This document shows positions 1 through 64,000 of a DNA stretch of 64,000 nucleotides, piece after piece (position 1 is the stretch's first letter; the number at the start of each line of letters is the position of its first letter). Both the position numbers and the translations under genes were made by a program. The notes beneath the pieces were generated by a model, which had not been told where the DNA came from, did no database searches, and worked only from the letters and a program-made list of their open reading frames with translations. This DNA comes from a virus, in the IMG/VR virus record IMGVR_UViG_3300025000_000075, positions 1 through 64,000 of that record; one strand, 5' to 3'.

Positions 1-1004
1 AATTTTTTAAGCCTGTCAAGTCTATTAGTTGAATTAAGTATAGCTTCTTGTGTAGCATTTTCAATATTTTGTTTCAAAATCTTTTTATCAATTATAAGTT
101 TTAATGGATTTAATGCATGAAATACTTCATATACAACCGGCCTACTTTGGCGAACCCAATGAACATCTCCTTCTAGAATAATCTTTATAAGAGAACCTTC
201 TTTTATTTGCTCTTGTTCAAGCCAGGCCTCAATTTCTTCTGCATTTTGTTCATTAATTGTTATAACATATGCTTTACGTTCTTCAAGATTAATAAATTCT
301 GCTTTATTTGAAGAATAATCATAGATTATAAATCCTTTTGCAACTCCTAATTCTGAAAAATCTTTTATAATTGGGCTACCAACATATGTTACTTTTTTTA
401 TAATCTGGTATCTGTGATAATGTCCCATAAATGTATGTCTAAATTTATCAAACATTCCTGCAGGAAATCCTCCCGTGAGTACATATTCAGTTGAAGCAAC
501 CGCACCTGAAATTTCATGATGTGCAAGGCAAAGAATATTTTTATTAGCTTCAATAACTGCTGTCTCAACAGATGCGCCATCAATTGTCCAAGGTATAACT
601 AATATTTCATCCCCTTTTATACCCAGAGAAAGAGTTTTAATTTTATCAATAATATGAATTGGAGGATTTTCAACTTCCTCCATTAATAATTGTTCAGATA
701 AATAGTTGTTTGTGAAGTCTGCTCCATCATGGTTTCCTACTATTATATGCAACCCAATCTTATAGAAATAAGGTTTAAGAGTTTCATAAAAAGCTTTTTT
801 CAATCTATCTGGTGGGTTTAACTTATCAAATATATCACCAATTAAAAAGAATACCTCACAACCTCTTTCTACTGAAATATTTAATGCTTTATCAAGAGCT
901 TTTAATTTATCAAGTGTTCTGATTGAAAGACCAGAAGCCCCATCAATAGGTGATAAATTATCACTTGTTGCTAAGTGTATATCTGCTATGAAACCATATT
1001 TCAT
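1..1004 (-). CDS. SbcD/Mre11-like metallophosphoesterase (partial, 3' end outside window)
   Basis: The reading frame starts at an ATG overlapping the upstream stop (TAATG) and runs open off the left edge. Calcineurin-like phosphoesterase motifs are in order: FIADIHL near the start, LIGDIFDKL, VGNHDG, and later LAHHE and FMGHYHRYQ, which are the metal-binding Asp/His/Asn residues of the SbcD/Mre11 family. In phages such proteins (T4 gp47) pair with an SbcC/Rad50 ATPase (gp46) to process DNA ends for recombination-dependent replication. The partner would be expected just to the left of the window. The RecA-like, RuvC-like and UvsW-like genes nearby fit this role. Confidence 0.85.
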   Translation of the reverse strand, partial: MKYGFIADIHLATSDNLSPIDGASGLSIRTLDKLKALDKALNISVERGCEVFFLIGDIFDKLNPPDRLKKAFYETLKPYFYKIGLHIIVGNHDGADFTNNYLSEQLLMEEVENPPIHIIDKIKTLSLGIKGDEILVIPWTIDGASVETAVIEANKNILCLAHHEISGAVASTEYVLTGGFPAGMFDKFRHTFMGHYHRYQIIKKVTYVGSPIIKDFSELGVAKGFIIYDYSSNKAEFINLEERKAYVITINEQNAEEIEAWLEQEQIKEGSLIKIILEGDVHWVRQSRPVVYEVFHALNPLKLIIDKKILKQNIENATQEAILNSTNRLDRLKK

Positions 1005-1327
1005 TACTTAATCTCCACTTCAATAGATTCAATATGATCTTTCTCACCTTTACCCATAAGATAAAAATCTTTAATAATCTCTTTAAGTTCCCCTGGTGTA
1101 AGTATGATTAATGCCGTAGAATAAGTTAATTCTTGTATTCTAGGATTTGGTATACATATGTCTTTATCAAAATGCTTTTCAATAAAGTCTACTAATGCAT
1201 ATTTATGTTTAGCTCTCATCATGCTATCAAATGCCGGAGTTTGTTCATATGCACTTAGTTTAGTCATACCTGTATGGAGAATGAACTTATTTTTTTCTTC
1301 AAGCCTAATTCCAATTTTTTCACTCAT
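1004..1327 (-). CDS. hypothetical protein, 107 aa
   Basis: I do not recognise this soluble protein. It starts at the ATG of MSEKIGIRL with AGAGG upstream; a longer in-frame start would overlap the previous gene more. Its stop overlaps the start of the SbcD-like gene (TAATG), so the two are probably translationally coupled. Confidence 0.7.
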   Translation of the reverse strand: MSEKIGIRLEEKNKFILHTGMTKLSAYEQTPAFDSMMRAKHKYALVDFIEKHFDKDICIPNPRIQELTYSTALIILTPGELKEIIKDFYLMGKGEKDHIESIEVEIK

Positions 1328-1481
1328 GATAACCTCTATTATGTAATATAGCAAGTGTACACAAAACTAATGTAGCAACTATTATTTTTGTGTCATCAGA
1401 AATATCTTTTGCATATGAAGTTAAAAATGATGCAACAATTAAAACTGAAGATAGCATAATACGCCTAATATGTTTTTTCAT
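1320..1481 (-). CDS. small two-TM membrane protein, 53 aa
   Basis: The start MKKHIRRI overlaps the upstream stop (ATGA). Two hydrophobic segments are visible, around residues 7-25 (MLSSVLIVASFLTSY) and 31-46 (KIIVATLVLCTLAIL), with a basic N-terminus. No family is recognised. It overlaps the next gene by 8 bases within the recombination operon. Confidence 0.6.
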   Translation of the reverse strand: MKKHIRRIMLSSVLIVASFLTSYAKDISDDTKIIVATLVLCTLAILHNRGYHE

Positions 1482-2161
1482 AACTTTATTCCTGGTTTTC
1501 TTACAATTGCAAGACCTAGACATATTGCATCAGCAATGTCATCGTCTTTCTTTTTTAGGGTTAATCCATATAATCTATTAACATAATCAATAGTTACTTT
1601 TTTAGCATTTCTAATAACCTCAACCCCTTTAAATGATACTTCTTCTCCAGCAGCTTTTCTTTCTTTAAGTTCTGCCCTTAATTTTCTTGCTGACTTATTT
1701 GATTTTCTTTCTTCTTTTCCAACCCTAATACCTAAAATATTTCTCCATTCCATTGTATCTAAGTAATAGAGTTTAATTTCATCTATACTCCCATCTTCTT
1801 TTAGTGGTATTGCATTATCATTTTCATTTATGCTCATGATTCTCCAGATCAGTTCTCTATGCATCCATTCAAGTAATTTCTGTCTCCAACGATCTCTTCC
1901 TTTGTTAGTCTGCTCAACCACAATAATATTAGGTCTTTCTTTTAATATAAAAGCCTCAATTGGGTCCATTTGTGCGTCAATGAAATTGATGAAGTCAAGT
2001 GGATGTTCTAAACCGGGCTTATATCTTTTATGAAGAGGTGAAGCTTTTGACATGTCAAAAACGCCTTTATTAATAAGAGTAAGCTCAAAATCTTCATTAA
2101 AATTATAATTAAATACAGCAAATCCTGTTTTAGAAGCAATATCTAAACAAAGAATTTTCAT
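1478..2161 (-). CDS. RuvC-like Holliday-junction resolvase
   Basis: This 227-aa protein has the RNase H-fold RuvC signature: KILCLDIASKTGFAVF at the N-terminus (first catalytic Asp), IIVVEQTNKGRDRW (catalytic Glu) and a C-terminal KKDDDIADAICLG (final Asp pair). Such enzymes nick four-way junctions symmetrically to resolve recombination and replication intermediates before packaging. AAGGA precedes the ATG. It lies directly downstream of the recombinase gene and its terminator hairpin. Confidence 0.8.
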   Translation of the reverse strand: MKILCLDIASKTGFAVFNYNFNEDFELTLINKGVFDMSKASPLHKRYKPGLEHPLDFINFIDAQMDPIEAFILKERPNIIVVEQTNKGRDRWRQKLLEWMHRELIWRIMSINENDNAIPLKEDGSIDEIKLYYLDTMEWRNILGIRVGKEERKSNKSARKLRAELKERKAAGEEVSFKGVEVIRNAKKVTIDYVNRLYGLTLKKKDDDIADAICLGLAIVRKPGIKL

Positions 2162-2172
2162 AAAAAGTCCTT

Positions 2173-2203
2173 ATAAATAAAGAGCCAGTAGAAATACTGG
2201 CTC
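2173..2203 (-). terminator. rho-independent terminator after the recombinase gene
   Basis: Read leftward, GAGCCAGTA pairs with TACTGGCTC (9 bp, TTTC loop) and is followed by TTTATTTAT. It lies between the stop of the RecA-like gene and the start of the RuvC-like gene, so it could attenuate read-through from a highly expressed recombinase. Confidence 0.75.
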
Positions 2204-2209
2204 AATTGA

Positions 2210-3181
2210 TTATTCTACGTCTTCCATATCAGCATCATTTGCAGCTGATTTATCAAACTCTTCAAGACGCCCATTTGAATAAAGCATAAATAAAGCTGCT
2301 CCATTAGGAGGTGCACATTTGTTTTTATCGGCTTTAATCTCAACCAATTTATACTCATGACGTCCCCATTTATCTTTCTTTTTAGAACGTTTTTTGTGAG
2401 TAATCCTTAGTCTTATAGAAGCGTCAAATTTACCAGAATCACCACCAGAAGTTGTCGTAGAATCTCCAAATGATTGTCCAGGACGTGTCTTCATGTGATT
2501 AATCATGATAAGAGTAGTAATTTTATCAGTTAATTTATGAAGAAACTTATTAGGTTTACCATTAATCTGGTAAATCTTATCAGCTTCAATCATATTTTCT
2601 TGATTATAAGTACCATCTTTTTTAGATGTACCAGGTTTACCAATGAAATAGCCACTTCTGAGTTGTGAGTAAAATCCAGTTAACAAACTAGCTCTTTGTA
2701 GTTTTTCATTCATATTTAAACCGTCAGCATTATCAACAACTGAAGCTCCTTCTGGCATGATTGCAGCAACAGAATCAATTACGTATAAATTAAAAGCATT
2801 TGTAGCAATAGCTAACTGACATTGAAATAAACAATCATTCCCAGTTGAAGAATCTATCATTACTAATTCAGATCTATCTAAACCGGCGCCATCAGTGTAT
2901 TTTGCTTCCATGAAAGAACCTTCTCTATCATCAAAAGCACAAAGTAATCCTTGTTTCTGGAACTCAGCAATTAAATTAATTGCAACAGTTGTCTTTCCTG
3001 CTGAAGGTGGAGCATATAGCTCAATTGAACGTCCTACTGGAATCCCGCCACAACCTAAAACTATATCATTCAGAGATGGCCATCTAGTCTTTATAACCTG
3101 TACAGGTACTGATTCATTAGCTACTCTATAAGTAGGAAACAATTCTCTAAGACCATCCCTTAATTCTTTATTCAAAGCCAT
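2210..3181 (-). CDS. RecA/UvsX-like recombinase
   Basis: The 323-aa protein carries a RecA-type ATPase core: Walker A PPSAGKTT at residues 58-65, a Walker B strand ending LYVIDSVAAI, and a DNA-binding loop region followed by TLIMINHMKTRPG with TTSGG. It ends in an acidic tail (DADMEDVE), as phage and bacterial RecA proteins do. It would catalyse strand exchange for recombination-dependent replication and repair. The SD AAGGA lies just upstream of the ATG. The neighbouring candidate SSB, UvsY-like and RuvC-like genes form a coherent recombination operon. Confidence 0.88.
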   Translation of the reverse strand: MALNKELRDGLRELFPTYRVANESVPVQVIKTRWPSLNDIVLGCGGIPVGRSIELYAPPSAGKTTVAINLIAEFQKQGLLCAFDDREGSFMEAKYTDGAGLDRSELVMIDSSTGNDCLFQCQLAIATNAFNLYVIDSVAAIMPEGASVVDNADGLNMNEKLQRASLLTGFYSQLRSGYFIGKPGTSKKDGTYNQENMIEADKIYQINGKPNKFLHKLTDKITTLIMINHMKTRPGQSFGDSTTTSGGDSGKFDASIRLRITHKKRSKKKDKWGRHEYKLVEIKADKNKCAPPNGAALFMLYSNGRLEEFDKSAANDADMEDVE

Positions 3182-3190
3182 ATAAGTTCC

Positions 3191-4318
3191 TTATAGATTG
3201 TTTTTCTTTAATCCACCTAAAGTACGTTTCTTAGGTGCTTCATCAGCCGGTTTTGGTTCAATTTTAGTTTTTGTTTCTACTTCAGCTGGTGGAGTTTCAG
3301 ATTTAACATCAGTATAAACTGCGTCAACAACATTCTCTTCAGCTGGAGTCTCTTTTTTACTTAACGAAAGTCTTCTTGGAGATTCATCACCGGATGTTTT
3401 AATGGATGATTGAGCACCAACCTTAACCTTTGAAGTTGAATCTTTAAAGTCAAATTTAACAGTGGGAAGACCTAAAGTTTTGATTTGTTCTTCAAATTCT
3501 GGGACTTGTGGATAGAAAAAATCTGCTGAATTAACTTTCAAACCCTTGAGATTCATTGGAAATTTCATCAATTTCTCTTTGATTTCAAGTTCATTCATTG
3601 GTTTAATAATCTCATCTAAATCAATTTCACAAGAATTGATAGCATTAATTTCATCTTCAGTGAAGATTTTTTCAACACCTAGACTGTCAATGATTTCTTC
3701 AGATGTAGCATTTAACCAATCAGCAGGAATTTGACTTTTCCATTGATTATCATATACAGATACTGTATATTTGGTACCAAATTTCTTAGGTTTAGTTGGG
3801 TCAACGCTCTTGTTAATAAGGATTGGATACAAGAAGAAAGGACCATTAAGTAGGAAAGTAGGATCAAGTGGATCAAGTGATTCTTCAAGACTTTTGATAT
3901 CATCTCTGATACCTTTTGTAGCCTTGAAAGCTCTTACTTTCTTTTCTCCACGTTCTTGAAGATTTAATGCAAAGAACCACCATCTGAGCTGTGGTTTCCA
4001 ACCTACTTCTCCTTTATCACCTAATCCTGAGCGGATTATAGATTCAATTGAGAAGAGAGTATCAACTACTCCACCTGATTCAAGAAAATTAAGAGCAATC
4101 AATGTAGGAGCATAAAACTTCTCATTATTCTCTTCTGTTTCTTTAATAGAAGGATAGAAAACTGTCTTAATCTTGAAAGGGCCTTGAACAATACGAAGAA
4201 GGTTATTACCCTCAGCAAGTTTAATCTGATCATCAAGATAATTTTCGGGTTCTTGATTCATTTCCCGTTGTTGTGCTGTAGTACCAATGGTCATACGTTT
4301 TTTTACTGGTTCTGGCAT
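3191..4318 (-). CDS. probable single-stranded DNA-binding protein (gp32-type role)
   Basis: This 375-aa protein has no catalytic motif I can identify. An ordered N-terminal core of about 290 residues (LLRIVQGPFKIKTVFYPS, LRWWFFALNLQERG) is followed by a long charged, low-complexity tail rich in K, E, P and T ending TLGGLKKNNL. An aromatic-rich core plus disordered tail, a very strong Shine-Dalgarno (AAAAGGAGG) and a place directly upstream of RecA/UvsX resemble T4 gp32-like SSBs. The assignment is an inference from architecture and context, not from a recognised signature. A structural search for an OB fold would decide it. Confidence 0.5.
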   Translation of the reverse strand: MPEPVKKRMTIGTTAQQREMNQEPENYLDDQIKLAEGNNLLRIVQGPFKIKTVFYPSIKETEENNEKFYAPTLIALNFLESGGVVDTLFSIESIIRSGLGDKGEVGWKPQLRWWFFALNLQERGEKKVRAFKATKGIRDDIKSLEESLDPLDPTFLLNGPFFLYPILINKSVDPTKPKKFGTKYTVSVYDNQWKSQIPADWLNATSEEIIDSLGVEKIFTEDEINAINSCEIDLDEIIKPMNELEIKEKLMKFPMNLKGLKVNSADFFYPQVPEFEEQIKTLGLPTVKFDFKDSTSKVKVGAQSSIKTSGDESPRRLSLSKKETPAEENVVDAVYTDVKSETPPAEVETKTKIEPKPADEAPKKRTLGGLKKNNL

Positions 4319-4493
4319 TTAAGGCCTCCTTTTGATTGTTAGTTATTCAAGATAAAGAATAATAATACTAGTGTTAAACAGATATAAACTCTTATCTTTA
4401 TTTCTGCAAACCTGAATATTAAAGTAAGAAATAAGAAATAAGAAATAAGAATATTAAAACTAGTTTTCCTGCTGGGTCTCTCATATAGAATTC
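4319..4493 (-). promoter_or_regulatory. intergenic leader with (AAGAAATA)n tandem repeat
   Basis: This 175-base gap precedes the candidate SSB gene. On the plus strand it holds a run of an 8-bp unit (AAGAAATA) from about 4424 to 4451. A strong AAAAGGAGG ribosome site abuts the gene at 4319-4335. No TAnnTTTG box is seen on the leftward strand, so the promoter is unresolved. Confidence 0.45.
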
Positions 4494-4784
4494 TTATTTA
4501 TTATGATTTAAGCAATTTGCACATGAAATTATTTTTGCACCTGTAGTTGTAAACTCATCAATATGATCATCAAATACACAAAAGTAACCATAACCATCAT
4601 GAGCTGTTAGTTTTTGTCTCCTTGCATATTTGCATTCAAAATTAATATTTTTAGCTGTAACAGAGAAAGGTGCACCAAGAACTTTATCTCTTCTGTCTAA
4701 AAGAGTAAAAAAGTTTTGTATCTTGAAGATTGGTTTAAACTTTTCAAGGTCTAATAAATACTGGTCTACACTAGATTGAGCCAT
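4494..4784 (-). CDS. hypothetical protein, 96 aa, C-terminal CxxC
   Basis: The start MAQSSVDQ is preferred because GGTAAAG lies upstream; it overlaps the previous gene by 14 bases. The C-terminus ISCANCLNHNK has a CxxC that could bind metal with the following His. No family is recognised. It is co-oriented with the recombination genes. Confidence 0.6.
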   Translation of the reverse strand: MAQSSVDQYLLDLEKFKPIFKIQNFFTLLDRRDKVLGAPFSVTAKNINFECKYARRQKLTAHDGYGYFCVFDDHIDEFTTTGAKIISCANCLNHNK

Positions 4785-5352
4785 CTTTACCTTTTCCCTT
4801 TTTAGTAAAATATCTTCTATCAAGCATGCCTTCTAAAATCTTAACTCTTTCAGCAAGAATGAATTGAAGTCCTTTTATTCTATGAAGTGAATTTTTATAG
4901 TTTCCTATTAATTTCTTTTGTTTTAAGAAAGTTTTTCCTTCTTCGGTCATGATGAATTGATTATAAATCATTTTATCAGTAGGTTTCGTAAAAGTTGAGG
5001 CTAGTTGATTCATTTTGAAAGCTTTAGCAGATTCCATTTCATCTATTAGTTCTTCAATTAGCTCTGCTAAATCAGCTTCAGATGCTGTCATAGTATATCT
5101 TATAGCACTGATTTCTTCTGCTTTTTTCTCAAGGTCAACATCAGAATCTCTATTCATATTACCAATTCTAAGGTAATTTTCAATATCCATTTCATAATCA
5201 TTACCATCAAGATATAAATGGAGCTTACTTAAATTATGAGTAGCAAATAATTCTTCAATATTTACTGGCTTAAGCTTAATAGTAGAGATATCATCAGGTT
5301 GGTTTTTCAAAGCCCCAAAACGAAAAGTATTTATACTTCTTTGTTGACTCAT
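4771..5352 (-). CDS. candidate UvsY-like recombination mediator
   Basis: This 193-aa, largely alpha-helical and charged protein lies upstream of the SSB and RecA-like genes. Its C-terminal region (LHRIKGLQFILAERVKILEG) recalls the T4 UvsY C-terminus (SGALDAIKSRGFAIKHIQDM) in pattern. UvsY loads UvsX onto gp32-covered ssDNA. The match is by eye and weak, and position carries much of the argument. It could equally be an unrelated accessory factor. Confidence 0.35.
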   Translation of the reverse strand: MSQQRSINTFRFGALKNQPDDISTIKLKPVNIEELFATHNLSKLHLYLDGNDYEMDIENYLRIGNMNRDSDVDLEKKAEEISAIRYTMTASEADLAELIEELIDEMESAKAFKMNQLASTFTKPTDKMIYNQFIMTEEGKTFLKQKKLIGNYKNSLHRIKGLQFILAERVKILEGMLDRRYFTKKGKGKDGSI

Positions 5353-5353
5353 T

Positions 5354-5397
5354 AGTTTATATCCAGCTTATACCCAATTTATACTAAATTTATAATT
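5354..5397 (-). repeat. four tandem 11-bp repeats next to a start codon
   Basis: On the plus strand four units of A-R/A-Y-TTATA-nnn follow each other: AGTTTATATCC, AGCTTATACCC, AATTTATACTA, AATTTATAATT. They begin 2 bases upstream of the ATG at 5352. The 11-bp spacing puts each copy on about the same helical face, which suggests a protein-binding or translational-control element for the downstream recombination genes. Confidence 0.6.
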
Positions 5398-5429
5398 AAT
5401 TGTAGAAAAAAATTGACAAAATAAATATA

Positions 5430-6395
5430 TTACATCTTTAATTCTTTTAAGAATTTTTTTACTGTTTCTCTACATAATGCATAGGGTTTAAATAAAGAAC
5501 TAAATCCAATTAAATTATATTGTGCGACTGATTTAATTGATGTCCTAACTAATTCTCTTTTAGAAGAAGTTGACTCCGAATACCATTTTTGAGTAGCAAC
5601 ATCATAAACTAATACTTTCTTACTCATTGAAGTACATAAAGCATAAATAGCAGTATGATAACCATCAATAAATTCGCCGTCCGATGGGTTCACAATACTA
5701 GAAACCATTATTACTATCTCACTATCTCTAATCATCATGCAAGTGCGTCTCATTAAGTCATTTAATTCCTCAGTATACAATGGCCACATAATATTTGATT
5801 CAATAATATATTTATCTTGAGAAGCTAAATCTTCTACGAACAATATTTTCTTTTCAATTCCTGGTATTCCAGATTCATGCTTAGATATATATTGACGAAG
5901 TTCAAATCCAGAATCAATAAGATCTTTATCTATTGATGATTCATCACATACAGACAATATTCTTTTCTTATCATTAAAATCATTTATTTCTTTATACTCT
6001 GTATTAGCTTTGTAAACATCACTTATTATTTCTTGTGTCCATGAATGAGACTCTTCAAATGTAATATCAAATCCTAATCTTATGGCATGAGCAATATTCT
6101 GACTCATACAATCAGGGTCAATTTCTGTATTGGCTGGTATAGAGAATATAAGCTTCTTTGTAACCATTTTATGCTTTATCAACTCAAAAACATTGAAAAA
6201 TTCTATTAATGCCTTCTCCATTAAAGCATTGTCATCAAGTATGTATTCAGTTCTTTTAATAATCTTTGCTTTTTTTCCCACCGAATACCATATAAAGCCA
6301 TAAGATCTTTTTATATTTAGTAAACCTTTTTCTTCTTTACCATAAAGAGCAATGATATGGGCATTTGAGTTCATATCTATTTTAGATAGATCCAT
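5430..6395 (-). CDS. hypothetical protein, 321 aa
   Basis: Not recognised. The C-terminal third (IRDSEIVIMVSSI, DGEFIDGYHTAIYAL, KKVLVYD) has a Rossmann-like strand and helix rhythm reminiscent of nucleoside-deoxyribosyltransferase or SLOG-type folds, but catalytic residues cannot be assigned. The N-terminal half has alternating strands (LIFSIPANTEIDPD). It overlaps the preceding gene by 14 bases. Confidence 0.6.
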   Translation of the reverse strand: MDLSKIDMNSNAHIIALYGKEEKGLLNIKRSYGFIWYSVGKKAKIIKRTEYILDDNALMEKALIEFFNVFELIKHKMVTKKLIFSIPANTEIDPDCMSQNIAHAIRLGFDITFEESHSWTQEIISDVYKANTEYKEINDFNDKKRILSVCDESSIDKDLIDSGFELRQYISKHESGIPGIEKKILFVEDLASQDKYIIESNIMWPLYTEELNDLMRRTCMMIRDSEIVIMVSSIVNPSDGEFIDGYHTAIYALCTSMSKKVLVYDVATQKWYSESTSSKRELVRTSIKSVAQYNLIGFSSLFKPYALCRETVKKFLKELKM

Positions 6396-6600
6396 TTCCT
6401 AAATCCTCAATAATTACATAATTACTTTCAAAATCTACTTTTAAAATCCAAAAATTATTATGAGGTCCAAGTGAAGTTTTGATAATACTTATGTGATAAG
6501 AAGTAACAGTCATTTCACCCACATGAAACTTTTCAATACCATTATCTTGATTGATAATATCTTTTACTAAATAACTATGAAATAATTCTAATTCTTTCAT
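6382..6600 (-). CDS. hypothetical protein, 72 aa
   Basis: Small, mostly beta-strand-like sequence (MTVTSYHISIIKTSL, FWILKVDFESNYVIIEDLG). It is preceded by a terminator hairpin and overlaps the next gene, so it begins a short two-gene unit. No family is recognised. Confidence 0.6.
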   Translation of the reverse strand: MKELELFHSYLVKDIINQDNGIEKFHVGEMTVTSYHISIIKTSLGPHNNFWILKVDFESNYVIIEDLGNGSI

Positions 6601-6623
6601 CTAATTTTATCCTTCTGTAAGTT

Positions 6624-6664
6624 AAAAATTAGGCTTCCAACAGCGGGAGGTTCAATTGGAAGCC
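6624..6664 (-). terminator. rho-independent terminator after the DUF932 gene
   Basis: Leftward, GGCTTCCAA (from 6664) pairs perfectly with TTGGAAGCC (to 6632) around a 15-base loop, followed by TAATTTTTAAC. It sits 6 bases past the stop of the DUF932 gene. Confidence 0.8.
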
Positions 6665-6669
6665 ATTAT

Positions 6670-7680
6670 TTATTCTGCTTCATCTAAAGCATTAAATAAT
6701 AGATTACCAGCAAAAGTTTGAACTTTTCTTGAAATTCCAGCATCTTTTGTAAGATTACTACCATAATTAGTAATATTATAGTAGAGATCATATTGTGAGT
6801 GAGTAAGCAACCTTTCTTCATCTTCCTCAGATTTTTCACTGATCATGGCATACTCATTGTAAATTGCGCTTCCCATAAGAAGCTGAGTGTCATCACCAAT
6901 AATTCTTGAAAATCTTTTATCAATTTTCTTCAAAGCTGCAAACTCAATCATATTTTCATCAAGATATTTAAAGGCATTTTCAAGCTCTTCTTTACTTAAA
7001 ACCATCTTTTTAACCTTTTCAATGAAAGCTTCAAGTAATGTATTTACATCATTTCTTGATTTAAGATTCAATTTTTCTCTTCCAATGCTACGTGGAGCAA
7101 TTGCTCCATTTGTACACCTCAAAGTCCAAAGTTCCATGAAAGCTTGAGTTACAGATGAACAAGTTGGGAAGTGCATTATTGAAGAACCAATTTTATGGAT
7201 ATCACCCACAGATGCAACTTCTAATCCGTTTTCAGGTATGATTTCCATTTTCAACCAATGATTGGTGAACATAAACCTTGAACCTTCCTTAATCTTATTA
7301 ATGAAGGCAAAATTAGAAATGTTTGTTAAGCGTGAGTTGTCATTCATATCAATGATGGTTTCAGATTCAGGTTTGAAGTAAGTGTCCAGTCTGTCAAGTT
7401 CTCTTTCTTTTGAAAGCCTGTTAACATCAAAGATTAGTTGATCGGTTGGAACCATCTTTGCATAACCCCAAGGAATTTTGAGAGTTGAGCACAGATTCAT
7501 AAATCCGCTTTCAGAGATTTTGAAAGGATTTCCTTGAAGAGTTAATTCTCCATTATCAGTAATTTTCAAATCTCTAAAAAGTAATTGGGCTTTTTCATAA
7601 TCAGTAGATTTTTCTGCATAAGCTAAAGCTTCATCATAGCTTTTTGTAGAAAAATGATCATCTTCTTGTAAGTCTAACAT
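6670..7680 (-). CDS. DUF932-type phage/plasmid protein
   Basis: The 336-aa protein shows the layout of DUF932 proteins, including the LRCTNGAI segment typical of the family and a preceding VTQAFMELW helix. The family is common in phages and plasmids and its biochemical role is unknown. The start is the ATG at 7680: GGGAG lies eight bases upstream, whereas the TTG two codons earlier is too close to it. It has its own promoter (7719-7726) and terminator, so it is a single-gene transcription unit, probably well expressed. Confidence 0.72.
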   Translation of the reverse strand: MLDLQEDDHFSTKSYDEALAYAEKSTDYEKAQLLFRDLKITDNGELTLQGNPFKISESGFMNLCSTLKIPWGYAKMVPTDQLIFDVNRLSKERELDRLDTYFKPESETIIDMNDNSRLTNISNFAFINKIKEGSRFMFTNHWLKMEIIPENGLEVASVGDIHKIGSSIMHFPTCSSVTQAFMELWTLRCTNGAIAPRSIGREKLNLKSRNDVNTLLEAFIEKVKKMVLSKEELENAFKYLDENMIEFAALKKIDKRFSRIIGDDTQLLMGSAIYNEYAMISEKSEEDEERLLTHSQYDLYYNITNYGSNLTKDAGISRKVQTFAGNLLFNALDEAE

Positions 7681-7718
7681 ATTCAATTCTCCCGAATTAT
7701 TTTTGTTAATTGTTAAAA

Positions 7719-7726
7719 CAAATATA
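7719..7726 (-). promoter_or_regulatory. TATATTTG promoter box (leftward)
   Basis: CAAATATA on the plus strand is TATATTTG leftward, the Bacteroidota -7 box. It lies 39 bases before the DUF932 start and is followed by TTTTAACAATTAAC, like other promoters in the window. Confidence 0.75.
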
Positions 7727-7741
7727 ATTCATCAGTTTCAT

Positions 7742-8200
7742 CTATAAAAATCTCTCCATCTTATAAATAAATTGAATCTTTTCAATCCTATTTCTAAAAA
7801 TCAGTACTATAGGCCATTCTTTATTCATACCTCTAATATTTTCTGGTCTATCATGTCTAATCCAATGTATTCTGCAGACATGTCCTTGATGCTTAATGAG
7901 AATTTTAAACTGAGCATATGTATTAATATTTAAGATTTCAATACTATACATATCAAAAAGTCTTATAATCTCATTTAATAAATCATTTATAGAGTGATCA
8001 GATATGATAATTATATTTTCATTACTATTATTCATAATTACATTAACTAGATTCATAAGTTCAGCAGTGGTAGCACCACTTCTATATGGAACCATCTCTT
8101 CCATTTTCCACGCATGATAATGTAATAAATCTATATTAAGATTAGGATCATTATTCCCATACATTTTTTTAAATACTTCTAGCATATTTAAATCTCTCAT
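7742..8200 (-). CDS. hypothetical protein, 152 aa
   Basis: Not recognised. The middle has a strand followed by a helix (NENIIIISDHSINDLLNEIIRLFDMY), hinting at an alpha/beta fold. The ATGA overlap with the upstream gene places it last in an operon running down from the DNA polymerase gene. Confidence 0.65.
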   Translation of the reverse strand: MRDLNMLEVFKKMYGNNDPNLNIDLLHYHAWKMEEMVPYRSGATTAELMNLVNVIMNNSNENIIIISDHSINDLLNEIIRLFDMYSIEILNINTYAQFKILIKHQGHVCRIHWIRHDRPENIRGMNKEWPIVLIFRNRIEKIQFIYKMERFL

Positions 8201-8487
8201 AGTGATAATCCTAAAGATTTTGCTAACTCTCTTTTATATGCAATCTCTTTAATTAATGCTTCCATTAGCATAGCTTTTGGTCCTCCGCCAATCATAATAC
8301 CATCAATAATAGATACTTTTAATTGAGTTGATACTATATAGTGACTTTGCCACCAGATAAAACTGATACCTTCTTGACGCTCACTTATTTTAATCTGCTC
8401 CATATGCTTAGGCAAAGGAATTGATGCTATTACAATTTCTAAAACTTCTTCTCTTGAATATTCTTTTAAATTCATTTTATTACTCAT
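8197..8487 (-). CDS. hypothetical protein, 96 aa
   Basis: Not recognised. ATG at 8487 is chosen over the TTG one codon earlier; both overlap the end of the upstream gene. A charged helical N-terminus is followed by strands (ISFIWWQSHYIVS) and a Gly-rich turn (IMIGGGPKAML). Confidence 0.6.
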   Translation of the reverse strand: MSNKMNLKEYSREEVLEIVIASIPLPKHMEQIKISERQEGISFIWWQSHYIVSTQLKVSIIDGIMIGGGPKAMLMEALIKEIAYKRELAKSLGLSL

Positions 8488-8737
8488 CAAATAAGTTATT
8501 TAATCTATCATCTTTATGTTCATACTTAATTTTAACTCTATTATAAAGCTCAATACCTTTTTCATCATCTTCTAAAAGCCTACAAATCAAATTTCTATCT
8601 AATCCATCTAAATCTTGATAATTACTTAAGTCATCATTCCCACGTTTTATAATTGATAAGACAGTTTTAATCTCTTCTTGGTCATAATTATGTCTACCTT
8701 CACTAAAATATTCAATTAATTCAGATTTAAGTGACAT
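8480..8737 (-). CDS. hypothetical protein, 85 aa
   Basis: Small acidic, helical protein with no recognised family. It starts two bases after the stop of the upstream gene and overlaps the next by 8 bases. Confidence 0.6.
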   Translation of the reverse strand: MSLKSELIEYFSEGRHNYDQEEIKTVLSIIKRGNDDLSNYQDLDGLDRNLICRLLEDDEKGIELYNRVKIKYEHKDDRLNNLFDE

Positions 8738-8739
8738 AT

Positions 8740-8976
8740 TTACCTCTTTCTCCCATCTTCATATATTAAAGCATCAAATAATTTTGTAGCAATTTCTTTA
8801 TTAATCTTTTTTAAGAATCGATAGCTAATATAAATGCCTTCTTGTTTACCTCTTTCATAAGAAAGACTTAATCCTCCAGAAATACCTGCAGGACTTATAG
8901 CTTTAACTTTCTGGCCTCTAAAGGTCTTTGCTATAAAATTGCTTCTTATGTCTGCTATATTATCTTTTCTTGACAT
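8740..8976 (-). CDS. hypothetical protein, 78 aa
   Basis: Start MSRKDNIAD is chosen because GGAG is 6 bases upstream; a longer start would run into the polymerase gene. Basic protein with no recognised family, immediately downstream of the polymerase. Confidence 0.62.
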   Translation of the reverse strand: MSRKDNIADIRSNFIAKTFRGQKVKAISPAGISGGLSLSYERGKQEGIYISYRFLKKINKEIATKLFDALIYEDGRKR

Positions 8977-8977
8977 T

Positions 8978-11974
8978 TTATTCTCCAAATCTATTTTTGA
9001 ATATTTCAAGCTCAGATTCTAACTTAACTTTAATTCTATCAAGTGGTAACCATTTTGTATCTTTCACTACCATTAAATTAGGTATAATTGGTTTAAGCAT
9101 ATCAATCTCATTAACATGTAAGTATCCATCTGCTTCATCATGGACAGTGAACAGACAACAGGATTTTAATTGATTATCCTTGAAATATTCTCTAATTCTC
9201 ATGAAGCCACATTGAGCAATATCACTTGCTGCTCCTTGAATGATGCTGTTAATACCCTGTCTAAAAGCTTCTTCCCAAGCAGCATTATTTGTGGAATTAA
9301 CTTCTGGTAATCGTCTAATCCTACCTAATTTTGAAATTAAGAACCCTGTGGACAGTGCAAAATCTCTAACTTCAGATTGAAATTCAGCTGTTCTATGGTA
9401 CCGGCTCCAGAACCACTTTGAATGGTCTGCTGCTAATGTTAAATCGACTTTCTCTTCACCTCTTTCAAGTTTTTCATTAATTGAAGAAACTTTTTTATCA
9501 TCAGAACCACCATATAGACCACCAAAATTACAAAGTTTAGTAAGTTTTCTATATCTTTTCATTTGAGGATCTTTAGAATCATATTCAAGATTTTGTCCAT
9601 GATAAAATAAATCAAGAGCTGCCATCCAGTGAATGTCTCTTCCAGCTTCAATATCATCTAACATATTAAAGTCTTGTGCGTGATCTGCCATTAATCTTAA
9701 TTCTGCTTGTGAAAGATCTGCTGAGAAAAATTTATATTCATCAGATGGTGGGGCAAATATACCTCTAATATTTGATTTAGGCGTTTTCTTGGGTAAATTT
9801 TGTACATTTGGGGTTGAACTTAATCTTCCAGATGTAGTGCCAACTACTTTCATTGAGAAATGTAATCTATTAGTCGATTCATCTAGTCTTGATAATAATT
9901 TTTTACCTTCAAGATAAGTATTTATCATTTTTGCTTTTTTCTTATACTCAAGAATATCTTCTAATAAAGTTGCTCTTAATTGATATTCTTCTTTATCTTC
10001 TGGTGATGAACTGATTGATTCAACTTTGTTATATGAGAATTCTAATAATTGTTTTAATGTATCTTGATCTGTTGAAGCATCATCACTGTCAATGACTTTG
10101 TTATATTTTCCTTTTGATTTTTTATAAAGACCTTTATCTATTGCAGCATTAGTTGGTTTTACAGGTTCAAAATCTAACTTCTCAAATAAAACTATCTTTA
10201 ATTGGTTAGAAGAATTTATATTAAATAACTTACCGGATTCATCAAGAGGTTCTGGAATAATAGGTTTTACTTGCTTAAAAATATTCTCTTCCAATTCTTC
10301 CATTCTATCTTTATATTCTTCAGCAGTTCTTGTAGCATATTCTCTATCAAAGTATACTCCTTCAATTTCAGCATCCATATAATGTTTTTGAAGAGGCATG
10401 TAAAAATCAAATAAGTATTGTTTTAATAATGCTGCTCCATGATATTTCTTTTCAAGTTTATCAATCTCTTCCATGCCTTCATTAAATATTCGTAATGTAG
10501 CATCAGCATCTTTTGCACCATAAATACCTAACTTATTTAATCCAATATCAGAATAGTTTTCAACTTCTTTCTTTTCTTCAGTAAGATTACTGTAGACTTC
10601 ATTTTTGTATCCGGCTAAATCTGGATATCTTGCTGATAGAAAATCAAGCGATTTTTCTTTGTTTTCATTGATTATATATGTCATAATCATTGTATCACAA
10701 TAGAAATTCTTTATTACTATTCCAAATTGAACTTGTAAGAAAGTAGCATCAAATTTACCATTATGCAATACTTTTTTGATCTTTTCATCTTCAAGTAAAT
10801 CTTTCAAAAGTGAGATTACTTCATCGATGTCATCACCAAAAATGAAGTAGAATTGTTCATCTTCAAGGTATGCTAATTCCGGATCATGATCTACATATTC
10901 TTTTAAGATCTTGCCTTTAACATAGAGAGGTACATAAAAACCTTCTCCATGCTTATTTGAGAATGAAATACCAATTATGAAATCTTTATGAGAACCATAT
11001 TCTCTTTCCTTATAACCTTTTCTTTTTTTATCTTTTATAGTTATAAATTCTTTATAATTAAAACCAGATGTTTCAATATCAGTTGATAGTAATTCGCTTT
11101 GCTTCATACTTAACATTAGAGACTTAAAATCATTAATATTATCAATAATTTTATATGTACCTTTTGGAATGTCAGGAGTAAATCCAATTAGCCTATTCTC
11201 CATTGAATCCATAAAAAGCTGAATTTTTAACTCATCATAAAATTTAGTACCAGGATTAAAAAATGAAGGGTGGTAAGTTATATAGAAAGATAAATTAAGT
11301 TCTGGTAAGAAGTTATAATCTTTTGATTCAAACTTTGTATTAAGATGACCATCCACTTTTAGTTTCTTTTTTGTCACTTGTTCAATAGCATTATTACCAC
11401 ATAGAATTAATATTGGAGGTTCTGCTCCAAGATTTGCATTTAGTTCTGTTATATGCATTATGAAATTTTCTAAATAAGGTCTACAATGATTTGAAGCATC
11501 TTTATTGAATTTACTCGATTCACCTCTACATAAATGTATAGAGGTAATTGCATAATTAGTCATCTCAAGGTCATTTAATGCTTGAATAAAATTTTGACCA
11601 TCATTCCCTTTAGTGAGCATTAAAGCTTTTCCGACGTGTTGAACTAATGCTCCTTTATCAGTGATAAAAATAAACTCAATTGGAGAATCAACAGCATTAA
11701 GATTAAACCAAGAACCATATGAAGGAGAAAACTTATGGTATTTTGCATCTTTATAGAATGGACAGCCATCACAAACTGAAGGTTCTTCATCAAAATGAAA
11801 TTCTGTGGGTTCAAATCCTAGTAAACTAAGGTATGATTCTTGAGCTTTTTCATTGATCTTTGCTTTATCTCTTCTAGATTGTTTTTCTTTTTCATAAGAT
11901 TTATACTTATATTCTTTAAATGTTGATTTAAGTAAGTGAGGTAAATCATAGTAAAATTGTTGTGGAGTTCTCAT
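8978..11974 (-). CDS. DNA polymerase I (family A) with N-terminal UDG-like Fe-S domain
   Basis: A 998-aa fusion. Residues about 60-255 resemble family 4/5 uracil-DNA glycosylases: CDGCPF (C68, C71), IHLCRGESSKFN (C149), NHCRPYL (C164), ILILCGNNAIEQV and ITYHPSFF. This is the four-Cys [4Fe-4S] pattern, but the catalytic GEAPG motif is not conserved (ITDKGALVQ). Next comes a DnaQ-like 3'-5' exonuclease (LLSTDIETSG, LHNGKFDATF) and a PolA domain with motif A (FSADLSQAELRLMADH), motif B (KLCNFGGLYGG) and motif C (TVHDEADGY). It should be the replicative polymerase. The ATG at 11974 follows AAGG. Its own TATATTTG box lies upstream. Confidence 0.92.
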   Translation of the reverse strand: MRTPQQFYYDLPHLLKSTFKEYKYKSYEKEKQSRRDKAKINEKAQESYLSLLGFEPTEFHFDEEPSVCDGCPFYKDAKYHKFSPSYGSWFNLNAVDSPIEFIFITDKGALVQHVGKALMLTKGNDGQNFIQALNDLEMTNYAITSIHLCRGESSKFNKDASNHCRPYLENFIMHITELNANLGAEPPILILCGNNAIEQVTKKKLKVDGHLNTKFESKDYNFLPELNLSFYITYHPSFFNPGTKFYDELKIQLFMDSMENRLIGFTPDIPKGTYKIIDNINDFKSLMLSMKQSELLSTDIETSGFNYKEFITIKDKKRKGYKEREYGSHKDFIIGISFSNKHGEGFYVPLYVKGKILKEYVDHDPELAYLEDEQFYFIFGDDIDEVISLLKDLLEDEKIKKVLHNGKFDATFLQVQFGIVIKNFYCDTMIMTYIINENKEKSLDFLSARYPDLAGYKNEVYSNLTEEKKEVENYSDIGLNKLGIYGAKDADATLRIFNEGMEEIDKLEKKYHGAALLKQYLFDFYMPLQKHYMDAEIEGVYFDREYATRTAEEYKDRMEELEENIFKQVKPIIPEPLDESGKLFNINSSNQLKIVLFEKLDFEPVKPTNAAIDKGLYKKSKGKYNKVIDSDDASTDQDTLKQLLEFSYNKVESISSSPEDKEEYQLRATLLEDILEYKKKAKMINTYLEGKKLLSRLDESTNRLHFSMKVVGTTSGRLSSTPNVQNLPKKTPKSNIRGIFAPPSDEYKFFSADLSQAELRLMADHAQDFNMLDDIEAGRDIHWMAALDLFYHGQNLEYDSKDPQMKRYRKLTKLCNFGGLYGGSDDKKVSSINEKLERGEEKVDLTLAADHSKWFWSRYHRTAEFQSEVRDFALSTGFLISKLGRIRRLPEVNSTNNAAWEEAFRQGINSIIQGAASDIAQCGFMRIREYFKDNQLKSCCLFTVHDEADGYLHVNEIDMLKPIIPNLMVVKDTKWLPLDRIKVKLESELEIFKNRFGE

Positions 11975-12012
11975 ATTAATCCTTGAATAGAACAATTATT
12001 TTATTAACTTAA

Positions 12013-12020
12013 CAAATATA
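12013..12020 (-). promoter_or_regulatory. TATATTTG promoter box (leftward)
   Basis: TATATTTG leftward, 39 bases before the polymerase ATG, the same distance as for the DUF932 gene. It lies just inside the gap after the DUF2786 gene. Confidence 0.72.
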
Positions 12021-12025
12021 AATCA

Positions 12026-12796
12026 TCAGTTAATCATTTTTGAGTTTTGACTATTTGTATGCAATCCTTTATTAAGCTGTATAGCTTTCCCAGCTTCAAA
12101 TCCATGTTTTAATCCATTATTTGAAGATGAAGTTTGCATCTTTTTTTCTTTTTGGTCTTTTAATTGGGCATTAATTACTGCATCAATTTCAATATCTTCT
12201 CTCTTAATTAAAGAAGTCATTATATTTGATTCTGCCATCATTCTATTCTTTTCGTCTGTAAGTTTTTTATTAATCCCCATCACAGCTCCTTGAAGAAAAG
12301 ATCTTATATAAGTATTTTTAGTATCACTAGTATTTGATAATGAATGAGTATTCCAAGAGGTTTTTGCTAGCTCTAATAATACAACTTCAAGATAACCAAT
12401 TAAGTATTTAACTATTTCAATATTCACTCTTTTACCAAAAATCATTACTCCAAAAATAAAATTCTTTCTAGTGGAAAATACTACTTTACATAAATTATGT
12501 TTACTAATGATCATATATAGAAGTTGAACCCAATTACCTTCATTTTTACGTTTATTTTTAAATATTCCATCTTCAAATACAATACCTGGTAAAGCTGTTT
12601 CATCATATTCAATCTTTGATTTCTCTGAAAATTTAATTTCAGAAAGCTCTAAGTTATATTTAAGAAGAATTTCATTAATTCTGGCTGCAGCATTCTCTGC
12701 TTCATGAATTGAGCCTATTTTTTCTGCACCTTCTTTTAGATTCATTAATTTTTTTAATACATCGTAAATCTTTTTTGGTATTTGATCTTCAGACAT
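12026..12796 (-). CDS. DUF2786-domain protein
   Basis: The 256-aa protein begins with a DUF2786 helix pair (IYDVLKKLMNLKEGA followed by HEAENAAARINEILLKYNL). A C-terminal region follows with YIRSFLQGAVMGINKKL and HGFEAGKAIQLNKGL, matching the DUF7168-like module often fused to DUF2786 in phages and mobile elements. Biochemical role unknown. It is upstream of the polymerase in the replication operon. Confidence 0.72.
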   Translation of the reverse strand: MSEDQIPKKIYDVLKKLMNLKEGAEKIGSIHEAENAAARINEILLKYNLELSEIKFSEKSKIEYDETALPGIVFEDGIFKNKRKNEGNWVQLLYMIISKHNLCKVVFSTRKNFIFGVMIFGKRVNIEIVKYLIGYLEVVLLELAKTSWNTHSLSNTSDTKNTYIRSFLQGAVMGINKKLTDEKNRMMAESNIMTSLIKREDIEIDAVINAQLKDQKEKKMQTSSSNNGLKHGFEAGKAIQLNKGLHTNSQNSKMIN

Positions 12797-12828
12797 CTTT
12801 ATTTACCTTAGGCTGATTTAACCATTCA

Positions 12829-13068
12829 TTAACTGTCATTTTTAAACTCTTCTATTATTTCAATGTATAGATTTTTAAACTTACAACAAGGAATTTTCGA
12901 CAAATCAATAGTAGCAGACTTAACTACATGTTTTTGATTTTCAAAATTAATATAATAAATATAACTTATCTCTCCTAACTCATCAATTTTAGTTTCTTTT
13001 TCAAGAAAAGAATTTATTACTGTGATAGGTTTTTTATTCTTTATAACTACTACAAGATACCTTTTCAC
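12829..13068 (-). CDS. hypothetical protein, 79 aa
   Basis: Small beta-rich sequence (MKRYLVVVIKNKKPITVI) followed by a helical C-terminus. ATGA overlap with the dCMP deaminase gene upstream. No family recognised. Confidence 0.6.
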   Translation of the reverse strand: MKRYLVVVIKNKKPITVINSFLEKETKIDELGEISYIYYINFENQKHVVKSATIDLSKIPCCKFKNLYIEIIEEFKNDS

Positions 13069-13523
13069 CTAGAACTACCTAATAAAAGATTAGTTATTGG
13101 GATAATTTGTTGCATAATAAAATTAGGATGAGCTTGAGAGATTTCATCAAGTACTCTGTTTCTTTCAGCAGATTGATATTCCTTAATATAATATATTTCT
13201 GTTACATTTGCAGTTACAAGTAATTTTAGACAATCTAAACAAGGTTGATGTGTTATATATGCTTTTAGTTGAGGATATCTTCTTGTTAGGTTAGCAACTG
13301 CTGCTACTTCAGCATGAGGACATCTTTTACAATGCCCATCAACCATTAAACAGCCTACATCTATACAATGAGCTGTGCCTTTTACTGATGAATTATATCC
13401 CACAGAAGCAATTCTATTATCATTTACTAAAACACAACCAACTTGTAATCTATTACAAGTTCCTCTTAATGCTGTTAATTGTGCAATAGCCATAAAATAA
13501 TCCTGTCTTGTGATTCTACTCAT
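13065..13523 (-). CDS. dcd-like: deoxycytidylate (dCMP) deaminase
   Basis: 152 aa with the zinc-dependent cytidine/dCMP deaminase motifs: HAEVAA (catalytic His/Glu) and PCLDC (zinc cysteines). A second Cys/His cluster before HAE (HCIDVGCLMVDGHCKRC) is as in T4-type dCMP deaminases. The reaction is dCMP to dUMP, feeding thymidylate synthesis by the ThyX encoded at 43114-44019. The gene overlaps primase by 4 bases. dCMP drawn off here competes with any dCMP-modifying enzyme. Confidence 0.9.
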   Translation of the reverse strand: MSRITRQDYFMAIAQLTALRGTCNRLQVGCVLVNDNRIASVGYNSSVKGTAHCIDVGCLMVDGHCKRCPHAEVAAVANLTRRYPQLKAYITHQPCLDCLKLLVTANVTEIYYIKEYQSAERNRVLDEISQAHPNFIMQQIIPITNLLLGSSR

Positions 13524-14911
13524 TTTGAGTTCCTCATTGTGTTAAATAGTTTTTCTGGATCTTTGACTTTAGTATAAAAATTATTACCATCTATTATATT
13601 TTCTAATAAATCCATATTATTTTTTTCTTTATCAATTTCTACTCTTTCTTCATCAGTTAATAAAACTTCAAGTTTTGGGTGTGATTCAATAAGCATTAAC
13701 ATGTGGGAGAATTTTGTCAGATTTTTCATATTGTAGTTTTTGACAATTGACGTAGTCCTGTTTTTCCTTACCATATCCAAATTAATCTTAAAGCCATCAA
13801 TAATATCAACTGGAATTTTTTCAATATTATCTGCTTTCTCAACACAATCTAGTATATCTGATTTAATAAATACTTCTTTCAAGAAGATTACTTTATCAAT
13901 ACTATCTAATGTTTCTATTTTATTTTTTGACTTTTTTAGATAATCATCAGGATCTAATCCATCTGGAAGTATTAATATATCAAAATCTAAACCTGCCATA
14001 ATACATGACTTAGCAGAAAACATACAAGCTGTAAAACCTCCCTCATCTCCATCAAATAAAAATGTTACTTTATTAGTATATCTCCTTATAAGTCTTGCTT
14101 GTTCAATAGTTAATGCAGAACCAAAGATAGAAACCGTATTAAAATAATGTCTTTGATGCATTCTTATTTTCCCAAGAAAGCCCTCTACTAAATAGCAGTT
14201 TCCCATCTCAATAATAGATTTTCTTGCTTGAGGTAAACCAAATACCATTTCTCTCCTATTGAAGAAACGATTATTTTTAATATTTTTATATTTATCTTCA
14301 CTGTCAATTAAAGTTCTGCCAGAAAATCCAATGGTACCAATGTTCGACGTAATAGGAATCATAATCCTGTTTGAAAATCTAGAAGGATTTATCTCGTTTA
14401 CTGTTCCTGCATATTTTGAATCAATGAAGTTTAAATCTATCAACTGTTGTTTAAAATCTGGAAAAGCATTATAAAGAGCATAAAGATTTTCATTTGCATA
14501 GCCGAGTTTAAATTCAATAGCCATCTCATCGGGAATTTCTCTATCATCTAAAAACTTAATACCTCTTGGTAGATTGATCTGCTCGTGGTAATATTCAGTG
14601 ATTTGATTAAGTAAATCTAGATCTCCAAGTTCAACTTCAATACCTGCAAGTTTTGCTACTCTTTTTATACTTTCTTGAAAATTAATTTTATCAATGTATT
14701 CTACAAACTTAAATACATCGCCACCTTTTTTACACCCAAAGCAATAAAAAAGTTGTTTAACACCATTTACACTAAAAGAGGGATTTTGATCTCCCTCATG
14801 GAATGGGCATTGTGCCCTCATGTCAGAATAGTTTGAGTCACGCTCAATCTTTATATATTGAGATATGATATCTTCAATCTTTACTTTATCTTTTAATTCT
14901 TTCGTGTTCAA
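13520..14911 (-). CDS. dnaG-like: DnaG-type primase
   Basis: 463 aa. A CHC2 zinc finger is at the N-terminus (CPFHEGDQNPSF then FYCFGCKKGGD). A Toprim core follows: YLVEGFLGKIRMHQ with the catalytic Glu, then FLFDGDEGGFTA. The usual EGYMDVI box is changed to EGFLGKI, losing the Asp after the glycine motif, which is worth noting for activity. It would lay RNA primers for the lagging strand beside the DnaB-type helicase encoded at 31469-32818. A helicase-interaction domain is not obvious in the C-terminus. Confidence 0.88.
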   Translation of the reverse strand: MNTKELKDKVKIEDIISQYIKIERDSNYSDMRAQCPFHEGDQNPSFSVNGVKQLFYCFGCKKGGDVFKFVEYIDKINFQESIKRVAKLAGIEVELGDLDLLNQITEYYHEQINLPRGIKFLDDREIPDEMAIEFKLGYANENLYALYNAFPDFKQQLIDLNFIDSKYAGTVNEINPSRFSNRIMIPITSNIGTIGFSGRTLIDSEDKYKNIKNNRFFNRREMVFGLPQARKSIIEMGNCYLVEGFLGKIRMHQRHYFNTVSIFGSALTIEQARLIRRYTNKVTFLFDGDEGGFTACMFSAKSCIMAGLDFDILILPDGLDPDDYLKKSKNKIETLDSIDKVIFLKEVFIKSDILDCVEKADNIEKIPVDIIDGFKINLDMVRKNRTTSIVKNYNMKNLTKFSHMLMLIESHPKLEVLLTDEERVEIDKEKNNMDLLENIIDGNNFYTKVKDPEKLFNTMRNSK

Positions 14912-15167
14912 TTCTTATACTAATTTTAATAGGAAACCATTTAATAAAATTATAATAGAGTATTTTTAATTGAATAAATATAATTCTACGTTTATTTTTC
15001 TCTTCTTTCATAAGCATTTCTAATATACCTACGTATCCTATTCCCTCTAATTGATGTTGACCATAGCCTAGAAGTGCTAATTTTAGTTTGACTTTGTTTA
15101 CTTTTAAACAAGTTTTCTCATCTTCAATCATACCTAAATATGTATTAACTACTCTGTTTGATTCCAT
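14886..15167 (-). CDS. hypothetical protein, 93 aa
   Basis: Start MESNRVVNTY overlaps the preceding gene by 23 bases; its end overlaps primase by 26. Helical, basic C-terminus with a hydrophobic stretch (FIQLKILYYNFIKWF). No family recognised. Confidence 0.55.
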   Translation of the reverse strand: MESNRVVNTYLGMIEDEKTCLKVNKVKLKLALLGYGQHQLEGIGYVGILEMLMKEEKNKRRIIFIQLKILYYNFIKWFPIKISIRIEHERIKR

Positions 15168-15339
15168 TTTTCTTAGCCTTAAATAATAAATATTTATTAA
15201 ATTTTCTTTTAACCTTCCAAGCAAAATATATTGCTGTTATGTTTTGAAAATAATGTAACCCTATAAATGATGCAAATGGAGAAGATGCTATCTCATATAA
15301 TAAAAATTCAGAAACTTGCTCTTTTTGTTCTTGTGTCAT
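15145..15339 (-). CDS. small membrane-associated protein, 64 aa
   Basis: One hydrophobic stretch (SSPFASFIGLHYFQNITAIY) followed by a strongly basic tail (KVKRKFNKY). ATGA overlap with the glycosyltransferase gene upstream. No family recognised. Confidence 0.55.
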   Translation of the reverse strand: MTQEQKEQVSEFLLYEIASSPFASFIGLHYFQNITAIYFAWKVKRKFNKYLLFKAKKNGIKQSS

Positions 15340-17459
15340 AATTTATCTCCCAATTCTAAGAATCTTTTTGCAACATTAATCCAAGATAAGTTCTTAGACT
15401 GTTCTAATCCTTTTTGATGATAATCATACCAGTCAATATCATTGGTTAATAAATGTTTAACAGCATTTATAAAATTTTCTCTATGGTCTTTATTTTTTAT
15501 CCAACCATCAACAATAATACCGGCATTTCCAACTCTTTCTCTCAAACAACCCCAATCTGAAGCAACTGCTGGAGTTCCTGCTGCTTGAGCTTCAATGGCT
15601 GTAATACAAAATGTTTCTAACCATGTGCAAGGATATAACCATAATTTACTAGACATATATTCTTTTGCAAGATCTTTCTGATTATGATATCCTCTATAAA
15701 TTAATCCAGGTGTTTCTTTCCAATAATTTGGATGTTTTCTAATATTATCTGGATAGTATCCAAAAACATGTAATTCTAATCTATTATCCCATTTTTTTAG
15801 TTCTTCAAAAATGGGTATCAACTCAGTCATGCCTCTATCTGGATTACTTGAATATATTAATTTTGTAGGTATTCTTTCTACTTTTTGGTTAAATCTTGAT
15901 AAATCTAAACCATTAGCAAAAATCTCCATTTTACTAGTAGGTATAAATGGATATGCAGCCGTAAAGAATCTATAATGATATCTTGATAACACTAAAAATT
16001 TATCAAAATAGTTTATATTAATAGGATTAATCCTGTTATAATAGTTTAAATCATGAGCCCAAAAATAAACTTTAGTCTTTGGATTCACAAATCTAAATTC
16101 TGGTAATCTTGACACTATTAAAGTATGTATTTCATTTATCTTTTCAAAAGCATCAAATTTCTCTATAGGTTCCCAAGCTACACCATCAATGATTTTTGGA
16201 TTACCACAATTATTAAAAACATAAACTAAGTGACCTAATTTAGCAAGTTCTTTTGAAAGTTGTATTACTGCAATTTCAGATCCGCCAATTCCTTTCTCAG
16301 TGTTATCTGCGTCCCAAGTATGCCCAGCATCAGGTTTTACATAGAAAACTATTAACTGTTGTTTTCTTTTTACAACTTCATAAGTGTCTCTTTGAGCAGT
16401 TAAATATTCATACCTTGACCTAACATCATCATAAACTTCTAGATTAACTAATGGTTTAAAAAACTCAGATCCTTCTGAGAATCGACCAGTCTGATCATAA
16501 CAACTACTTAAATATGCATATGCTTGATGTATTCCTGCATAAGCAGCTATTTTAAGATATGGAATAGCTTCTGCATATTTAATTTCATTAAAAAGCTTAA
16601 TTCCGTTATTAAAATTAATAATTCCCCAATCTACCATTTGTCCTTGTAGTTTTTTTGATTTTAATTCAATGACTGCTTTTAAAGGTGTTTTATTTTCTGG
16701 TACAGGCATTGAATATCTTTCAATCAAAGTAGCACTTAATAGTTCTGCATTACCTTCATTAAATCTAATAGTATCAGTAGAATTGGTATATTTGTCAAGT
16801 ATTGATAAATTACCAAACCTTTCAATCAAGAAATTGGTAAAATCATTAATGGGTATCGCTTTATCCGTTGATTTTCCAACCAAATGATTGATTTCCATAG
16901 TAGAATCTACTAATATTAAGAAATTTTCTCGTTCAGCAAATAATGCAAAATCTAAATCTAATCCGCCATGAAAGTAATTTAATTTTTTCCCTTTTAAACC
17001 TTTTAAGAAAGCTTTTACAAATGAATTTGACAAAACTGCAGATTGCAAATCAGAATATCTAGTGAGAAATATACCCTTTTGTGTAATTCTCTGGGGAGAT
17101 ATAAATCCATTAAGAGTGTCATTAACCTTTGTTGTGACTATACCAATATTATCAGCATGATTAATCAAATTTAAGAATTTATCTAAGTAATTATATTGTA
17201 AATCCAAAACACAATCACTATTTAAAAGCCAATATCCAGCATAATCTTCTTTACAGCTTAACCATTTTAATACAGTTTGATCGAATCCAAGATTACGGGT
17301 GCTAAGTTCAGTAGCTTCTGTCATCTTATTTGAAGAACTATTATCCCAAATAGTTAAATCAAACTTTGATTCATCAAATGTCTTAATTTGATTCATTAAG
17401 TTTTTTGTTAATTCTGGGGTTTCATAATTAATTACTAAAATTGCAATCTTATTTTTCAT
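15336..17459 (-). CDS. bifunctional glycosyltransferase: GT2 domain plus GT4/GT-B domain
   Basis: 707 aa. Residues about 1-210 form a GT-A (family 2-like) domain: KIAILVINYETPELT, LTIWDNSS, LLNSDC (in place of DxD) and a HGG segment. A Sel1/TPR-like linker follows (AIPYLKIAAYAGIHQAYAYL). The C-terminal half is a GT-B family 4-like transferase: GIGGSEIAV sugar-nucleotide loop, LIYSSNPDRGM and TWLETFCITAIEAQAAGTP with the family EX7E-type motif. It could glycosylate modified DNA bases, virion proteins or host surface glycans. The adjacent methyltransferase genes favour DNA modification, but this is inference. Confidence 0.82.
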   Translation of the reverse strand: MKNKIAILVINYETPELTKNLMNQIKTFDESKFDLTIWDNSSSNKMTEATELSTRNLGFDQTVLKWLSCKEDYAGYWLLNSDCVLDLQYNYLDKFLNLINHADNIGIVTTKVNDTLNGFISPQRITQKGIFLTRYSDLQSAVLSNSFVKAFLKGLKGKKLNYFHGGLDLDFALFAERENFLILVDSTMEINHLVGKSTDKAIPINDFTNFLIERFGNLSILDKYTNSTDTIRFNEGNAELLSATLIERYSMPVPENKTPLKAVIELKSKKLQGQMVDWGIINFNNGIKLFNEIKYAEAIPYLKIAAYAGIHQAYAYLSSCYDQTGRFSEGSEFFKPLVNLEVYDDVRSRYEYLTAQRDTYEVVKRKQQLIVFYVKPDAGHTWDADNTEKGIGGSEIAVIQLSKELAKLGHLVYVFNNCGNPKIIDGVAWEPIEKFDAFEKINEIHTLIVSRLPEFRFVNPKTKVYFWAHDLNYYNRINPININYFDKFLVLSRYHYRFFTAAYPFIPTSKMEIFANGLDLSRFNQKVERIPTKLIYSSNPDRGMTELIPIFEELKKWDNRLELHVFGYYPDNIRKHPNYWKETPGLIYRGYHNQKDLAKEYMSSKLWLYPCTWLETFCITAIEAQAAGTPAVASDWGCLRERVGNAGIIVDGWIKNKDHRENFINAVKHLLTNDIDWYDYHQKGLEQSKNLSWINVAKRFLELGDKL

Positions 17460-19324
17460 ATTTTTTTCCTTAGATATTCAAGGTTTGCAGGATTTTGTTT
17501 GTCAATTGTATACCAGTCTGCTTTTCCTGTTCTTAAATCATGAGTATCTTTAAAATATCTTTTAAACATTTCTTTTATGTTCTCTAACCCATAATTTTCA
17601 ACAGCATATTTTCTTATCTTTTCTGGATTAAGCTTCTCAGATGATTTACAAGCCCAGTAAATATCATTCATAGTTTTACATCTATAACCAGTTATTCCAT
17701 GGAGGTTTGTTTCAACAAAAGCTCCATAGTCACTGGTAATAATTGGAGTACCACATAACATGGCTTCAATTGGAGCATGACCAAATGGCTCAACATATAG
17801 ACTAAAATAGATTAGAGCTTTAGCTTTTGATAAGTATTTAACTTTTTGCTTAAGTGGTAATACTCCTACTTCAACTACATGATCAAATACTTTATATACT
17901 GAACCCGCTTGAATGTCAGGATCAAATATACTACCACCGCCTATAACTACAAGTTTTTTGCCTAATTGGTGAGTGACATCAATAGCAACTGATAAGCCTT
18001 TACCCCAAGTTTTCCTTCCCAAGAATACATAATAATCATCTTTCTCTGCTTCAAATGGGTAATCATCTACATTAAAATATGCTGGGATAACATAATCATA
18101 GTTGTTTGGAAAATATGAGGGAGAGTTTTTATTCCACCTATAGTAACAAGCTGTTGCCCATGTGTATGATTCAAAAATTCTATCCGGTAAATATGATCCA
18201 CCATGTCCTATTCCAGGTTCAATACAAATACAATGAGATGCATAGACATCTGTGATAGGTCTAAAAGCATCCCCAAAGAAATTTAGAATAAAATCATGCT
18301 TTTTAACTCTTGACTCAAGACTTTCAATTGTATTCTTAATAAAAGCTTCAAAATCAAGACCTTCTTGATTAGTTAGATGGTCAAGAGCATTTTTATCTCT
18401 TTTGCCATGTATTTTATTATGCATGCTCTCAGAAACAACAGAAACAAATTCATCAATCTTCTCATCAATTTTGCTTCCTTCAACACCATAAACAATTACT
18501 TTATAGTCTAATTCTTTAAGCATCCTGCACATATAAATAATTTTAGTATTGAATGGATTATTAGGTGCTTCTTCCCATCCAAGTTTATAATCTGCTAAGC
18601 CTAATAGGTGAAACGTTGGTTTTTCTGGTTCTTTCAATTTTGTTTCAATAACTGAATTCACTATATACCCAACATGCCATGACATTTCATTGTTAGCAGC
18701 GGTTATAGTATCTGTAATAACCATACCTAGTTTTTCAAGATCCTCAATTGATATCTGGTTAATATGCTCAGATCCTTCATCTGCTGGATTTCCAGTAACT
18801 CCTGGCCACATATGTTCTTCTCTTGGTATAGTTATTAATAAAAGTCCATTATCAGATAACCAAGATTTAACTTTATTAATTGTCTCAGCTGGATTGATTA
18901 AATGTTCAATAATCTCTCCCATTATGATAACATCAAACTTTTCAAATGTTTTATATGTTTCAACATCTGCATTGATGTAGGGTAAAGCATATCTAAATTC
19001 TCCTAAGTGACATGCCTTTACATTTAATTCAAGACATTGAACTTTATTATAACCCAACATTTTAAGCTCATTTGAAAACAAACCAGACCAAGCTCCAATA
19101 TCAAGAATTTTGATATCTTTACCTTTTACAGCACTAAGAGTTGATACTGCATTTTTTACAAAATCAAGTCTAGGTCTTATTAAAGGATTATTTGCTGAAT
19201 CAAGCCATACATTCTCATTACCTCTATAATATTCTTTAACAATCTCTCTATTATGAGGGGTATTTATACCTTTCATTATCTCTGAAGTAGCTTTCTTGAA
19301 TTGTTCAGTACTTATTTTATTCAT
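17456..19324 (-). CDS. methyltransferase-glycosyltransferase fusion
   Basis: 622 aa. The N-terminal part is a class I SAM methyltransferase (IKILDIGAWSGLFSNEL motif I, LELN acidic end of strand 2, FDVIIMGEIIEHL, LLLITIPREE). From residue about 230 on is a GT-B transferase: FLGRKTWGKGL, VIGGGSIFD, LYVEPFGHAPIEAMLCGTP. The two domains in one chain suggest a sugar being both attached and methylated. ATGA overlap with the previous glycosyltransferase shows they are co-expressed. Confidence 0.82.
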   Translation of the reverse strand: MNKISTEQFKKATSEIMKGINTPHNREIVKEYYRGNENVWLDSANNPLIRPRLDFVKNAVSTLSAVKGKDIKILDIGAWSGLFSNELKMLGYNKVQCLELNVKACHLGEFRYALPYINADVETYKTFEKFDVIIMGEIIEHLINPAETINKVKSWLSDNGLLLITIPREEHMWPGVTGNPADEGSEHINQISIEDLEKLGMVITDTITAANNEMSWHVGYIVNSVIETKLKEPEKPTFHLLGLADYKLGWEEAPNNPFNTKIIYMCRMLKELDYKVIVYGVEGSKIDEKIDEFVSVVSESMHNKIHGKRDKNALDHLTNQEGLDFEAFIKNTIESLESRVKKHDFILNFFGDAFRPITDVYASHCICIEPGIGHGGSYLPDRIFESYTWATACYYRWNKNSPSYFPNNYDYVIPAYFNVDDYPFEAEKDDYYVFLGRKTWGKGLSVAIDVTHQLGKKLVVIGGGSIFDPDIQAGSVYKVFDHVVEVGVLPLKQKVKYLSKAKALIYFSLYVEPFGHAPIEAMLCGTPIITSDYGAFVETNLHGITGYRCKTMNDIYWACKSSEKLNPEKIRKYAVENYGLENIKEMFKRYFKDTHDLRTGKADWYTIDKQNPANLEYLRKKI

Positions 19325-19335
19325 TACTATTTCCT

Positions 19336-19632
19336 TTAATTTTTATTTATAATATCATTAATTGATTTAATTGATTTATTATCACTAACATTTTTTAAAA
19401 TACCATATACCAAGCTTTCTAATGACATCTCTTTTTCAATTTGTGTAATGTAAACTAATCTTATTACTAGAAAAAGTGCTACTAATACATAATAAATTGT
19501 ACTTATTACTGTAGATGGGTTAAACTTATCTAATATTAACCATGTTATCAATACTTGACTTAAATAAAAACCTTTCCGTATTGAATTACTCTTTAGCTTA
19601 TATTCTGATATAATCTGGACATTATTTCTCAT
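19336..19632 (-). CDS. small membrane protein, 98 aa
   Basis: Two hydrophobic segments near residues 22-35 (FYLSQVLITWLIL) and 42-62 (VISTIYYVLVALFLVIRLVY), then a soluble acidic tail. No family recognised. It sits between the glycosyltransferase fusion and the first C5-methyltransferase gene. Confidence 0.62.
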   Translation of the reverse strand: MRNNVQIISEYKLKSNSIRKGFYLSQVLITWLILDKFNPSTVISTIYYVLVALFLVIRLVYITQIEKEMSLESLVYGILKNVSDNKSIKSINDIINKN

Positions 19633-20651
19633 GACTCTTTTTCCAAATACTTTTTTACTTGTTTTAGAATATATTCACCAACTTGTGGTACAATACCTTT
19701 CCCTATCTGATCTAATACTTTATTTTCGCTTCCAATAAACAAGAAGTCTAAAGGTAGTCCCATAAGGCATGCTGATTCTCTTCCTGTAAGGAGTCTATGT
19801 TCCCAAGGATGTATGTACCTAGTTGCTGAAGACATGATAACTGGACCACATTTTGTTGAGTCCAGTCTTTTGTTGTTGATTCCTCCGTAGAGACCTTCTC
19901 CAGGACGAATACGAGACATTTTTTCAATTTTTTCTTCTGAATGTTTTGGAAAATGATCATTATGTAAAGTAACACCTTGTCTTCTAAGGTCATCAAGTTC
20001 TTCAAAGATAGGCCCAATAGATAGTTCAGCTCTATAATCTTTTTCTGGTGGTTCTAACATAAACCTAAAAGGAAATCTACTACCAATTGTAAATAGCCTA
20101 TCTCTCACTTGAGGTATACCAACTTCAGTTGGGGTAATCCTATGCTCTTCAATATAATAATCATACAGAGGAACTTCTTCTTTTGAGATTTGATGCTTTA
20201 ATATAAATCCAGCAGGAGTAGAATTAAATTGAACAAAGTTTTTCACAGAAGGTATATTTTCAAGAATGAATACTTTTGGTTTTCTAGCAATAATTTCTAA
20301 TATAAATCTTACATATTCAAAATCTTGAAATTCTTTCATAGCCATAGTTTTTGCATTCTTGGAATTTCTAGAACTTGATGATATCTCTCCACAACTTGGA
20401 CTTCCCCAAATAACATCAACTGGGTATTGATGAAAAGCTTCCAGTTCACTTGAATACATAATAGATTGAAAATTGCTACGGAAAGTTTTTATATTAAAAT
20501 AAGGTCGTGGTTCTAGACCCCATCTAGCATTCATACCTGCCCAAAGTGCTCCTAAAATAGGAAAACCTGCTCCACAATAGATACTACCAAAAGAAACTTT
20601 CGATATTGGATGTGGTATTAATTCATCTTTAGTGCTTAGAATTTTACTCAT
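19629..20651 (-). CDS. cytosine-C5 DNA methyltransferase homologue 1
   Basis: 340 aa. C5-MTase motifs in order: motif I-like FGSIYCGAGFPILGA, motif IV DVIWGSPSCGEISSSS, motif VI FILENIPS, motif VIII GIPQVRDRLF and motif X GKGIVPQVGEYI. The motif IV Cys is kept but the usual Pro-Cys is Ser-Cys. It would transfer a group to C5 of cytosine. Paralogous to the 22001-22990 gene, suggesting different specificities or a hypermodification role. Confidence 0.85.
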   Translation of the reverse strand: MSKILSTKDELIPHPISKVSFGSIYCGAGFPILGALWAGMNARWGLEPRPYFNIKTFRSNFQSIMYSSELEAFHQYPVDVIWGSPSCGEISSSSRNSKNAKTMAMKEFQDFEYVRFILEIIARKPKVFILENIPSVKNFVQFNSTPAGFILKHQISKEEVPLYDYYIEEHRITPTEVGIPQVRDRLFTIGSRFPFRFMLEPPEKDYRAELSIGPIFEELDDLRRQGVTLHNDHFPKHSEEKIEKMSRIRPGEGLYGGINNKRLDSTKCGPVIMSSATRYIHPWEHRLLTGRESACLMGLPLDFLFIGSENKVLDQIGKGIVPQVGEYILKQVKKYLEKES

Positions 20652-20946
20652 TTCTAATACTTTTCCATAAGATTAAATAATTTATTAAATCTTTGATAGT
20701 ATCATTTACTGATTCATTTGCAACAACTTTGTTTGGATTATTAGTTAATTCTCTTAATCTTGCAAGCTTAGTACCAATTAGTACTTTACAAGATTGCTCT
20801 TGTGTAACTCCAGCAAAATCACCGGAATATTTAAAATTAGAAAGACCATCAATCTCTGCAGCATAGTCATTCCCCTTTTTTCTTAATGTTTCCAAACACT
20901 CTGAAAAATCTGATTCCGCTAATTTAATTATGTCAGCAATTAACAT
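20644..20946 (-). CDS. DUF1599 / nucleotide-modification-associated domain 1 protein
   Basis: 100 aa with the family pattern KKGNDYAAEIDGLSNFK, GVTQEQSCKVLIGTKLARL and ESVNDTIKDLINYLIL. PF07659 (NMAD1) is a small all-alpha domain recurrently found with phage base-modification genes, which is its context here. It overlaps both neighbours, a C5-MTase and an N4/N6-MTase homologue. Confidence 0.75.
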   Translation of the reverse strand: MLIADIIKLAESDFSECLETLRKKGNDYAAEIDGLSNFKYSGDFAGVTQEQSCKVLIGTKLARLRELTNNPNKVVANESVNDTIKDLINYLILWKSIRNE

Positions 20947-21697
20947 TCTTTAACCTCTCTATAGTATAAGAAATAGCATTATGATTTATGTCACACCCAA
21001 TGAAATCTATATTTAATTCTTTTGCAACAACAACAGAAGTTCCTGAACCAACAAAAGGATCAAAGAATACTCCATCACTTGGACAACTTGAGTCTATAAT
21101 TGGATATAATAAAGATTTTGGCTTTTGAGTAGGGTAACCAGTTCTCTCTGTTTTATCATTTTGACCTAGAATTGAAATGGTCCATACATCGTCTAATATT
21201 TTACCTCTTTGATCATAATATTTTTCTTTATCATAACCTCTTGGTGCAGTTTCTGAATATGGTTGTCTTACATATTTAGAATCTGGGTTGAAATAATAGT
21301 TCTCAGTTTTTGTATATCTTAATATAGTATCATGTCTTTTTCCAAAATCTTTTTTCTTACGAGGTGCAGAATTATAGTACCATATTATTTCATTTCTGAA
21401 ATTATGATCACCAAAAATACCATCAATAAGTATTCTTATCCAATGGGAAATGATTGAATCACAATGAAAGTATAATAAACCAGTTGGTTTAAGAACCCTA
21501 TGCATTTCTATTAATCTTGGAGTATAGAATTCCAATATGTCTAATCTCACAGGTTTTAAATCTTTAAACTCCTTAAAATCTTTTCCAGTACCAAATAACA
21601 CATCCCCATATATCAAATCTATACACTTACTTGGTAATTCTTTGAGTAAGTATAGATTATCACATTGATAAACTTGATTTACTAGGATTTCATTCAT
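20933..21697 (-). CDS. N4/N6 DNA methyltransferase homologue with altered catalytic motif
   Basis: 254 aa of the beta-class amino-MTase type: the N-terminal catalytic region (VYQCDNLYLLKELP, CIDLIYGDVLFGTGKDF) precedes a C-terminal SAM-binding motif I (FFDPFVGSGTSVVVAKEL). TGYPTQKPKSLL is also typical. The catalytic DPPF/DPPY motif is DVLF here, which is unusual and could mean loss of activity or altered chemistry. It is embedded in the modification operon. Confidence 0.8.
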   Translation of the reverse strand: MNEILVNQVYQCDNLYLLKELPSKCIDLIYGDVLFGTGKDFKEFKDLKPVRLDILEFYTPRLIEMHRVLKPTGLLYFHCDSIISHWIRILIDGIFGDHNFRNEIIWYYNSAPRKKKDFGKRHDTILRYTKTENYYFNPDSKYVRQPYSETAPRGYDKEKYYDQRGKILDDVWTISILGQNDKTERTGYPTQKPKSLLYPIIDSSCPSDGVFFDPFVGSGTSVVVAKELNIDFIGCDINHNAISYTIERLKNVNC

Positions 21698-22004
21698 AAG
21701 AAATTATCTTATCATTACGTAAGAAATTTAATTCTCTCGCACTTAATTCATATTCCTTTTCATTTGGAATAAAATCTATTAAAACTTGACAGAAGTTAAC
21801 AGAGTCATCTATTTTCAATAACTCAAAATCTTTCTTTTCTTTAATAAGTTGACGATCGTCTGCATTAAGATGGCCTCTTCTTAAATCTTCCATTTGTTCA
21901 GCTAATTTAGCTGCAACAGTTTGTAATAATACCATTTTTCTAGAAGCCATCTCTTTAATTCTAGAACCATTAATTGTTATTAGTATCGATTGAAAATTAC
22001 TCAT
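21690..22004 (-). CDS. hypothetical protein, 104 aa
   Basis: Helical, charged protein (KLAEQMEDLRRGHLNADDRQ). No family recognised. It overlaps methyltransferase genes on both sides (ATGA type), so it is probably an accessory of the modification island. Confidence 0.62.
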   Translation of the reverse strand: MSNFQSILITINGSRIKEMASRKMVLLQTVAAKLAEQMEDLRRGHLNADDRQLIKEKKDFELLKIDDSVNFCQVLIDFIPNEKEYELSARELNFLRNDKIISYE

Positions 22005-22990
22005 CCTATAACTCCTAAATCAATATTTCTTTCATAATTGTATTTAATCTCACTTGCTATATGAGCAGCAACTTGTACTGGTATACTTCTACCAATTAAA
22101 TCCAGCTTTGTTGAAAAACTTATATGCCCAAATTGAAAATCTAATGGGAATCCTTGAAATGTAGCCGCTTCTCTTGGTGTAAGTACTCTATCATGCCAAG
22201 GATGTACATATTGAGTTTTTGATGATGCAATAACTGGGCAAATCTTTTCAGGATCTAATCTTTTATTATTTTGAGTTCCATAAAAACTATCACCTGGTAA
22301 GAGCTTATTAAAACCTTGTTTTCTTTCTTCAGAATGATTAGGATGTTCATCATCATATAATTTTCTATCTTTTCTTAAAAGATCTAATACAATTAAAACT
22401 TCTCCAGCTTTTTTACCAGCGAGCATTGTAGAAGGTTTAAGATACATAAAATCTAAATTCTTTAGCGAAAAGAAAATAAATAAACGTTTTCTAGACTGTG
22501 GCGTTCCATATATTTGTGAATCAACATTAACAATTTGAACACGATAATGATCTGGATATGAGAATGATTCTTTTGTTGATATACAATAAAGTTCATTATG
22601 CCTTACTTCAAAAAACCTAAGGAGAGAAGGTAAATATTCCATAACAATATATGGAGCATTTGTATAAAGTAATTTTACTAGAGCATGATAAAATTCAAAA
22701 TCTTTAATGCCAAGAGTCTTTAAACTTGAACGATCCTTTCTTTTCACTCCTAATGCAGAAATTTGACTACAGGATGGAGATGATATTAAAACTGTTGGAG
22801 TAGGATAATTTACTAATCCATCATCAAAATCATTACTAATACTTATATTAGGGAAATTATCATAAAAAGCTACCTTACCTTTATGTATAAACTCTCTATT
22901 ATCCACATTAAAAAGCACATTATAACCTTCTAATTGGAAGCCTAATAAATTACCTATGCCGCATTGAAAACCACCAACAGAAAATTTCAT
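22001..22990 (-). CDS. cytosine-C5 DNA methyltransferase homologue 2
   Basis: 329 aa. Start MKFSVGGFQCGIGN is supported by GGAGAAACA before the ATG. Motifs: VGGFQCGIGNLLG (I), VLISSPSCSQISALG (IV, Ser-Cys instead of Pro-Cys), YIVMEYLPSL (VI, ENV reduced to EYL), YGTPQSRKRLFIF (VIII) and GRSIPVQVAAHI (X). It shares the SPSC variant and the KRLDPEKICPVIASSKTQYVHPW block with homologue 1, so the two are paralogues. Confidence 0.83.
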   Translation of the reverse strand: MKFSVGGFQCGIGNLLGFQLEGYNVLFNVDNREFIHKGKVAFYDNFPNISISNDFDDGLVNYPTPTVLISSPSCSQISALGVKRKDRSSLKTLGIKDFEFYHALVKLLYTNAPYIVMEYLPSLLRFFEVRHNELYCISTKESFSYPDHYRVQIVNVDSQIYGTPQSRKRLFIFFSLKNLDFMYLKPSTMLAGKKAGEVLIVLDLLRKDRKLYDDEHPNHSEERKQGFNKLLPGDSFYGTQNNKRLDPEKICPVIASSKTQYVHPWHDRVLTPREAATFQGFPLDFQFGHISFSTKLDLIGRSIPVQVAAHIASEIKYNYERNIDLGVIG

Positions 22991-23631
22991 TGTTTCTCCA
23001 TTAAATGAAGTGCTCTTACCCATTTATTTCCATCATAATACATGAATGAGTTTAATATTTCAGATTGATAAATATCTTCTTTGATTGCTTTCCTTTTACA
23101 TGTTTTTAGTAAAGCTTCTTTACCTTCATAAGAGATTCTAAATCCATTATTTTTATCAAATACATAATATGAAGGCCAAACATATAAAAGATTTGAGTCA
23201 ATATCATTAAATTGATAATAACTTGAGTCTTTATATTGAAGATTAGATTTATGAGACTTTACTAATTCATGTAAAAAATTCTGATTTTCTAACCAAAAGG
23301 GTTCTTTAAAATAAGCATGTCGTGCTGTATAACAATATTCTTCAAAGAAGCTCATATACTTATGTATAGTCTTTATAGCACTTTTTGATTGAAAAGCTTT
23401 ACAACATTCAAAACCATATCTTGCTAAAAGATTCTCTGAGCTCATCCACATTTGAACCACAGGATGACTCAAATATCTACCAGTTCCTTTTATTAAAATT
23501 TGTAAGATTTGGTATGCTTCAAGAATTTGTTTATTTAAACGCTTATTATCAAGAAATTCTAAGCCTTTACATAAGTCTTTGAAATAGATAGTTTCAGCAA
23601 ATTCTTTATCAGACAATAAAAAAGTTTGCAT
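22987..23631 (-). CDS. pyrimidine-dimer DNA glycosylase-like (MSMEG_6728-type) protein
   Basis: 214 aa. The N-terminus MQTFLLSDKEF, EFLDNKRLNKQILEAYQIL and HPVVQMWMSSENLLARYG matches the MSMEG_6728 family, annotated in the Pyr_excise (T4 endonuclease V-related) group. Such enzymes are expected to act on UV-damaged DNA, but the family is not well characterised. ATGA-coupled to C5-MTase homologue 2, so a role with modified bases is also possible. Confidence 0.65.
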   Translation of the reverse strand: MQTFLLSDKEFAETIYFKDLCKGLEFLDNKRLNKQILEAYQILQILIKGTGRYLSHPVVQMWMSSENLLARYGFECCKAFQSKSAIKTIHKYMSFFEEYCYTARHAYFKEPFWLENQNFLHELVKSHKSNLQYKDSSYYQFNDIDSNLLYVWPSYYVFDKNNGFRISYEGKEALLKTCKRKAIKEDIYQSEILNSFMYYDGNKWVRALHLMEKQ

Positions 23632-24137
23632 TATATACTCGGTATTTCTATATTTGAATTATCTGAATTATTTATTGAAATAATCTTAATACCCTCATTT
23701 TCAAGTACTTTAACTACTTCAAAATACATGGTTTGAATTTTTAATATTTCATCTAAACTGAAAAGTTTTTCTGTTCTGACAAGTTTTCTTCTCTCAATAG
23801 AGTTTGAATCAGCATATACAAAGAAAACTTTTACAAATGGATCTTTTAAAGCTTCCATTATATATGTTTTATCATATTCTCTTTCAAAGAAAGTACCATA
23901 AACAAGTGATGAAAGTAATGACCTATCAACTGCCACATTAATAAGTTCTCTTATTGGCCATATAGTAAGCCAAAAGAATTTTTGTAATTCTTCAATTAAA
24001 TTTGTAAGTAAGAATTCTTTTGACATCCCCAATACATCAAAACGTTTTTTAATGAGTGGAATGTTATTCTTTTTTGAAAAGGCTTCAGCTAACGTTGTTT
24101 TTCCTGATAAATCTGAGCCTTCAAAGATATAAATCAT
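23631..24137 (-). CDS. deoxynucleoside monophosphate kinase (thymidylate kinase-like)
   Basis: 168 aa P-loop kinase: EGSDLSGKTTLAEAF (Walker A at residues 7-14), VDRSLLSSLVYG (the DR(Y/S) substrate-site motif of TMP kinases) and a basic lid region (ERRKLVRTEK). A phage dNMP kinase would be needed to phosphorylate modified monophosphates such as hydroxymethyl-dCMP, as T4 gp1 does. Its immediate upstream neighbour is a ThyA-family enzyme, supporting that role. Own promoter at 24164-24171. Confidence 0.8.
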   Translation of the reverse strand: MIYIFEGSDLSGKTTLAEAFSKKNNIPLIKKRFDVLGMSKEFLLTNLIEELQKFFWLTIWPIRELINVAVDRSLLSSLVYGTFFEREYDKTYIMEALKDPFVKVFFVYADSNSIERRKLVRTEKLFSLDEILKIQTMYFEVVKVLENEGIKIISINNSDNSNIEIPSI

Positions 24138-24163
24138 GTAATTAATCCCTTAATTTTACAAAA

Positions 24164-24171
24164 CAAATATA
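24164..24171 (-). promoter_or_regulatory. TATATTTG promoter box (leftward)
   Basis: TATATTTG leftward followed by TTTTGTAAAATTAAG, 27 bases before the dNMP kinase start. It would drive the kinase, glycosylase and modification genes to its left. Confidence 0.72.
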
Positions 24172-24182
24172 ATTCAGCTTTG

Positions 24183-25076
24183 TTAGAGTAAAAGAATTTT
24201 AAATTCATTTATAATTTCAGACCCTTTTAATAAAGCATTTTTCTGATAAATATATATGAGAGCATTTGCATATTGTTGACCAAAGGAACTGAGTTCATGA
24301 TTATGATAGTAAAAAAAGCCTTCACCTCTATCAAGTCTAAAAGCTATATTAGTTATTTCTAATCTTTCTTTCTCACCAAATCTCCAATCATCACAATAAT
24401 CAAGGGAAGAGGTTTTTGATAATGCATTTAGAGTATTTTGCACACTACCTGTAACATCTCTTTTCTTTTGATAGTACCCAAATGAAGCATTAAAGTTAAA
24501 ATTTCCTAATTCAATTCCTAATACAGAGGCTAAATATCTTTGTAGCATTGTGTGATGAAAAACATCATATGGTAATAGATTCATTATATCAACAGTACGC
24601 ATATATACAGAACAATGTAACTTATTCTGAATTTTGAAGAAGTGAATATTTAATGTACAAGGCCTTCTATCCATTTCTTTTATGTAAAGATACTCAGGTT
24701 TCCACATTGTTAAAATAGCTTCTCGATCTGCTGAAAGTTTTAATTTTTTTAAGATGTGTGGAATTTGTATTGTATATTCCTCACCATAACTATAATGAAA
24801 TTCTCCATTTTCTTTTTCAAGTTTTCTTTTCCAAGCAGGTCTAAAAGTCCATGCTGATCCAGGATTTTGCATTTCCTTTTCCTCAAAAGCCAACCTGTTT
24901 GCTAGTTCAACAAAAGCCCATGACCAGTTTTTCTTATGGTTAATTAATGATAAAACAGGATTTGTAATTGTAAAACTAATTGGAGTAATTGTCTTAGCTT
25001 TTGCCCACAAAATACCTTCGTCTAAAGTTTTTTGAAGAATCTTTATATAAATTTCTTGAAAATTATCTGATGTCAT
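24183..25076 (-). CDS. ThyA-superfamily enzyme, probable dCMP hydroxymethylase
   Basis: 297 aa. Thymidylate synthase landmarks: EFHYSYGEEY, KLSADREAILTMWKP, catalytic RRPC (C140), LHCSVYMRTVDIMNLLPYD (R160, D163). Thymidylate synthases carry Asn where this protein has D171 in LPYD. In T4 dCMP hydroxymethylase that position is Asp and confers dCMP specificity. The C-terminal HxY is replaced by GYY. Since the phage also encodes ThyX, this enzyme is free to make 5-hydroxymethyl-dCMP from dCMP and methylene-THF. dUMP hydroxymethylation remains possible. Confidence 0.75.
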   Translation of the reverse strand: MTSDNFQEIYIKILQKTLDEGILWAKAKTITPISFTITNPVLSLINHKKNWSWAFVELANRLAFEEKEMQNPGSAWTFRPAWKRKLEKENGEFHYSYGEEYTIQIPHILKKLKLSADREAILTMWKPEYLYIKEMDRRPCTLNIHFFKIQNKLHCSVYMRTVDIMNLLPYDVFHHTMLQRYLASVLGIELGNFNFNASFGYYQKKRDVTGSVQNTLNALSKTSSLDYCDDWRFGEKERLEITNIAFRLDRGEGFFYYHNHELSSFGQQYANALIYIYQKNALLKGSEIINEFKILLL

Positions 25077-25129
25077 TTTTTCTCTTGAGTTTTAATTCTT
25101 AATCAAATAAATTGATGCAATTTAATAAA

Positions 25130-25387
25130 TTATAAAACCTCATGTGGAAACTTCCGTGAAAAAAGTATATCTGCTTTTGTCATCAATTTATTGATATAAT
25201 AACTTGAATAAGTTTCTAAAGCTTTATTAAATTCTAAACTTCTAAATAGCATTGATACAAATGATTTATTATTCATAATAATAGTATTTGTATCTTCAAA
25301 GAAGTAAAAACCTGCAGTAACATTATTTGAGACTATAACTTGCTTGTCTATAAATCGTTTATAGATTCCTTCAGACATATTTATCAT
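25130..25387 (-). CDS. hypothetical protein, 85 aa
   Basis: Not recognised. Start overlaps the upstream stop (ATGATAA); an alternative ATG is three codons further. Mixed strand and helix, no cysteines. Confidence 0.58.
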   Translation of the reverse strand: MINMSEGIYKRFIDKQVIVSNNVTAGFYFFEDTNTIIMNNKSFVSMLFRSLEFNKALETYSSYYINKLMTKADILFSRKFPHEVL

Positions 25388-25644
25388 GATGTTATATCTT
25401 TTGGTTGTTCATCTAATGATGGATCTATAATTGCTAATTCTGGAAAAGATCCGGTATTTTTGTACTCATCAATAAGATTAATAGTTACTTCTTCTAGTCT
25501 TGCTTTTAATTTGCTTAAATCAATAAAAACAGTTGATGGGATTGAAATAGCCATCGATTGAGAAAATTCTTGTCTCTGTACACCTTTTTGTTGAAAAATA
25601 ACTGTGATCATGCTTTCATATTGGTCAACTGCTGTTCTTGCCAT
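25384..25644 (-). CDS. hypothetical protein, 86 aa
   Basis: Strong SD (AAAGGAG) before MARTAVDQYE. Helical, Gln-rich N-terminus. No family recognised. It follows an intergenic region with two hairpins, so it likely begins its own unit. Confidence 0.62.
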   Translation of the reverse strand: MARTAVDQYESMITVIFQQKGVQRQEFSQSMAISIPSTVFIDLSKLKARLEEVTINLIDEYKNTGSFPELAIIDPSLDEQPKDITS

Positions 25645-25757
25645 TTTAAACTCCTTTATAATTTAGGCCCTCAACTTAGAGGGCCTGTGCAAAAAATAAC
25701 TCTACCAATCTATCTATACATTTCGATTATAGATAGTTTTTAAGTCATAAGATCTCC
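25645..25757 (-). ncRNA. intergenic RNA region with two hairpins
   Basis: Two perfect inverted repeats: CTATCTATA (25710-25718) with TATAGATAG (25728-25736), and GGCCCTC (25666-25672) with GAGGGCC (25679-25685). Leftward they form consecutive stem-loops separated by a T6 run (GTTATTTTTTGC), then the AAAGGAG ribosome site. The first plus the T run is terminator-like; the second may control the downstream gene. Confidence 0.5.
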
Positions 25758-25991
25758 TTATGTTATTGGATAAATCTTTCCTCCATGAGAGCCACAATCT
25801 GGACTTATGCATTCACCTTTTGAGTTAACTTGTATGTATCCACCTTGTATTTTACAACCTTCGCATAATACAACTGGATATAATTCATTTTTATCATCTT
25901 CAGGAGTGCTTAAACCATAAAAATCATACTTAGTTGAATCCTCAAGAGGTTTAAATAATTTATCATGACATTGTTTACAAAAATCAGCCAC
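25758..25991 (-). CDS. small zinc-ribbon-like protein, 77 aa
   Basis: Three pairs of metal-ligand-like residues: CKQC near the start, CEGC mid-protein, and CISPDC near the end. Probably zinc-binding; function unknown. Overlaps the ACP gene by 8 bases. Confidence 0.65.
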   Translation of the reverse strand: MADFCKQCHDKLFKPLEDSTKYDFYGLSTPEDDKNELYPVVLCEGCKIQGGYIQVNSKGECISPDCGSHGGKIYPIT

Positions 25992-26229
25992 TTAACCTCC
26001 CATAACCATAATCAACTAATTCTTTTACAGTGAAAAGATTTTCAACATCCCCCTCTGGTATAGAAATATCAAAAAGTGATTCACACTCCATTAGAATTTC
26101 TATAACATCTAGTGAATCAGCACCTAAATCATTTATTAAGTGTGAGCTTTCTGTAATTTCAGAAAAATGAACACCCAACTTATTCTCTAAGATACTCTTA
26201 AATTTCAAAAGTATAGCATCTCTTTCCAA
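25984..26229 (-). CDS. acpP-like: acyl carrier protein
   Basis: 81 aa, the usual ACP length. NDLGADSLDVIEILMECE contains the phosphopantetheine attachment Ser (S39) in the DSL motif, preceded by the usual helix I (LLKFKSILENKLG) and followed by helices III and IV. It would need host holo-ACP synthase. ACPs are rare in phages. It lies between a dUTPase-like and a zinc-ribbon gene, with no other lipid gene in the window. Confidence 0.9.
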   Translation of the reverse strand: MERDAILLKFKSILENKLGVHFSEITESSHLINDLGADSLDVIEILMECESLFDISIPEGDVENLFTVKELVDYGYGRLSG

Positions 26230-26238
26230 AACAACCTC

Positions 26239-26889
26239 CTAATATTTAGATTCAATTCTAAACTGGTTTACGTTTGATTTTCTAAAGTAAAGATTAAGAA
26301 TTTCAAGTGGTTCCATTATTTCAAGCATAAGAACAATATAAGCCTCATATGCTAATAAATAGTGTTTCTTGAATTTTGCTTCATCTGTTGGATATTGAGA
26401 GCATTTCCAAGGTTTATTCTTCAAACAATTCATTGTAATACCAAGTCTCAAAACAAAATCAGTAACAGCTTCATCAATACTTACAACCTCTTTAGCTTGA
26501 TGTACTACTTTTTCAAGTGAAATATTAATATCAGTATGTTTTATACCTGAAAGTATACCCAATTCTGTTAAGAAATGTAAGCCATCTGCAAGTTCTTCTT
26601 TTGCATGTAAAAGTTGCTCATTTTGAGTTTCAACATTCTCACTATCATCAAACCATGCTTCAAGTGATTCTCCAATCTCCTCCATTGTTCTCCAAGCCAT
26701 ATCTTTCAATTGTGCTTGGCCTTTTCCATCATGAATATTGACTGGCATATCTTGAGTCCATCTTAAGCCATTCTGGTGTTCAAGAGGTGTATATTTTTGA
26801 GCTAATTGCTCTTGTCTATCAAAAATAAGTTCATATATCTTTGATAAGTGTTCTTCATTAAATTGATCTGGAAAATCATATACGTTCAT
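26239..26889 (-). CDS. all-alpha NTP pyrophosphohydrolase (dUTPase/dCTPase-like)
   Basis: 216 aa. The dimeric dUTPase/MazG fold signature is present: MEEIGESLEAWFD (EExxE) and HAKEELADGLHFLTEL (ExxD) for Mg2+ binding. T4 gp56 (dCTPase-dUTPase), which keeps unmodified dCTP out of phage DNA, belongs to this superfamily; cellular dUTPases of this type are also known. ATG at 26889 follows GGAG. Next to the ThyA-type enzyme and dNMP kinase, a dCTPase role is attractive but unproven. Confidence 0.78.
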   Translation of the reverse strand: MNVYDFPDQFNEEHLSKIYELIFDRQEQLAQKYTPLEHQNGLRWTQDMPVNIHDGKGQAQLKDMAWRTMEEIGESLEAWFDDSENVETQNEQLLHAKEELADGLHFLTELGILSGIKHTDINISLEKVVHQAKEVVSIDEAVTDFVLRLGITMNCLKNKPWKCSQYPTDEAKFKKHYLLAYEAYIVLMLEIMEPLEILNLYFRKSNVNQFRIESKY

Positions 26890-26893
26890 TTTA

Positions 26894-27115
26894 CTACTCC
26901 TGGTTTGGTAATTTATCACATTTTTCACATAAGACTAATGAATCATTATCAAGAATTTTTCCTTCTTTACCTTTAAATGATTCTACATATGTATGTCCAC
27001 AACTTAATTCATACATATAATCTGTTTTCATACTACTGCAAAATTCTTCATTAGATACCTTTCCACAAATTCCTGAACTTCCACCATACATAAATCTTTT
27101 GACAGTTCTTAACAT
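26894..27115 (-). CDS. small Cys-rich protein, 73 aa
   Basis: Possible zinc site CGHTY and CEKCDKL at the C-terminal end, with further Cys in the N-terminal half. Basic N-terminus. No family recognised. Confidence 0.58.
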   Translation of the reverse strand: MLRTVKRFMYGGSSGICGKVSNEEFCSSMKTDYMYELSCGHTYVESFKGKEGKILDNDSLVLCEKCDKLPNQE

Positions 27116-27116
27116 C

Positions 27117-27485
27117 TTATACCTGATTAATACTTTTTAATGTTAATATATTTATTTCATCTCTTAATTTTTGAAAGGCTTCTGTCAATTGTTGCTTTTC
27201 AATTTTAATATTTATACTTCTAGTAATAAATAATTCTATCTCTTGTGTAATCTTGCCTTTGTATATATACCCAAGAAATTTTTTATTCAAGTGCTTGCTA
27301 ATCCTTACTTCAAAAAAACCATGTATTGGTTTTACATACCAACATACTTTACTCTCCCTAATTACCTCTGACATAACAATATATTTATCATCATCTTGTC
27401 CACCAGACCAATATAATAAGAATTCCTTGTCAGGATTTTTAAGCATATAGCTTAATACCAATTTTTCTTTTACTGCATCAAACAT
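27117..27485 (-). CDS. hypothetical protein, 122 aa
   Basis: Not recognised. Strand-rich centre (FLLYWSGGQDDDKYIVMSE, GFFEVRISK) and a helical C-terminus. Starts one base after the exonuclease stop. Confidence 0.62.
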   Translation of the reverse strand: MFDAVKEKLVLSYMLKNPDKEFLLYWSGGQDDDKYIVMSEVIRESKVCWYVKPIHGFFEVRISKHLNKKFLGYIYKGKITQEIELFITRSINIKIEKQQLTEAFQKLRDEINILTLKSINQV

Positions 27486-28388
27486 TTAATTATTAAACCG
27501 GGTTTCAATTTTTTCAGTTAACAAATTTAATACGTCTGTTTTTATTTTAAGATTGCTAAAATTCTCAATAAGATCAGAAGGACTAAAAGCTTTAATTTCA
27601 GAATCTCTTAATACCATGGAGAGTTTCAATCTGTCTGGATTTGGCATTTTAATATCTTCTCTTTCAAGATAATTAATTTTCACTTTTGGATTCTTTAAAT
27701 CAACCAATTCTAGATTAAGCTTAATTCTTTGAAAATCTGCAGGAAATAATTGATTAAGTTTATTCATCAAATCTGGATGCTCATCAATCAATTTTGCTGT
27801 CTTGACCGGACCAAATCCATATAATCCAATAATGTTATCAGATTTATCACCAACAATAGCAAGATATTTTGGTATATCTGCTTTTGATACTCCAAATTCT
27901 TCCATTACCATTTGTTCATTATATTTTATAAGTCCTTTCTTACCGGGTCTAACAATATTTATATTTTTACTCTCATCCATTAATGAAAGTAAATCTTTAT
28001 CTCCAGATATAACTGTGATATCTCTACTAAACTTTTTTACTATAAAGGCAATTATGTCATCTGCTTCATAAGTTAATTTATCAATTTGAACTATTCCACA
28101 ATGCGTTAGTACTTCCTTTAGTATCCTAAAAGACTCTTCAATACGCATTTTTTCAAATTCTTCATTTTCCTTTCTGGATTCTTTATATGCAGGATAATAT
28201 ATCTTTCTCCAATAGGGTTTTTTGTCCCAAGTAATTACAATACTAGAGCCAAACCTATTAGCATAAGAATTAAGGATAGATAAAAACCCATATAACATAC
28301 CCGTAGGTGCGCCACCACTTGATTCAAATTGAATAAAAGTATGGTATGCTCTATAAGCAAGATTAGAACCGTCAATAACTGTTATCAT
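27486..28388 (-). CDS. 5'-3' exonuclease / flap endonuclease (FEN, T4 RNase H-like)
   Basis: 300 aa of the PIN-like FEN family: VIDGSNLAYRAYHTF at the N-terminus, YEADDIIAFIV and ISGDKDLLSL (acidic metal ligands), and VGDKSDNIIGLYGFGPVKTA (second metal site plus helix-hairpin-helix). It should remove RNA primers during Okazaki maturation, supplying the 5'-3' exonuclease that the phage polymerase lacks. Confidence 0.9.
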   Translation of the reverse strand: MITVIDGSNLAYRAYHTFIQFESSGGAPTGMLYGFLSILNSYANRFGSSIVITWDKKPYWRKIYYPAYKESRKENEEFEKMRIEESFRILKEVLTHCGIVQIDKLTYEADDIIAFIVKKFSRDITVISGDKDLLSLMDESKNINIVRPGKKGLIKYNEQMVMEEFGVSKADIPKYLAIVGDKSDNIIGLYGFGPVKTAKLIDEHPDLMNKLNQLFPADFQRIKLNLELVDLKNPKVKINYLEREDIKMPNPDRLKLSMVLRDSEIKAFSPSDLIENFSNLKIKTDVLNLLTEKIETRFNN

Positions 28389-28867
28389 TGCTGCGCCTTT
28401 ATAATTTTCAAGTAGCGTTTTCCATCAAGCATAGTATCTTCAATTAGGTTTTTCATGGTTAATTCTTCAATAACTTTTCTCAATCTTGTTCTTGGAGATT
28501 GACCATATTTACTATATTCAAACTTGACATCTACAGTATCATATAGCTCTTTATAAAAGATACCATTCTTACTTTCAAATATAGTTTTTACTATAAATGA
28601 TTTTTTTGATTCTGTTGGATTCTCTTTATTTCTTTGAATTGAATATTTTACATTCTTCATTAGTTGAAATTCATTTACCATATTCATGTATTTTGAATAT
28701 ACTAAATCTAAGAAAGGTTCCCCATCTTCAATATGATCAGGCATTTCTAAATCAAATTCCTCTTTTACTAAAGCAAGTCTCTGAGAAAAAGGTAAATCAT
28801 AGTTTAGAACACATCTTCTAAAATCCTCTTTCCCAATTATTTTTACTGAATTATTATCAGTAGACAT
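28385..28867 (-). CDS. hypothetical protein, possible winged helix, 160 aa
   Basis: The C-terminal part (GIFYKELYDTVDVKFE, RTRLRKVIEELTMKNLIED, GKRYLKI) has the helix-turn-helix-strand rhythm of a winged-helix domain. N-terminus helical. Possibly DNA-binding; no family recognised. First gene behind its own promoter. Confidence 0.6.
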   Translation of the reverse strand: MSTDNNSVKIIGKEDFRRCVLNYDLPFSQRLALVKEEFDLEMPDHIEDGEPFLDLVYSKYMNMVNEFQLMKNVKYSIQRNKENPTESKKSFIVKTIFESKNGIFYKELYDTVDVKFEYSKYGQSPRTRLRKVIEELTMKNLIEDTMLDGKRYLKIIKAQQ

Positions 28868-28890
28868 AATAAATCCTTTTTATTTATTTA

Positions 28891-28898
28891 CAAATATA
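28891..28898 (-). promoter_or_regulatory. TATATTTG promoter box (leftward)
   Basis: TATATTTG leftward, 24 bases before the 28867 start. It marks the start of the exonuclease, dCTPase-like, ACP and ThyA-type operon. Confidence 0.7.
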
Positions 28899-28903
28899 AT
28901 ATA

Positions 28904-29305
28904 TCATTGATTTTTATTTCCTTGTTCCATTAATTTTTTATGATATTGAAACTTATAGTCTCTTAAAAGATTTCTAGCCTCAATCCAAGTTGGATCCTTA
29001 CTATCAACTAATTCTTTAATCTTTTGACTAACAAGTTCTACTAACCATTTGGTTATTGGGGGTTTTCTATCAACTTTTTCTGTTCTATATGTGAGCATTA
29101 AATATAAAGCAAAAGTTTGAAATGCTTCTACATTCATTTTGGGTATATTAACTTTAAGTTGATGATATCTTTCATTCTTCTTTCTGTTGGTTCTTAAGCC
29201 AATTCCACTAATAAAAAATGATTCTATACCTTTCTTTTCAAGTAAAAATTTATCAATGTCTTGTTCAAATTCATTCTTAGTATTAATTTTTCTTTTATTC
29301 TCCAT
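28904..29305 (-). CDS. hypothetical protein, 133 aa
   Basis: Basic helical protein with no recognised family. Last gene of the initiator operon, ending just before the next promoter. Confidence 0.62.
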   Translation of the reverse strand: MENKRKINTKNEFEQDIDKFLLEKKGIESFFISGIGLRTNRKKNERYHQLKVNIPKMNVEAFQTFALYLMLTYRTEKVDRKPPITKWLVELVSQKIKELVDSKDPTWIEARNLLRDYKFQYHKKLMEQGNKNQ

Positions 29306-30826
29306 CTATAATTCTCCATTAAAAAACTTATTTATATAATCAATAAAGTCTTCCTCAGTTTCAACAATTTTAATTATTGATGCTTTAGTCTTTTTATAAA
29401 TATCTAGTCTTTCCTCAGAATGTTTTCTTAAATGTCCTACTTTTGTAATCCATTTATATTCTTCTTTTTGAATCTTATTAACTCCATCATCATCATAAGT
29501 GTCAATAAGCAATACTTTACCTTTAGTCTTAGTAACTCTTGCTCCTCTTCCTTTTTCTTGTACAACTAACCTCTCTGATTTTTTAGCAGAACCTCTTACA
29601 ATAGCATCAACACTTGGGATATTGAGACCTTCTTTTCCCACAGTTAATACTATATTATTGATTTCCTTATTTTCTAGCTGAGTATATATTCTTTTTCTTT
29701 CTTTTAATTTAGTATCACCCGTTACTTCAATAATCTCATCGCTTATCTGCCTTAATAAATCTAACTGGAATTTTTTACTATCAATCATTAACAAGCTTGT
29801 TCCATCATGTTGATTAATAGTCTGAATAGCTTTTAAAAGCATATAATTTCTATTTTCATTTAAATAAATATTATTCTTTGTGGCTTCTTTCTCATCTTCA
29901 TAGAAAGGAACTTTATGCTTATAGATTAATATATAAGGTTTTGCCAATCTACCAATTGATATTAAATAATCTTCATCAATTTGTATTAGCTTTTTACCAC
30001 AGACAGCTTGAATGAATAATTCACTTTCTTCTGGAGTTGCTGAAAAACCAAATCTATTCTCAGCAGGACAAGCCATTGCAATTTTATAGTAACCAGTGTA
30101 TCCTTGAGGAATTCTTCTAATAATCCTTCCACCTTTCTTTATAATTTTTGCTTTAGTAAAATTAGCATGATGTGCTTCATCTAACATAATTGTATTAAAT
30201 TGTTCTAACCAGCCATTAGAAACTAATTCATCAAATGAAGAATCGAGTGTATCAACACTAGCAACTTTAATTCTGCTTTGAGAAGCATAAATAGATTCTT
30301 TACCAATGATAAAATCAATATCTTCATTTAATGCATTAAATATATCAAATCCTATTTGTTCAACTAAATCAATACTGGGTACTATAACAAGTGCTTTACC
30401 TTTGAAATGTCCTAGCAACGTAGCAATAATAGTAGTTTTTCCTCCTCCAGTAGCAATATGATAATAACCTCTTCTATTTTCAATCCCAATATCAATAGCT
30501 AGTTTTTGTTTATCATAAAAATCATAATCAAATTTAGCGTGTTGTTCCTCAATTATATCCTTATAATTTCTTTCATCAATTATATTTAATTCAATTGATT
30601 CTGGTACTTCTTCAACAACTTTGTTAAACAAGCCTGTAGGAAATTTTCTTAAATTCAAATTTGCTAAACATAAAGATTTATCTTGATGGATTATCTCTCC
30701 ATTACCTCTGTGAAATGCAGAATACTCAAATTTACATGCTTGTTGCACATAGTTATACATCTCATATGGATTCTCTTCTTTATTAATAGAGAAATAAGTA
30801 TAATTATGTTGTATTCTTAGATTCAT
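29306..30826 (-). CDS. superfamily 2 helicase (UvsW-like)
   Basis: 506 aa. SF2 motifs: HIATGGGKTTIIATLL (I, Walker A), IMLDEAHHANF (II, DEAH), RFGFSATPEE (III), LLMIDSKKFQLDLL (IV), and EKGRGARVTKTKG (VI). GLNIPSVDAIVRGSA is motif V. T4 UvsW remodels stalled forks and unwinds R-loops and recombination intermediates; size and motif pattern fit. ATGA overlap with the sigma-like gene. Confidence 0.85.
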   Translation of the reverse strand: MNLRIQHNYTYFSINKEENPYEMYNYVQQACKFEYSAFHRGNGEIIHQDKSLCLANLNLRKFPTGLFNKVVEEVPESIELNIIDERNYKDIIEEQHAKFDYDFYDKQKLAIDIGIENRRGYYHIATGGGKTTIIATLLGHFKGKALVIVPSIDLVEQIGFDIFNALNEDIDFIIGKESIYASQSRIKVASVDTLDSSFDELVSNGWLEQFNTIMLDEAHHANFTKAKIIKKGGRIIRRIPQGYTGYYKIAMACPAENRFGFSATPEESELFIQAVCGKKLIQIDEDYLISIGRLAKPYILIYKHKVPFYEDEKEATKNNIYLNENRNYMLLKAIQTINQHDGTSLLMIDSKKFQLDLLRQISDEIIEVTGDTKLKERKRIYTQLENKEINNIVLTVGKEGLNIPSVDAIVRGSAKKSERLVVQEKGRGARVTKTKGKVLLIDTYDDDGVNKIQKEEYKWITKVGHLRKHSEERLDIYKKTKASIIKIVETEEDFIDYINKFFNGEL

Positions 30827-31482
30827 GATAATGACTTAGTGATATAATCTATAAATTTAGAATTTATAGAAGAAGTATTAATATCAACATTATGAAACAT
30901 TGCTCTTATCTTTTTCATAGGTTTTGCAATACCATTTCGTCTACTATAACCAATGATTTTTGCGATAGTTTCTCTTTTCATGTTTGGAAACATAAGTTTT
31001 AATTGAAAGATATTACCAATTTTTTGACCAGACTTCCCTCTAAAAACTCCTTGTATTTCTTTTATAAATTTTATAAGTGTACCATCTGATACATAAACCC
31101 TAATATCAAAATCCATTGGAACTTCAATCTCAATATCATAATTTTCAATTTCTAAATTTGGGTCCATATGAGAATTTATAACCATACCTGATTTTTTAAA
31201 AATTGAAATAATTTCTTTAACCACTGCTTGTTTTACAAGCATATATATCCATGCGTGTGGAGAGTTATTTTTTAATGGATTATATGTTTTTAATGCTTTT
31301 ATATAACCAAAATAGGCAATAGATTCAAAATCTTCTTTTAATAATATTCCTGATTTATCCTCATAATACTTTAAATACCAAGATCTTTTTAGTTTATAAA
31401 AGTAGTAACATAATTCTTTATCAGTTACTTTACCTTCTTGATATTTTGCACAAAATTTAACTAATTCCTCATTTTCTATCAT
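30823..31482 (-). CDS. sigma-70-like factor (region 2 and region 4-like)
   Basis: 219 aa from the ATG of MIENEELV. A region 2-like segment (DFESIAYFGYIKALKTYNP, HAWIYMLVKQAVVKEI) is followed by a region 4-like helix-turn-helix (LKLMFPNMKRETIAKIIGY, GIAKPMKKIRAMF). It may redirect host RNA polymerase to phage promoters such as the TATATTTG set, several of which lack an obvious -33 TTTG. Overlaps the helicase gene by 14 bases. Confidence 0.65.
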   Translation of the reverse strand: MIENEELVKFCAKYQEGKVTDKELCYYFYKLKRSWYLKYYEDKSGILLKEDFESIAYFGYIKALKTYNPLKNNSPHAWIYMLVKQAVVKEIISIFKKSGMVINSHMDPNLEIENYDIEIEVPMDFDIRVYVSDGTLIKFIKEIQGVFRGKSGQKIGNIFQLKLMFPNMKRETIAKIIGYSRRNGIAKPMKKIRAMFHNVDINTSSINSKFIDYITKSLS

Positions 31483-32818
31483 TTTGAGTCTCAATATTAG
31501 AAGATGGTTGACTTAGACCTTTTTTCTTAATACCTTGATTACTTGGATCTTTTGAAATAAATTTTCCTATGTCTTCTTGGAAAGGAATATCCATCTCAAA
31601 TAATGGCCCATTATTTTGTTTTGCAATGATCCATGTAATGTTTGATTCTACTAATTTTCTATCATGAGCTTTTGGATAATGTAAAAAGAATACTGTTCTT
31701 GCAACTTCTTCATATGCTCCAGAATCTTTTAAATCAGATAGTTGTGGAATCATACTCTTTCTTTTAGTAAGATCTCTATTTAATTGTACTATAACACAAA
31801 TATGTATATTTAATTCTTTTGCAATAGCAAGCATCTCAGTTAAACACTTTGTTACTTGTTGAGCTTTATTTGATGTACTATTTACAACATCTTTTATTCT
31901 ATCAAATAAATCAAAGAATGCAATTTCAATACCTTTTCTCTTTAGCATTCTTAATTCACTTTTTATCTCAGCGAGAGATTTACTTATACCTTCAATTAAA
32001 TGGTAATTCCAAGTAGCAATCTTTTCTCTTGCTTCCATTAATTTTATCTTTCTAAAATCTGTATCTTCCCATATGTGGCAATCTACAATAAATTGACCAG
32101 GTATCCCACTGACTAAAGATTCTAGTCTATCAGATTCAACTTCCATTGTTTGCTCAAGAGCATAGTTTACTACACCTACTCCTTGCTCACACATATTTTT
32201 AATTAGATTAGTTTTTAGGGCAGATTTACCATTTGAGGGTCTTGCAGCAATTACTGATATTTCCCCCCTTGATATTTTATAGGTTAAAATATTATCAATT
32301 TCTTCAAAGCCTGTAAGAATCCATTTTCTTTCTCTTTTTTCTTTATCCTGTTGAGCTCTAAACTCAAGATAGTTTGTACCTGAGACTACATTTGATGAAT
32401 AAGTCTTTGTATCAAAAACTGAATCAATATCTCTTATAATAGTATCAAAAGAAGTATTATCATTATTAAGCCTTTTTGATACTTCTTTTAATTTTTGATC
32501 TGTAATTCTTCTGTTCTTCTTATCATGTAAAATCTCAATAATAGAATCAAACTTCTCTTCAACATAGAATTTGTCTTCAATATTGAATAGTTCTTCAAGA
32601 CTCAAAGGTTTTCCCATATTCTCAAGCATTGAATTTACTGAGAATATATCAACTTCTTTTTGCTGCTCAATAACTTTTCTAATTGCTCTAAATACTACGA
32701 TAAAATTTGGATTTGCAAAATCTCCATCATCTAATTCACCAATTCCTTTGAATGCAGCTTCTCGGCTATTAAGCATTAAACCAACTGCTAATTGCTCGGA
32801 TAAAAAATCTTCAATCAT
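31469..32818 (-). CDS. dnaB-like: replicative DNA helicase, DnaB family
   Basis: 449 aa. N-terminal DnaB domain (LMLNSREAAFKGIGELDDGDF), then a RecA-like core with Walker A (ARPSNGKSALKTNLI), the DnaB YALEQT sensor element, Walker B (IEIAFFDLFDRI) and motif IV (ICVIVQLNRDLTKR). A hexameric 5'-3' fork helicase, working with the DnaG-type primase and PolA-family polymerase encoded here. Confidence 0.92.
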   Translation of the reverse strand: MIEDFLSEQLAVGLMLNSREAAFKGIGELDDGDFANPNFIVVFRAIRKVIEQQKEVDIFSVNSMLENMGKPLSLEELFNIEDKFYVEEKFDSIIEILHDKKNRRITDQKLKEVSKRLNNDNTSFDTIIRDIDSVFDTKTYSSNVVSGTNYLEFRAQQDKEKRERKWILTGFEEIDNILTYKISRGEISVIAARPSNGKSALKTNLIKNMCEQGVGVVNYALEQTMEVESDRLESLVSGIPGQFIVDCHIWEDTDFRKIKLMEAREKIATWNYHLIEGISKSLAEIKSELRMLKRKGIEIAFFDLFDRIKDVVNSTSNKAQQVTKCLTEMLAIAKELNIHICVIVQLNRDLTKRKSMIPQLSDLKDSGAYEEVARTVFFLHYPKAHDRKLVESNITWIIAKQNNGPLFEMDIPFQEDIGKFISKDPSNQGIKKKGLSQPSSNIETQNDRK

Positions 32819-33336
32819 ATTGTGCCCTTGGACTTGATCAGGATGTTTAATGAGTGGTTTGAGATTAATTTCTGTAAAGATTTAGGGGCAAATTCCCAAT
32901 CTTCACTTGATGGGACATTTAGTATGATTAATTTTGTCTGATTATAAATAGTCTCAATATAATTATTTAATGCTTCTTTTTGTATATTATTATATAATGA
33001 AAATTCTAAATTGTCAAGAAGCCTCATATCATATGTAGATCGACTTAATTCTCTTATGCTGTCATACTGCCAACTATTTGTTATTCTTACGCATTTAGTA
33101 CGTATGAATTTACTTTCCATAAAGGTAGTAATCAAGTAATTATAGATTAAATTTCCAATAAATGTATCACCTGTAAAAGATATGATTTTTGGGTCTACAT
33201 CTGGAAAACTATTAATTACTTTATTTAATGCTTCCAAGCTGGCTTCACTTAATGAAGATTCAATAAGTGATGGATCAGTTAAATTAAGGTACCTTAAATT
33301 CCAGTCTTCTTCATATTTTTTAAGACCATCTGTCAT
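32815..33336 (-). CDS. possible helicase loader, 173 aa
   Basis: No clear family. The segment KIISFTGDTFIGNLIYNYL looks like a degenerate P-loop, with TKLIILNVPSSEDWEF as a strand after it. Between a replication initiator and the DnaB helicase is the standard phage position for a DnaC-type loader, so that role is inferred from context. ATGA overlaps on both sides. Confidence 0.4.
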   Translation of the reverse strand: MTDGLKKYEEDWNLRYLNLTDPSLIESSLSEASLEALNKVINSFPDVDPKIISFTGDTFIGNLIYNYLITTFMESKFIRTKCVRITNSWQYDSIRELSRSTYDMRLLDNLEFSLYNNIQKEALNNYIETIYNQTKLIILNVPSSEDWEFAPKSLQKLISNHSLNILIKSKGTI

Positions 33337-34127
33337 AAAAATTTAATCCCATGAGAATTAGAAGTTCTATTTGCTGCTTTAATCTGTACTAAGCCTTTAA
33401 AGAAATTTTTCTGGAGAGTAGTACAATCAATAATAACTTTCTGCCAGAAATTTGTGTGGCTTGTAAAATAATCAACTACTTTTTGATATTCTTCCAATGA
33501 TACAGAAGGATTAGCTTTCACAAGAGTAAATATTTTTCTTATCTCACTATTTCTATCTTTAGTAGTGAGATATACTTCTCTTATATTTTTTTCCTTTAAT
33601 TTTAAATACAAATATTCAACTACATCAATTGCCAAGATAAACTTTGGATCTTTCATCAATTCTGCTTGCTCTTTCTTTCTTTGTTTTCTACGCTCTGTTT
33701 TAGTTGTGCATTTGATTTTTGAAGTAGCAGGTATACTTAACTGTTCTAGTTTTTTAGTATATATATTCTGAGGTATATATACTTGCTCTATCAATCCTTC
33801 AATAGTAGTTAAATCATTTTCAAATATAGTAGATTGCATATCAATAATTTGATCATTTGTCCAATCTTCAACATGAAAAGATACAAATCCAGAAGGGAAT
33901 AAAACACCTAATTCATTTTTATTAATATTATATTCAAAGTGTTCTGCTGCTTCAAGTTTATTTAATAGAAAAAATACTTGTTGATGGCTACCATCAAATG
34001 ATTTCTTAATAACATTTAAATTAAATTGTGAGGATATATTGCTGCGACAAAGAAAGAGGTAGAATAAAAGTTTAGCCTCTGAATTACTCAGACTAGTAAA
34101 TTGTTCTGGTGAAATTATATTAATCAT
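33333..34127 (-). CDS. replication initiation protein (phage O/DnaD-like)
   Basis: 264 aa. The N-terminus looks like a winged helix (LSNSEAKLLFYLFLCR, DGSHQQVFFLLNKLEAAEHF). The C-terminus (YQKVVDYFTSHTNFWQKVIIDCTTLQKNFFKGLV) matches the tail of phage replisome organisers that recruit helicase loaders. It is the first leftward gene at the divergence point, next to the inverted-repeat region that could be the origin. Confidence 0.65.
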   Translation of the reverse strand: MINIISPEQFTSLSNSEAKLLFYLFLCRSNISSQFNLNVIKKSFDGSHQQVFFLLNKLEAAEHFEYNINKNELGVLFPSGFVSFHVEDWTNDQIIDMQSTIFENDLTTIEGLIEQVYIPQNIYTKKLEQLSIPATSKIKCTTKTERRKQRKKEQAELMKDPKFILAIDVVEYLYLKLKEKNIREVYLTTKDRNSEIRKIFTLVKANPSVSLEEYQKVVDYFTSHTNFWQKVIIDCTTLQKNFFKGLVQIKAANRTSNSHGIKFL

Positions 34128-34156
34128 ATTGAAAATTTACTCCAAAATTGATGTGA

Positions 34157-34164
34157 CAAAATTA
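34157..34164 (-). promoter_or_regulatory. TAATTTTG promoter box (leftward)
   Basis: TAATTTTG (TAnnTTTG) followed by TCACATCAATTTTGGAG, 30 bases before the initiator start. It would drive the initiator-loader-helicase-sigma-UvsW operon. Confidence 0.6.
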
Positions 34165-34196
34165 AACAATCAGTTACTCCATTGGTGCGAAATTAA

Positions 34197-34364
34197 TTGA
34201 ATCCAGAAGAATATAAGATATTGTTTGAAGAATTAGTTTCACTACTAAATGATCCAGAATTTAACTTATGGTTAAAATCTCAGGAGAATGAAGATAATTT
34301 TACAGATTGTATAGAAACACTATCAAATATGATTGAAAACTATAAAAGAGATAAGGTTAATTAA
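34197..34364 (+). CDS. small hypothetical protein, 55 aa (TTG start)
   Basis: A TTG-initiated frame reading NPEEYKILFEELVSLLND and ending in a TAATG overlap with the next gene. The coupling argues for translation, but no SD or promoter box is evident and the TTG is a guess. Acidic, helical. Confidence 0.45.
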   Translation: MNPEEYKILFEELVSLLNDPEFNLWLKSQENEDNFTDCIETLSNMIENYKRDKVN

Positions 34365-34588
34365 TGGATGAGAAAGAGATTAAAATAACGTCCAATACCC
34401 CTGTTGAGCAACTTATAGAAAAAATTGCTTTAGGCGAACTCCAATTAGAGGGTAGAGGTTATATCAATAAAAACTCCGGAGTTGTAGGATTGATGATATA
34501 TGTAAAGGATTCTCCCAGTGAAATAATTGATATCTACTATGAAAATTATCTTGAATCTGATGGAAAGCTACTTAAGATTGGTGGCTAA
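34364..34588 (+). CDS. hypothetical protein, 74 aa
   Basis: Not recognised. First ATG-started rightward gene; compact alpha/beta look (GYINKNSGVVGLMIYVKD). Coupled to the small upstream frame. Confidence 0.55.
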   Translation: MDEKEIKITSNTPVEQLIEKIALGELQLEGRGYINKNSGVVGLMIYVKDSPSEIIDIYYENYLESDGKLLKIGG

Positions 34589-34765
34589 TAATCTCAATAA
34601 AATAAAGTATACTCAGAGTTGCGGAAAATTCCAATATATTTAACTAAAAAGCTATTTAACTTATTTTAGTTTTAAATTATTAACCTTATTTATATATAAT
34701 ATATTAGGATTTTCGAACTCGGTGTTCTTCAAATTGAGAGTTTTAAACTTTTTACAGATTGATTT

Positions 34766-34848
34766 TTGAACCGCCAGAAAAAGTCAAAACACACAAGTTA
34801 CTTTTGACTTGTTATATGACATATTCACTAATGAAGTCAACGGTTCAA
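34766..34848. repeat. nested inverted repeat
   Basis: Outer arms TTGAACCG (34766-34773) and CGGTTCAA (34841-34848) enclose inner arms AAGTCAAAA (34781-34789) and TTTTGACTT (34802-34810). A third pair, ACAAGT/ACTTGT, is nested in the loop (34793-34798, 34807-34812). Such dyads suit initiator binding or cruciform extrusion; a non-coding RNA is an alternative. Confidence 0.65.
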
Positions 34849-35080
34849 CGGGTGTTTTTAAATTAAATTTGAATTAAATTATGGTAAACAAGATCTTAAC
34901 ATTTATATTATTAACATTCTGATATAAAATATAAAAGCAACTACGGGCGAGCGCATTGGAAAGAAGTTTATTTATTAGAATATTTTGATTATCAATTATT
35001 TCACTAATAAGATACATTTTATATTTTATCAATAAAGTATGGTTCTAAAAATTTTTCACATCAAAAAATAAAAGATGTAA

Positions 35081-35088
35081 TATATTTG
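35081..35088 (+). promoter_or_regulatory. TATATTTG promoter box
   Basis: TATATTTG followed by TTGTCTCAAATAAT, 48 bases before the histone-like gene. First rightward member of the promoter set. Confidence 0.75.
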
Positions 35089-35136
35089 TTGTCTCAAATA
35101 ATAAATTAATTTCAACCACTAAAAGGAGCCAAACAA

Positions 35137-35394
35137 ATGGCAGAAGTAAAAACAGAATCCGTTGCAACAGAAACTGCAGTAGTAGATCCAACACAAGGTG
35201 AATTGCTTTGTGGTAAATTAGATGAAATTACTGAACAGTTGAAAACAGATATTATTCGCTTTTTTGATAAGGGTATGAAAGCTCCAGGCAAAAGAGTAAA
35301 TACTGGCAGTTCTGCAATGACCAAATTCATGAAGGAACTTAGAGCTGCTTTAAGAGAGAAACGCGAAACAATTGCATCTGCACCTCAAGCTTAA
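35137..35394 (+). CDS. histone H1/Hc1-like DNA-binding protein
   Basis: 85 aa. After an acidic N-terminus, residues about 27-80 (KLDEITEQLKTDIIRFFDKGM, then KAPGKR, FMKELRAALREKR) follow the Bacteroidota H1-like pattern of a helix, KGxKAxGxR and a basic helix. It probably coats or compacts phage or host DNA. Strong leader ACTAAAAGGAGCCAAACAA before the ATG, identical to that of the MAKL protein at 39596, implies high expression. A terminator follows. Confidence 0.72.
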   Translation: MAEVKTESVATETAVVDPTQGELLCGKLDEITEQLKTDIIRFFDKGMKAPGKRVNTGSSAMTKFMKELRAALREKRETIASAPQA

Positions 35395-35418
35395 TATTCT
35401 TCTAAATATTCTTAGTCT

Positions 35419-35450
35419 AGAAATGCCAGAATTTATTTTCTGGCATTTCT
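35419..35450 (+). terminator. rho-independent terminator after the histone-like gene
   Basis: AGAAATGCCAGAA pairs perfectly with TTCTGGCATTTCT (13 bp) around TTTATT. No long T tract follows (GTATTAATG), but stem length and position support termination, perhaps in both directions. Confidence 0.75.
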
Positions 35451-35465
35451 GTATTAATGATGAAT

Positions 35466-35473
35466 TATATTTG
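35466..35473 (+). promoter_or_regulatory. TATATTTG promoter box
   Basis: TATATTTG 23 bases before the 35497 gene, directly after the terminator hairpin. Confidence 0.7.
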
Positions 35474-35496
35474 TTGAATAAAAATAAATAATTGAT

Positions 35497-35829
35497 ATGG
35501 CAAAAAAAGAAAATTTCTCTTTTAAAAAAATTAAACATATAGGTAGATGGAAATCATTTGAACCTGAGACTCATGATATTAAATTAGGTGGACTGAAGAT
35601 AGGGTATATACAAGTACAAAGAACTTTTGCTAGATCTCATCCTGATGATGGTATGCATAAGATACATTTCTATGTAAAGGATGAAAATATAACTAAGAGG
35701 AATATAACTCTTAAAATATCTTTTAATAGTAGTATTGATGCTAAGAATTTCATTCTACGTAATGTAGAAAAGTTGAAAACTAAATTTGATTTTTATAAAT
35801 GTCCTAAAGAGAAAATATATGAAAACTAG
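35497..35829 (+). CDS. hypothetical protein, 110 aa
   Basis: Basic, strand-rich protein (LGGLKIGYIQVQRTF). No family recognised. Overlaps the next gene by 11 bases. Confidence 0.62.
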   Translation: MAKKENFSFKKIKHIGRWKSFEPETHDIKLGGLKIGYIQVQRTFARSHPDDGMHKIHFYVKDENITKRNITLKISFNSSIDAKNFILRNVEKLKTKFDFYKCPKEKIYEN

Positions 35830-36091
35830 AAAACAAATATTTATGGAAATTGCAATAATTGTATTTATAATTATTGTTATCTTTTCTTTCTTTGGTACTA
35901 CATTTCAATATAGAGAATGGTATCATAATACTTCTGCATCTATTACAAATACACATATAATTAATACGGGCAAGTTTAATGATGAATTATATCGTGTAAT
36001 GGATTTTCAAACTGGAAAAATTATATATGTAATTGCTAATTCATCTAATGGATCAATATCAATAGCTGTCACAGATATGAGACAAAAATGA
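35819..36091 (+). CDS. membrane-anchored protein, 90 aa
   Basis: Start MKTRKQ chosen over a longer frame buried in the upstream gene. Single N-terminal hydrophobic segment (IAIIVFIIIVIFSFFG, residues about 9-24), then a small soluble beta-like domain probably outside the cytoplasm. ATGA overlap with the next gene. Confidence 0.62.
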   Translation: MKTRKQIFMEIAIIVFIIIVIFSFFGTTFQYREWYHNTSASITNTHIINTGKFNDELYRVMDFQTGKIIYVIANSSNGSISIAVTDMRQK

Positions 36092-36642
36092 ACCCTTTTA
36101 AACTGGATAATCCTATTTCTAGATTATTTAATCAAAGGTACCCTGATTTTTGTAAGCTTAATTTTAATTTAGGCTTATTGATTGATGATTATAAAAAGAA
36201 TATATCTTATGGTCCACATAATGATAATTATATAATCAAATTAGAATGGATATCAGAGAATATTGGTGAGTATAATATTTTCTATAAAGGAGTAGAAATT
36301 TTTTCGTGGACTATCTATACTGACAATAAAACTGATGATGGTATGGGTATATGTGTGCCTAAGTTTGAATTTAATATCAATTTAGAAGGCTCCAGAGAAC
36401 TATTTGAGTACATTAATAAAGATTCGGGTGAAAGAAAAATCCCAAATAAATATTATAATGTTGATATTAATAAGACAGCTTTATTTGTAGAACAAATAAT
36501 TAGCTTTTTATTAAAAAAATTAGATCTTAGACTAAAGATTGAAAAAGCTCAAGAAGCTTATAATCAAAAAGAATTAGTTAAACAACATTTAAATAGATTC
36601 AACAAATCAATAGAAGTTTTATCTTCTAAAATAGGAGTCTAA
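36088..36642 (+). CDS. hypothetical protein, 184 aa
   Basis: Not recognised. Strand-rich N-terminal two thirds and a helical, Lys-rich C-terminus. Ends immediately before the ligase start. Confidence 0.6.
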   Translation: MNPFKLDNPISRLFNQRYPDFCKLNFNLGLLIDDYKKNISYGPHNDNYIIKLEWISENIGEYNIFYKGVEIFSWTIYTDNKTDDGMGICVPKFEFNINLEGSRELFEYINKDSGERKIPNKYYNVDINKTALFVEQIISFLLKKLDLRLKIEKAQEAYNQKELVKQHLNRFNKSIEVLSSKIGV

Positions 36643-38052
36643 ATGGATTTAAAAACAATTGGATTAGTCTTTGATGATCTTTCAAAGATATCATCAACAA
36701 ATGCAAAGAAAGATTTAATAAATCTTTATAAAAATGATGAAGATCTTAAATTGATTTTTCGTTTTGCATATGATCCATATATTAAGTTTTATGTAGCAAA
36801 AGTAGTATTAATTAGTGAAATTAATGCTTGTAAGTTACTGTACACTGTAGATGACTTAATGGATCAATTGCAACCACTACATGACAGAGTCATAACAGGT
36901 AATCAAGCTAGAGAACATGTGGAAAATATTTATACTGGATTACCTTTTGAGTTTAGACCATATCTTGAAAAAATCCTAAAGAAAGATCTTAAAATTGGTG
37001 TAGGAATTGGTCTTATAAATGATATTTGGCCTGATTGGATTCCTGAATTTAAATTAGGTTTATGTGAGAGGTTCAAGAAAGTAAAACCTAAATTCCCTCT
37101 TTTGATTGAACCAAAAATTGATGGGGTAAGGGCTCTCATATTCATTAATCCAGATGGAAACATTGAAATCAAAGCTAGAAGCGGAATTCCATATACAAAT
37201 TTCAAAGTAATTGAACAAGAAACTAGAACTTTATGGGAATCATTTTATGACAGAGAAAAAGAGTTTTATAAAAATGGAGTTGTTTTAGATGGTGAGATTC
37301 AAGATAAAACATTTAATGGTATTATGAATAATGCAAGACGTATTCATGATGTACAATGTGATGAGGCAGTATTCAAATTATGGGACATTCTTCCTTTAGA
37401 AGAGTTTTTAGAAGAAAAATGTACCCATAAATTAAAAGATAGAAAAAATAGACTCAATGAATTCTTATTTGATGATGGAGAACCTTTAATGGCACCTCAC
37501 TTAGTTACACTTCCATATGGTGAAGTTAACAGCATGGATGATGTAATTAAGTCTTTTGAATATTGGAAAGGTGAAGTTGGGGAGGAGGGAGTCATTTGTA
37601 AAGACTCAAACTCAATGTACATGTATTCAGCGGGTTCAAAGAGAGGAGGAAAACAAGCAACTTGGTGGAAGTTCAAAATTCAAGACTATGATGAAGTAAT
37701 GGGCAACACAAATGAAAGTGAATATATTGTTAAGATTTTAGATGCTTATTTAGGTGAAAAAGGTACTAAAAATGAAGATAGATTAGGTGGGTTTACCTAT
37801 GAAGCTGAAATACCACTAGTCGATGAAGATATTGCTATTGAAGAGAAAACAGTAAAAATATCTGGTAAGTGTGGAGGAGGGTTTGAAGATAAAGAAAGAA
37901 ATGATTTTTGGAAAAGAAAAGATGAATTAATAGGTCAATTTATAGAAGTAGTTTCTCAAGAAATTACTATTAACAAACAAGGTACGCATTCATTAAGATT
38001 TCCTATTTTTAAAAGATTTAGACCAGATTGTATAAAAACTGGAAGAGGATAA
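36643..38052 (+). CDS. ATP-dependent DNA ligase
   Basis: 469 aa. Nucleotidyltransferase motif I LIEPKIDGVRAL places the adenylated lysine at K158. Motif III region VLDGEIQDKTF, motif IV EEGVICKDSN and motif V ATWWKFKIQDYD follow, with an OB-fold C-terminus. Length and layout are T4 ligase-like. It seals nicks at Okazaki junctions and in recombination. Confidence 0.92.
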   Translation: MDLKTIGLVFDDLSKISSTNAKKDLINLYKNDEDLKLIFRFAYDPYIKFYVAKVVLISEINACKLLYTVDDLMDQLQPLHDRVITGNQAREHVENIYTGLPFEFRPYLEKILKKDLKIGVGIGLINDIWPDWIPEFKLGLCERFKKVKPKFPLLIEPKIDGVRALIFINPDGNIEIKARSGIPYTNFKVIEQETRTLWESFYDREKEFYKNGVVLDGEIQDKTFNGIMNNARRIHDVQCDEAVFKLWDILPLEEFLEEKCTHKLKDRKNRLNEFLFDDGEPLMAPHLVTLPYGEVNSMDDVIKSFEYWKGEVGEEGVICKDSNSMYMYSAGSKRGGKQATWWKFKIQDYDEVMGNTNESEYIVKILDAYLGEKGTKNEDRLGGFTYEAEIPLVDEDIAIEEKTVKISGKCGGGFEDKERNDFWKRKDELIGQFIEVVSQEITINKQGTHSLRFPIFKRFRPDCIKTGRG

Positions 38053-38053
38053 A

Positions 38054-38143
38054 ATGAAAATACTTTATATAGGTCTTGATAAGTCATTAAATACAGATAA
38101 AGAATTTCATTTCTTCGGTCAAGATATAAAGAACTATTGGTGA
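38054..38143 (+). CDS. very small protein, 29 aa
   Basis: ATG after GAGGATAAA, reading MKILYIGLDKSLNTDKEFHF to a TGA two bases before the next ATG. The good SD and fit into the gap suggest translation. Function unknown; it could also be a leader peptide. Confidence 0.5.
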   Translation: MKILYIGLDKSLNTDKEFHFFGQDIKNYW

Positions 38144-38144
38144 A

Positions 38145-38411
38145 ATGATGATTGAAGATATTATTACATTAAACAGTTTTGCAGATGCTCAAAGATATAA
38201 ATTTAGACTTAAGAAAGTTAATAGAGATGCCGGTGAATATAGATTAGTTTGTGCTAATACTGGTATACTACTCATACATGGTAATATTCTCTGGATTAAG
38301 TCTCAAATTAAAAAGATGAATCTTAATATTATAAATAAATCATATGTATATGTTGGTATTTATTTATATTGGAAATATTTAAAAAAGAAAGCTAAAAAAC
38401 TTCAAGGATGA
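38145..38411 (+). CDS. hypothetical protein, 88 aa
   Basis: Basic protein with no recognised family (RFRLKK-like N-terminus, KKKAKKLQG tail). Overlaps the next start. Confidence 0.58.
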   Translation: MMIEDIITLNSFADAQRYKFRLKKVNRDAGEYRLVCANTGILLIHGNILWIKSQIKKMNLNIINKSYVYVGIYLYWKYLKKKAKKLQG

Positions 38412-38860
38412 TTATGGAATGGAGAGATTCAAAACTATATATATATCATCAAATTGGTCACATTATTGTGCTAGGTGTAGACCCTAATAAAAAAGCAGAA
38501 GGCAAAGCACTAAAGGTTTCAAGTTATTTGAAAGAAGTATTTGCTCAGAATCCAGGACTTAGAGCTCAATATAATGTAGATATTTTATCAGGTGATTTTC
38601 ATCAATATTATAAAGAACACAACATAATCCTGTTACCTTGTAAGTCTACTCAAAGAAATAAATCTGACTTCTCTGTAATTCAAGAATCAATTTTATGGTT
38701 AAGAGCTTGGGGAGATAAGAACTTTGATGATCTAGAAGCAAGAGGTAAAAAAGTCTTTGTGCCTTTAATTGGTACTGGTAAGCAAGGAGTCAATCCAGGA
38801 GATGTACAAAGGTTTATGGAGGCAACTCTGAAAAATGCAAGGATCATTGGAGTAATCTAG
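38408..38860 (+). CDS. macro-domain-like protein, 150 aa
   Basis: The layout resembles phage ADP-ribose-type macro domains: GKALKVSSYLKEVFAQNPGL, ILSGDF, a loop LLPCKSTQRNKSDFSVIQES, and VFVPLIGTGKQGVNPGDVQRF, where macro domains have a P-x-x-G-x-G-x-x-G loop. It could bind or remove ADP-ribose marks used in host defence or phage signalling. The usual NAAN motif is absent, so the call is tentative. Confidence 0.5.
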   Translation: MIMEWRDSKLYIYHQIGHIIVLGVDPNKKAEGKALKVSSYLKEVFAQNPGLRAQYNVDILSGDFHQYYKEHNIILLPCKSTQRNKSDFSVIQESILWLRAWGDKNFDDLEARGKKVFVPLIGTGKQGVNPGDVQRFMEATLKNARIIGVI

Positions 38861-38868
38861 CCTTCACG

Positions 38869-38895
38869 TATAGTTTAAAAATCCAAATAACTATA
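38869..38895 (+). terminator. weak hairpin TATAGTT/AACTATA
   Basis: TATAGTT (38869-38875) and AACTATA (38889-38895) form a 7-bp AT-rich stem just after the macro-like gene and before the next promoter. Weak; no T tract. Confidence 0.3.
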
Positions 38896-38947
38896 TCTCA
38901 CATATTAATTGAGCAAAATATAATATTTTCAAGTATCAAAGAGATAT

Positions 38948-38955
38948 TATATTTG
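38948..38955 (+). promoter_or_regulatory. TATATTTG promoter box
   Basis: TATATTTG followed by TAATTCAATTAAAAAT, 34 bases before the small membrane protein at 38990. Confidence 0.7.
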
Positions 38956-38989
38956 TAATTCAATTAAAAATATTCAATTAAGGGATTAA

Positions 38990-39121
38990 ATGAGATTAAT
39001 ACCTCTAATGTTTACATTATTAATGCTTCAAGTAATTCTACCTTTATTTGCACTATTTATATTTTTTTGTTTAGGATGTTTTGTTTATTTAATTTATACC
39101 CTTTCCAGAGGAAAAATATGA
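38990..39121 (+). CDS. small hydrophobic membrane protein, 43 aa
   Basis: ATG after AAGGGATTAA. Almost wholly hydrophobic (LMFTLLMLQVILPLFALF, FFCLGCFVYLIY) with a short basic tail. Its stop overlaps the next start (ATGA). It may be a membrane toxin, holin-like or regulatory peptide; the sequence alone cannot tell. Confidence 0.55.
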   Translation: MRLIPLMFTLLMLQVILPLFALFIFFCLGCFVYLIYTLSRGKI

Positions 39122-39495
39122 CTAAATTTCTTGTTTTTACTGAGGATAATATTGAGATTTCAAAAGTTAAAGATTTAGCACCATCTTATTTTATTGGTTT
39201 ACCTGAGGGAAAAGAAGATTCAATTGAGAATTATCTTGTTGGTGAAACTTTTCCTTATTTTAAATTTATAAATCTTGAAAATGGCTTAGTTATAAATACT
39301 GCAGAATGCTTGAAAAAATTTAAAGAATTCCAAATTTGTTTTAGGAGTACTAGTAATGTAATCTTTGACTCAAAAAACCAAAGGCCCGATATAGACTTTT
39401 TAACATATTGGGCAATGTTTGTTGAACATAAAAAAGGTACTTTTTCATTAAATGAATTTCTTGATACTCACAGCTTGTTAAGAGATAAAGATTAA
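39118..39495 (+). CDS. hypothetical protein, 125 aa
   Basis: Start MTKFLVFTED at 39118 is coupled to the small membrane protein; the longer open frame upstream is the other gene's territory. No family recognised. Confidence 0.62.
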   Translation: MTKFLVFTEDNIEISKVKDLAPSYFIGLPEGKEDSIENYLVGETFPYFKFINLENGLVINTAECLKKFKEFQICFRSTSNVIFDSKNQRPDIDFLTYWAMFVEHKKGTFSLNEFLDTHSLLRDKD

Positions 39496-39523
39496 TTTTG
39501 CAGAACAGAATAGAAAGAAGCTT

Positions 39524-39531
39524 TATATTTG
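39524..39531 (+). promoter_or_regulatory. TATATTTG promoter box
   Basis: TATATTTG followed by TTTATCAAATTTTTA, 64 bases before the MAKL protein; its transcript carries the ACTAAAAGGAGCCAAACAA leader. Confidence 0.72.
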
Positions 39532-39595
39532 TTTATCAAATTTTTATTTCAATGAGAAATAAAAAATCAATTAATAACTAAAAGGAGCCAAACAA

Positions 39596-40042
39596 ATGGC
39601 AAAATTAGCAGGATTAAAAGCAAAAGACGCTGCAGTTGCAACGGATGCAGCAGCTGGTCAAGTTGCCTCACAAGATGCAGCAGCAGCCGCAGTAGAAACA
39701 AAACCAAAGAAAGAAAAAAAGGTTAAAGAAGACAAGCCGAAGAAAACTGAAGAAGAACTCAAGGCAATGCGACTTGCAAATCTTAAACCTCGTACAAAAT
39801 CTCCGGAACAAGCAGCAGCAGACGAAGCATTGTTAAATGCATTGAAGGACGTTCTTACAAAAAATCCTGACGGTCTCGGAACTGAAGAAATTTTGAAATC
39901 AATTAGCTCAACGCCAATTGAACAATTGAAAGCAGAAAAATTTGATCGAAAAGTTCGCGGAATGTTGAGAGATCAGCTTCATTGCACAAAGACTCAGACT
40001 CAAGGTTCAAACAAAAAAGTCTACAAATTACCGGTTGCATAA
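39596..40042 (+). CDS. basic Ala/Lys-rich MAKL protein with C-terminal winged-helix-like domain
   Basis: 148 aa. N-terminal MAKLAGLKA followed by a disordered Ala/Lys/Glu tract (KPKKEKKVKED), then a helical domain (LLNALKDVLTKNPDGLGTEE and KVRGMLRDQ). A strong conserved leader gives a high translation rate. Base composition is visibly richer in G and C than its neighbours. It may be a nucleoid-type or transcription-associated DNA binder. Paralogue-like partner at 40629. Confidence 0.65.
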   Translation: MAKLAGLKAKDAAVATDAAAGQVASQDAAAAAVETKPKKEKKVKEDKPKKTEEELKAMRLANLKPRTKSPEQAAADEALLNALKDVLTKNPDGLGTEEILKSISSTPIEQLKAEKFDRKVRGMLRDQLHCTKTQTQGSNKKVYKLPVA

Positions 40043-40061
40043 ATATCCCATGTCATGATTT

Positions 40062-40109
40062 AAGCCCATTCAAGAAATACTCATAACAGAGAAAGTATTG
40101 AATGGGCTT
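40062..40109 (+). terminator. long hairpin after the MAKL gene
   Basis: AAGCCCATTCAA (40062-40073) pairs perfectly with TTGAATGGGCTT (40098-40109) over 12 bp; 24-base loop. It lies 20 bases past the stop. No T tract follows (ATGTCG), so it may stabilise the mRNA end rather than terminate. Confidence 0.65.
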
Positions 40110-40147
40110 ATGTCGTATTAGGGAACAATTAATCATTTGAGGAAGAT

Positions 40148-40558
40148 ATGGGAATAGATACAACAAATGATATTGCTGGACGTCCAAAATTTTTACAAGA
40201 ATTGTTTAATAAATCTAAAAATGTTGATGGTTCAAGATATAAAGTAATTGAGGGGAAAAGATTAAATAATAAAGTATTCCAGACTTCATTGGGTTCGCAA
40301 AAGCTAGAACAAATTGATATCATATGGAAGCAAAATAATCCTCACTTAAAAAAGCTTGATGCAGCATTAAGAGAACTTGAAAAGAAATGGGAAGAAGAAA
40401 CTGATCTTACAAAAAAAGAAATTTTATTCTATAAATATGAATTAGAAGTGGAATCTTTTTTTGAACCTGGAATTGAGTTGGATGAATTTGAATTAAAATC
40501 TGTTGATGACATTAAACGCCATATACTAGAATTAGAAAGGGCTTTAAAAGATCGCTGA
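40148..40558 (+). CDS. hypothetical coiled-coil-type protein, 136 aa
   Basis: Not recognised. The C-terminal half is helical and charged (KKLDAALRELEKKWEEE, DIKRHILELERALKDR). Start MGIDTTND after GAGGAAGAT. Confidence 0.6.
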   Translation: MGIDTTNDIAGRPKFLQELFNKSKNVDGSRYKVIEGKRLNNKVFQTSLGSQKLEQIDIIWKQNNPHLKKLDAALRELEKKWEEETDLTKKEILFYKYELEVESFFEPGIELDEFELKSVDDIKRHILELERALKDR

Positions 40559-40568
40559 CAAGAAGCAT

Positions 40569-40576
40569 TATATTTG
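40569..40576 (+). promoter_or_regulatory. TATATTTG promoter box
   Basis: TATATTTGTTTTGTCAATTT, one of the best matches to the shared extended motif, 52 bases before the second MAKL gene. Confidence 0.78.
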
Positions 40577-40628
40577 TTTTGTCAATTTTATTTTATTAAC
40601 AAAACAAGGTCGGGAGGCCTAATTAAAA

Positions 40629-41048
40629 ATGGCAAAATTATCAGGTTTAAGGTTAAGCAATGGAGAAACAGTTAAACAAAAGGCTGATGCTCCAGTTGAA
40701 TCTACGCAAATTGAAAAAACAGAGACTGTTGTTCCAGTTGAACAAACAAAATCAGCTGTTAAATCATTGAAACAAGTTGAAACTGCTCCTGCTGATTTAA
40801 AGACGCAGAAAGCTTCAAAAGGCGATTCAATCTTTGAAAAATTCTTTGAAATTGTTTCTGATGGAAAGCCCCACAAAATTAAAGATCTACTTGATACCTT
40901 TTCTCTTCCCCATACAAGTTCAGGTAGAGAAAAACTTCGTCAATGCAAGAGAAAAATTGAAACATCTGGTGGCTCATTTAAAGATGAGATTGTTGAAAAT
41001 GCAAAAGCAATTTCTCTTATTATCCCTACAGAAGTTGTAGCAAATTAA
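40629..41048 (+). CDS. MAKL-type protein 2, winged-helix-like C-terminus
   Basis: 139 aa. It shares the N-terminus (MAKLSGLRL versus MAKLAGLKA) and overall plan with the 39596 protein: a disordered Val/Glu/Thr-rich linker, then a helical domain (FEKFFEIVSDGKPHKIKDLL, REKLRQCKRKIE) like a small DNA-binding wing-helix. SD GGGAGG upstream. Followed by a terminator. Confidence 0.62.
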   Translation: MAKLSGLRLSNGETVKQKADAPVESTQIEKTETVVPVEQTKSAVKSLKQVETAPADLKTQKASKGDSIFEKFFEIVSDGKPHKIKDLLDTFSLPHTSSGREKLRQCKRKIETSGGSFKDEIVENAKAISLIIPTEVVAN

Positions 41049-41050
41049 TG

Positions 41051-41070
41051 AAAGGGACTCAGGTCCCTTT
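41051..41070 (+). terminator. rho-independent terminator hairpin
   Basis: AAAGGGAC and GTCCCTTT form an 8-bp stem around TCAG, two bases after the stop of the second MAKL gene. The following bases are CCTGGTTT, so only a short T run. Confidence 0.65.
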
Positions 41071-41078
41071 CCTGGTTT

Positions 41079-41384
41079 ATGAAAGATAAATTTAAGCATT
41101 CATTATCAAAGCTAGATGTAAAGAGTATTGTAACTGAATTTAATTTAGATTTAGAAGGAAGTGTACAAGTTGAGATTGATGGTAAACAAAAGGTTATATC
41201 TCTTCAAGAGAATTTAAATCTTTATAAATGTGATGTAAAAGGATATGAATTCTCAACAAGAGCAGTAAATCGTAGAAGAGCAATTCAAAATTTTAAGAAA
41301 TTAACTAGGAAATCTTTTGGTAAGCAAGTTATACCAATTGAAGTTTTTATCTTCTTGGATGATAAATGGCAAATAGCAAAGTAA
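41079..41384 (+). CDS. hypothetical protein, 101 aa
   Basis: Not recognised. Basic, with a strand-rich end (VIPIEVFIFLDDKW). It overlaps the PC4-like gene by 19 bases. Confidence 0.6.
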   Translation: MKDKFKHSLSKLDVKSIVTEFNLDLEGSVQVEIDGKQKVISLQENLNLYKCDVKGYEFSTRAVNRRRAIQNFKKLTRKSFGKQVIPIEVFIFLDDKWQIAK

Positions 41385-41638
41385 AAAAAGAATTTACTGG
41401 TGTTGCTCATCAAAGTAAAGAAATTGAAATGAGTGACAGTACCAAGATAAAACTTACAATAATGGAATTAAGTAATAAGTTTTATCTTGATATTAGGTTA
41501 TATACTCTTTCTGAAACAGGTACTTGGCTGCCAACAAAAAAAGGGGTTTGGATATCATTAAATACAGTTGATTTTAAAGTTGAGGAGGTATTTGAATTAG
41601 GTAAAGAACTAATACAGGAATTTAGAAATGGGAGATAA
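41366..41638 (+). CDS. PC4/YdbC-like ssDNA-binding protein
   Basis: 90 aa. FYLDIRLYTLSETG followed by LPTKKGVWISLNTVDF matches the PC4 core pattern DIRxYY....G...PTKKGISL. Such proteins bind single-stranded DNA and can act in transcription or replication. Its C-terminal codons (EFRNGR) lie in the first copy of a 109-bp duplication. Confidence 0.6.
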   Translation: MANSKVKKEFTGVAHQSKEIEMSDSTKIKLTIMELSNKFYLDIRLYTLSETGTWLPTKKGVWISLNTVDFKVEEVFELGKELIQEFRNGR

Positions 41639-41847
41639 ACATAAATACATTTTTAAATGTAAATGTCTAGTCAAAATTAAAAAAGGTGAGCCCATCTCTT
41701 TTAAAGAAAAATCAAAATCTATTAATGTATTTAGAAATGGGAGATAAACATAAATACATTTTTAAATGTAAATGTCTAGTCAAAATTAAAAAAGGTGAGC
41801 CCATCTCTTTTAAAGAAAAATCAAAATCTATTAATGTATTTAGAAAT
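41621..41847 (+). repeat. perfect 109-bp tandem duplication
   Basis: Bases 41621-41729 are repeated without any visible difference at 41730-41838, followed by a third partial TTTAGAAAT (41839-41847). The TTTAGAAAT at each junction is the microhomology. 109 is not a multiple of three, so the first copy of the downstream reading frame is broken. Identity implies a very recent event or an assembly artefact. Confidence 0.92.
41628..41747 (+). pseudogene. truncated 39-aa first copy created by the tandem duplication
   Basis: It begins MGDKHKYIFKCKCLVK like the intact copy. The 109-bp unit shifts the frame so it reads VFRNGR and stops at the TAA inside the second copy, the same stop context that ends the PC4-like gene. 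Probably a non-functional relic. Confidence 0.7.
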
Positions 41848-42036
41848 TTTGGCATACAAGATATAAATGGTTTTGCTATAAGAGACTTAGCTGAAGGTGA
41901 AATTGTTGAATTTAATCGTTATATAAATACTAAAGACTTCATAGTTAAAGGAGAAGAATATGAGGATTTACAAAAATCTTTACGAGACAGTGAAAGAAAC
42001 ACAAAGAAACTTATTCGAAATGGGTCAAGAGGTTAG
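41737..42036 (+). CDS. hypothetical protein, 99 aa (intact copy)
   Basis: Start MGDKHKYIFKC in the second duplicate copy and continuing past the repeat (FGIQDINGFAIRDLAEGE). No family recognised. Its last 77 bases overlap the next gene in another frame. Confidence 0.65.
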   Translation: MGDKHKYIFKCKCLVKIKKGEPISFKEKSKSINVFRNFGIQDINGFAIRDLAEGEIVEFNRYINTKDFIVKGEEYEDLQKSLRDSERNTKKLIRNGSRG

Positions 42037-42727
42037 ACTTAAGTCATTTCAGAACAAAAAACTTGACACACCTGAACTTGTTGAGAAGTATACTACTAAA
42101 GAAATTCAAGGAGAAACATTCTCAATACTAGACCCATTAGCTGAAGTTAAAAAGGCTTATGCTTTTATCTATAAAGATTCAATAGAACAACCAGATAACG
42201 TTCTTGCATGGGCCAATGTTGAGTTTCTTGAAAGAGTAGATGAATCAGCTATTAGTCCCAATCCTGGTGAAGCTTGGAAATTACGTCGGTATGTTTGGGA
42301 ACCAATTATGGTTAATGGTCGTTTTGAATATACTTACAATGAGCGCTTCTTCCGTAATAATCTTCTGCTTCGTATTATTAATCAACTTGTATTAGATAGG
42401 AATTCAAGACGTCAAGTATTAAATATCTATTCAAGTGATCTTGACCAAGACATGAATGAACAAACTGGACGGGTTTCTTGTTCTTTAGATTATTCTTGGT
42501 TGATTCGTGATAATAAATTGATTATGTTTTATCACATGAGGAGTTGTGATTTTTACACGCATTTTATCAATGACATGTACCTTGCTGGAAAATTAAATGA
42601 TTGGGTAACTAAAAGAATTAATGATCAACTAGTTGATGGAGTGCCAATTGAACCCGGTAAACTTATTGTTCTTATTAATAGTTTACATGCTTATAGATCA
42701 TATATGATAGATCGTAATATATTTTAA
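41960..42727 (+). CDS. second ThyA-superfamily protein (dUMP/dCMP hydroxymethylase-like)
   Basis: 255 aa with the thymidylate-synthase fold order: FEYTYNERF, DRNSRRQVLNIYSSDLDQ, RVSCSLDYSWLIRDNKLIMFYHMRSCDF (C174, R194, D197), FINDMYLAG, and SLHAYRSYMIDR (241-245 is the S-x-H-x-Y box). The usual PC is SC. Thymidylate is probably made by the nearby ThyX, so this protein may be a base hydroxymethylase. The ATG is supported by AAAGGAG six bases upstream despite a 77-base overlap. Confidence 0.72.
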   Translation: MRIYKNLYETVKETQRNLFEMGQEVRLKSFQNKKLDTPELVEKYTTKEIQGETFSILDPLAEVKKAYAFIYKDSIEQPDNVLAWANVEFLERVDESAISPNPGEAWKLRRYVWEPIMVNGRFEYTYNERFFRNNLLLRIINQLVLDRNSRRQVLNIYSSDLDQDMNEQTGRVSCSLDYSWLIRDNKLIMFYHMRSCDFYTHFINDMYLAGKLNDWVTKRINDQLVDGVPIEPGKLIVLINSLHAYRSYMIDRNIF

Positions 42728-42728
42728 G

Positions 42729-42752
42729 TTTGACCAATTCGAATTGGTCAAA
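42729..42752. repeat. perfect 24-bp palindrome
   Basis: TTTGACCAATTCGAATTGGTCAAA is fully self-complementary, beginning two bases after the ThyA-like stop. It may be a two-way terminator or a dimeric operator. Confidence 0.7.
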
Positions 42753-42880
42753 AGTGATGAACACGTAGTGTCACTCTAAACGTCTTTAAAACCGCTTACA
42801 TAACGGACTCCAAGACAAACACGTGATTCTTTTTGCATTATTCATTTATGGCTGGTAGCAATACCGGCCATTATTTTTTA
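42753..42880 (+). terminator. structured gap ending in a strong terminator
   Basis: The terminator is ATGGCTGGTA (42848-42857), GCAA tetraloop, TACCGGCCAT (42862-42871) and then TATTTTTTATT. Upstream of it, 42753-42775 contains a smaller dyad (ACAC-GTA-GTGT inside AGTG/CACT). An in-frame ATG inside the hairpin is unlikely to be used as a gene start. Confidence 0.78.
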
Positions 42881-42898
42881 TTATTAAAAGAGGTAATA

Positions 42899-43114
42899 GT
42901 GAAATCATCAATTATGTCAGGTATATTTCTCATTTCTCTTGGTGTATTTATTTTTTCAATTGGCTTACAGATAGTAATAAACTTATTTAGTTTAAAACCT
43001 GTCAGTGAATGGCCTACTGATATTATTGCTTATTCTTTTGGTTCTATGTTTATCCTCTGGGGTTTATTGTTAATCATCGATAATACCATATTAATATTTA
43101 AAGGAAAAAAATAA
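42899..43114 (+). CDS. small two-TM membrane protein, about 71 aa
   Basis: GTG at 42899 after AGAGG (ATG at 42914 is an alternative). Hydrophobic segments IFLISLGVFIFSIGLQIVI and IIAYSFGSMFILWGLLLII. Ends in an overlap with ThyX. No family recognised. Confidence 0.6.
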   Translation: MKSSIMSGIFLISLGVFIFSIGLQIVINLFSLKPVSEWPTDIIAYSFGSMFILWGLLLIIDNTILIFKGKK

Positions 43115-44019
43115 TGGAACAGTGGAGTAGAAAAATTAATGTTTTAGATAAGGGATTTGTACGCCTTGTTGATGTAATGGGCTCTGATGACTCAATTGTT
43201 CAAGCAGCAAGAGTTTCATATGGTGCTGGTACTAAAAAAGTCTCTGAAGACAAAGGTTTAATAAAATATCTTTATAGACATGGGCACACATCACCATTTG
43301 AAATGGTTGAAATGAAATTTCATGTTAAAGTTCCTATGGATTGTTGGCGTCAATGGATTAGACATAGAACTGCAAATGTAAATGAATATTCAACCAGATA
43401 TTCATTAGCAATTGATGAGAAACAAGAAACTGCACAAAATCAGTGGAGAGTACAAGCTCAAGACAATAAACAAGGTTCTGCTGGAAAACTTGAAGATATA
43501 AACCCTATATTAGCCCATAATCTTTCAAAAGATGAGAAAAATTTTCAAGCTATCGCTACAAGAATATATAATGAACGAATTGAAGCTGGAGTTGCAAAAG
43601 AACAAGCAAGAAAAGATCTTCCATTATCAACTTATACAGAAGCTTATTGGAAGATTGATTTGCATAACTTATTTAACTTTTTAAGACTTCGATTGGACTC
43701 GCATGCACAATATGAGATCCATCAGTATGCTTTGGCTATTGCAGAATTTGTTAAAGAAGAGTTCCCAATATCATGGTCTGCATTTGAAGAGTATGAGTTA
43801 TATTCTTTAAAACTTTTCCAGAAAGACTATAACTTAATACAAATGATCATTGCTGAGAAATATACTCCAAAAGATATTTTTGAATTGGCCACAGAATTTG
43901 GTTGGTTGTCGTATGTTGATAATTCTTATATTAAGGTTTCAAGAGAATTAGATGAGTTTGAATCTAAGTTGAAATTACTAGGCATTTCCTCACCTTTCAG
44001 TAAATTAAATAAAAAATAG
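43114..44019 (+). CDS. thyX: flavin-dependent thymidylate synthase
   Basis: 301 aa. The ThyX signature RHRTANVNEYSTRY is at residues 83-96, with HGHTSPFEMVEMKFHVKVP before it and the FLRLRLDSHAQYEI segment later. It makes dTMP from dUMP with FAD, NADPH and methylene-THF. Carrying ThyX in addition to two ThyA-family proteins suggests the latter have other substrates. Confidence 0.93.
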   Translation: MEQWSRKINVLDKGFVRLVDVMGSDDSIVQAARVSYGAGTKKVSEDKGLIKYLYRHGHTSPFEMVEMKFHVKVPMDCWRQWIRHRTANVNEYSTRYSLAIDEKQETAQNQWRVQAQDNKQGSAGKLEDINPILAHNLSKDEKNFQAIATRIYNERIEAGVAKEQARKDLPLSTYTEAYWKIDLHNLFNFLRLRLDSHAQYEIHQYALAIAEFVKEEFPISWSAFEEYELYSLKLFQKDYNLIQMIIAEKYTPKDIFELATEFGWLSYVDNSYIKVSRELDEFESKLKLLGISSPFSKLNKK

Positions 44020-44033
44020 AATCACTGATGTAT

Positions 44034-44041
44034 TATTTTTG
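44034..44041 (+). promoter_or_regulatory. TATTTTTG promoter box
   Basis: TATTTTTG followed by TTTTGTACTTTTTTG, directly upstream of the structured RNA at 44048-44145 and not of a protein gene. Confidence 0.65.
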
Positions 44042-44047
44042 TTTTGT

Positions 44048-44145
44048 ACTTTTTTGATTAAATAAAGTTTGCCTCTTTTGTCTTTAATATGTCCAATTGA
44101 CCCCCCACAATTGGAAGCATTTAAAACTTAAGAGGCATTTTTATT
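44048..44145 (+). ncRNA. candidate small structured RNA with own promoter and terminator
   Basis: Outer stem TGCCTCTT (44070-44077) with AAGAGGCA (44130-44137) encloses an inner hairpin TCCAATTG (44092-44099) and CAATTGGA (44108-44115) with a C6 loop, followed by TTTTTATT. Promoter box at 44034; the next promoter (44154) lies just after. No reading frame of note. This looks like a stand-alone ncRNA gene of about 100 nt. Confidence 0.6.
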
Positions 44146-44153
44146 AGAAGAGA

Positions 44154-44161
44154 TATATTTG
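44154..44161 (+). promoter_or_regulatory. TATATTTG promoter box
   Basis: TATATTTGTTTTGTCAATAA, 40 bases before the SPFH gene, which also has an AAAAGGAGC ribosome site. Confidence 0.78.
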
Positions 44162-44201
44162 TTTTGTCAATAAATTAATTCAAACAATAAAAGGAGCTAT
44201 A

Positions 44202-45149
44202 ATGGCTTACGAATCACCAATGCAACAATTACTCAATACTTTGAAATCAAGCAAAGGATTGAAAATCGGTTTAGGTATCTTTGGTATCTTAATCGTTCTC
44301 TGGATGGTTATTACAATCATACCAGAAGGTTCTCGAGGTTTGCGTTTTAACATGGGTAAACTTGAACAAAGTACACTTAATCCTGGCGTTCAATTTACTA
44401 TGCCATTCTTTCAATCGGTTGAAGTTTTGTCTGTGCGGCCTGAAGAAATAGAAGTTGATGTTCTTGTAGGTCCGGAAGGCGCTATTACAAAAGATAACCA
44501 AACAGTCGGTGCGAGTACTAAACTATTTATATCTAACAATGAATACAAACTGCATTATCTGTGGCAAAAAGTGGGCGTTGACAAGATGAAGAGCATTGTT
44601 TATCGAACTCTTCAATCCGCATTTAAGCAAGTTATTGGTAAATATACTATATTTGATGTCGCAGCTAATCAGCAAATGATTGCTGGTCAAGTCGAAGCTC
44701 TTATAAAGCAGGAATTAAAAATCTATCCTGTCTTGGTAGATAATTTCAAAATCATTAACTACGACTGGTCAGAACAATTTGAGAAGCAAATTGAACGAAC
44801 TATGGCTGAAGCTCAACAAGTGAAAGTAAAACAACAAGAATTATTGATTGCAGAACAAGAAGCTCAAAAGCAAGTAAAACAGGCAGAGGCTCAAAAGACA
44901 GCGAAAGTATTAATTGCGGAAGGAAATCTCGCTGCGGCAGAAATCAATGCTAAGGCTAAGTTCAAAGAAGGAGAAGGCCTACAAAAGTACTACATATTGA
45001 CTGCTTCATTTATGCAATATGAATTGGAAAAAATCCGGCTACAAAATAAATATGAAGAAATTAAAAGATGGGATGGAAGATATGTCCCAGCAAATCATTA
45101 TGGGCCAATACCCGTACAAACAGGCTCATTGTTAGGTCCTAATCAATAA
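44202..45149 (+). CDS. SPFH/band-7 (prohibitin-like) membrane protein
   Basis: 315 aa. N-terminal TM segment at about residues 20-42 (GLKIGLGIFGILIVLWMVI), then the SPFH core (PEGSRGLRFNMGKLEQSTLNPG, VLSVRPEEIEVDV) and a long Gln/Glu/Lys/Ala coiled coil typical of prohibitin and flotillin families. Likely forms membrane-bound oligomeric rings. In bacteria, partners include FtsH-type proteases; a phage copy may protect phage proteins or remodel membranes. Confidence 0.85.
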   Translation: MAYESPMQQLLNTLKSSKGLKIGLGIFGILIVLWMVITIIPEGSRGLRFNMGKLEQSTLNPGVQFTMPFFQSVEVLSVRPEEIEVDVLVGPEGAITKDNQTVGASTKLFISNNEYKLHYLWQKVGVDKMKSIVYRTLQSAFKQVIGKYTIFDVAANQQMIAGQVEALIKQELKIYPVLVDNFKIINYDWSEQFEKQIERTMAEAQQVKVKQQELLIAEQEAQKQVKQAEAQKTAKVLIAEGNLAAAEINAKAKFKEGEGLQKYYILTASFMQYELEKIRLQNKYEEIKRWDGRYVPANHYGPIPVQTGSLLGPNQ

Positions 45150-45160
45150 AATAGGCTAGC

Positions 45161-45190
45161 AATCAAAGGAATTAAAAACGTACTTTGATT
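45161..45190 (+). repeat. hairpin upstream of the tRNA-like gene
   Basis: AATCAAAG (45161-45168) and CTTTGATT (45183-45190), 8-bp perfect dyad with a 14-base loop, ending two bases before the tRNA-like sequence. It could be a terminator or a processing signal. Confidence 0.5.
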
Positions 45191-45192
45191 AC

Positions 45193-45265
45193 GGAGATGT
45201 TGTAATAATGGTAATTATCGTATCAGAAATGATATGGGATTTAGGTTCGAGTCCTAACGCCTCCG
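45193..45265 (+). tRNA. tRNA-like gene, aberrant anticodon loop
   Basis: A 73-nt cloverleaf can be drawn: acceptor GGAGATG/CGCCTCC (one A-C mismatch, one T-G), D stem GTAA/TTAT with a GG-containing loop, T arm TTAGG-TTCGAGT-CCTAA with the canonical TTCGA. The anticodon arm CGTAT/ATATG has an eight-base loop (CAGAAATG) without the usual U33. CCA is not encoded (GCAA). Either a degenerate tRNA or a tRNA mimic; amino acid not assignable. Confidence 0.55.
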
Positions 45266-45283
45266 CAAATAAAAAGGATTTAC

Positions 45284-45499
45284 ATGGCTAATAAAATACA
45301 GATTGTAACTAATGAAAAATTAATCAATGCAAAGGTTCTAATTTCAATAGGTTTTGGTAGTGATAACAAAACTTTAGAGATTGTTTATAGGAAATCTATT
45401 AATTCATGTTATGTGTATAGAGAATGCTTTAATTTAAAAAGTACTAATAAACACAAACAGACATATTGTGATTCTTTCATTATGAAAAAAGAAAAATAA
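45284..45499 (+). CDS. hypothetical protein, 71 aa
   Basis: Start after AAAAAGGATTTAC. Basic C-terminus, no family recognised. First protein gene after the tRNA-like sequence. Confidence 0.58.
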   Translation: MANKIQIVTNEKLINAKVLISIGFGSDNKTLEIVYRKSINSCYVYRECFNLKSTNKHKQTYCDSFIMKKEK

Positions 45500-45513
45500 T
45501 CTTGAGGTCTAAA

Positions 45514-45789
45514 ATGGCTGATGCTCTAATAGTTTTAAAATTAAGACAGAATGCTTACGAGCAAGTAATGACTTATCCTCAATATAAAGGACATTTTGAT
45601 AATTATGTTTTAATCCAAGTGAAAAAAAGAATAAAAACCAAAATGGGCAATATATTACCTAAAGGTAGTATAACAATTTGTAATCCTGTCATTATTGATG
45701 ATAGATTTAGTAATAAATCTGTTCTTGTTTGGTCTTTTACCCATAAAATAGATATTACAGTTCAATGCAAAGATATAGCATTTATTTGA
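45514..45789 (+). CDS. hypothetical protein, 91 aa
   Basis: ATG of MADALIVLKLRQ is chosen since TTGAGG lies upstream as its ribosome site. Alternating strand and helix; no family recognised. Confidence 0.6.
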   Translation: MADALIVLKLRQNAYEQVMTYPQYKGHFDNYVLIQVKKRIKTKMGNILPKGSITICNPVIIDDRFSNKSVLVWSFTHKIDITVQCKDIAFI

Positions 45790-45797
45790 GGTTTTAA

Positions 45798-46031
45798 ATG
45801 ACACAACTTATATATAGCAGTAGTGAAATAGAGAGAATAACTCTCAAAGGAGGAAAGTCTATATCATTATTAAATGTGTCAAGACTTTTAAAAGCTATTG
45901 AAGAGGGAAAAGATCTACAATCAAAAGCAGGTAAATTTAGCAAAGAGAGATGGGCAGATAGAATTTCAGTGTCACTATTTGATATTATTTCATATCCTGA
46001 AAATTTTAGAGTTAAACCTGATGAGTCATAA
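45798..46031 (+). CDS. hypothetical protein, 77 aa
   Basis: Starts after TTGAGGTTTTAA. No family recognised (GKSISLLNVSRLLKAIEEGKD). Overlaps the next gene by 11 bases. Confidence 0.58.
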   Translation: MTQLIYSSSEIERITLKGGKSISLLNVSRLLKAIEEGKDLQSKAGKFSKERWADRISVSLFDIISYPENFRVKPDES

Positions 46032-46284
46032 TAAAATTGCTATAATCGGAGTTGATTTTGGTGAAATAGAAGCTCAATTAATATCTCATATGGTGTCAAT
46101 TAATAGTAAATTAAGAAACATTGAATTGTTCGAGATAATAATTAAGACACCTGAAAGACTAGTACCTGAGATTTTCAAGCTTAGTAATGCACTATTTGAA
46201 ATCCCAAAAGAAGTTTTTATTGAGAAAAGGAAAAGAAAACATTGGGTAAAATCAAAGTTTTATCATGAAAGGAATAGATTTTAA
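46021..46284 (+). CDS. hypothetical protein, 87 aa
   Basis: Start MSHNKIAIIGVDFGE overlaps the upstream end; a longer open frame exists but has no ribosome site. C-terminus very basic (EKRKRKHWVKSK). No family recognised. Confidence 0.55.
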   Translation: MSHNKIAIIGVDFGEIEAQLISHMVSINSKLRNIELFEIIIKTPERLVPEIFKLSNALFEIPKEVFIEKRKRKHWVKSKFYHERNRF

Positions 46285-46331
46285 ACTCCTTGAAAAACAG
46301 GGTAAATAAATAACTAAAATAGAGGTACTAA

Positions 46332-46982
46332 ATGGAAAGGTTATACTTGACAGATAGGTTGAAACAACCTATAACAAGAACCGACATTGAACAAGCTGTA
46401 TTAAACTTCCCATTCTTTGTTGAACGCTGTAAAGAATTTGAAGCTGAGCTTCAAAGAGCAAAAGGAAATTACTCTGAAATAATAGCTTTAAATTATATTC
46501 AGGTCTTTCAGAAAATGTTTCTAAAAGAATTTATTAAGTCTAAAATCAGTTGGTATTTACCACCTCTTAACAGTTTTGGACGTTACTGGGTTAAAACACA
46601 ATTAATCTATTTTTATCATTTGATGCTTTCAGATCTTCTAAGAAGATTAAAAATGCTAAACAAAGAACATGCAAAGATTTTATGGAATTTTTCAGTAGAC
46701 TCAGATGTATTGACGGGCCTTAGTTTTTGGGGCTGTGACTCAGTATATTCAATCAATGAAACTATTACTGAAATCTCTTTGGCTTTATTAAATACAATTA
46801 TTGCAGATGTTTATGCAGTAAGCTCTTTATCTTTTCCTACTCATGAGACATTTCAAATTATTCTTGATGGGGAGGTCGATGAAGTTGAAGTAGGGGAAAA
46901 TGCAAGTGAACTTGAGACTGTTCTTAAAGATAAAAGACTTGAAGAGTTTTACATATTAAAATACAGTACTACTCTTATTTAA
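46332..46982 (+). CDS. hypothetical protein, 216 aa
   Basis: Largely helical with an acidic C-terminus (GEVDEVEVGENASELE). No family recognised. SD GAGG upstream. Followed by two consecutive hairpins. Confidence 0.62.
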   Translation: MERLYLTDRLKQPITRTDIEQAVLNFPFFVERCKEFEAELQRAKGNYSEIIALNYIQVFQKMFLKEFIKSKISWYLPPLNSFGRYWVKTQLIYFYHLMLSDLLRRLKMLNKEHAKILWNFSVDSDVLTGLSFWGCDSVYSINETITEISLALLNTIIADVYAVSSLSFPTHETFQIILDGEVDEVEVGENASELETVLKDKRLEEFYILKYSTTLI

Positions 46983-47070
46983 GAAGGTTTTTTGAGAAAG
47001 CACTCTTTTCCTTCTTAATCCAAAGGCTTCGCCATATTAAATTTATGAGGTTTAATATGAGTGAAGCCTT
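46981..47070 (+). terminator. tandem hairpins ending at a promoter
   Basis: AAGAAGG/CCTTCTT closes a first hairpin (46981-47017). The second is long: AAGGCTTC (47023-47030) with GAAGCCTT (47063-47070), plus CATATTAAA (47033-47041) with TTTAATATG (47051-47059). The last bases of the second stem overlap the TATATTTG promoter at 47070, isolating the RAMP-like unit from upstream transcription. Confidence 0.7.
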
Positions 47071-47077
47071 ATATTTG
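47070..47077 (+). promoter_or_regulatory. TATATTTG promoter box
   Basis: TATATTTGTTTTTATCAATT, 37 bases before the RAMP-like gene. Transcription from here would run through both genes into the pentamer-repeat tract. Confidence 0.76.
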
Positions 47078-47114
47078 TTTTTATCAATTAAAAACAATTA
47101 AAAAGGGTATAAAG

Positions 47115-47702
47115 ATGAAAAAAGAAACAATCAAATGCTTTGAAGTTGAATTAACAAGCGCAAGTCCAATTTTGTATAATAAGCCTATTATCTCCAAAAA
47201 AGAAGCTGGAGATGCTCATGAAAAATTTGAAGACAAGACTTGGAAAGAAAGACTTCATTTTGATCCAACAACTAAAGAAGTTTACATTCCTGGTAGAGCA
47301 CTTAGTAACACTTTAGTTGAATGTGCAAGATTTTTATCAGAATCAGTTCCTGGTAAAGGCAAAGCAACTTACACAAAACATTTTGAAGCTGGCATATCAA
47401 TTCCTGAAAATATCCAATTGGGTATTGATGAAAGTGCAGTAAGTTATCTACCAATGTTTGTACCTTCTGATGGTAAAAAGGGCGGAAGTTCAAGGGTATG
47501 GAAGAAATTTCCAGTTATTACAGAATGGACTGGAAAAGCAAGAATCATAATTATTGATCCTATTTTGATTGATAGGTCTGAAAAGGTTATTGAATATCTT
47601 GATAAAGCCGGTAAATTTGTAGGATTGTTGGCTATGCGTCCAAGAAAAGGTGGAGAATATGGACGTTTTCTTGTTAAATCATATAAAGAAGTTGAGTTAT
47701 GA
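47115..47702 (+). CDS. RAMP/Cas7-like protein
   Basis: 195 aa. Start MKKETIKCFEVELT with SD AAAAAGGG. The hallmark strings resemble type III CRISPR RAMP proteins: EVYIPGRALSNTLVECAR (compare IPGSSLKG-x-x-R) and a C-terminal Gly-rich segment GLLAMRPRKGGEYGRFLV (compare GGKTSRGYGR). The N-terminal strand VELTSASPILYNKP also fits a ferredoxin-like RAMP core. Cas7 proteins polymerise along RNA with a fixed nucleotide step. No cas effector, integrase or adaptation gene is nearby. The five-base-periodic tract at 48235 follows the next gene. Confidence 0.5.
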   Translation: MKKETIKCFEVELTSASPILYNKPIISKKEAGDAHEKFEDKTWKERLHFDPTTKEVYIPGRALSNTLVECARFLSESVPGKGKATYTKHFEAGISIPENIQLGIDESAVSYLPMFVPSDGKKGGSSRVWKKFPVITEWTGKARIIIIDPILIDRSEKVIEYLDKAGKFVGLLAMRPRKGGEYGRFLVKSYKEVEL

Positions 47703-47703
47703 T

Positions 47704-48234
47704 ATGGAAACACAAGAAATTAGACATTTTCCACATAAATCAGTATTTACTGCTCAGTTGATTACATTATTGTCTTCAAAACAAGTAGGAGACATTATTT
47801 CAGATGCAGAGATGATGATCTTAATCAACAAAGATACTAGACCTAGCAGAAGTGGATATCAATTCTTATTGTCTGCTATTTCTTATGTACTTAGAAACAA
47901 TGGACTAGTATGGAAACGATTATATAAGCAAGATTGTATTAAGTGCTTAAATCCTTCAGAGATATCAGATTTAACAGATGGAGAACGCAGGAGGATATCT
48001 AAGACTGCATCTAGGTCAATAAGAAAGTTAACATCAGTAAATGTTGATTCCCTCCCAGCTGAGCAACGTCAAACTTATATTTCTAAGATTGCTCAATTTG
48101 GAATGTTAAAACAATTCTCAAGCGTTAAAACATTGAACGCACTTAAATCACCAGAGAAGTCAAATAAACTTTTATTTACTCCTGACATTGATTTTTACAA
48201 GAAAACTTTTTCTAATAAAATTGCAACATCTTAA
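47704..48234 (+). CDS. helical protein paired with the RAMP-like gene, 176 aa
   Basis: Starts one base after the RAMP-like stop (METQEIRHFPHKS). Helical, with a GYQFLLSAISYVLRNNGLVW helix and a basic stretch (GERRRISKTASRSIRKL) that could bind nucleic acid. No family recognised. Its stop codon lies within a few bases of the start of the TTNNR tract, so gene and tract share one transcript. Confidence 0.6.
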   Translation: METQEIRHFPHKSVFTAQLITLLSSKQVGDIISDAEMMILINKDTRPSRSGYQFLLSAISYVLRNNGLVWKRLYKQDCIKCLNPSEISDLTDGERRRISKTASRSIRKLTSVNVDSLPAEQRQTYISKIAQFGMLKQFSSVKTLNALKSPEKSNKLLFTPDIDFYKKTFSNKIATS

Positions 48235-48309
48235 TTATTCAATTAAGCTCGGTTTCATTTTATTTTACTATATTTAGTTGCTGTGGATTTGATTGTATTT
48301 CATTAAGTT

Positions 48310-48347
48310 AAGTTTGAGGCCTCTACTAGATTAGAGGCCTCAAATTT
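48310..48347 (+). ncRNA. GAGGCCTC hairpin 1
   Basis: TTTGAGGCCTCTA (48313-48325), loop CTAGAT, TAGAGGCCTCAAA (48332-48344); 13 bp perfect, extended to 16 bp with one G-T by AAG/TTT. Same stem as hairpin 2 with a different loop. Confidence 0.8.
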
Positions 48348-48482
48348 GATTATTAAATTTGAATATATCTAGATTGATTCAGTTAAATTGTATTAGATTG
48401 AATTGCATTAACTTCTATTGAATTGAATTTCACTTTATTCAGGTTAGTTCAGTTTCAGTTTATTAGATTCAATTATATTAAG

Positions 48483-48514
48483 TTTGAGGCCTCTAGTCTA
48501 ATAGAGGCCTCAAA
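48483..48514 (+). ncRNA. GAGGCCTC hairpin 2
   Basis: TTTGAGGCCTCTA (48483-48495), loop GTCTAA, TAGAGGCCTCAAA (48502-48514). It begins 170 bases (34 units of five) after hairpin 1, so hairpin and pentamer phase are linked. Confidence 0.8.
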
Positions 48515-48615
48515 TTTGATTTTTAAGTCTTTTACTTTATATTCGATTGAATTAAGTTACAGTATATTCAGTTCTGTTAAATTGAATTAAGTTAAGTTTA
48601 TTATTTTAAAAGCCT

Positions 48616-48623
48616 TATATTTG
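48616..48623 (+). promoter_or_regulatory. TATATTTG promoter box
   Basis: TATATTTGTTTTTACCAATT after AAAAGCCT, 36 bases before the 48660 gene; it closes the pentamer tract downstream. Confidence 0.76.
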
Positions 48624-48659
48624 TTTTTACCAATTAAAATAAAATTTGAAGAGGATATA

Positions 48660-49013
48660 ATGTTGGATCCTAAGCTTTCTGAGTTAAATGAATGTATTAT
48701 ATTTACTCTTGAGAGATTAAGAGGTATACACTCTCTTAGATGCGTCTATTTATCTAAAAACATTAATTTTGATGAAACTTTTCGTGAGTTTAAAGCTTTT
48801 CATGATATTGAAATTGCTGAAGAAATTGATGATGATATGTTAGCTCAGATTTCAATAAATTCAGTACCATTAGTCTTAATTTCCATCTATGATTTACTAG
48901 AAGATATGATTAGAGAATATATTGAAATGGGAGACGATTCAGAATCTTTAGCTGCGTTGACTGATCACATTGTTATTAATTATGAAGAATTCTTAAAGGA
49001 GCATTTAAAGTGA
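48660..49013 (+). CDS. hypothetical acidic protein, 117 aa
   Basis: ATG after GAAGAGGATATA. Acidic and helical (EEIDDDMLAQ, YDLLEDMIREYIEMG). Could be a nucleic-acid mimic or adaptor, but nothing specific is recognised. GTGA overlap with the next gene. Confidence 0.62.
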   Translation: MLDPKLSELNECIIFTLERLRGIHSLRCVYLSKNINFDETFREFKAFHDIEIAEEIDDDMLAQISINSVPLVLISIYDLLEDMIREYIEMGDDSESLAALTDHIVINYEEFLKEHLK

Positions 49014-49309
49014 GTACAAAAATAAAATTACCTTTGGTTTATGATAATGAAAAATGTAATCAATTTGTTAAAAGAATGGTTAAGGCTAATATTCCGGTTA
49101 GAGACTATCATGGAAGATTCTCTTGGACAGGTCCAGCAGTCTGCACAAACAGAAGAAAAGAAATTTACGCAGATGATATTAAAAAAGCTGCAAAAATGAA
49201 ACTTCAAAGAGATGAGATGGGTTTAGAGATCATCTATTATCCAATTGATAGAGGTAGACTCCTTGAAGATAATATAGAAGAATTTTATTCTGAAGATAAT
49301 AAAAACTAA
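49010..49309 (+). CDS. hypothetical protein, 99 aa (GTG start)
   Basis: GTG overlaps the upstream TGA; AAAGGAG lies 8 bases before it. Basic centre (VRDYHGRFSWTGPAVCTNRRKE). No family recognised. Confidence 0.6.
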   Translation: MSTKIKLPLVYDNEKCNQFVKRMVKANIPVRDYHGRFSWTGPAVCTNRRKEIYADDIKKAAKMKLQRDEMGLEIIYYPIDRGRLLEDNIEEFYSEDNKN

Positions 49310-49323
49310 ACAAAAGGCTAATC

Positions 49324-49524
49324 ATGAAAGCTGCTCTTAAGATAATTGTTAAAAAATCCTCAAAGAATAATCAATGGTATTTTTCTATTGTTTCAAGAAA
49401 TGGAAAAATTATGGCTCAAAGTGAAGGCTATAAAAAAGAATCAAATGTTTTAAAATCTATTCAAAGTCTTAAAAATAATCTTTTCCTTTCAGACACTATT
49501 GTTATCAGACCTTTGAGAAAGTAA
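49324..49524 (+). CDS. DUF1508 (YegP/UPF0339-like) single-domain protein
   Basis: 66 aa. WYFSIVSRNGKIMAQSEGY followed by NVLKSIQSLKNN matches the DUF1508 repeat (f-x-NG-x-x-IatSe-x-Y....gi-x-sVk). Function of the family is unknown. Confidence 0.7.
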   Translation: MKAALKIIVKKSSKNNQWYFSIVSRNGKIMAQSEGYKKESNVLKSIQSLKNNLFLSDTIVIRPLRK

Positions 49525-49548
49525 GATAAGTTTTAGCAGCTGTAGTAT

Positions 49549-49556
49549 TAATTTTG
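49549..49556 (+). promoter_or_regulatory. TAATTTTG promoter box
   Basis: TAATTTTGTTTTATCAATTT, 29 bases before the secreted protein gene. Confidence 0.7.
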
Positions 49557-49585
49557 TTTTATCAATTTTTAAAAGAGATAAAATT

Positions 49586-50080
49586 ATGTGCAAAAAGACA
49601 CTAATAATTGCATTAATGTTGTTTTTTACTTCAATTGTAATTAAGAGCCAGCCTTGGATTAGTCAAGCTATGGGCACTTTTAACTTAAAACAGTTAGTAG
49701 TATCATCTCAAACACATGGAAATGGATCAGGTCAATTCTTTTTGGGTATAGGTTCATATCAATCTCAATCAGGTCAAGAAATGATATATTCTTGTTATGT
49801 TGAAAGGTATGGAATTATATATCCATTAAATATTCCTGCAAGATTTGTTACCATAATAGAGTCTAATGAGCATTTGCATTTGTATGTTTTCTTAAACACT
49901 AAATCAATGAATATGGCTTTATCTTCTGGCAATGTTCAAATTACTGATATTAATAATTTTGTATCACAGTATTTTTCTTCTGACTCATACGCTAAGTCAT
50001 TATGTAATGCTGAATTTAGATTCTATATACCAAAGAATTCAATTATTAATACCATTGATTTGAATTTAAAGACAAGGTAG
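49586..50080 (+). CDS. secreted protein with signal peptide, 164 aa
   Basis: Signal peptide MCKKTLIIALMLFFTSIVIKSQP (basic n-region, hydrophobic core, small residues before SQ). The mature part is Ser/Gly/Tyr-rich with strands (GQFFLGIGSYQ, LHLYVFLNT). Exported by the host Sec pathway into the envelope; role unknown, perhaps superinfection exclusion or lysis control. Confidence 0.65.
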   Translation: MCKKTLIIALMLFFTSIVIKSQPWISQAMGTFNLKQLVVSSQTHGNGSGQFFLGIGSYQSQSGQEMIYSCYVERYGIIYPLNIPARFVTIIESNEHLHLYVFLNTKSMNMALSSGNVQITDINNFVSQYFSSDSYAKSLCNAEFRFYIPKNSIINTIDLNLKTR

Positions 50081-50083
50081 TAT

Positions 50084-50091
50084 TAATTTTG
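50084..50091 (+). promoter_or_regulatory. TAATTTTG promoter box
   Basis: TAATTTTGTTTTATCAATTA, nearly identical to the box at 49549 and also 27 bases before its gene. Confidence 0.7.
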
Positions 50092-50118
50092 TTTTATCAA
50101 TTAAAAAAAAGGTATTAT

Positions 50119-50784
50119 ATGCTAGAGCTCAATAAAAAACTTTCATGGTTTGAGTGGTCTTTAGTCGTCTTAATAGTATTCTTAGTATTTGCCGGAAGTT
50201 TTTATATAAAAAGTCTAAAGGACGAGAGGGATCAATTACTTATTTCATTCAAACAAGATCTATTTCGTTCTGATCTTCAATTTGTAAAAGAAGACATTGA
50301 GATGTATGGGTATATTTCAAAAAGAGTCAATAAAGATTTTATTGGTTCAATCGAGAAGGCTTCAAAAGAATATTCAATTCCGGTTGGAATGCTTCATTCA
50401 ATATTTAGGGTTGAGTCAGATTATAGATGGATGATTAATCACCCAAAGATATTTGTAAAAGGTAAAGAAACAAATGCAATTGGTCTAGGTGGGGTGGTTT
50501 GGGAATACTGGAGTGATAAATTAATAAATAAAAAAATTGCTGAAAACAGAAATGATCTTTATATACCAGAAGTTAATATTGAAGCTGCGGCTTATATTTT
50601 AAGATATATTATTAATGAAGAAATTCATAAACCAGGGGCTGATTTATTAGGCAGAATTATTACGCGTTATTATGGAGCTTATTCTGAACTATACAAAGAT
50701 AAAACAATTAAAATTACCAGTGAGCTTTGGATGAAAAAAATGATCAGAGATATTAAATTAATTGGTTTTGTGAAAATTAAGTAG
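50119..50784 (+). CDS. membrane-anchored lytic transglycosylase (SLT-like)
   Basis: About 221 aa from MLELNKKLSW (AAAGG upstream). N-terminal TM (WSLVVLIVFLVFAGSFYI). The SLT domain shows IPVGMLHSIFRVESDYRW with the catalytic Glu in the ES dipeptide, NAIGLGGVVWEYW, VNIEAAAYILRYI and RYYGAYSELY. It cleaves peptidoglycan glycan strands and may aid lysis, DNA entry or late envelope remodelling. Confidence 0.75.
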   Translation: MLELNKKLSWFEWSLVVLIVFLVFAGSFYIKSLKDERDQLLISFKQDLFRSDLQFVKEDIEMYGYISKRVNKDFIGSIEKASKEYSIPVGMLHSIFRVESDYRWMINHPKIFVKGKETNAIGLGGVVWEYWSDKLINKKIAENRNDLYIPEVNIEAAAYILRYIINEEIHKPGADLLGRIITRYYGAYSELYKDKTIKITSELWMKKMIRDIKLIGFVKIK

Positions 50785-50790
50785 GTTATT

Positions 50791-51090
50791 ATGAACTTTG
50801 AAGAAAAAGCTTATTCAACTCTGAAGACTTGTACTCATTATTGCGTTGTGCATAAAGGCATTTTTAGAAAAAGAAAGATTATATTTGCTTTTAAGAAAAA
50901 TATTGGTACAAATGCTTGTTTACGGCTCGAGTCTTCAAAAAAAGGATTAAAGGTTATAAACGCTTATCAATATATTGCAGATGATGGGTTTTCAGTTATA
51001 ATGGATGAACACACAACAGTAAATGTTTCTAAAGAGGTTTTTGATAAGCTTGAAGAATGCATAATTGAAAATTTAAATGAATGGAAATAA
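50791..51090 (+). CDS. hypothetical protein, 99 aa
   Basis: Not recognised. Basic N-terminal half (IFRKRKIIFAFKKN), acidic C-terminus. Overlapped slightly by the next frame. Confidence 0.6.
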   Translation: MNFEEKAYSTLKTCTHYCVVHKGIFRKRKIIFAFKKNIGTNACLRLESSKKGLKVINAYQYIADDGFSVIMDEHTTVNVSKEVFDKLEECIIENLNEWK

Positions 51091-51106
51091 AATAAGGATA
51101 ATAGAT

Positions 51107-51511
51107 ATGATCTCACCAATGTTATTTGCTCCAATCTTTTTCAGAAGAGGTAGAAGAGGTGGAATAGGAGGTCCTTCATCTAAACCTGTTGAAGACACAA
51201 GAACTCAATGGCAAAAGTATTTAGATGAACCAATTTGGAGACCCTCAATATTCTTTTTCTCTTTTGCTCTAGCTTCTTTTATTTTCCTTTTGGTCTTTGA
51301 GGCTGCTATACGTTGTCTTGCAGTAATTGGAATAGAAACAATTGAAATCACAAATCAGTGGTCAATAATTATATTAACTGGAGATTATTTTATAAAGTTT
51401 TGTGCTTTATATTCTCTATTATATCTATTGTTCTTGATAATAGGTCTAATCTTATTACCTTTTGCCATACGCAGAAAAGATAAAGCAATTAAAGCAGGAG
51501 ATGAAGAATAA
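51107..51511 (+). CDS. membrane protein, 134 aa
   Basis: Start MISPMLFAP (AAGGATAATAG upstream) preferred; an ATG 10 codons earlier overlaps the previous gene. TM segments IFFFSFALASFIFLLVF and FCALYSLLYLLFLIIGLILL; Arg/Gly-rich loop (RRGRRGGIGGP). Function unknown. Confidence 0.62.
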   Translation: MISPMLFAPIFFRRGRRGGIGGPSSKPVEDTRTQWQKYLDEPIWRPSIFFFSFALASFIFLLVFEAAIRCLAVIGIETIEITNQWSIIILTGDYFIKFCALYSLLYLLFLIIGLILLPFAIRRKDKAIKAGDEE

Positions 51512-51515
51512 GTTT

Positions 51516-51603
51516 AAGCCGGAGATTTTAACACTAAACAATCGGGTAAAGCGTTAATTTGTGTATTGTGAGGGTCACAATAAACACTCCGGCTTTATTT
51601 TTT
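51516..51603 (+). ncRNA. structured element with terminator-like outer stem
   Basis: Outer stem AAGCCGGAG (51516-51524) with CTCCGGCTT (51587-51595) encloses about 60 bases that include an 8-bp hairpin TATTGTGA/TCACAATA (51564-51571, 51575-51582). TTTATTTTTT follows. A complex terminator, or the 3' part of a processed small RNA. Confidence 0.55.
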
Positions 51604-51617
51604 AAAGGATTTTTAAA

Positions 51618-51935
51618 ATGAATGGTTTAGAAGCATTATTGATATTAATGGGGTTGTTTGCATTTTTTATTTATATTTCAATTTCATCAAATTGGTACCA
51701 TGAAATAATTCAACTGCGAAAAAAAGAACAAAGATGGATGGATATATATGTACCAAGTCTAGATGAAATCATTCAACATGAAAGAAGTTCAAAATTTATC
51801 AATGGTTTAATTTTTTTAATAGGCAGAACTAATAGACTATTTATTGCAATTAAAAATATTAAACACTTTAGGTTTAATTTAGATATTGCCAAAGCTTATC
51901 GAGAGTTATCAATCAATAAAAATATTATTCAATAA
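51618..51935 (+). CDS. membrane-anchored protein, 105 aa
   Basis: N-terminal hydrophobic segment (LEALLILMGLFAFFIYISI) followed by a charged domain with a second weak hydrophobic patch (FINGLIFLIG). Start after AAAGGATTTTTAAA. No family recognised. Confidence 0.6.
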   Translation: MNGLEALLILMGLFAFFIYISISSNWYHEIIQLRKKEQRWMDIYVPSLDEIIQHERSSKFINGLIFLIGRTNRLFIAIKNIKHFRFNLDIAKAYRELSINKNIIQ

Positions 51936-51953
51936 AATCACGAGAGTACTATA

Positions 51954-52388
51954 ATGGAAGTAACAATTAAAAACATGCCGGTTCTGGAAGTTGAAGTAAA
52001 GATTAACAAGAAACAATTCTTTTTTAATCTTGAAAGAGATGGGAATAATTTTGGTGTTATTAAAGTTATTAATATCATTTCAAGTGAAAACAATACTAAA
52101 AATGTATTTATAGAAATGGCAGTAGCTCCTGAAATTGCTGCAATTTGGAACATGACTCCTGAAAATTCTCAAGCTATTATTCAAAAGAATTATCCAGAGC
52201 TCCATCCTTTAACTGAAGAAGTAATAAAATTCTTACTTAAGCATAAGAAATTGGATGTGCATTCGGACTTTATTGATTCTTTTAATAATGATTTTGAACC
52301 TAATAATGAAATCTTAAAAGGTCTAACCTTTGTAGCTTCTCAGCCAAAAATTGTATCTATCGATAAAAGGAACCGTAATATTAACTGA
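51954..52388 (+). CDS. hypothetical protein, 144 aa
   Basis: Not recognised. Strand-rich N-terminus (EVTIKNMPVLEVEVKINKK), helical acidic C-terminus. Confidence 0.6.
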   Translation: MEVTIKNMPVLEVEVKINKKQFFFNLERDGNNFGVIKVINIISSENNTKNVFIEMAVAPEIAAIWNMTPENSQAIIQKNYPELHPLTEEVIKFLLKHKKLDVHSDFIDSFNNDFEPNNEILKGLTFVASQPKIVSIDKRNRNIN

Positions 52389-52394
52389 GGTTAA

Positions 52395-52622
52395 ATGGAC
52401 CAGAACGAGTTATTAAAGTTTAAGCTAAGAGAAAGTGTTGAGACTATTAATAAGTGTCATACACTGCTTGACAAAATTAATATGCCAAGAACTTCAAGGG
52501 ATAATAAAATGTTTTCTCTAGAAGAAAGAATTTCAATATTAGTTGATATAAAGAATGATCAAATCAAATACTCAATTTTCAGCAAATTTTTACATAAATT
52601 GAGAACGAAGCTTTATATTTGA
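52395..52622 (+). CDS. hypothetical protein, 75 aa
   Basis: Charged helical protein. Its last codons overlap the TATATTTG promoter at 52614. Confidence 0.58.
   Translation: MDQNELLKFKLRESVETINKCHTLLDKINMPRTSRDNKMFSLEERISILVDIKNDQIKYSIFSKFLHKLRTKLYI
52614..52621 (+). promoter_or_regulatory. TATATTTG promoter box
   Basis: TATATTTG followed by AATTATTGATTTAAAAC, about 120 bases before the 52741 gene, so its transcript has an unusually long leader. Confidence 0.68.
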
Positions 52623-52660
52623 ATTATTGATTTAAAACAATTTGATTTTTGTATTGCCTA

Positions 52661-52722
52661 GCCTTTGCAATATGACTCACTCACCAATAGGGGTAGGATG
52701 AATTTCCGCCCCCTATAAAGGC
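52661..52722 (+). promoter_or_regulatory. structured 5' leader, riboswitch-like
   Basis: GCCTTT (52661-52666) pairs with AAAGGC (52717-52722); inside, ATAGGGG (52687-52693) pairs with CCCCTAT (52710-52716). A junction and an internal purine-rich loop (TAGGATGAA) remain unpaired. It ends 18 bases before the ATG. I cannot match it to a known riboswitch class. Confidence 0.55.
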
Positions 52723-52740
52723 ATTAAATTTGAGGAAAAT

Positions 52741-52965
52741 ATGGCAGAATTAACTCAACAACAAATTGATAGTATAGCTGAAACTATAAAAGCTATGGAT
52801 CAGTATACCCTTTGTAGGAATTGGAGGTTTGCTCCTTCTGGTACTTTAATGTTTAGGAAAGATTTAATTACTAGTGAAGGTAAAAGTTTGGGAGATTTAT
52901 TTTCAGACACTCTGAAAGAAAAAGGTGGATTTACTTCAGAAATTTCAAAAGAATTGGGGTGGTGA
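52741..52965 (+). CDS. hypothetical protein, 74 aa
   Basis: Small helical protein downstream of the structured leader (GAGGAAAAT before ATG). No family recognised. Confidence 0.6.
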   Translation: MAELTQQQIDSIAETIKAMDQYTLCRNWRFAPSGTLMFRKDLITSEGKSLGDLFSDTLKEKGGFTSEISKELGW

Positions 52966-52966
52966 A

Positions 52967-53326
52967 TTGACTAAAGAACAATATGATATTTATATTGAGA
53001 ATAGAAATCATAATCCTCATAAAATTGATTACCTCTACAGATGTTTATATACTGGTGCAGGAGAAGAGTATCAATTAGAAGGACAATTTAACTGTTCTAT
53101 TAAGGAATTGAAAGAGCTTTATCCAGGTGTTCATCATACTCAAATAACATTACTTAAAGCGCTTTTTATTTCTCTAGATGAAGGGCTTAATAATCAACCT
53201 ATTCAGGATCAATTGCTCGAAGAATTTAAACTTTATGTATCAAATAAAGATTTATTTGATACTGATATCAGTAAATGGCTGCTTCTTATTGAAACAGATA
53301 GTTATGAAGAATTAATGGAAGGATGA
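52967..53326 (+). CDS. hypothetical protein, 119 aa (TTG start)
   Basis: TTG at 52967 (TKEQYDIYIENR) is chosen because GGGGTGG lies just upstream and it begins right after the previous stop. The in-frame ATG at 52925 would overlap 41 bases. No family recognised. Confidence 0.55.
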   Translation: MTKEQYDIYIENRNHNPHKIDYLYRCLYTGAGEEYQLEGQFNCSIKELKELYPGVHHTQITLLKALFISLDEGLNNQPIQDQLLEEFKLYVSNKDLFDTDISKWLLLIETDSYEELMEG

Positions 53327-53327
53327 T

Positions 53328-53792
53328 ATGGCAAAAAACCCTATTAATCATATGAAATCTGCAAATACTTCGATTTATGAAAGTTCAAATTTTATGTCCC
53401 AGAGACTTTTTATAAAGTCTTTGAGAAAGTTTATTGAAGAAAATTATAATTTGACTCAGTCTCATGCTTTCATGCAAATGCTTTTGTTATTGAGAGATTA
53501 TTACTATCACAGAGTAGTTAAAGAGGCTTATGAGAAAGCAAACCTTGTTTTCTTTGAAAGAGTTTTAAAAGGTGATATCCCAGTAGGTCCATTATCACTA
53601 GTAGATAAAAATATGCCAACCCTTAATGAGCTCCCATATTTAATTGAAGATATATTGGAAAGGGAAAATTCTAGGTATTATGAGGCTGTTTTATCTGGTC
53701 GTCCTCTAATACAGGACCATCAAATCAAAGGATATACTTGGTTATATAATGAGATGACTTCATTTATAAAATTTAGGAAAGATATTAAATGA
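53328..53792 (+). CDS. hypothetical protein, 154 aa
   Basis: Largely helical (HAFMQMLLLLRDYYYHRVV, LIEDILERENSRYYEAVL). No family recognised. ATGA overlap with the next gene. Confidence 0.6.
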   Translation: MAKNPINHMKSANTSIYESSNFMSQRLFIKSLRKFIEENYNLTQSHAFMQMLLLLRDYYYHRVVKEAYEKANLVFFERVLKGDIPVGPLSLVDKNMPTLNELPYLIEDILERENSRYYEAVLSGRPLIQDHQIKGYTWLYNEMTSFIKFRKDIK

Positions 53793-54097
53793 GAAAAAGA
53801 AAGCCTTTAGGTATTTATGGAATGTGTATAGGTAAGAATACTTGTATAGGTACAAAACCAAAAAAGGTCATTGTTGTTTATTGGAGAGAAAATAAACAAA
53901 AGAAGACTAAGAAGTTTTATTACCATGTTTATGCTAAACCTTTAGGTACTTATGTAAGATCAGATATTTATTCTGTATCAAAAAAAGCATTGAGGTTCAG
54001 AAACTCACTTAGTTATTATAAACTTAAATTCTCTCATATTACTCAAAAACAACTTTTTACTGCTATTGATTCTCTTAATTGGAGGTTTGACATATAA
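53789..54097 (+). CDS. hypothetical basic protein, 102 aa
   Basis: Very basic (KRKPLGIYG, KKTKKFYYH); possibly nucleic-acid binding. No family recognised. Confidence 0.58.
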   Translation: MRKRKPLGIYGMCIGKNTCIGTKPKKVIVVYWRENKQKKTKKFYYHVYAKPLGTYVRSDIYSVSKKALRFRNSLSYYKLKFSHITQKQLFTAIDSLNWRFDI

Positions 54098-54735
54098 TGA
54101 TAAATACTATATCACTTTGTGATGGAAAGTATACTTTTAAACATGATGATGAGATTGGTTCTTTTATTTGTTTAAGATATGGTGGTAATTGGAGAAATTT
54201 TACTGGAGATGGTGCAGTTCTTTCACTATTTCAATATATTCAAGATCTTGAACTTGAATTAAAAAAATCAAAGAATCAACTTGAAATGATGAAAGAAGAT
54301 TATCATGCTCAATTAAGTCAAAATGCTTTAATTCAGAGTCAAAATGCTTTTAATCAAGACCCTAAGTTTCAAGAATTAGGTGAGTTTGAACTAGATGATA
54401 TGCTACCTATTGAAAATCCATATTATATTGTAGTTAATAAACATAATAGAGTAATTGCCTATGGTAATCATGACGAACAAGCTGTTAAAACTTGGGCAGA
54501 TGAGTGGGCAATTGAGAGTGATATGATATTAGATGTAGATTACGAAATAATATTAATTGATTTACTTAAACCAACTCAGAAAGAACAGTATTATGCTGTT
54601 ATTAACAAAGTTAATAAAGTAATTGCTTATGGTCATCATAATAAAGAAATAGTAAAAGATTGGGCTTCACAATTTGCTGAAGGTCAATTCAGTTATGAAA
54701 TAAAAAGATTATTCTCAAGGAAAATAGGTTTATGA
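54097..54735 (+). CDS. protein with two internal repeats, 212 aa
   Basis: Residues about 108-140 and 165-197 repeat: YYIVVNKHNRVIAYGNHDEQ and YYAVINKVNKVIAYGHHNKE, each followed by a helix with WA. A coiled-coil-like stretch precedes (LELELKKSKNQLEMMKED). A duplicated small domain; function unknown. Confidence 0.62.
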   Translation: MINTISLCDGKYTFKHDDEIGSFICLRYGGNWRNFTGDGAVLSLFQYIQDLELELKKSKNQLEMMKEDYHAQLSQNALIQSQNAFNQDPKFQELGEFELDDMLPIENPYYIVVNKHNRVIAYGNHDEQAVKTWADEWAIESDMILDVDYEIILIDLLKPTQKEQYYAVINKVNKVIAYGHHNKEIVKDWASQFAEGQFSYEIKRLFSRKIGL

Positions 54736-54923
54736 AAGAATATTTATTTATTGTAGGGTATTCTTGTGATCCCAAAAAGTATATAACGAGAGTATATGCT
54801 GATTCTTATGAACTAGCAGTGGATTTTTTCATGGAAGTTAATGGTCTTGATAAACAAAAATATCGAGGGGTTGTATCAACTGTAATTGAATTAACAAGTA
54901 TGTCATATAAAAGAACTAAGTAG
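54732..54923 (+). CDS. hypothetical protein, 63 aa
   Basis: ATGA overlap with the previous gene. Starts MKEYLFIVGYSCDPKKYITR; no family recognised. Confidence 0.57.
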   Translation: MKEYLFIVGYSCDPKKYITRVYADSYELAVDFFMEVNGLDKQKYRGVVSTVIELTSMSYKRTK

Positions 54924-54926
54924 TAT

Positions 54927-54934
54927 TAAATTTG
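54927..54934 (+). promoter_or_regulatory. TAAATTTG promoter box
   Basis: TAAATTTGTATTGTAATTAA, 26 bases before the 54961 gene; a variant of the shared motif. Confidence 0.62.
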
Positions 54935-54960
54935 TATTGTAATTAAAATTGAGGTTTAAA

Positions 54961-55374
54961 ATGGCAAAAACTGTATTAGCAATAGTGCTCAATAAAAAAG
55001 ATTCATCTCAAACCCTTTTATCTGTTTTATCTGAAGGTATTAATGATAATTTTAATACTTCAGATCTTGAAGAAAGAAGAGTTAAAAATAAATCTATTTA
55101 TGATGAATTTCAAGCTATTAATGACCCATTCATTATTTCAAAATTTAAAAATACACGTGGATTTTTAGATGCTAGAATGAAATGGGAAGTGGATCGTTGT
55201 TTTACAAATGAGATAACTTCTGAGTTGTCAGAAGAGATGCATATTAATAATGAAGAAGCTCAACTGTTAATGGAAGAACTTACTTATATTATTGTTAATG
55301 CTGCTGCAAGATTAAAGATGTCAAGATATTCTCTAATTGAAGCAATTAAGACCAATTGCTCGGATAATTTTTAA
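54961..55374 (+). CDS. hypothetical protein, 137 aa
   Basis: ATG of MAKTVLAIVL after GAGGTTTAAA. Helical, with EEAQLLMEELTYIIVNAAARL near the end. No family recognised. Confidence 0.6.
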   Translation: MAKTVLAIVLNKKDSSQTLLSVLSEGINDNFNTSDLEERRVKNKSIYDEFQAINDPFIISKFKNTRGFLDARMKWEVDRCFTNEITSELSEEMHINNEEAQLLMEELTYIIVNAAARLKMSRYSLIEAIKTNCSDNF

Positions 55375-55407
55375 TGTATCTATACAATAAATTGAAGGCA
55401 TTTTATT

Positions 55408-55872
55408 ATGCAAATTCCAAATAGTATATTAATAGAGCAATATCATAAACTTTATAAATGTTTGAAAAAGATTAAATCTATTCATGCTCTATCTGTTAAA
55501 AACTTCATTGATTATTATTCAATAAATAGAAGGATATATTATATCCCCAATCATGATGAATACTTAATGGCTTTATTGAAAACTTTGAAAAGGTCTAAGC
55601 TTCTAAAGAAGGGTAAATTGAGGGTTATAGAGTTTAAGTTATTAGATGTTCCACCTCATCATTGTGGAGATATTACTTTATGTCTTAGTGACTATGGAGC
55701 AATGAATTCAATTGTTGAGTTTTTTAAGTATGATAAATTTGAGTACAAGAAACAAATAATTAAAAAGAAACTTACTAAATTATATCCTGATTTAAATCAT
55801 TGTATTTGGGCAGTTATTATGTTTATAGTTGATAGATCATTGGAAGATTCTTTACAGAGTAAAAAAAGATGA
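55408..55872 (+). CDS. hypothetical protein, 154 aa, possibly frameshifted with next
   Basis: No family recognised (HYxP-type Cys/His string VPPHHCGD inside). It ends six codons after a run of seven A residues; the other frame continues at the same place into the next gene. Confidence 0.55.
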   Translation: MQIPNSILIEQYHKLYKCLKKIKSIHALSVKNFIDYYSINRRIYYIPNHDEYLMALLKTLKRSKLLKKGKLRVIEFKLLDVPPHHCGDITLCLSDYGAMNSIVEFFKYDKFEYKKQIIKKKLTKLYPDLNHCIWAVIMFIVDRSLEDSLQSKKR

Positions 55873-56224
55873 AAGCTATAATAAGTATTTTAATTTGGGT
55901 CTGCATAGTAATATTGATATTAAGACTTTGGAGAAAATAATAATCTATTGTAGAAATAATATTAATCAATACTTAAGAGGGCTTATGTTCATTTATTATA
56001 TTTTTTCATTTGATTATATTAATAATATTGAAAAATCAATTGAAGTTATTAAAATTAAAGCTAAGTCTAAAATGAAAGTTGAAGAATATATAGATTCTAG
56101 CTTAGCTACTAATACAAGTACTGATATAATCTTAAATGGTGAACAATTTAAAATACTTGAAAGTAAAGTAAAGATATCAAAAAAGTTAAAAACAATTGAT
56201 ATTTCTGATTCAGATGAGTTTTAA
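55829..56224 (+). CDS. hypothetical protein, up to 131 aa (no clear start)
   Basis: The frame opens with TTG at 55829, overlapping the previous gene by 44 bases, and has no good SD. Slippage at the A7 run (55861-55867) would join it to the upstream frame. Its stop is immediately followed by the sigma region 4 gene. Confidence 0.5.
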   Translation: MIDHWKILYRVKKDESYNKYFNLGLHSNIDIKTLEKIIIYCRNNINQYLRGLMFIYYIFSFDYINNIEKSIEVIKIKAKSKMKVEEYIDSSLATNTSTDIILNGEQFKILESKVKISKKLKTIDISDSDEF

Positions 56225-56452
56225 ATGGATAATTGTATAGATATACAGGAACAATTTGAACAAGAAGAAACTAATCAAAAACTTCTTGAATTATTAAAGA
56301 AATTACCAGAAAGAGAACGTACGCTACTAATCCTCAAATATAGAGATGGTTTATCAATAAAAGAAATTAGTAGAATTCTTGATGTGAAACCTATGTCTCT
56401 TTATATTATGCATCAAAAAATCTTCACTAAGCTAAAAACTGCACTTGAATAG
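56225..56452 (+). CDS. sigma-70 region 4-like protein, 75 aa
   Basis: LLKKLPERERTLLILKYRDGLSIKEISRILDVKPMSLYIMHQ is a clear sigma region 4 helix-turn-helix (E-R-x-x-L....SxxEIA-like). It lacks a visible region 2, so it may be an anti-sigma-like partner, an appropriation factor or one half of a split sigma. Confidence 0.7.
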   Translation: MDNCIDIQEQFEQEETNQKLLELLKKLPERERTLLILKYRDGLSIKEISRILDVKPMSLYIMHQKIFTKLKTALE

Positions 56453-56462
56453 TCAGATGTAT

Positions 56463-56470
56463 TATATTTG
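56463..56470 (+). promoter_or_regulatory. TATATTTG promoter box
   Basis: TATATTTGTTTTGTCAATCA, an exact extended match, 35 bases before the 56506 gene. Confidence 0.8.
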
Positions 56471-56492
56471 TTTTGTCAATCAAAATAATTTG

Positions 56493-56992
56493 AAAGGAAA
56501 CAAATATGTCCAAAGAATTAATAATTCCTAAATCACTTTCACATTTCAAAGATGGTTTACATTATTTAGCATTTGATACATTGAATGCTCAAGCGCCAAA
56601 AGAAAACAGAGATCATTTGAAGCTTAATGGGTATAATACTGTTGAAGAATTGATTAATGGAGATTTTGATTTACAAATTTATCATGCTGAAAACTTGATT
56701 ATGCATATTGATCTTGAACAAAAAGGAATTTTCTTTACTGAGGCTTCACTTGAGCAATGTTTAAAGATAGCAAATCTCGGTGAAGATAAAATTATGGAAT
56801 TATATTCAAAGCATGATATATCTCATGATGGTGGAGATGATTTTGATTATGGTCAAAGTTTTCCTGGGATGCTTTTTGATATTATGGATGCTTGTGTAAA
56901 AGATGAAACAACTGAAACTGCGGTGTATCTTCAATGACAAAATATAATTTTGAGCATTATACTGATATGGATAATTTTTCAAAGGAAACAAA
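56493..56992 (+). repeat. about 488-bp segmental tandem duplication, first copy
   Basis: Gene A (56506) with its leader AAAGGAAACAAATATG and the first 48 bases of gene B (57425) was copied: the leader string recurs at 56981-56996 and gene-B-like codons at 56934-56980. The copies have diverged, so this is older than the 109-bp event. Confidence 0.75.
56506..56937 (+). CDS. paralogue A, hypothetical protein, 143 aa
   Basis: No family recognised. Shares many strings with the next gene (IPKxxSxFKxxLHxLAFxTL, YHAExLIMHID, KGIFFTExSLEQC). The C-terminus is rich in D and G. Confidence 0.65.
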   Translation: MSKELIIPKSLSHFKDGLHYLAFDTLNAQAPKENRDHLKLNGYNTVEELINGDFDLQIYHAENLIMHIDLEQKGIFFTEASLEQCLKIANLGEDKIMELYSKHDISHDGGDDFDYGQSFPGMLFDIMDACVKDETTETAVYLQ

Positions 56993-56993
56993 T

Positions 56994-57425
56994 ATGCTTA
57001 AGTCTTTAATTATCCCAAAACATTTTTCTTACTTTAAAAAGGACCTACATTTTTTAGCGTTCAATACTCTTGAAGCAAAATTTCATGAAATGATGAAGAC
57101 TCTAGATTTAAGGCATGAACATTGGGGTTTAATCGAAGAAAAGATTAATAGAGATTTTGATTTGAAAATTTACCATGCTGAATCATTAATTATGCATATT
57201 GATACTATTCAAAAAGGTATCTTCTTTACAGAAACTTCACTTGAAAAATGCATTGAAATAGCTAATAAAGATGAACATGATATTATATCTCTTTATGCAT
57301 CTCATGGATTTTCCTATAATGGTGAAGACGATTTTTATGATGTTCAAGGTTTTCCTGGATGGGTTCTTAATATTATGAAAGCTTGTGTTGATGATAAATC
57401 TATTGAAACTTTAGTACATTTCTAA
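56994..57425 (+). CDS. paralogue A', hypothetical protein, 143 aa
   Basis: Start MLKSLIIPKHF retains the duplicated AAAGGAAACAAAT leader. The frame also continues upstream to an ATG at 56934, but those 20 codons are the remnant of a gene B N-terminus. Confidence 0.65.
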   Translation: MLKSLIIPKHFSYFKKDLHFLAFNTLEAKFHEMMKTLDLRHEHWGLIEEKINRDFDLKIYHAESLIMHIDTIQKGIFFTETSLEKCIEIANKDEHDIISLYASHGFSYNGEDDFYDVQGFPGWVLNIMKACVDDKSIETLVHF

Positions 57426-57601
57426 TGAGTAAATATAGTTTTGAACATAAAACTGATATGGATAATTTTTCAAAGAAAGATTTTACATTGGCTATTGAGG
57501 TAGTCGAAGGTTTAATAAGTAGGACTACTAATCCACTTGAGTTAAGGAAATGGAAAACTCGATTAGATGATCTTAAAAGAAGGATGAAAAAATTAAAATG
57601 A
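57425..57601 (+). CDS. gene B, small basic protein, 58 aa
   Basis: MSKYSFEHKTDMDNFSKKDF then a helical basic C-terminus (KWKTRLDDLKRRMKKLK). TAATG overlap with A'. Its first 17 codons resemble the remnant at 56934. Confidence 0.6.
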   Translation: MSKYSFEHKTDMDNFSKKDFTLAIEVVEGLISRTTNPLELRKWKTRLDDLKRRMKKLK

Positions 57602-58122
57602 GAAAAGGTTATAATAAAATTACTAGTAATAGAATTTATATTACTTATTCTGACAGTAATGGAAAACTTCATCTTCAGGGTAAAAGACAAATTGATAAGT
57701 ACAAAGACCATCCGTTAATTAAAGTGGCAGTAAAAGAAAAGTCAAAAATTGCTATGGTTAAGTTTATCAGAGGTAATTACAAAGAATATATTAGCCTTAG
57801 AACTGCTCTTGATATAGTGAATGCTATTATGATAGGCTCTCATAAAGATTTCTTAACCACAATGGAGGTTCTTGATACAGAATTTACTTATTGTGGTCCT
57901 ATAGAAAGTTCTTTTTCAAAATTTAAGAAATTTAACCTTGCAGAAGTTTTACTATTAGAAGAAGAACTAAAACTAATTGAAACATCAAAACTCAAAACAA
58001 TGAGGACGTCATTAAAAGAATTGGTTTTTGCAGAAATGTATAGCTTTTTTAAGAATCAACCCCCATCAATATTAATACAAAACTTTCAAGCATTTTCAAA
58101 AGAAATAATAAGAAGAACATGA
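57598..58122 (+). CDS. hypothetical protein, 174 aa
   Basis: ATGA overlap with gene B. Basic N-terminus, helical C-terminus (FSKFKKFNLAEVLLLEEELKL). No family recognised. Confidence 0.62.
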   Translation: MRKGYNKITSNRIYITYSDSNGKLHLQGKRQIDKYKDHPLIKVAVKEKSKIAMVKFIRGNYKEYISLRTALDIVNAIMIGSHKDFLTTMEVLDTEFTYCGPIESSFSKFKKFNLAEVLLLEEELKLIETSKLKTMRTSLKELVFAEMYSFFKNQPPSILIQNFQAFSKEIIRRT

Positions 58123-58304
58123 AAACTATAAAACTTAAAAAACTTGTCGAAAGAGAAACTAAAGATTATGGCAATCTTTTAGAAGAAGCTCTTTGTGGAA
58201 ATTGTGATGGAGTATTATTAGGATATGATGAAGAGATCTGTCCAAGTTGTGGTTGTTTAGTAGATTGGAATATCAAAGCAGAAATTATCAAAGCTGAGGA
58301 ATAG
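58119..58304 (+). CDS. small zinc-ribbon protein, 61 aa
   Basis: CGNC (residues about 26-29) and CPSCGC (about 41-46) form a zinc ribbon. Starts in an ATGA overlap. Confidence 0.65.
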   Translation: MKTIKLKKLVERETKDYGNLLEEALCGNCDGVLLGYDEEICPSCGCLVDWNIKAEIIKAEE

Positions 58305-58541
58305 ATGGCTTTTAGTAAAGATAGAGAAAGACAGAGGGATCAGGCAATTATAAACAATTATAAATCCATTGTATTTGGGCAGGTCAAATCTATACAGATT
58401 ACTTTTATCTGTCCTTGTTGTCATCAATATGAAAAGTTGGGTTTCTCAGAGGGTTTATTTTTATTGGATTTCAAAGAGCATCAATATAAGCATAAAGCTT
58501 GTGGTAATGTTTTTCCATTAAAGATTCAAATGCCAAAATGA
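58305..58541 (+). CDS. small zinc-finger-like protein, 78 aa
   Basis: CPCCH mid-protein and a later C (KHKACGN) suggest metal binding. N-terminus strongly charged (KDRERQRDQ). Function unknown. Confidence 0.6.
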   Translation: MAFSKDRERQRDQAIINNYKSIVFGQVKSIQITFICPCCHQYEKLGFSEGLFLLDFKEHQYKHKACGNVFPLKIQMPK

Positions 58542-58550
58542 CAGAGATAT

Positions 58551-58558
58551 TATACTTG
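58551..58558 (+). promoter_or_regulatory. TATACTTG promoter box
   Basis: TATACTTGTATTGTCAATTA, a one-base variant of the shared motif, 28 bases before the 58587 gene. Confidence 0.65.
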
Positions 58559-58586
58559 TATTGTCAATTAAAAAGAGGTAATATAT

Positions 58587-59624
58587 ATGATGAAGATTAA
58601 AGTAGCAGACTATTTTGCAACTTCAGGGTCTGATCAAATGTCAATTTCATTACCAAATAATCTATTAATTGGTAACAGATTATACTTAATGAAAGGCTCA
58701 GAAGTTTATTTTAAAGTCTCTTGGGGAAGGTTAATCTTGAAAATTGAATTTTTTCTTGAGCATACTAAAGATCAAGGCTATTATTTATTACATAATGCTT
58801 CTGATCATAAATATATCCTTCCAAGAAATTTACCATTCTTTAATAAATATTTTTCTTGCATTGAGTATTTTGATGTAGTAGATGCTAATCCAAATATTAA
58901 CTCAATAACAATATCTTCTAGATTTATATTTAAATTATTGTTTCTTCAAAGATATAGCTCTTTTAATGATGTTAAAATTTTCTTAAGAAGATTAGTATTT
59001 AAAGGGAAAAAAGAAAATAAAAATGAAAATGAAAATATACCTGTTGAGGCTGCAAATGTGGCAGATCAATCAATAACTCAAGAGAATTATAATCCAGAGC
59101 TTTTTGCGCTTCAATCAAAGAAACATGCAGAAGCTCTTAAAAAACTAGAATCAAAAATTAAAGTAATTGATGTTAACAAGTTAAGTAAACATGACCGTTA
59201 CTGTGGTTTATATAGCTCAAGGAATCATATCCCAAGAATCAGATTCAGTTCCTATTTTAGAAGTCTTTTGAATTGTAAATTGTCTGCTATTAATGATGTT
59301 GATGATACTGATTCAAGAATTACATACATCATTGAGAATGTGGTTGAAGATGATAATTTATTAAAGTTTTGTATTATGATAGAAAAATCATTAACAGGTA
59401 AAAAGATATCTTGTGTTGGTGATAGAGCTTATCTTGAAAGAGCGCACAGACTGCAAGGAGCCCCGTCTGAATTTACAATAGCTAAGAATGTATTTGAGCC
59501 AATATATAAATTGGTTGGTACAGCAAAACCTACTAATATTAGCTTTGATGAAACATATAAGACTTTAGCTATTTGTTTTGAGTTAGACAAGACTTCAAAA
59601 ACACCATATAAGTTTGATAAATAA
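58587..59624 (+). CDS. hypothetical protein, 345 aa
   Basis: Two strand-rich domains (residues 1-130 and 195-345) joined by a charged linker (KENKNENENIP). No family recognised. The repeated plan (strands then KYILPRN/RIRFSS-like) suggests internal duplication, not proven. Confidence 0.62.
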   Translation: MMKIKVADYFATSGSDQMSISLPNNLLIGNRLYLMKGSEVYFKVSWGRLILKIEFFLEHTKDQGYYLLHNASDHKYILPRNLPFFNKYFSCIEYFDVVDANPNINSITISSRFIFKLLFLQRYSSFNDVKIFLRRLVFKGKKENKNENENIPVEAANVADQSITQENYNPELFALQSKKHAEALKKLESKIKVIDVNKLSKHDRYCGLYSSRNHIPRIRFSSYFRSLLNCKLSAINDVDDTDSRITYIIENVVEDDNLLKFCIMIEKSLTGKKISCVGDRAYLERAHRLQGAPSEFTIAKNVFEPIYKLVGTAKPTNISFDETYKTLAICFELDKTSKTPYKFDK

Positions 59625-59638
59625 CAGGAGACATACTT

Positions 59639-59986
59639 TTGAATACTTTTAATTTTAAAGCATCAATGATTATAGTTTTCTTAATAATCACTATTATATG
59701 GATGGTGGTGTTTATGATTAAGAAAGAACATCAGTATAAAAGAAAGATTATTGTTGAGAAAGTACTGTCAACTAGCTTAAATAAATATTCAATAAATTAT
59801 TATATTCAATCAGTCGGATGGATAACTGAATTCTCAGATATAGTATCAAAAGGGAATATAGTAAAAGTTGAATATGATGAAGTATACGTAAGAATTCCTT
59901 TGTGGTATTTCCCTTTTTCTTATGGTAATAATTCTTTTACTTATATTCACTCAAAAGGTATAAGTATTGAACCTATAATAAATTAA
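59639..59986 (+). CDS. single-TM protein, 115 aa (TTG start)
   Basis: TTG at 59639 is supported by CAGGAG eight bases upstream. TM MIIVFLIITIIWMVVFMI, then a soluble strand-rich part. Function unknown. Confidence 0.58.
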   Translation: MNTFNFKASMIIVFLIITIIWMVVFMIKKEHQYKRKIIVEKVLSTSLNKYSINYYIQSVGWITEFSDIVSKGNIVKVEYDEVYVRIPLWYFPFSYGNNSFTYIHSKGISIEPIIN

Positions 59987-60021
59987 TTTTAAATCTTGTT
60001 AATAAACTAAAAGGTATATAA

Positions 60022-60282
60022 ATGAAATTTTACAGAATGCTTTTAATAACTTGGTTGTTACTAACATTTATAGGTTGTGCTCCCAAACAAAAAATTATTA
60101 CTGGGTATGAAACTAAAATAATTTTTGTTCAAGAAAATAATTATGAATCTAATAAAAGATTTAATGAGTTAACTACTGCTGGGTGGGAAATTAAATCAAG
60201 CCGAAGAGCATGGACTGGTTCAAGACGCGATATGAAATGGGGTACAGAGTATTCTATGCAAAAAGCTATTTATTCAGAATGA
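60022..60282 (+). CDS. lipoprotein, 86 aa
   Basis: Signal sequence MLLITWLLLTFIG followed by the lipobox Cys (IGC). The mature part (FNELTTAGWEIKSSRRAW) resembles DUF4177-like tails. Probably an inner- or outer-membrane lipoprotein; possibly superinfection exclusion. Confidence 0.7.
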   Translation: MKFYRMLLITWLLLTFIGCAPKQKIITGYETKIIFVQENNYESNKRFNELTTAGWEIKSSRRAWTGSRRDMKWGTEYSMQKAIYSE

Positions 60283-60287
60283 TGTAT

Positions 60288-60295
60288 TATATTTG
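60288..60295 (+). promoter_or_regulatory. TATATTTG promoter box
   Basis: TATATTTGTTTTGTCAATCA, exact extended match, 36 bases before the SEC-C gene. Confidence 0.8.
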
Positions 60296-60331
60296 TTTTG
60301 TCAATCAAAAACAAATTGAAAAAGGTTTGAT

Positions 60332-60526
60332 ATGGATAGTAAGTTAAATTTTATTGAAGCATCTAATCCATTTGAAAAGACCTTTGTTCTAAAAAACCAT
60401 CATCATATAATATCTAAGCAAAAAACTATTACTGCTAAAAAGACTCTTGGTAGAAATGACTTTTGTTTTTGTGGTAGTGGAAAGAAATATAAATTTTGTT
60501 GTATTGATAAAAGAGGAATCATATGA
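60332..60526 (+). CDS. SEC-C motif mini-protein, 64 aa
   Basis: GRNDFCFCGSGKKYKFCC is a textbook SEC-C zinc motif (CxCxSGxKYKxCC), normally found at the SecA C-terminus where it binds zinc and SecB. Here it is almost the whole protein. It may mimic the SecA tail or recruit chaperones. Confidence 0.85.
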   Translation: MDSKLNFIEASNPFEKTFVLKNHHHIISKQKTITAKKTLGRNDFCFCGSGKKYKFCCIDKRGII

Positions 60527-60894
60527 AACTCAATAAAGCTCAAATATCTGCAATTGCGTCAAAGATTAAAAATGCTAGAATATTACAGATTGTAAAAGAA
60601 AAGAAACGATTAGAAAAAGATGCATCAGTCAATTTATCCTTGGGTAACTGTTTAGCTATCATTAAGAGAGCAGAAGATTTATTGAATAAACTACCTTTTA
60701 AAGCAGATGTCTATATATCTTCTTATTCTGTAACAACTCAAGAATCTGCAGTTAAAGATAAATTAATTGATGCAAGAATTGAAGCTTTGAAAATTAATAC
60801 TAATCATGAAAGTATAATGGAAGAGATTCAATTGGCTTTGATCGATTCAAAAGATCTTGAAACACTGTTAAGTAAATTTGATATTAAATTATAA
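60523..60894 (+). CDS. hypothetical helical protein, 123 aa
   Basis: ATGA overlap with the SEC-C gene. Lys-rich and helical (LQIVKEKKRLEKD); no family recognised. Confidence 0.62.
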   Translation: MKLNKAQISAIASKIKNARILQIVKEKKRLEKDASVNLSLGNCLAIIKRAEDLLNKLPFKADVYISSYSVTTQESAVKDKLIDARIEALKINTNHESIMEEIQLALIDSKDLETLLSKFDIKL

Positions 60895-61089
60895 ATGGAA
60901 TCATTTCAATATATTCCAGAATATATTTTTTCAAAAGAGATTCCAATGTGGGTTGATTCTTTGGTATTGGAGTTTAGAAAGAGAAATGGTATTAGAAAAT
61001 CAAATAACTCTTTTGTTTACAGAGATGAATTACAGTTTGTACATAGAAATATGCCAAAGGTACTAGATTATTCAAAAGGGAATAAATAA
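60895..61089 (+). CDS. hypothetical protein, 64 aa
   Basis: Starts directly after the previous stop (TAAATGG). No family recognised. Confidence 0.56.
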   Translation: MESFQYIPEYIFSKEIPMWVDSLVLEFRKRNGIRKSNNSFVYRDELQFVHRNMPKVLDYSKGNK

Positions 61090-61091
61090 CA

Positions 61092-61574
61092 ATGAAGCAT
61101 TTGCAAAAACACTTGTTAATTATAATCGAAAAAGTAACACCAGAATTAAGAATACTTATTACCAATTCAAAATTTGGTAGAAAGTTTAATGCTTTTTTTC
61201 TGAATGATGAAGACTCACAAGATTTTCATTTTATAATACCTTCAGACTTAATTATACATAATATTGATGAAGATTTAAGAAATGAATTTGGTGTTTTGGA
61301 ATTCCAAGTTTGTGCACTTCTTCCTGATAAGATATATACTTCAATAGATAGTTCCAAAATACCAAATGCAAGATTTCTTGAAGATGCTGCAGAACACCTT
61401 GAGACACAGGCTCAGGTCTTCATTCAGAGGAGAAATAAGTCTCCTGAGCAATTCTTATCCAAGATGCTTGATAGAATACTTTTGTTTGCAATTGATCATA
61501 TAAAGCCAGAATCAATTGAAGTACCCGTAAAATCATCTGTTACAATACATCAGTTTCCAAAGAGTACATCATAA
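61092..61574 (+). CDS. hypothetical protein, 160 aa
   Basis: Mixed strand/helix; no family recognised. Starts two bases after the previous stop. Confidence 0.6.
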   Translation: MKHLQKHLLIIIEKVTPELRILITNSKFGRKFNAFFLNDEDSQDFHFIIPSDLIIHNIDEDLRNEFGVLEFQVCALLPDKIYTSIDSSKIPNARFLEDAAEHLETQAQVFIQRRNKSPEQFLSKMLDRILLFAIDHIKPESIEVPVKSSVTIHQFPKSTS

Positions 61575-61593
61575 TTTCAAATATAGGATAAAT

Positions 61594-61812
61594 ATGTTAA
61601 ATGAGCTTATCTTATTAATTGTTTCATATGTGGTTCAATTGTTTGTTCTCATAATACTTGTAATAGATGGATATCCATATATTGAAACTAAGAAACAATT
61701 TCACATTTTAATGATACCTTTTATTTTATGGTTTTTCTTGCTCTATAGAATGTGTATTAATCTAATTGATACTTTTAATGATATTAAAGAATATTTTAAG
61801 GATTTAGATTGA
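61594..61812 (+). CDS. small membrane protein, 72 aa
   Basis: Two hydrophobic segments (ELILLIVSYVVQLFVLIILVI and FHILMIPFILWFFLLYRM). TGATG overlap with the next gene. Function unknown. Confidence 0.6.
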   Translation: MLNELILLIVSYVVQLFVLIILVIDGYPYIETKKQFHILMIPFILWFFLLYRMCINLIDTFNDIKEYFKDLD

Positions 61813-62228
61813 TGGGATATGGTCAAAAAAACATTGATGCACTTCAAGAAATTATTAAACGTTATGAGTCTATAACGGATGATATGATAAAAAAAGTATA
61901 TGTTGAGTATAAAGAACGTCACCAATTATCCTTAATTACTGAAAAAGAAATATGGGAAAGAATGCCATATCTTGTTAAAAAAGAATATATTTTGGATGGA
62001 CATGAATGTTTATTATGTAAATCATTATATAAAGAGTCTGTTACTGATAAAAATTGTAAGTTTTGTATTTTATATGATAGACAAGAGTATAAATTTTGTA
62101 CTTTTCATATTACTTATATATCTTTTGATTCAAATTGCACAAATCATTTAATGGTTTATGAAATGATTAAAGCAAGGATTAATTATTTGAAAAAAGTATT
62201 AAAAGAAAAGGCTGGAATTGAATTATGA
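61812..62228 (+). CDS. tandem Cys-motif paralogue 1, 138 aa
   Basis: First of three related genes. Shared pattern: IDALQEIIKRYESITDD at the start, then ECLLCKSL and NCKFCIL (probable zinc site) and a C-terminal Leu/Lys helix. Function unknown; ATGA coupled. Confidence 0.65.
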   Translation: MGYGQKNIDALQEIIKRYESITDDMIKKVYVEYKERHQLSLITEKEIWERMPYLVKKEYILDGHECLLCKSLYKESVTDKNCKFCILYDRQEYKFCTFHITYISFDSNCTNHLMVYEMIKARINYLKKVLKEKAGIEL

Positions 62229-62617
62229 TATACTCTAAAGAGCATATTGATGCTTTGAAAGAAGTCATTAAACGTTATGAGTCTATAACGGATATTGATA
62301 TATTAAGAATACATTCTAAGCATAAAGCTACTTATCATCCTTATACTTGGGAAAAGATGCCTTATTTAATTAGAAAAGAATTAGTATTTGAAGATGGAGA
62401 ATGTTTATTGTGTAAGTCCCTTAATAAAAATACTATTATTGATAAAGAATGTATGAAATGTATTTTATTTGTTGATGAACATCCTTGTGTTAAGAGCTCT
62501 ACCTACTTATTAATGGGAGAACACTGTCTTTCTATAATTCATCTTGTCAAACTTATTAATGCAAGAATTAAATATTTGAAAAGAATATTAAGTGAAAAAA
62601 CAGGTGTTGAGCTATGA
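62225..62617 (+). CDS. tandem Cys-motif paralogue 2, 130 aa
   Basis: Closest to paralogue 1 (IDALKEVIKRYESITDI, ECLLCKSL, CMKCIL). ATGA overlaps at both ends. Confidence 0.65.
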   Translation: MIYSKEHIDALKEVIKRYESITDIDILRIHSKHKATYHPYTWEKMPYLIRKELVFEDGECLLCKSLNKNTIIDKECMKCILFVDEHPCVKSSTYLLMGEHCLSIIHLVKLINARIKYLKRILSEKTGVEL

Positions 62618-63027
62618 CATATTCTAAAGAACATATTGATACTTTAAAAGAGGTTATTCGACGATATAGAAGTATTACTGAGAAACAAGTTTATAAAGAA
62701 TTAGAAGACTTTTCTGCAGGAAAAGTGCCCAAGAAATTAAAAAATAAATATGTTCTAAACGTATTTGGTACTTGTTTATTATGTGAGCAAGTTTATTTTC
62801 CATATCATTTTTTTGGTATGTCAGATAATTGTAATAAATGTATTTTAGGTCAAGATGATCATTTTAAGAGATGTAAATCTCATCCTAGTTACATACTTTA
62901 TGATTATGAGGATTTACCTCCCTCACCTAAAGCTATATTAAAATTGTTAAATGATAGAGCTGATTATCTTCAGTCTATTTTGAATAAATATTCAATGGAA
63001 TTATTAGATGAGCTTAAGAAAGATTAA
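62614..63027 (+). CDS. tandem Cys-motif paralogue 3, 137 aa
   Basis: More diverged (IDTLKEVIRRYRSITEK, TCLLCEQV, CNKCIL). The conserved Cys pairs suggest the three proteins keep one fold and may have different partners. Confidence 0.65.
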   Translation: MTYSKEHIDTLKEVIRRYRSITEKQVYKELEDFSAGKVPKKLKNKYVLNVFGTCLLCEQVYFPYHFFGMSDNCNKCILGQDDHFKRCKSHPSYILYDYEDLPPSPKAILKLLNDRADYLQSILNKYSMELLDELKKD

Positions 63028-63199
63028 AACAGCCAGTAAGACTTTGAAGAAACAGCAGATTATTTCAAAAGCAACAACTTCAAAATTACAAGAAGCAGTT
63101 CCTGAATTATTGGATATATTACGCAGTGGAGACTATTCTCATAACAGGTCTCTTCAAACTATTGAAATAACAATCTCAGTAACTTATGACACTAAGTAA
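63008..63199 (+). CDS. hypothetical protein, 63 aa
   Basis: Overlaps paralogue 3 by 20 bases. Basic N-terminus, strand at the C-terminus (LQTIEITISVTYD). No family recognised. Confidence 0.52.
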   Translation: MSLRKIKTASKTLKKQQIISKATTSKLQEAVPELLDILRSGDYSHNRSLQTIEITISVTYDTK

Positions 63200-63380
63200 T
63201 ATTAGAACAAAAATCATTTCTGAAAATATTAATATTGTTTTGAGACATGAGAAAGAATTAACTGATTGGGAATTAGGTTTCATAAAGAGTACGCATAAAT
63301 ATTATACTCAAAAAGGAGATCTTTCACCAAGACATTTTAATACACTGAAGAATGTCGCAGATAAATATAGAAATAAATAA
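63186..63380 (+). CDS. hypothetical protein, 64 aa
   Basis: Overlaps the previous gene by 14 bases. Helical; no family recognised. Confidence 0.54.
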   Translation: MTLSNIRTKIISENINIVLRHEKELTDWELGFIKSTHKYYTQKGDLSPRHFNTLKNVADKYRNK

Positions 63381-63393
63381 ATTGAGGTACAAA

Positions 63394-63858
63394 ATGAAAG
63401 CAGTAATAAAAATATCTGAAGATGAATTAATGAGTCGCTCTGATTGTGTTAAAGAGACCAGAGAAAATATTGATAAAATAGATGAGATCTTAGCTCATAA
63501 AGGCCCTATTCGAATTGATGGCTTCAAAATTAGATTGGCAAACGACCAGGATATTGATGATCAAACTACGATAACATTATCAGACGCTTTCATTGAAGAC
63601 ATTCTTTCAAAAACTGTTCTTGTAGATAGCCTTCTCAAATTGAAGAAACAATATCAAGAGGTTATTGTTGGAGAGCTCACTTTTCCAATACTAGATAATA
63701 GTTTGATGAAAAATCTTTTGAATATTCGGTCTTATATAATTGAATACAATAACTTGGAGTCAGAATACAAAGTTATTGACCGAATATATCTACCATCTGC
63801 TTTGCAAGGAATTCAAGAATTGATTGATAAGCTTGAGGTTAAAGATGAAAACTTATAA
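63394..63858 (+). CDS. hypothetical protein, 154 aa
   Basis: ATG of MKAVIKISEDEL after TTGAGG. Helical, acidic; no family recognised. Overlaps the next start. Confidence 0.6.
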   Translation: MKAVIKISEDELMSRSDCVKETRENIDKIDEILAHKGPIRIDGFKIRLANDQDIDDQTTITLSDAFIEDILSKTVLVDSLLKLKKQYQEVIVGELTFPILDNSLMKNLLNIRSYIIEYNNLESEYKVIDRIYLPSALQGIQELIDKLEVKDENL

Positions 63859-64000
63859 TGAAATTGCTATTTTTGAGAGTATTGATAATACTAAAAGGAT
63901 TGAAACAGAAGCCAATTTGTTTATGGAACATTTGAGAAAGACTAAGAATGATTTAACAATTAAAGTTCTATTATCAACCTCACAATCACATTCTCTTTAT
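63845..64000 (+). CDS. hypothetical protein, partial (3' end outside window)
   Basis: ATG at 63845 after GAGGTTAAAG overlaps the previous gene by 14 bases and stays open to the window end (MKTYNEIAIFESIDN). No family recognised. Confidence 0.55.
   Translation, partial: MKTYNEIAIFESIDNTKRIETEANLFMEHLRKTKNDLTIKVLLSTSQSHSLY

What the first reader, a model, noticed from the sequence alone, without database searches (positions are those of the whole stretch)
48235..48600. Non-coding tract with strict five-base periodicity (TTNNR), interrupted by two matched hairpins
Counting by hand, T occupies the second position of all 52 successive five-base units (16 + 22 + 14). TT occurs in 45 of them, and the fifth base is nearly always a purine. 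Blocks A and B keep the same phase across hairpin 1 (hairpins are 170 bases apart, 34 x 5); block C is shifted by one. Neighbouring bases vary, so this is not a simple tandem repeat and not codon structure. A fixed step with a constrained anchor and free bases looks like a lattice for a repeating RNA- or ssDNA-binding protein. TRAP, which binds (G/U)AG triplets at about five-base steps, is a known analogue. The variable bases could also carry sequence information. I know of no described element of this form.
Basis: seen in the sequence. Interest (0 to 1): 0.96.

Follow-up and report, generated by a model that had tools for sequence, protein, structure and literature searches.

The report
Phage guide-RNA array of VIPR type
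A repeating five-letter stretch in a phage genome is almost certainly a set of guide RNAs for VIPR, a newly described RNA-guided DNA-recognition system related to CRISPR, here with an A/T-rich repeat scaffold (A or G, then TT) in place of the published GGY.

Summary
Three tracts (48237-48600) hold 50 five-base units of the form RTT|NN: position 3 is T in 50/50, position 2 is T in 43, position 1 is A/G in 48. It is the strongest period-5 signal in the 80-kb phage record, reached by 0 of 2000 shuffles per tract. The tracts follow a two-gene operon. The first gene (47115-47702) encodes a small Cas7/Csm3-fold RAMP whose family profile matches the solved SUSP1 Vipr protein. The second encodes a conserved, probably winged-helix partner. 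In 67 of 68 viral relatives of the RAMP, the strongest period-5 tract lies within 1.5 kb of the gene, with lineage-specific fixed triplets (GAC, GGC, GTT, CGC, CAC, CTC, AAC). This is the anatomy of VIPR (bioRxiv 2026, PMC13142463). The variable dinucleotides of 215 guides carry codon-position-1/2 statistics in a fixed phase. This independently supports the published 1-nt-skip code and extends it to non-GGY scaffolds; for the window's three guides alone it is inconclusive. No natural target was found. Within this family, a G-loop residue covaries with the triplet's middle base, a testable scaffold code.

The parts
47064..47083 (+). Promoter-like element AAGCCTTATATTTGTTTTTA upstream of vipr (contains TATATTTG, resembling the Bacteroidota -7 box TAnnTTTG)
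   Evidence: Four copies in the window, each 50-80 nt before an ORF; expected 0.14 by chance. Promoter role is inferred.
47115..47702 (+). vipr: 195-aa single-domain RAMP (Cas7/Csm3 fold), proposed to coat the guide RNA
   Evidence: AF2 pLDDT 96.9; PDB fold hits are type VII and type III Cas7/Csm3; family profile hits SUSP1 Vipr 36pp_D at E=2.7e-9; phrog_4652 at 1.2e-10
47704..48234 (+). vap: 176-aa accessory protein, probably winged-helix DNA-binding
   Evidence: Homologue downstream of vipr in 56 of 64 other loci examined; AF2 pLDDT 88 with an HTH-and-strands N-terminal domain; fold hits to wHTH regulators are weak, none at E<=0.001
48237..48316 (+). vrRNA tract 1: 13 guide units (CA AA CG TC TT TT AT TA GC GG TG GT TC) plus tail units ATTAA GTTAA GTTTG
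48306..48351 (+). Hairpin 1 closing vrRNA 1, terminator-like or processing element (GAGGCCTC stem, loop CTAGAT)
   Evidence: -28.1 kcal/mol; terminator-like hit
48377..48486 (+). vrRNA tract 2: 20 guide units plus tail units ATTAA GTTTG; longer than the published 9-16, possibly two overlapping guides
48477..48520 (+). Hairpin 2 closing vrRNA 2 (same stem, loop GTCTAA)
   Evidence: -28.4 kcal/mol; terminator-like hit
48541..48600 (+). vrRNA tract 3: about 10 guide units plus tail units GTTAA GTTTA; no hairpin follows
48610..48629 (+). Promoter-like element of the next gene (48660); marks the end of the array

Best explanation
The tract is the vrRNA array of a VIPR system. The RNA read from the + strand is bound by copies of the RAMP encoded at 47115. 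The near-constant RTT of each pentanucleotide is the protein-read scaffold and the NN pair is displayed for base pairing. Successive NN pairs are read as NNxNNxNN on double-stranded DNA (one target base skipped, usually the codon wobble base), so each tract specifies one site. Each tract ends in fixed NN=AA-type units, and the first two are followed by a terminator-like hairpin. Binding presumably represses genes of competing phages or satellites, helped by the DNA-binding Vap. Shown here: the periodicity, the RAMP fold and homology to Vipr, the conserved operon, the lineage-specific scaffolds, and codon-phase guide statistics across the family. Inferred from the published SUSP1 system: transcription, RNP formation, DNA binding and repression.
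For: Period 5 confirmed. Family profile hits the solved SUSP1 Vipr; Cas7-type fold. In 67 of 68 viral relatives the strongest period-5 window lies within 1.5 kb of vipr, 30.6 expected by length; periods 4 and 7 show no such effect. vap conserved in 56 of 64 other loci. Distant bacterial homologues found with the profile, and phage DSL-LC04, carry the published GGY/NN tracts. Fixed-codon-phase (1-nt skip) reading beats other skips by 134-153 log units over 215 guides and wins in each scaffold class tested (GAC, GGC, CGC, CAC, CTC); by about 10 in the xTT class; sampling controls behave as expected. Published mechanism: PMC13142463.
Against: No natural target of the three guides was found in viral contigs or in the phage's own record. 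The codon-phase test on the window's three guides alone does not decide (LL -114.1 against -115.9 and -117.0). The window protein alone does not hit SUSP1 Vipr significantly (E=1.3); only the family profile does. Tract 2 is longer than the published range. No expression data.
Confidence: 0.92

Rival explanations
1. A TRAP-like or structural RNA lattice: a protein coats the tract for regulation or packaging and the NN bases carry no information.
For: The tract alone looks like a protein lattice, and RAMPs do coat RNA.
Against: NN dinucleotides have codon-position-1/2 statistics in a fixed phase, far above shuffled letters (LL -8675 against about -8915 to -8937); NN content differs between tracts while the triplet is kept.
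Confidence: 0.05
2. Decayed coding sequence, degenerate satellite repeat or AT-rich low complexity.
For: The sequence is AT-rich and repetitive.
Against: Shuffles and the rest of the record do not reach the signal. Relatives at 30-68% GC keep period 5 with different triplets. Tandem Repeats Finder finds no array here.
Confidence: 0.01
3. A VIPR remnant that is no longer functional: scaffold drift (GCT, ACT, TGT, GGT, AGT units) marks decay.
For: Several of the 50 units depart from RTT; no upstream tract, unlike many relatives; no target found.
Against: Third-position T is kept in 50/50; intact vipr and vap reading frames; a promoter-like element; tail and hairpin units conserved between tracts.
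Confidence: 0.06
4. Autoregulatory RNA: the tract lies in the 3' region of the vipr-vap transcript and mainly titrates Vipr.
For: All three tracts lie downstream of vap, apparently on the same transcript.
Against: Relatives place tracts before, between and after the genes; codon-like NN statistics.
Confidence: 0.04

Closest known systems
VIPR, type II (Escherichia phage SUSP1, Pseudomonas fulva prophage; PMC13142463; PDB 36pp SUSP1 Vipr)
   Same: Small single-RRM RAMP, vap partner, phage location, pentanucleotide tracts with hypervariable NN, 3' tail, guides with codon-wobble skip statistics.
   Different: Scaffold RTT in place of GGY; G-loop GLLAMRPR in place of GxGD[FW]RP; tails are AA-type units followed by a GAGGCCTC hairpin; tract 2 has 20 guide units against 9-16; remote sequence similarity. 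Type (I-VII) could not be assigned because the supplement was not readable.
Class 1 CRISPR-Cas backbone RAMPs (Cas7/Csm3; type III Csm, type VII)
   Same: Fold of the protein; RNA coated by repeated subunits.
   Different: No CRISPR array and no contiguous spacer; five-base period (six in Cas7); single-gene effector.
TRAP (trp RNA-binding attenuation protein)
   Same: Protein reads short motifs at about five-base steps.
   Different: Ring-shaped unrelated protein, (G/U)AG triplets, regulates trp genes; nothing of it was found here.

Membership tests
VIPR | Vipr protein: minimal RAMP homologous to SUSP1 Vipr | tested here: met
   Profile E=2.7e-9 to 36pp_D; Cas7/Csm3 fold
VIPR | Minimal locus with a vap gene next to vipr | tested here: met
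   47704-48234; homologue in 56 of 64 other loci
VIPR | Intergenic pentanucleotide tract beside vipr, fixed triplet alternating with hypervariable NN | tested here: met
VIPR | Triplet GGY 'or a related consensus' | tested here: inconclusive
   RTT, not GGY; GTT in the nearest clade. The paper's fig. S17 was not readable, so whether RTT is covered is unknown
VIPR | 9-16 units per vrRNA | tested here: inconclusive
   13, 20 and 10 guide units; tract 2 is outside the range, may be two overlapping guides
VIPR | Invariant structured 3' tail | tested here: met
   AA-type tail units shared by tracts and relatives; hairpins after tracts 1 and 2, none after tract 3
VIPR | 1-nt skip target code | tested here: inconclusive
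   Met for the family and for the xTT class by codon-phase statistics; window guides alone undecided; no target found
VIPR | vrRNAs transcribed and bound by Vipr | not testable with these tools
   Needs RNA-seq and pull-down
CRISPR-Cas class 1 | CRISPR array with contiguous spacers next to the RAMP gene | tested here: not met
   Only two hairpin copies, 170 bases apart, with period-5 sequence between them
TRAP | (G/U)AG triplets at about 5-nt steps and a TRAP protein | tested here: not met
   Fixed triplet is RTT; adjacent protein is a RAMP

The most novel reading that the evidence does not exclude
VIPR scaffolds form an evolvable, protein-read alphabet. The fixed triplet changes repeatedly between lineages (RTT here), and residues of the Vipr glycine-rich loop (172-173 in this protein) read its middle base, so different VIPRs in one cell would be orthogonal channels of the same NN code.
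Probability: 0.5. Interest if true: 0.78.

Novelty: new variant of a known kind. Interest (0 to 1): 0.66.

Why it matters
It shows that the VIPR guide code is not tied to GGY: the same NN logic appears on A/T-rich RTT and on several other triplets, across phages of 30-68% GC. This gives a sequence signature (period-5 tract beside a small RAMP) for annotating such systems, independent statistical support for the wobble-skipping code without needing targets, and a concrete hypothesis for which Vipr residues read the scaffold. Compact RNA-guided binders with orthogonal scaffolds would also be useful tools.

Tried and rejected
Target search with NNxNN patterns of 8-9 units from all three guides in viral contigs gave no match that extended beyond chance. 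All guides were scanned against all fetched loci and the phage's own record at skips 0-3: no excess over shuffles. A CGC-scaffold guide of a Rhodospirillales prophage was scanned against 76 genomes of its order: none. Rfam: no match, so no known ribozyme or leader. Pfam, NCBIfam and PADLOC: no family for vipr or vap. Guide-level strand consistency was not shown: shuffling units among guides of one locus changes the likelihood little (-8682 mean against -8675, maximum -8670). Covariation of residue 173 with the middle base is suggestive but has too few independent pairs (2.8 same way, 0 opposite, of 5; median p 0.25), and GGY-type Viprs carry D there, so a universal Arg-reads-G rule was rejected. 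Bacteroidota-type -33/-7 promoters inside the array: no more than chance.

Full report
Observation. The tract is real and as described. Read as RTT|NN, 50 units in three tracts (48237-48316, 48377-48486, 48541-48600) show T at the third position 50/50, T at the second 43/50 and A/G at the first 48/50, while the two N columns are mixed. Period-5 power is 6.3, 10.9 and 7.4 against shuffle maxima of about 3 (0/2000 each), and no other place in the 79,949-base phage record approaches it. The two GAGGCCTC hairpins are the only ones in the window and fold at about -28 kcal/mol.

Neighbouring protein. The gene at 47115-47702 has no Pfam, NCBIfam or PADLOC family and falls in phrog_4652 of unknown function. 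Its AlphaFold model from a 48-member alignment is confident (pLDDT 96.9), and the nearest solved folds are Cas7/Csm3 subunits of type VII and type III CRISPR complexes. A profile of the family matches 'SUSP1 Vipr protein' in the PDB (36pp_D, E=2.7e-9); the single window sequence does not (E=1.3). The following gene, 47704-48234, has homologues downstream of vipr in 56 of 64 other loci and a winged-helix-like predicted fold, though no confident PDB match.

Relatives. 69 viral contigs encode the protein; one, L001, is identical to the window over 9160 bases. In 67 of the 68 others the strongest period-5 window lies within 1.5 kb of the gene, 30.6 expected by length, with no such effect for period 4 or 7. 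The fixed triplet differs by lineage: GAC, GGC, GTT, CGC, CAC, CTC, AAC, and RTT here. On the Vipr tree the window groups with L003, L007, L011 (GTT) and L005 (GA[CA]), support 99/86. Triplets of weak tracts (for example L029, L067) are uncertain because the caller starts from the best window of each locus.

Identity. A literature search found the matching system: VIPR, with a Vipr RAMP, vap genes and vrRNAs of alternating GGY/NN motifs that recognise DNA by an xNN (1-nt skip) code (PMC13142463). A direct bridge exists. Distant bacterial homologues found with the window family's profile, and phage DSL-LC04, carry GGY/NN tracts beside the gene.

Guide code. No target was found for the window's guides, so I tested the code statistically. 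If each NN is codon positions 1-2 and the skipped base is the wobble, all NN of a guide stay in one codon phase; skips of 0, 2 or 3 would rotate the phase. Over 215 guides (3180 NN) the fixed-phase model has log-likelihood -8675, against -8828 (skip 0 or 3) and -8809 (skip 2), with 97% of the weight on codon positions 1-2, sense or antisense. The model wins in the GAC, GGC, CGC, CAC and CTC classes and, by about 10 log units, in the xTT class. Controls sampled from the same loci every 2, 3, 4 or 5 bases pick the matching step each time; letter-shuffled and letter-swapped guides fit far worse. The window's three guides alone are too few to decide (-114.1 against -115.9 and -117.0). This agrees with the published rule and extends it to other scaffolds. 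It does not replace a target match, and consistency of strand within a guide was not shown.

Scaffold reading. In the G-loop, residue 173 (window numbering) is arginine in 34 of 34 Viprs whose scaffold has G in the middle. Of 35 with another middle base, 12 have arginine, 22 another residue, and one is truncated. Window and its nearest GTT relatives (L003, L007, L011) have L172 with A, T or R at 173. On a tree built without these columns the scaffold's middle base changes at least 16 times. Independent pairs agree in direction (2.8 against 0.0) but are too few for significance. GGY-type Viprs have D there, so any code is specific to this family.

Anatomy and expression. A 20-base element AAGCCTTATATTTGTTTTTA precedes vipr and the gene after the array, with two near copies before other genes; I read it as a promoter (inference). 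All three tracts lie after vap, whereas many relatives also have tracts before vipr and between the genes. Tract 2, with 20 guide units, exceeds the published 9-16.

Verdict. A VIPR guide-RNA array with an A/T-rich RTT scaffold: a variant of a very recently described system.

Noticed in passing
39518-39537, 40563-40582, 47064-47083, 48610-48629: Repeated element AAGCNTTATATTTGTTTT 50-80 nt before ORF starts (39596, 40629, 47115, 48660); probably a phage promoter of the Bacteroidota type.
   Followed up: partly
41620-41847: Perfect 109-base tandem duplication (2.1 copies) inside or beside a short ORF; possible recent duplication or assembly artefact.
   Followed up: no
45193-45266: tRNA-like gene with a four-base anticodon call (gaaa), type undetermined.
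   Followed up: no
19629-20651, 20933-21697, 22001-23023: Three neighbouring ORFs that look like DNA methyltransferases by eye (two cytosine-C5-like, one DPFVGSGT-type).
   Followed up: no
L073 (phage DSL-LC04, OR003939.1) 2500-3426: A Vipr relative annotated as a helix-turn-helix regulator, with an unannotated GGY/NN tract upstream.
   Followed up: partly
L054 6150-7629: Ten CTC/NN tracts, at least the first several separated by near-identical terminator hairpin plus TATAATG blocks: a long array of possibly separately promoted guides.
   Followed up: no
L004 4724-5715: Similar hairpins follow tracts both upstream and downstream of vipr in the same order, suggesting duplication of a two-guide cassette.
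   Followed up: no
47023-47072: Long hairpin (AAGGCTTC...GAAGCCTT) overlapping the promoter-like element before vipr; may be a terminator or regulatory structure.
   Followed up: no
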